From: JAUXIQ01 sp030620925 [NCBI: Nitrospinota bacterium]
GTDB lineage: Bacteria > JAUXIQ01
DNA: 12,177 nt
Direction: 5' to 3'
Assembly: GCA_030620925.1 (NCBI GenBank)
Contig: JAUXIQ010000022.1
Coordinates: 1 to 12,177, forward strand
The stretch's first letter is position 1, and every line of letters begins with the position of its first letter. A program made the translations under genes and the position numbers. Under the pieces are notes generated by a model, which saw only the letters and a list, made by a program, of their open reading frames with translations, was not told the origin of the DNA and did not search any database. Below are positions 1-12,177 of the stretch, piece after piece.

Positions 1-5
1 AAGTG

Positions 6-58
6 CAGGCGAGATTCTTCACTCCGTCCCGCTATGCGGGACTACGTTCAGAATGACA
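6..58 (-). repeat. Dispersed hairpin repeat, copy 1 (TGTCATTCTGA family)
   Basis: Read on the minus strand, the element opens with TGTCATTCTGA (58-48), contains a perfect 7-bp hairpin GTCCCGC / GCGGGAC (26-32 with 36-42, loop TAT) and closes with GAAGAATCTCGCCTG (20-6). The same opening, hairpin and 15-base ending recur on the plus strand at 9501-9545, and a decayed copy lies at 9757-9806. It lies downstream of the acyl-CoA dehydrogenase gene and carries no coding signal. Repeats of this style occur between genes in many bacterial genomes; no function is shown here. Confidence 0.8.
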
Positions 59-70
59 CGATGCGGCTCC

Positions 71-135
71 GTAGGGGCGGTCCCGCGCGTGGCGGGATGT
101 AACCCGCCCTTTTGGGGCGTATTGTCATACGCCCC
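71..135 (+). repeat. GTAG-headed palindromic repeat block
   Basis: The block starts with GTAGGGGC (71-78) and then holds two perfect inverted repeats: GGCGGG / CCCGCC (91-96 with 103-108) and GGGGCGTAT / ATACGCCCC (114-122 with 127-135, loop TGTC). The second motif reappears in decayed form at 9316-9335. It sits 36 bp beyond the stop codon of the minus-strand acyl-CoA dehydrogenase, so its RNA could fold at the 3' end of that transcript. On that strand the stem is followed by A residues rather than a U tract, so it is not a canonical intrinsic terminator. Confidence 0.7.
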
Positions 136-170
136 TGGGGGTCTGTAATGATTATTGTGTCGACGGTGTT

Positions 171-1313
171 TTATGGCATGAGGAGGGCCTTGGCGATTAC
201 GCCTCGCTGGATCTGGTTGGTGCCCTCGTAAATCTGCAGCAGCTTGGCGTCTCGCATCAGTTTTTCCACGGGGTATTCTTTCATGTACCCGTATCCGCCG
301 AAAACCTGCACGGCATCTGTGGTGATGCGCATGGCAATATCGGATGCGAAAGCTTTGCTAATGGCCGATTCCTTGCTCTGTCGCATGCCCTGGTCGGCCA
401 TCCACGCGGCCTGCCAGCAAAGGAGGCGGGCGGCTTCAACGTCTTTGGCCATGTCGGCCAGAAGGAACTGGATTGCCTGGTTCATGGCGATGGGCATGCC
501 GAACTGGATTCTTTCCAGGGAATACTTCGTGGACTCCTCCAACGCTCTCCTGGCGACGCCTACCGCCAGTGCCCCCACCGAGGGACGGGTGCGGTCCAGG
601 GTCATCATGGCTATTTTGAACCCGTCACCTTCGTTCCATAGCAGGTTGGCCGCGGGCACCCTCACGTCCTCGAAGATGACCTCCGAGGTGTCCGAGGCGC
701 GCTGGCCCATCTTGTCTTCCCGCTTGCCCTTGCTTATGCCGGGCATTTCTCCATTGAGGATGAAGGTGCTTAAACCCTTGTGGCCCTTCTCCTTGTCAGT
801 GGAGACGAAGACGGAGAACAGGTTGGCGACTCCACCGTTGGTTATGAAGCATTTCCGGCCGTTGATGATGTAGTCGTCGCCGTCCTTAACCGCCTTGTTC
901 GTTATGCCCGACGCGTCCGAACCGGCTTCCGGCTCCGTGAGGCAGAAGGCGGCCATCTGAAATTCGGAGCAGAGCGCGCCCAGGTGCTTTTTCTTCTGCT
1001 CCTCGGTTCCCGCTATTATGATGGGCATAATCGCCAGGTCGTTGGCGAAGAGGGCGGTGGCTATCCCCGCGCATCCGAAGCCGAACTCCTCGGCCAGTAC
1101 GCAGCTTTCCAGGGTCGAAAGCCCGCCTCCTCCAAATTCTTCCGGCGCTTCGGCGTTGAGCAGCCCCAGGTCGAAGACCTTGCGGGCGATATCCCAGGGG
1201 TAATCCTCCGTCCTGTCGTATTCCGCTGCGACAGGTATTATCTCCTTTTCGACGAATTGGCGCACCACGCGCTGCAGTTCCTTTTGTTCCTCTGTTAGGG
1301 CGAAATCAACCAA
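171..1313 (-). CDS. Acyl-CoA dehydrogenase
   Basis: FAD-dependent acyl-CoA dehydrogenase, introducing an alpha-beta double bond into an acyl-CoA thioester and passing electrons to an electron-transfer flavoprotein; soluble. The 380 residues match the usual length for the short/medium-chain family. Visible signatures are the FAD/substrate loop FCLTEPEAGSDASG (about 123-136), the ITNG segment (157-160), RIQFG (268-272), QVFGGYGY (336-343) and IYEGTNQIQR, where Glu363 is the expected catalytic base. The start is TTG, supported by GAGGAG at 1321-1326 with a 7-nt spacer and by the family-typical N-terminus MVDFALTEEQ. It lies 179 bp downstream of the Crp/Fnr gene on the same strand. No electron-transfer flavoprotein or other beta-oxidation gene is adjacent, so chain-length or branched-chain specificity cannot be read from context. 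Confidence 0.95.
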   Translation of the reverse strand: MVDFALTEEQKELQRVVRQFVEKEIIPVAAEYDRTEDYPWDIARKVFDLGLLNAEAPEEFGGGGLSTLESCVLAEEFGFGCAGIATALFANDLAIMPIIIAGTEEQKKKHLGALCSEFQMAAFCLTEPEAGSDASGITNKAVKDGDDYIINGRKCFITNGGVANLFSVFVSTDKEKGHKGLSTFILNGEMPGISKGKREDKMGQRASDTSEVIFEDVRVPAANLLWNEGDGFKIAMMTLDRTRPSVGALAVGVARRALEESTKYSLERIQFGMPIAMNQAIQFLLADMAKDVEAARLLCWQAAWMADQGMRQSKESAISKAFASDIAMRITTDAVQVFGGYGYMKEYPVEKLMRDAKLLQIYEGTNQIQRGVIAKALLMP

Positions 1314-1372
1314 TCTCTTTCTCCTCTTGACAGGTATGTTGACCGGGAACGGTTGAATGGCAGGTATCCGTG

Positions 1373-1400
1373 TATATAGATTATGTTACCTTTAAGTCAG
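1373..1400 (-). promoter_or_regulatory. Weak candidate promoter for the acyl-CoA dehydrogenase gene
   Basis: On the minus strand, CTGACT (1400-1395) and TATATA (1378-1373) are separated by 16 bp, a four-of-six -35 match with a fair -10. A CATAAT box (1385-1380) overlaps the spacer as an alternative. The surrounding gap 1314-1492 is AT-richer than its neighbours and includes a loose inverted repeat GTTACC...GATAAC (1385-1407). The gap holds no convincing gene. Inference only. Confidence 0.25.
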
Positions 1401-1492
1401 TGATAACACAAGAAAAAAGGGCTGAAGCGATCGATCGTGCGGCGAATGAAATTGAAGTGTTTTTCAGTGGCTTCCCGGAGTCGATTCGGCGT

Positions 1493-2197
1493 TCATTTTG
1501 CTGCTTCACCGAGGGCGACGTCGTCTTTGATGATTATATGCCGACGCTCGAAATCTATGATACCGTCTTTCTTGAGTGAGTTCAAGGCGGCGGTGGTGGT
1601 CTCTCTGGTAGACCCTATAAGGTTTGCGATGTCCTGATGGGTTATCTTCACCTTTATTCTGCGGCCCAGCCGATGGTCCTCTCCGTGTTCGCCGCCCAGT
1701 CTCATCAGAAAGCGAGCAAGTCTGCTGGGCACATGGCAGAAGAGCAGTTCCTCAACCCTGGATTCTATTTCCAGGCGTCTGAGCCCCATGAGTTTGGTGA
1801 TCTTTACGGATAGTTCCGGTTTATTCTCAATGAGGGTCTCGAAATTGTTTTTGGACATGGTGCAGATGGAGGTGTCGTCCAGTGCTTCGGCGAAGGTTTT
1901 TCTGGGACCTTCTTCCACCAGGGCCATCTCACCGAATACCTCGCCCGTCTCTAAGATGGCCAGGGTGATTTCCTTGCCGTCGTCGGAGAGTTTGGAAATC
2001 TTTACTCTGCCCTCCTTGATGAAATAGATTCTATCGGAGGGGTCTTTGGGCAAGTAGAAATAACTTCCCCTGGGCACACTCTCCATGTGAGTTATTTGGC
2101 CCAGGCCGTTCATTTCTGCTTCGCTGAATCCGGCGAAGATGTTCAATTTCTTCAGGTACCAGACCTTGGACTGAAGTTCCAGTCGTTCCTCATCCAT
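1493..2197 (-). CDS. Crp/Fnr-family transcriptional regulator
   Basis: Predicted DNA-binding regulator of 234 residues, the usual length. The N-terminal beta-roll effector domain spans about residues 18-135 and includes FIKEGRVKIS (59-68) and GEVFGEMALVEEGPR (85-99). The C-terminal winged helix-turn-helix spans about 155-226, with ITHQDIANLIGSTRETTTAAL in the recognition region. PRKT replaces the PRSA found in many cyclic-nucleotide binders, so cAMP binding is not assured. It lacks the N-terminal cysteine set of Fnr (only Cys112 and Cys154 are present), so an oxygen-sensing Fe-S cluster is unlikely. The recognition helix keeps Arg-Glu (198-199) but has Ala where Crp has its second Arg, so a site differing from TGTGA is likely. 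The ATG start has a modest AGGG ribosome site 7 nt upstream. A promoter and palindrome precede it. The effector and targets are unknown. Confidence 0.93.
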   Translation of the reverse strand: MDEERLELQSKVWYLKKLNIFAGFSEAEMNGLGQITHMESVPRGSYFYLPKDPSDRIYFIKEGRVKISKLSDDGKEITLAILETGEVFGEMALVEEGPRKTFAEALDDTSICTMSKNNFETLIENKPELSVKITKLMGLRRLEIESRVEELLFCHVPSRLARFLMRLGGEHGEDHRLGRRIKVKITHQDIANLIGSTRETTTAALNSLKKDGIIDFERRHIIIKDDVALGEAAK

Positions 2198-2211
2198 TTC
2201 TGAACCCTACC

Positions 2212-2234
2212 CCTTTTAATCATGATTTAAAAGG
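2212..2234. promoter_or_regulatory. Candidate operator palindrome upstream of the Crp/Fnr gene
   Basis: CCTTTTAA (2212-2219) and TTAAAAGG (2227-2234) form a perfect 8-bp inverted repeat around the spacer TCATGAT, itself nearly palindromic. It ends 14 bp upstream of the regulator's start codon and lies just downstream of a predicted -10 box, so a bound protein would cover the transcription start. That position suits repression, most simply autoregulation by the dimeric Crp/Fnr protein. Binding is inferred, not shown. Confidence 0.5.
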
Positions 2235-2235
2235 A

Positions 2236-2264
2236 AAATTAATAGGGAAAACCTGATTTGTCAA
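2236..2264 (-). promoter_or_regulatory. Predicted sigma-70 promoter of the Crp/Fnr gene
   Basis: On the minus strand a perfect -35 box TTGACA (2264-2259) is followed after 17 bp by TAATTT (2241-2236); TATTAA (2244-2239) is another possible -10 with a shorter spacer. Transcription would start near 2229, inside the palindrome 2212-2234. The box lies in the 81-bp AT-rich gap after the ROK kinase, suggesting that the regulator is transcribed at least partly independently of that gene. Confidence 0.5.
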
Positions 2265-2278
2265 CTCCCGGGCAATTT

Positions 2279-3265
2279 TTATAGGCCTTTTATCTTGTGC
2301 CCGGCGTAACATGCGGCTCCTATGGCTCCTGCCGAGCTCCCCAGCATGGCGGGGACAATAGATACACCTTGTGTGAAGGCCTTAAGCGCCCTGCGCAGAG
2401 CCTCCTCTTTCGCAGGCTCGAGGATGAAGTGGCCCGCTTTCATGAGCCCGCCTCCCACCACTACGGTGCGGGGGGCGAAGATATTTATCATGTTGGCTAT
2501 TCCCACTCCCAGGCTGCGGCCGGCTTTCTCCAGAATTTGCACTGCATCGGCATCGCCTTTAAGAGCGGCCTTGTGCACCGTCTCCGCGTCTACCTTGTCC
2601 GCAGACCCGCCCGCAAGTTCCGAGATGATCTTTCCCCGCCCCTCTTTTACGGCGTCTACCGCCATCCTGGCTACGGCGGCGGCGGAAGCCATGGCTTCAA
2701 GGCAGCCTCGGTTTCCACAGGCGCATATTGCACCTCCCTTGTCAATGGTGATATGCCCCGGTTCAGCGCCGGCTCCCAGGACCCCGCTGAAAATCTCCCC
2801 GTCGATGATTATTCCTCCCCCGATGCCTGTTCCCAGCGTGAGGCAGATTACGCTGTCGCTTCCCTGCCCTGCGCCGAGTCTGTGCTCCCCGAAAGCGGCA
2901 AGGTTAGCGTCGTTCTCAAGAAAGACTGGTATCTCTAATCCACGGGTTAATATTTCCGTTATGGGCGTTCCTTCCCATCCGGGAAGGTTGGGGGCCTGCA
3001 CCACAATACCTCTGGCGATATCCAGCGGGCCCGCGGTGCCGATTCCGAGAGCGCGCAGGTCTTGCTGTTTTATACCCCGGGAGGTCAGGAGGGATTTTTC
3101 GGCTTCCATCAACCTTTCCAGGGCCTGGTCGGGCCCTCTACGGGCATCGGTGTCAATCTTGCTCTGGGCCACCACTTCCCCCCTGTTGTCCAGAAGGACG
3201 AGCTTGATATCGGTGCCCCCTATGTCCACGCCTGCGGTAAGCTTACCTTTTTCGGTGTTATTCAT
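2279..3265 (-). CDS. ROK-family sugar kinase, probably glucokinase
   Basis: Cytoplasmic ATP-dependent hexose kinase; family members of this length (328 residues) usually phosphorylate glucose to glucose 6-phosphate. The phosphate-binding motif VDIGGTDIK lies at 13-21, the catalytic motif ENDAN at 117-121 with Asp119 as the likely base, and the second nucleotide-binding loop LGTGIGGG at 144-151. The ROK zinc site is intact: His171 in EPGH followed by CACGNRGCLE (Cys181, Cys183, Cys188). A C-terminal glycine motif VVVGGG is at 268-273. There is no N-terminal helix-turn-helix, so it is an enzyme and not a ROK repressor. The ATG start has only a weak ribosome site. It lies upstream of the Crp/Fnr gene on the same strand and divergent from the ferredoxin gene. 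Glucose is the likeliest substrate, but N-acetylmannosamine or fructose cannot be excluded. Confidence 0.93.
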   Translation of the reverse strand: MNNTEKGKLTAGVDIGGTDIKLVLLDNRGEVVAQSKIDTDARRGPDQALERLMEAEKSLLTSRGIKQQDLRALGIGTAGPLDIARGIVVQAPNLPGWEGTPITEILTRGLEIPVFLENDANLAAFGEHRLGAGQGSDSVICLTLGTGIGGGIIIDGEIFSGVLGAGAEPGHITIDKGGAICACGNRGCLEAMASAAAVARMAVDAVKEGRGKIISELAGGSADKVDAETVHKAALKGDADAVQILEKAGRSLGVGIANMINIFAPRTVVVGGGLMKAGHFILEPAKEEALRRALKAFTQGVSIVPAMLGSSAGAIGAACYAGHKIKGL

Positions 3266-3285
3266 GTCGTTTCCCGAGGTGATGT

Positions 3286-3314
3286 TTGACTATGCCGCCA
3301 ATATGAGATAAAAA
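3286..3314 (+). promoter_or_regulatory. Candidate promoter for the ferredoxin-like gene
   Basis: TTGACT (3286-3291) and TAAAAA (3309-3314) are 17 bp apart in the 111-bp divergent region between the ROK kinase and the ferredoxin-like gene. The -35 box matches five of six consensus positions and the -10 four of six. Minus-strand elements for the ROK gene are weaker; TATGAT (3355-3350) is the best -10 seen, without a matching -35. Confidence 0.35.
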
Positions 3315-3376
3315 TTATTACCTGTGGTGAAGAAAGCCATCGTCCCTCAATCATACATAAACTTCGAGGTGAGCCT

Positions 3377-3709
3377 TTGAGAGAATATCGCAATCATGTT
3401 TTAATCTGCGGCGGCCCATCCAAGTGTGGGTCGGATTGCGGCGAACACGATGTGGAGACGCTGCGCTCTGAGTTGATCTCTCTGCTGAAAGAGATGGGCC
3501 TCCGTGAGCGGGTCAAGGTCTCCACCACCAACTGCCTGGGCGCCAAGGAGCCGGGGCCCATTATGGTCATCTATCCTGAAGGTATCTGGTACAAAGAGGT
3601 TACCTCAGGATGGCTGAAACAGATAGCGGAAAAGCACCTCGCCGGGGGAGAGGTAGTAGAGCCTCTCCTCATTCACGAAATGGCCCCTTCCCGGCGGCGG
3701 TCTGAATGA
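3377..3709 (+). CDS. Thioredoxin-like [2Fe-2S] ferredoxin domain protein with altered cysteine set
   Basis: Small soluble protein of 110 residues resembling thioredoxin-fold [2Fe-2S] ferredoxins and the NuoE/HndA-type cluster domain. Family hallmarks are HVLICGG at the end of the first strand (7-13), NCLGA (52-56), and PGPIMVIYPEGIWYKEVT (59-76), close to the usual GP-x-V-YPEG-WY pattern. Cysteines occur at 11, 17, 21 and 53. The usual second partner in the Cys-x3-Cys pair is Lys57, giving CLGAK instead of CLGxC, so the standard ligand set is incomplete; Cys17 or Cys21 might substitute. The TTG start follows GAGGTGAG (3366-3373) at a short spacing, and no better start is visible. It is transcribed alone, divergent from the ROK kinase. 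Electron transfer is the family role; whether this copy holds a cluster is open. Confidence 0.82.
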   Translation: MREYRNHVLICGGPSKCGSDCGEHDVETLRSELISLLKEMGLRERVKVSTTNCLGAKEPGPIMVIYPEGIWYKEVTSGWLKQIAEKHLAGGEVVEPLLIHEMAPSRRRSE

Positions 3710-3750
3710 GGGGAATCGGTGCAGGATTAAGCGGCACCTTAAGATTCCCC
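3710..3750. terminator. Hairpin between convergent genes, possible bidirectional terminator
   Basis: GGGGAATC (3710-3717) pairs with GATTCCCC (3743-3750), and inside it GGTGC (3718-3722) pairs with GCACC (3734-3738), leaving an 11-nt loop and a TTAA bulge. It begins at the base after the ferredoxin stop codon and lies 34 bp from the stop of the convergent flavoprotein gene. There is no run of Ts on either side, so intrinsic termination would be weak. It may instead protect transcript 3' ends. Confidence 0.5.
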
Positions 3751-3784
3751 TCTATCACTTATCCCCCCGCAAGAGACATTTTAT

Positions 3785-4174
3785 CTATTGCGCAGGCTGT
3801 TGCAGCGCCTCTTCAATAGTCACCTTTACTACGTACGTTGGCGGGGGGAGCTTGGCGGTCGCCGGGTTGCTTTTGAGCCCCTCCACCATCATGTCATAGA
3901 TATCCCCCGATGAGAGGAGTTCCGCATTGCCCTTGAACTGGTATCCTTTCATCCCTTTGGCGTTAACCACATCGATGGCTACCTGTGGGTTCTGCTCCAG
4001 GTTGGCTCTGGTGTTGGGGGATAGGATGTCGGCAAAAATAAGGGTATCATCGTCCAGTATCCTCACGGAGCCTTTGGGGGATACGTTGGGTTTGCCGTTC
4101 TTGTCCGCTGTAGCGACGTAGGCGGGCATAAAATCTTTGATCAGCTCCTTCATGTCTTCAGTAAGTTTACCCAT
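3785..4174 (-). CDS. Pyridoxamine 5'-phosphate oxidase-like FMN-binding split-barrel protein
   Basis: Protein of 129 residues with the compact split-barrel fold of the pyridoxamine-phosphate-oxidase-like superfamily; members bind FMN, F420 or haem. Recognisable segments are AYVATADKNGKPNVSPKG (18-35), LIFADILSPNTRANLEQNP (45-63), VAIDVV (65-70) and KGYQFKGNAELL (76-87). It is far shorter than true PdxH and lacks its substrate signature, so vitamin B6 synthesis is not implied. An ATG at 4201 would add nine residues, but the ATG at 4174 is preferred because GGGAG sits 8 nt upstream and the sequence MGKLTEDMKELI is typical of the family. It is convergent with the ferredoxin gene and has its own promoter. 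Substrate and cofactor are unknown. Confidence 0.87.
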   Translation of the reverse strand: MGKLTEDMKELIKDFMPAYVATADKNGKPNVSPKGSVRILDDDTLIFADILSPNTRANLEQNPQVAIDVVNAKGMKGYQFKGNAELLSSGDIYDMMVEGLKSNPATAKLPPPTYVVKVTIEEALQQPAQ

Positions 4175-4257
4175 GGCTCGCTCCCTTTGAAATTGACACA
4201 TTATCTGCTTCCTGGCGTAGGGCCGATTATCAGGCCACCCGCGTGAAATCTGTTCAG

Positions 4258-4287
4258 AATATATGCGAGAAATGAGAAATTTGTCAA
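4258..4287 (-). promoter_or_regulatory. Predicted sigma-70 promoter of the split-barrel flavoprotein gene
   Basis: On the minus strand a perfect TTGACA (4287-4282) is followed by TATATT (4263-4258) with an 18-bp spacer, or ATATAT with 17. Transcription would begin near 4251, leaving an untranslated leader of about 75 nt before the ATG at 4174. It is one of the best promoter matches in the window. Confidence 0.6.
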
Positions 4288-4687
4288 GAGTATAAGGATA
4301 TCTTCCGATTAGTATATAAAGACGTTTAAACTGTATTGAGACCCGATGATAAATTTAACTGCTTAACTAATTCAAATGCTTATGACCTCAAAAGGTCTTT
4401 GAGACATTTTAAATTGAAATTTTCGGAGCGGAATTACGTCAAACTATATGGAGGGCTTTTATGGAGCATTATGGTATAATTAGGAAGAATTGAAGAATAT
4501 TTGGGCTAAAAGCTACGTATATGCTGTTTGGTTGGTTTGAAGAAGAGGCGGGAGGGTAATATATTTAAAAACAATGGGGACGAGAAGAGTCCTTGATTTT
4601 GAAATGGGCAGAAAAAAAATAAAAAAAAGGGCAATTCTAAACGGAATTTGTCTGAAGCTGCCTTGTACGCTGAGGAGGTGAGTGGTA
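4288..4687 (+). promoter_or_regulatory. Long AT-rich upstream region and leader of the prkA operon
   Basis: This gene-free stretch is much richer in A and T than its surroundings. It contains an extended -10 element TGGTATAAT (4472-4480) with no good -35, which suits extended -10 promoters or an alternative sigma factor. A start near 4487 would give a leader of about 200 nt. Also present are two overlapping short inverted repeats around 4384-4403 (GACC...GGTC and TCAAA-N5-TTTGA) and an A8-T-A8 tract at 4612-4628. Two tiny open frames are seen: 10 codons at 4461-4493 after a good GGAGGG, and 35 codons at 4574-4681 encoding a basic peptide that stops beside the prkA ribosome site. Neither is supported as a gene. 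A minus-strand open frame at 4513-4701 is AT-biased and not credible. Confidence 0.45.
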
Positions 4688-6589
4688 GTGAGTATTTTCA
4701 AAAGAATAGAGGAACATCAAGATAAGCTGGACACTACTCCCTGGGAAGGAACATTCAAGGAATACCTTTCCGTGGTTATAGAACAACCCAACCTGGCGTG
4801 GCTTGCCCATCAGCGGATTTATAATATGGTGAGATCATACGGGGTGGAAACGGATGAAGATGGCAAGGAGTACTTCGAGTTTTATAAGAAAGAACTGTTC
4901 GGCGTGGATGATTCCATTACCAGTGTTATGGAATATCTTAAGGGAGCCAGCCTGGGCTCAGACGTAGGTAAGCGTATACTGATGCTCTACGGCCCCCCTT
5001 CATCCGGGAAAAGCCAGTTGGTCATACTGTTAAAGAGAGGCATAGAGGAATTCACACGCACCGAGGAAGGAGCCGTTTACGCCATCGCCGACTGCCCGCA
5101 GCACGAGAACCCGCTGCACCTCATTCCCTTTTCGCTGCGCAAGGATTTCCTGGACGAGCATGGGGTAAAAATAGAAGGAGAGCTTTGCCCCATCTGTTCC
5201 CTTAACCTGAAGGAAAAATACGAGAACGATATCTACCGGGTGCCAGTAAAAAGAATTTTCTTCTCAGAAAAGGAGAGAGTGGGCATAGGTACCTTTGTGC
5301 CCTCCGACCCTAAATCCCAGGATATTTCCGAGCTGGTGGGAAGCATCGACCTCTCTACCGTGGGCGAATACGGCTCTGAGTCCGACCCCAGGGCATATCG
5401 CTTTGATGGCGAGCTCAACGTGGCCAACAGGGGGATGATAGAGTTCATAGAAATGCTCAAGGCGGACGAGCGGTTTCTCTATATACTTCTCACCCTTTGC
5501 CAGGAGAAGAACATCAAGACCGGGCGGTTCCCGCTTATTTACGCCGACGAGATGGTCATCGCCCATACCAACGAGGCGGAGTTCAACGAGTTTATTGCGG
5601 ACAAAAGGTCCGAGGCCCTTCGTGACAGGATGATCATCGTTCGTATGCGCTATAACCTTGGGGTTTCTGATGAGGTAAGGATTTATAAGAAACTCCTCAA
5701 GCAGGCGCAGGTGGAAGATGTGCATATCGCTCCGCATACCCTGGAGGTCGCTTCCATGTTCGCCATCCTCTCCAGGCTGGAGGAGCCAAAGATGGCGGGC
5801 CTCACCCTGGTGAAGAAGATGAAGCTTTATAACGGCGAGGAGGTGGAAGGTTTTCGCCAGAAGGACCTCAAACAGATAAAGGAACAGACCGAGCGGGAGG
5901 GGATGGACGGTGTATCGCCTCGTTTCATCATCAACAGGATGACCTCCACCCTTACCAGGGCGGAGGTGAGCTGCGTTACCCCTATCGACGCCCTGCGCAC
6001 GATAAAGGACGGCTTCGAGAGCCACGCCCAGTTAAAGAAGGAGAGCCAGGAAAACTTCAATAACCTCATCGCCGAAGTCAGGAAGGAATACGACGAAATC
6101 GCCAAAGTGGATGTGCAGAAAGCCTTCTTCATCTCTTTCGAAGATGAGGCGATGACTTTGTTGAACAACTACCTGGACAACATCGAAGCCTACCTCGACG
6201 ACCGCAAGCTGCCTGATCCCATAACCGGCGAGGAAGTGGAACCTGAAGAGAGGCTCATGCGGTCTATTGAGGAGAAGGTCAAGGTTCCCGAGAGCGGCAA
6301 GGACGCTTTCCGCAACGAGGTGCTGCGCAAAGTCGCCGTGGCCCAACGAAAGGGGGAATGCTTCGATTACACCACCCATGAAAAGCTGAAAGAGGCCATA
6401 GAAAAGCAGCTTTTCGATGAGCGAAGAGATACCATAAAGCTCACCGTTTCCTCAAGGAACCCCGATCCCGAGCAGCTACGCAAGGTGAACGAGGTCGTCA
6501 ATACCCTGGTAGAGCGGGAGGGTTACTGCACCCACTGCGCCAATGAGCTTCTCAAATACGTGAGCAGCCTTATGGCCAGGGAGAAATAG
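4688..6589 (+). CDS. prkA: PrkA family serine protein kinase
   Basis: PrkA-type cytoplasmic protein: an AAA+-like ATPase domain followed by a C-terminal PrkA kinase region. Homologues phosphorylate proteins on serine and act in sporulation (Bacillus) or starvation stress (enteric YeaG). The protein is 633 residues from this start. The N-terminus MSIFKRIEEHQ and the segment WEGTFKEYLSVV are typical. The Walker A motif GPPSSGKS is at about 102-109, a CPIC pair near 167-170, and the highly conserved SDPKSQDISELVGSIDLSTV near 206-225, followed by EYGSESDPRAYRFDGELN. LIYADE and IAHTNEAEF follow near 283-299, and a CTHC pair lies near the C-terminus. The GTG at 4688 is chosen because GAGGAGG (4672-4678) is 9 nt upstream; the in-frame GTG at 4682 is only 3 nt away. 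The stop overlaps the next start by one base, so translation is probably coupled. Substrates are unknown. Confidence 0.96.
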   Translation: MSIFKRIEEHQDKLDTTPWEGTFKEYLSVVIEQPNLAWLAHQRIYNMVRSYGVETDEDGKEYFEFYKKELFGVDDSITSVMEYLKGASLGSDVGKRILMLYGPPSSGKSQLVILLKRGIEEFTRTEEGAVYAIADCPQHENPLHLIPFSLRKDFLDEHGVKIEGELCPICSLNLKEKYENDIYRVPVKRIFFSEKERVGIGTFVPSDPKSQDISELVGSIDLSTVGEYGSESDPRAYRFDGELNVANRGMIEFIEMLKADERFLYILLTLCQEKNIKTGRFPLIYADEMVIAHTNEAEFNEFIADKRSEALRDRMIIVRMRYNLGVSDEVRIYKKLLKQAQVEDVHIAPHTLEVASMFAILSRLEEPKMAGLTLVKKMKLYNGEEVEGFRQKDLKQIKEQTEREGMDGVSPRFIINRMTSTLTRAEVSCVTPIDALRTIKDGFESHAQLKKESQENFNNLIAEVRKEYDEIAKVDVQKAFFISFEDEAMTLLNNYLDNIEAYLDDRKLPDPITGEEVEPEERLMRSIEEKVKVPESGKDAFRNEVLRKVAVAQRKGECFDYTTHEKLKEAIEKQLFDERRDTIKLTVSSRNPDPEQLRKVNEVVNTLVEREGYCTHCANELLKYVSSLMAREK

Positions 6590-7758
6590 TGAAGATAGCA
6601 ATGATGGAACAGGCCTTTCCATGGGATTTGAGGAGGAGGGGCCTGAAAGACAGCATACGGCACGACCACCGGGTCCGTGAAGCGGTAAAGAAAAACCTGA
6701 AAGAGCTCGTCGGGCGGGAGGAGATCATCACCTCCGACGGGAAGAAAAAAGTGAAGATACCGCTTCAATACCTGGATCAGTACCGGTTTAAGTACGGTCG
6801 GCCGGGGGAAGGCGTGGGCCAGGGTGAGGGCGAGCCCGGCGACGTCATCGGCAAGGAAGGCCAGGAGCAGTTTTCAGGCGAGGGGCAGGCCGGAGATATG
6901 CCCGGCGAGAACGTCTATGAAGCGGAGTTCACCCTGGAAGAGATCACCAAGATGATGCTGGAAGATCTGGACCTCCCCTGGCTTGAAGAGAAAGACGAAA
7001 AACAGCAGAAGACCTCAAGCTATTCCTACGACGAGGTACGCACCAAGGGCATATTGCCCAACCTGGATAAACGCAGGACCCTCTATCAGAGCTTGAAGCG
7101 CAGCGCGGCGAAAGGGCGCGGAAAAATAGTTAGAATTGTGGATGATGACCTCCGCTACAAAGTATGGAGGGAGAGGGAGCAGTACCAGTCTAGCGCCGCG
7201 GTATACCTGCTCATGGACCGCAGCGGCTCTATGACCACCGACAAAAAGTACATCGCCAAGAGCTTCTTCTTCTGGCTTGTGCGTTTTCTCAACCTCAAAT
7301 ATCAGAATGTGGACCTGGTGTTCATCGCGCATGACACCGAAGCCCAGGTGGTGGAAGAGAAGGATTTCTTCACCATTAGCAACAGCGGGGGCACCAAGTG
7401 TTCTTCGGCTTACGGGTTGGCTCTGGAGCACATAGTCTCCACCCATCCAAGGGATAAGTGGAATAACTACGTCTTCCACTTCTCAGATGGCGATAACTGG
7501 GCCGAAGACAACCAGTACTGCAAGGAGGCCGTGCAAGAGCTGCTCCAGCATACCTCCATGCTGGGCTACGGCGAGATCAAGTATCGGGATGAGGCCACCT
7601 TCTACGGCTGGGGCCGCCCCTTTGATACCTCCTGGAGCACCCTGCACCAGGAGTTTAATAACATAGAACATCCACATTTCATCACGGTGACCATCAAGCA
7701 AAAAGAAGACGTGTACGAGGCGTTAAAGGAGTTCCTGAGCAGGAAGGAAGAACAGTGA
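6589..7758 (+). CDS. yhbH: YhbH/YeaH family protein (DUF444), von Willebrand factor A-like
   Basis: Middle member of the PrkA-YhbH-SpoVR trio, 389 residues; the molecular role is not established in the family. The N-terminal part (1-68) is basic, then comes a glycine- and glutamate-rich linker (about 70-106), then a von Willebrand A-type domain from about 203. Its metal site looks intact: DRSGS (Asp210, Ser212, Ser214), Thr269 in SGGTK and Asp300 in FSDGD. GYGEIKYR and a C-terminal segment typical of the family follow. The GTG start overlaps the prkA stop (TAGTG) and has AGGGAG (6578-6583) 5 nt upstream; an ATG at 6601 is possible but less well placed. The 3' end overlaps spoVR by 4 bp. In enteric bacteria the homologue acts with the kinase in nutrient stress, so a regulator or scaffold role is inferred. 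Confidence 0.94.
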   Translation: MKIAMMEQAFPWDLRRRGLKDSIRHDHRVREAVKKNLKELVGREEIITSDGKKKVKIPLQYLDQYRFKYGRPGEGVGQGEGEPGDVIGKEGQEQFSGEGQAGDMPGENVYEAEFTLEEITKMMLEDLDLPWLEEKDEKQQKTSSYSYDEVRTKGILPNLDKRRTLYQSLKRSAAKGRGKIVRIVDDDLRYKVWREREQYQSSAAVYLLMDRSGSMTTDKKYIAKSFFFWLVRFLNLKYQNVDLVFIAHDTEAQVVEEKDFFTISNSGGTKCSSAYGLALEHIVSTHPRDKWNNYVFHFSDGDNWAEDNQYCKEAVQELLQHTSMLGYGEIKYRDEATFYGWGRPFDTSWSTLHQEFNNIEHPHFITVTIKQKEDVYEALKEFLSRKEEQ

Positions 7759-9185
7759 GCCTGGAGAGGTTCGAAGAGATAAAAAAGGTTGCCGTGGAGC
7801 TGGGGCTGGACTTTTTCGATATCTATTTCGATACCGTTCCTCTGGACATCATGGCCGAGATAGCCGCTTACGGGCTCCCCACCCGACCCCAGCACTGGTC
7901 CTACGGGAAAGTCTACAACCGTTATCGGGTACACGGCCGCATGGGGCTCTCCAAAATCTACGAGATAGTTTTGAATAATGACCCCTGCTACGCCTTCCTT
8001 CTGGATACCAATATTGAGATAGAGAACCTCCTGGTTGCCGCCCACGTTTATGCCCATTGCGATTTTTTCAAGCACAACGTGGTGTTCAAAGATACCGACA
8101 GGAACATGGTCAACGAAGCCGTGCAGCACGCCATCCGGGTGGACGAGTATATAGAAAAATACGGGCTGGAGCGGGTGGAGAAGGTTATGGATATAGCATT
8201 CTCCGTGGATAAACATATAGACTTTCACAAGAAGCTCTACCGCAGGAAGTACCCCCCCCGTCAGGTAGTTGAGAAAGAGGTCAAGACTGACGAGTATGCC
8301 GACCTCTTCGGCGAGGAATCGTTATCGGTGGTGGAGGAGGTGGTCGGGGATAAGCTGCCCCCCCATGCGGAGAAGGACTTACTCTGGTTCATGGCCAACT
8401 ACGCCCCCATAGAGCCCTGGGAAAAAGATATTCTGGATATGGTGCGCGAGGAGAGCTTCTATTTCCTGCCTCAGTTCGAGACTAAAATACTCAACGAGGG
8501 TTGGGCCAGCTACTGGCATGCCGAGATACTGAACAGGTATGCGAGCCTCACTCCGGCGGAGACCATCGACTTCGCTTCGCTGCACGCCTCAGTGGTGCAT
8601 CCGGGAGGCATGGGGTCCATCAACCCTTATTATCTGGGTTATAAACTACTGATAGATATTGAGAAGCGTTGGGATGAGATGTACCGCAATGGAGAGTCGG
8701 CAATTGACGGCCGGACCAAGCTTTTTAAAGTGCGCGAGGAGGAGAACGACTTTTCATTCATCTCCAATTACCTCACTGTGGAACTGGCCGAGGAGCTTCA
8801 ACTGTTTACCTACGGCTACTCCTGCTCACATTCCCAGGGGGGTAAAGGCAAGTGCAGCCGGTGCGGTGAACTGGAGATAAAGAGTCGCGACCTGGACCAG
8901 GTGGTCCAGAGCCTCATCGCCTCTAAATCCAACTACGGAGTTCCCAGGGTGACCATCACCGAGGTTAAGAACGGCGAGCTTTACATGCAGCAGGACCCCA
9001 TGGAGCTCGGCGGTCTGGACAAGAAATATGCGGATAAGACCATCGAATATATCTACAAGCTCTGGAAACAGCCGGTCCATATCAAGACCGTCGACGAGAA
9101 TGGAAACGAGGTGCAGCTCACCTGCTGCGACAACGGCCAGATGGTCTCCAAGAACAACAACGAGCAAAACGAAGGCACCGAATAG
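7755..9185 (+). CDS. spoVR: SpoVR family protein
   Basis: Last gene of the prkA operon. SpoVR is needed for spore cortex formation in Bacillus, but homologues occur widely in non-sporulating bacteria, where they travel with PrkA and YhbH; biochemistry is unknown. Of 476 residues, recognisable family segments are DIYFDTVPLDIMAEIAAYGLPTRPQHW (22-48) and YGKVYNRYR (50-58). Next come the histidine-rich HVYAHCDFFKHN (97-108), MANYAPIEPWEKDIL (213-227), LNEGWASYWH (246-255) and VVHPGGMGSINPYYLGYKL (280-298). KVREEENDFSFISNYLT (325-341) and GELYMQQDP (407-415) follow. An unusual cysteine cluster lies at 357-370 (Cys357, His359, Cys367, Cys370). The GTG start overlaps the yhbH stop in GTGA and follows AGGAAGG (7741-7747). 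No terminator is obvious after the stop. Confidence 0.95.
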   Translation: MSLERFEEIKKVAVELGLDFFDIYFDTVPLDIMAEIAAYGLPTRPQHWSYGKVYNRYRVHGRMGLSKIYEIVLNNDPCYAFLLDTNIEIENLLVAAHVYAHCDFFKHNVVFKDTDRNMVNEAVQHAIRVDEYIEKYGLERVEKVMDIAFSVDKHIDFHKKLYRRKYPPRQVVEKEVKTDEYADLFGEESLSVVEEVVGDKLPPHAEKDLLWFMANYAPIEPWEKDILDMVREESFYFLPQFETKILNEGWASYWHAEILNRYASLTPAETIDFASLHASVVHPGGMGSINPYYLGYKLLIDIEKRWDEMYRNGESAIDGRTKLFKVREEENDFSFISNYLTVELAEELQLFTYGYSCSHSQGGKGKCSRCGELEIKSRDLDQVVQSLIASKSNYGVPRVTITEVKNGELYMQQDPMELGGLDKKYADKTIEYIYKLWKQPVHIKTVDENGNEVQLTCCDNGQMVSKNNNEQNEGTE

Positions 9186-9286
9186 ACAGGTTTTATTGCA
9201 CGCCCTTTAGTAAGAAACTCCCTCAAATAAATCCTCCTTTTATTGTCATTTTGGATGAGGTGAATCTGCGGCACACGGGGTTCGCG

Positions 9287-9356
9287 GTAGGAGCGCCTTC
9301 CAGGCGCGACCGTAAGGGCGTATTACATACGCTCCACGAAGGCGGGATTGATCCCG
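9287..9356 (+). repeat. GTAG-headed repeat, copy with 28-bp exact duplicate
   Basis: GTAGGAGC followed by the palindrome GCGCC-TTCCA-GGCGC forms the start of a 28-base unit (9287-9314) that recurs exactly at 9662-9689. It continues into GCGTAT / ATACGC (9318-9323 with 9327-9332), a decayed version of the hairpin at 114-135, and the perfect palindrome CGGGAT-TG-ATCCCG (9343-9356). The 101 bases between the spoVR stop and this unit are AT-rich with no recognised element. Confidence 0.8.
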
Positions 9357-9400
9357 TGGAACGCGGGACGCCTCTACGAGAAATTGCTGGGGTCGTTGGG

Positions 9401-9492
9401 TGTCGTAGGGGCAACCCCCCCGCGGAAGGCGGGATTGCCCGTCATCGGTATTTATATTATTTGGGCAGGCACAGGGGCCTGCCCCTACGACA
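9401..9492. repeat. 92-bp element bounded by 12-bp perfect inverted repeats
   Basis: TGTCGTAGGGGC (9401-9412) and GCCCCTACGACA (9481-9492) are exact reverse complements and enclose a short element with an internal hairpin GGGCAGGC-ACAGGG-GCCTGCCC (9463-9484) that overlaps the right end. It has no coding capacity and no obvious flanking target duplication. It can be read as a MITE-like remnant, or as two inverted GTAG-headed palindromic units forming a BIME-like pair. Confidence 0.75.
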
Positions 9493-9500
9493 GTGTATCC

Positions 9501-9545
9501 TGTCATTCTGAGTCCCGCGTTTTGCGGGACGAAGAATCTCGCCTG
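9501..9545 (+). repeat. Dispersed hairpin repeat, copy 2 (TGTCATTCTGA family)
   Basis: TGTCATTCTGA (9501-9511) leads into a perfect hairpin GTCCCGC-GTTTT-GCGGGAC (9512-9530) and ends with GAAGAATCTCGCCTG (9531-9545). The beginning, stem and end match copy 1 at 6-58 in the opposite orientation. The preceding bases from 9483 also match those before copy 3 (28 of 29 positions, 9483-9511 versus 9739-9767). Confidence 0.8.
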
Positions 9546-9587
9546 CCCGAGCAAACCCTGTAGAGCTTTATTCTGCCCCCTCCCCTT

Positions 9588-9616
9588 AATCCCCTCCCAC
9601 CTGTGGGAGGGGAGAT
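9588..9616. repeat. Perfect CT-rich / GA-rich hairpin
   Basis: TCCCCTCCCAC (9590-9600) and GTGGGAGGGGA (9603-9613) are exact reverse complements separated by two bases, giving a very stable long stem; AA and TT at the outer ends extend the symmetry around one unpaired G. It lies about 400 bp past the spoVR stop. No T-run follows directly, so a terminator role is possible but not typical. It appears unrelated in sequence to the GTAG-headed units beside it. Confidence 0.7.
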
Positions 9617-9646
9617 TTATTGCTGGCGGAATCGCGGCAAGATGCC

Positions 9647-9715
9647 GCTCCTACATTGGATGTAGGAGCGCCTTCCAGGCGCGACCGTAGGAGCAAGGCT
9701 TGCCCTGCCCAGGGC
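9647..9715. repeat. Inverted pair plus tandem GTAG-headed palindromic units
   Basis: GCTCCTACA (9647-9655) and TGTAGGAGC (9661-9669) form a 9-bp inverted repeat around TTGGA. The right arm begins the second exact copy of the 28-base unit (9662-9689). Its last bases begin another GTAGGAGC (9687-9694), followed by the palindromes GCAAG-G-CTTGC (9693-9703) and GCCCT-GCCC-AGGGC (9702-9715). So three units with the same head sit back to back or in tandem. Confidence 0.75.
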
Positions 9716-9738
9716 GCTGTCCCGCTGCCGCCGGTCGG

Positions 9739-9806
9739 CCCTACGACTGTGTATCCTGTCATTCTGAACGAAGTCCTGCCTTCCGCGGGACGTTCCGCTA
9801 AGAATC
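9739..9806 (+). repeat. Dispersed hairpin repeat, decayed copy 3 (TGTCATTCTGA family)
   Basis: Bases 9739-9767 match 9483-9511 at 28 of 29 positions. The element continues with a stem GTCCTGC / GCGGGAC (9773-9779 with 9785-9791) that has one change from copies 1 and 2, and ends in a degraded AAGAATC (9800-9806). From 9807 to 9928 I see no repeat, gene or strong promoter; TTGTGC and TATGAA, 18 bp apart near 9882-9911, are a weak candidate for the next gene. Confidence 0.65.
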
Positions 9807-9928
9807 GTATTTACGCGGTAGTTAGCGAGAACCTTTTTATGACATGGGTTTCTGTGACGTGGTAGACTTATGGGAATTTTTTTGTGCCAGATGCGAATGA
9901 TCGAATATGAAGCAAAGCGAGGGTAATC

Positions 9929-11893
9929 ATGCAGGGTTATGGTAATATTTTGCGTATAGACCTTTCCAGCGGGAACGTTAGCGAGCAGACTATCGAGCCG
10001 GAGCTGGCGGAGAGGTTCCTGGGCGGGGTGGGCATAAACGACTGGCTGCTGTGGGAACATTTCACCGCCGTCGACCCCAGGATCGACCCACTGGGGCCGG
10101 AAAACGTAATAATCATGGGTCTCGGCCCCCTTGGCGGCACGGCCACGGGCCTGGGCAGCAAGATGAAGTTTACCTTCAAGGGGCCGTTGTGCAACATGTT
10201 CGGCGACAGCGTGAGCGGAGGCAGCTTCGGGCCCATGTTGCGCTATGCAGGGTATGACCACCTGGTCATCACCGGCCGCGCGGAGAGGCCGGTCTATATC
10301 TGGATAGACGACGGCAGGGTGGAGATAAGGGACGCCTCATCCCTGTGGGGGAAGGGAGTACACGAGGCCACAGAGACGATCCGGTCTGAGTTGGGCGACG
10401 CCGACGTCGCAGTGGCCTGCATCGGCCAGGGCGGGGAGAACCTGGTGCGCTACGCTTCGGTGACCGTCACCGAGGAACGTTCCGCCGGCCGCACCGGTGC
10501 CGGCTGCGTGATGGGCTCCAAGAACCTGAAGGCGGTGGCCGCGAGGGGGAGCAAAGGCGTCGGCGTGCACGACCCCGCGGCCTTCATGGAGGCCGTGGAC
10601 GATTTTTACCTCCGTCTGCGCAGCGACCCGTCGGAGTCTGACTTCCGCAAGAACGGTACCCTGAGGGCGGTGAACTTCTACGACAGGATTTATGGCAACG
10701 CTTTCCGCAACGGCCAGTACTCCAAGGTGCCCGATCAGAAGGTCAAGCTGCTCAAGGCTGAGTGGTTCATCGACAATCTCAAGACTCAAGACATGGCCTG
10801 CTCCGTAGGCTGCACCGTGGGATGCTGCCACCTGTGCGAGATCAAGGGAGACGAATCCCCCGCAGCGGCTCGATTCGCCGGAGAGAGGGGCGATGGTCCG
10901 GAATACCTCACCGTGGCTTCTTTCGGAATGGGCTGCGACCTGCCGGACATGGCGGCAGTCACCCACCTGCACCACGTGTGCAACGACTACGGCGTGGACC
11001 TTGTGGAGATGGGCGGCATAATCTCTTTCCTGATGGAGCTCTGGGAGCGGGGGATAATAGACGAAAACGATTCGCAGCGCTGGCTGGGCCGTCCCCTTTC
11101 ACTTGAATGGGGGAGCCTGGAGGCTGTGGAGGCCGTCATCCGCTCCATCGCCCTGCAGGAAAACGACCTGGGGAGGCTCTTTCAGAACGGCCTGCTCCCC
11201 GCGGCGCAGTCCATTACCGAGGATAAAGATTTTCCCGTAGAACAATATGCCGTCTACGGTAAGGGAGGCATCACCCTGCCCGAGGAGATAAGGTCTTATC
11301 CCATCTGGGCCATAAACTTCGCCGTGGCTTCCCGCGGGTGCGACCACCTGAAGGGCTATAACGTCATAGACAAGGCATTCCGTACGGACATTTCCGAAGC
11401 GTGGTTGGGCAAGCCGGGTGCGGGCGTGGGCTACGTGCCCGACCTCAAGGGGGCGGCATCGGCTCACGCCGAGAACTACACCGCCGCCGTGAACACCCTC
11501 GGCGTCTGCGTTTTCCGCACCGCCCGAGACCCGATGAACATTTCTCTGGACGTCCTGGCCGGGGCCTATCGCGCCCTCACCGGCCTGGAGATAAGCGGCG
11601 GGGAGATGTATACCATCGGGGAGCGGGTCTATAACCTGGAGAAAGCCTTTAACTCCAGGGTGGGACTCCGCAGGGAGGACGACCGCCTCTGCCGGCGATG
11701 GATGGAAGAGCCCGTTACCGGAGGACCCGGTAAGGGCATGAAGGCGGGAGACTATTTCCATGAGCTCCTCGATGAATACTACCTGCATAAAGGCTGGGAC
11801 GTGAAGACCTCTCTACAAACTCGCCGGAAGCTCATGGAGCTGGGGTTGGAGGATGTCGTCGCCGTCCTTGAAAAAGAGGACGCCGTAGTCTGA
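9929..11893 (+). CDS. Aldehyde:ferredoxin oxidoreductase family protein (tungsten/molybdenum pterin enzyme)
   Basis: Member of the AOR family, which bind a bis-pterin tungsten (or molybdenum) cofactor and a [4Fe-4S] cluster and oxidise aldehydes to acids with ferredoxin, or catalyse related low-potential reactions such as BamB. The 654 residues fit the family. The N-terminus GNILRIDLSSGNVSEQ, FLGGVGINDWLL and LGPENVIIMGLGPLGGT are typical. FGDSVSGGSFGPMLRYAGYDHLVITGRA (91-118) and the pterin-binding GRTGAGCVMGSKNLKAVAARG (187-207) follow. Cysteines 291, 295, 299, 300 and 303, together with Cys527 in NTLGVCVF, are the cluster candidates. The usual Cys-x2-Cys-x3-Cys is here Cys-x3-Cys-x3-Cys. 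The C-terminal EYYLHKGWD is conserved. The ATG start has GAGGG 5 nt upstream. No partner ferredoxin, MoaD-like protein or oxidoreductase subunit is adjacent. The substrate is not assignable. Confidence 0.93.
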   Translation: MQGYGNILRIDLSSGNVSEQTIEPELAERFLGGVGINDWLLWEHFTAVDPRIDPLGPENVIIMGLGPLGGTATGLGSKMKFTFKGPLCNMFGDSVSGGSFGPMLRYAGYDHLVITGRAERPVYIWIDDGRVEIRDASSLWGKGVHEATETIRSELGDADVAVACIGQGGENLVRYASVTVTEERSAGRTGAGCVMGSKNLKAVAARGSKGVGVHDPAAFMEAVDDFYLRLRSDPSESDFRKNGTLRAVNFYDRIYGNAFRNGQYSKVPDQKVKLLKAEWFIDNLKTQDMACSVGCTVGCCHLCEIKGDESPAAARFAGERGDGPEYLTVASFGMGCDLPDMAAVTHLHHVCNDYGVDLVEMGGIISFLMELWERGIIDENDSQRWLGRPLSLEWGSLEAVEAVIRSIALQENDLGRLFQNGLLPAAQSITEDKDFPVEQYAVYGKGGITLPEEIRSYPIWAINFAVASRGCDHLKGYNVIDKAFRTDISEAWLGKPGAGVGYVPDLKGAASAHAENYTAAVNTLGVCVFRTARDPMNISLDVLAGAYRALTGLEISGGEMYTIGERVYNLEKAFNSRVGLRREDDRLCRRWMEEPVTGGPGKGMKAGDYFHELLDEYYLHKGWDVKTSLQTRRKLMELGLEDVVAVLEKEDAVV

Positions 11894-11917
11894 CCTTCTC
11901 CACACAAGCCTGACCCA

Positions 11918-12177
11918 TCATTTCAGCTTTTCCAGGGCCTCTTCCAGGAACGCCTCCGCCAGTTTGTAATCCACCTCTATCCACAGGAGGTCCTTACCCC
12001 GGCGGTATATGAAGTGCCGTTTATCATTGCCGAACAGGGAGACCACTTTACTCTCTTTAACGGTGAGTTCCTTGAAGTGACCGTAAGGTCCAGCCCCGGC
12101 CCTGATCCTTTCCACCATGCGTTCGAATAGCGCCGCGGCCCTATTATCCTCTTTTGAACGTGATATCCATACGGTGG
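11918..12177 (-). CDS. Hypothetical protein, C-terminal part (truncated by window edge)
   Basis: The frame stays open from the stop at 11918 to the right edge, so an internal ATG at 12118 is unlikely to be the start. The upstream residues read naturally into it (WISRSKEDNRAAALFERM, then VERIRAGAGPYGHF). About 86 residues are visible. The tail has a basic turn (GNDKRHFIYRRGKDLLWIEVD) followed by an amphipathic helix (LAEAFLEEALEKLK). The pattern of an alanine-rich helix, a gly-rich turn, then a strand with 'YRRGKDLLWIEVD' loosely recalls the DUF6599 group, but I am not confident. It converges on the oxidoreductase gene with a 24-bp gap that contains no hairpin. No function is proposed. Confidence 0.65.
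   Translation of the reverse strand, partial: TVWISRSKEDNRAAALFERMVERIRAGAGPYGHFKELTVKESKVVSLFGNDKRHFIYRRGKDLLWIEVDYKLAEAFLEEALEKLK

What the first reader, a model, noticed from the sequence alone, without database searches (positions are those of the whole stretch)
9287..9745. GTAG-headed palindromic units resembling REP/BIME elements
The 8-mer GTAGGRGC recurs seven times in the window: plus strand at 71-78, 9287-9294, 9405-9412, 9662-9669 and 9687-9694; minus strand at 9481-9488 and 9647-9654. It is usually followed by a different short palindrome each time (for example GCGCC-TTCCA-GGCGC, GCAAG-G-CTTGC). Some units are paired head-to-head or tail-to-tail. A GTAG tetranucleotide next to an imperfect hairpin, often in inverted pairs, is the hallmark of REP sequences mobilised by RAYT (TnpA-REP) Y1 transposases, best known in enterobacteria and pseudomonads. 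If this is a non-proteobacterial genome, a constant head with swappable hairpins would be a noteworthy variant.
Basis: partly seen in the sequence, partly recalled or inferred. Interest (0 to 1): 0.6.

Follow-up and report, generated by a model that had tools for sequence, protein, structure and literature searches.

The report
REP/BIME palindromes without an intact transposase
The window carries ordinary bacterial REP palindromes of two kinds, built into mosaics between genes, in a draft genome where only a decayed scrap of the transposase type that normally goes with them could be found.

Summary
In detail: seven GTAGGRGC 8-mers at the stated places, 0.73 expected. They are REP units arranged as BIMEs.

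Two REP classes share the 8-mer. (i) GTAGGGGC-stem-GCCC(CTAC): many stems, often head-to-head dimers; 118 pattern matches genome-wide against 15 for the reversed pattern. (ii) GTAG-GA-stem-GA: two main stems; 39 against 6. Of hairpin-bearing copies in the stretches read, 73 of 83 lie outside ORFs.

No intact RAYT was found in this fragmented draft, but contig C62 holds a relic resembling group-4 RAYTs beside a class (i) dimer. In other genomes such RAYTs carry a class (i) palindrome just after the HUH motif (24 of 27 automatically returned loci). Internal and flanking stems match in 17 of 21 loci (16 of 20 distinct genes), 0.76 expected. The internal REP was already reported (PMC6006769).

So this is a new member of a known kind. 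The leftover oddity is a third palindrome, TCCCGC-N-GCGGGA, often inside or beside the other repeats.

The parts
71..135 (+). Class (i) head-to-head dimer, decayed: GTAGGGGCGG-[TCCCGC..GCGGGA nested]-ACCCGCCC / GGGGCGTAT..ATACGCCCC; the right CTAC is lost
   Evidence: same dimer type elsewhere in the genome
9287..9309 (+). Class (ii) REP GTAG-GA-GCGCC-TTCCA-GGCGC-GA
   Evidence: 39 genome-wide pattern matches, 37 of them variants of two stems
9312..9337 (.). Degenerate double-foot class (i) unit GTAAGGGCGTATTACATACGCTCCAC
   Evidence: Read; intact form GTAGGGGCGTATTGCATACGCCC occurs 12 times exactly in the genome
9405..9488 (.). Class (i) head-to-head heterodimer GTAGGGGCAACC..TTGCCC / GGGCAGGCACAGGGGCCTGCCCCTAC with a CCCGC..GCGGG palindrome inside the left hairpin
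   Evidence: the same two hairpins, without the nested palindrome, lie inside a RAYT gene of genome G131 (L185) and head-to-head on own contig C20
9503..9540 (.). TCATTCTGA..GAAGAATCTC repeat (a separate repeat family) with GTCCCGC..GCGGGAC in its middle
9632..9654 (-). Class (ii) REP GTAGGAGCGGCATCTTGCCGCGA, tail-to-tail partner of 9662-9684
9662..9684 (+). Class (ii) REP GTAGGAGCGCCTTCCAGGCGCGA
9687..9744 (.). Degenerate head-to-head dimer GTAGGAGCAAGG..CCTGCCC / AGGGCG..CGGCCCTAC next to the previous unit
   Evidence: a class (ii) unit abutting a GTAGGGGC head recurs elsewhere
9759..9807 (.). Second copy of the TCATTCTGA repeat, with an imperfect TCCTGC..GCGGGA palindrome inside
   Evidence: (D2)
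7755..9185 (+). spoVR-like gene upstream of the mosaic
   Evidence: PF04293
9929..11893 (+). aldehyde ferredoxin oxidoreductase gene downstream of the mosaic
   Evidence: PF01314, PF02730

Best explanation
The units are REPs grouped into a BIME in the spoVR-AOR intergenic region. Class (i), GTAGGGGC-stem-GCCC(CTAC), is the long or double-foot REP that goes with RAYT group 4 (TnpA-REP subclass 2.4). Class (ii), GTAG-GA-stem-GA, has the layout of GTAG-1 REPs; REPs of that layout are known with group-3 RAYTs. A RAYT recognises the folded single-stranded REP, uses GTAG to choose the cut site and moves the unit; pairing of the stem matters more than its letters, so the stem can drift or be exchanged as long as both arms change together. 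Different stems are best read as the footprints of different RAYT variants, each tied to its own stem. Shown here: anatomy, copy number, location, paired arms, the RAYT-to-stem match in other genomes, a RAYT relic in this genome. From published work on other (group-3) RAYTs: recognition and cleavage rules. Inferred: movement itself, that this genome's units were spread by RAYTs now lost or unassembled, and that a group-3 RAYT once served class (ii).
For: Enrichment with hairpins; 73 of 83 hairpin-bearing sites outside ORFs of 120 aa or more, although 72% of the sampled bases are inside; 31 GTAG..CTAC head-to-head spans and 25 tail-to-tail spans, some of them compound; 22 of 34 distinct inner sequences have complementary outer arms, 5.0 on average when arms are re-paired at random. 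RAYT genes of the P0001 type: exact GTAGGGGC or GCCCCTAC within 200 nt after the HUH motif in 24 of 27 automatically returned loci, 0 of 27 in the 200 nt before. Internal stem equals a flanking stem in 17 of 21 loci (L137 and L122 are one gene, so 16 of 20), permuted mean 0.76, maximum 5. REP-rich genomes hold such a RAYT in 33 of 47 cases, the rest in 50 of 338, odds ratio 13.6, p 1e-14. Relic on own contig C62: 68% over 25 aa (E 0.01) and 78% over 65 nt, E 9e-10 in a database of RAYT loci only, to L141, after a class (i) dimer as in intact genes. 7 of 24 distinct own class (i) hairpins occur letter for letter inside RAYT genes of other genomes. PMC8266576 (sections 17, 20, 29 read): in group-3 RAYTs GTAG and loop are critical for cleavage, stems changed to their complement have a modest to moderate effect, a mismatch in the stem a severe one; the Marinomonas group-3 REP has a 5 bp stem two bases from GTAG, the layout of class (ii).
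Against: No intact RAYT in this assembly: PF01797, NF047646 and a 19-sequence RAYT profile found nothing, and that profile did not report the relic either. 14 of 47 REP-rich genomes have no group-4 hit. The commonest exact own hairpin in the stretches read, GTATTGCATAC, was inside none of the RAYT genes read. No RAYT tied to the class (ii) stems was found, and 1 of 385 other genomes has a near relative of one of those stems. No empty site was shown, because no close relative is held. The co-occurrence test ignores kinship between genomes and used a threshold set after seeing the table. P0001 is below the curated cut-off of NF047646 (62.4 against 80 bits); its assignment to group 4 rests on motifs and the internal REP, not on a tree.
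Confidence: 0.87

Rival explanations
1. The units are kept by the host as RNA or DNA structures (terminators, mRNA 3' stabilisers, gyrase sites) and are no longer or never were mobile.
For: They lie mostly between genes and form hairpins; no intact RAYT was found.
Against: Rfam finds nothing in the window at gathering scores; units of the same kind sit inside and beside transposase genes elsewhere with matching stems; a host function does not by itself explain exact hairpins shared with RAYT genes of other genomes.
Confidence: 0.2
2. The copies are pieces of one longer repeat family (a MITE) with its own transposase, and GTAGGRGC is just part of its consensus.
For: Recurrent neighbours exist: a TCATTCTGA repeat, a GCTGGGGNCGTTGGG linker, a CTGGCTCTT linker, or a class (ii) unit abutting class (i), in 28 of 83 hairpin-bearing sites by loose motifs; a few of the other 55 visibly carry variants of these.
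Against: Most of the other 55 of 83 show no common neighbour (25 contexts printed); units occur singly, as HH and as TT with different spacers.
Confidence: 0.05
3. Stem diversity arises not from different RAYTs but from exchange of hairpin tops, as the TCCCGC..GCGGGA palindromes inside other hairpins suggest.
For: 58 copies of the palindrome in 49 REP-selected stretches; by loose motifs 19 lie within 22 nt of a REP head or its complement, 10 near class (ii)-like arms, 8 in CCCTCCCC hairpins, 5 in TCATTCTGA repeats, 16 elsewhere.
Against: Flanks are only weakly complementary: runs of 6 or more in 14 of 58, shuffled mean 5.8 but maximum 14; the stretches were chosen for REPs, which inflates the association. 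Stems follow the RAYT.
Confidence: 0.12

Closest known systems
TnpA-REP subclass 2.4 / RAYT group 4 REPs (Quentin et al. 2018, PMC6006769; abstract passages, section 13 and find passages read)
   Same: Stem foot of consecutive G-C pairs, long and double-foot REPs, REP inserted in frame in the transposase gene between HUH and Tyr, NH[IFV]H and WQ motifs, wide taxonomic scatter
   Different: In this genome only a relic of the transposase was found; many stems coexist, often as mixed dimers
GTAG-1 REPs (Di Nocera et al. 2013, PMC3733652; abstract, parts 1-3 of 8 of the text and section 16 read) and group-3 RAYT REPs (PMC8266576)
   Same: GTAG, then an unpaired dinucleotide, a short stem, a short unpaired 3' end
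   Different: No cognate RAYT found; two stems, in several places paired tail-to-tail with each other, with a CTGGCTCTT linker in some
Bacterial interspersed mosaic elements (E. coli BIMEs; recalled and as described in PMC3733652)
   Same: REPs in alternating orientation with recurrent linkers between genes
   Different: Two REP classes plus a third palindrome and a TCATTCTGA repeat in one mosaic

Membership tests
GTAG REP superfamily | Terminal GTAG next to a short stem-loop | tested here: met
GTAG REP superfamily | Many dispersed copies, mostly outside genes | tested here: met
   genome-wide counts; 49 stretches
GTAG REP superfamily | HH and TT dimers | tested here: met
GTAG REP superfamily | RAYT gene in the same genome | tested here: inconclusive
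   None intact; relic on C62; draft is 89% complete in 445 contigs; unit clusters are over-represented near left contig ends (12 of 56, p 0.003) but not strikingly for both ends (9 of 34, 6.1 expected)
RAYT group 4 / subclass 2.4 REPs, class (i) | Stem foot of G-C pairs and double-foot GTAG..CTAC units | tested here: met
RAYT group 4 / subclass 2.4 REPs, class (i) | Same REP type inside the RAYT gene after HUH | tested here: met
   In other genomes; own genome only as a relic
RAYT group 4 / subclass 2.4 (the P0001-type proteins) | Motifs NH[IFV]H, WQ and YIxNNP, given for subclass 2.4 | tested here: inconclusive
   P0001 has NHIH, WQ and YIKGNP; invariant NH.HG and WQRNY in the 19 aligned; no tree was built
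RAYT group 4 / subclass 2.4 REPs, class (i) | Cut and joined by the cognate TnpA-REP | not testable with these tools
   Needs protein
GTAG-1 / RAYT group 3 REPs, class (ii) | Unpaired dinucleotide between GTAG and stem and a short 3' motif | tested here: met
   GTAG-GA-stem-GA in 37 of 39 listed sites, allowing variants
GTAG-1 / RAYT group 3 REPs, class (ii) | Group-3 RAYT flanked by the same unit | tested here: inconclusive
   No Y1 transposase found in the incomplete own genome; not searched for elsewhere. Class (ii) is therefore called GTAG-1-like, not filed as a member

The most novel reading that the evidence does not exclude
Each group-4 RAYT gene carries, inside its own coding sequence, the stem that it serves, so gene and substrate change together; stems in a genome like this one record a succession of RAYTs, and hairpin tops (TCCCGC palindromes included) are exchanged as modules between repeats.
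Probability: 0.15. Interest if true: 0.6.

Novelty: new member of a known kind. Interest (0 to 1): 0.36.

Why it matters
It settles a guess made from raw sequence and separates two REP layouts hidden under one 8-mer. The match between the REP inside a RAYT gene and the REPs beside it suggests a cheap way to assign orphan REPs to the RAYT type that spread them, and makes the question 'what fixes the stem sequence?' testable with pairs of RAYTs and swapped stems.

Tried and rejected
Literature: the string GTAGGGGC alone is useless as a search term (440 papers; the 20 listed are unrelated by title). GLKPAPT, a peptide that the insert encodes in some RAYTs, is in no paper of the held library, but the insertion itself is in print, so I dropped the idea that it was unreported. 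One search (hairpin apex insertion) showed 10 of 33 papers, none on the point by title.

Naming the organism: SpoVR against genome contigs gave 41 relatives, the best at 43%, no use for placement; those named loci were not analysed further. All sampled genomes are 'same domain' only. A strict composite-dimer pattern had 0 matches in genome contigs, where the window's own genome may be left out.

Nested palindromes as proven apex insertion: rejected as unproven, because the flank test was weak. Other own-genome hits (C434, C59, two on C94): read and set aside; C434 is 33% with a stop, the C59 and C94 hits cover only the REP-encoded stretch.

Choices that I made: the REP-rich threshold (20 or more and 3 times the control) was set after seeing the table, and I picked the genomes by eye from that table. 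Of the 70 loci L137-L206 used for the insert count, 30 came back automatically (best hit of a genome, ranked by a profile built from five insert-bearing genes) and 40 were picked by hand, some because their match was split near the insert; one search separates them (24 of 27 and 24 of 32; in 3 and 8 further loci no HUH motif was found and they are not counted; before the motif 0 of 27 and 2 of 32). Palindromes read from both ends count as two distinct sequences.

Full report
Observation. The seven GTAGGRGC sites are real and in excess of chance. The region 9186-9928 lies between a spoVR-like gene and an aldehyde ferredoxin oxidoreductase gene, both on the + strand. Reading it gives a mosaic: a class (ii) unit at 9287-9309, a decayed double-foot unit at 9312-9337, a head-to-head heterodimer at 9405-9488, two TCATTCTGA repeats, a tail-to-tail class (ii) pair at 9632-9684 and a degenerate dimer at 9687-9744. 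The site at 71 is the left half of another dimer.

Genome-wide test. The window lies on contig C271 of a 2.5 Mb, 445-contig draft, 89% complete. GTAGGGGCN{5,14}GCCC is found 118 times against 15 for the reversed pattern; GTAGGAGCN{7,13}GCGA 39 against 6, 37 of the 39 being variants of two stems. The bare TGTAGGRGC is only mildly enriched (91 against 66). In 49 stretches, the window included, 87 of 147 GTAGGRGC have stems of 6 bp or more, against 2 of 81 for six look-alike 8-mers. 73 of 83 hairpin-bearing sites lie outside ORFs of 120 aa or more, while 72% of the bases are inside; 5 of the 10 inside are in one stretch, L013. The pattern scans gave 31 head-to-head and 25 tail-to-tail spans; several of these are compound.

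Two classes. In class (i) the stem starts right at GTAG (GGGC..GCCC), often with a second foot CTAC. In class (ii) the dinucleotide GA separates GTAG from a 5 bp stem and GA follows it. Di Nocera et al. describe such a dinucleotide and a 3-base end motif for GTAG-1 and GTAG-2, unlike the other families; the Marinomonas group-3 REP has a 5 bp stem two bases from GTAG.

Stems. In class (i) stems vary but stay paired: among 34 distinct inner sequences 22 have three complementary outer pairs, against a mean of 5.0 when arms are re-paired at random; in RAYT loci 88 of 105 against 6.5.

Transposase. Own genome: no PF01797, NF047646 or RAYT-profile match. A single-protein search with RAYT P0001 gave 25 aa at 68%, E 0.01, on C62. 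The DNA there reads class (i) dimer with a nested palindrome, then a stretch 78% identical over 65 nt to the RAYT in L141 (E 9e-10, in a database of RAYT loci only), then a half REP. Only the middle of the gene is recognisable, so I call it a relic. The draft breaks near such clusters: 12 of 56 clusters among the 100 listed of 118 sites lie within 500 bp of the left contig end, 8.9% expected, p 0.003; for both ends, with known contig lengths, 9 of 34 against 6.1 expected, which is not striking. So absence of a RAYT here is weak evidence.

Other genomes. P0001 and four paralogues of G009 each carry a different GTAGGGGC palindrome after the HUH motif within an open frame; a sixth, L128, carries a GTAGGGGT-type one. 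NCBIfam's REP-associated tyrosine transposase model matches P0001 below its curated cut-off (62.4 against 80 bits) and P0002 above it (126.8). A profile from the five found 83 of 385 other genomes at E 1e-20 or better (the 386 searched include this one). Of 66 genes with a recognisable HUH motif, 53 have the exact 8-mer in the next 100 nt and 1 in the 100 nt before. In the automatically returned loci it is 24 of 27 within 200 nt after and 0 of 27 before; in the hand-picked ones 24 of 32 and 2 of 32. Where a locus has both an internal and a flanking hairpin, the two match within 2 mismatches in 17 of 21 loci (16 of 20 distinct genes), against 0.76 when loci are permuted. Genomes rich in class (i) hold such a RAYT in 33 of 47 cases against 50 of 338; kinship is not corrected for. 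Of the 14 REP-rich genomes without it, five were in the PF01797 search and all five have some Y1 transposase.

Link to the window. The heterodimer at 9405-9488 has the same two hairpins as the element inside a RAYT gene of genome G131 (L185), and both occur head-to-head on own contig C20. 7 of 24 distinct own hairpins occur exactly inside RAYT genes of other genomes. The commonest exact hairpin in the stretches read, GTATTGCATAC, was not found in any RAYT gene read, though its 23-mer occurs in 3 of 58 other sampled genomes (in one of them only with one mismatch). The class (ii) stem GGCATCTTGCC was found with up to 2 mismatches in 1 of 385 other genomes.

Mechanism. From PMC8266576 (sections 17, 20, 29): two group-3 TnpA-REP proteins cut ssDNA REPs at CT, one of them also at CA; GTAG guides the choice of the cut; loops are critical; stems changed to their complement have a modest to moderate effect and mismatches a severe one. 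Group 4 is not tested in the sections read, so the transfer to class (i) is inference, and so is movement.

What is known and what is not. Internal REPs in subclass 2.4 genes and double-foot REPs are in print (PMC6006769). I saw no statement in the passages read that the internal stem matches the flanking stem, but the supplementary figures were not read, so I do not claim it as new. The finding is a new member of a known kind.

Noticed in passing
window 28-40, 81-97, 9419-9433, 9512-9529; 58 copies in 49 own stretches: A third palindrome, TCCCGC-N(3-6)-GCGGGA, sits inside or beside REP hairpins, TCATTCTGA repeats and CCCTCCCC hairpins, in several cases in place of the hairpin top. Flank complementarity test was weak.
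   Followed up: partly
window 9503-9540, 9759-9807 and near 1-60: TCATTCTGAGCGAAGCGAAGAATCTCGCC-type repeat, in 5 of 83 hairpin-bearing sites within 45 nt 5' of a GTAG head by a strict motif.
   Followed up: partly
L141, L186, L191: RAYT genes whose insert has grown into tandem copies (KPAPT, IGQAQ, EEGQA repeats in the protein).
   Followed up: no
L063:2415: A second RAYT of G009 (P0002, DHLH type) ends at a GTAGGGGC dimer: its stop codon is the TAG of GTAG.
   Followed up: partly
G317 contig C9 and others: 75 units within 2 mismatches of the own class (ii) stem, 63 on one strand and 12 on the other; the ten listed all read GTAGGCGCGGCATCTTGCCGCGC, three of them at 114 bp spacing.
   Followed up: no
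G003, G033, G038, G039, G046, G120, G148, G179, G183, G208, G287, G310, G339, G365: 14 of 47 genomes rich in GTAGGGGC hairpins have no group-4 RAYT hit; the first five were also searched with PF01797 and all five have other Y1 transposases.
   Followed up: no
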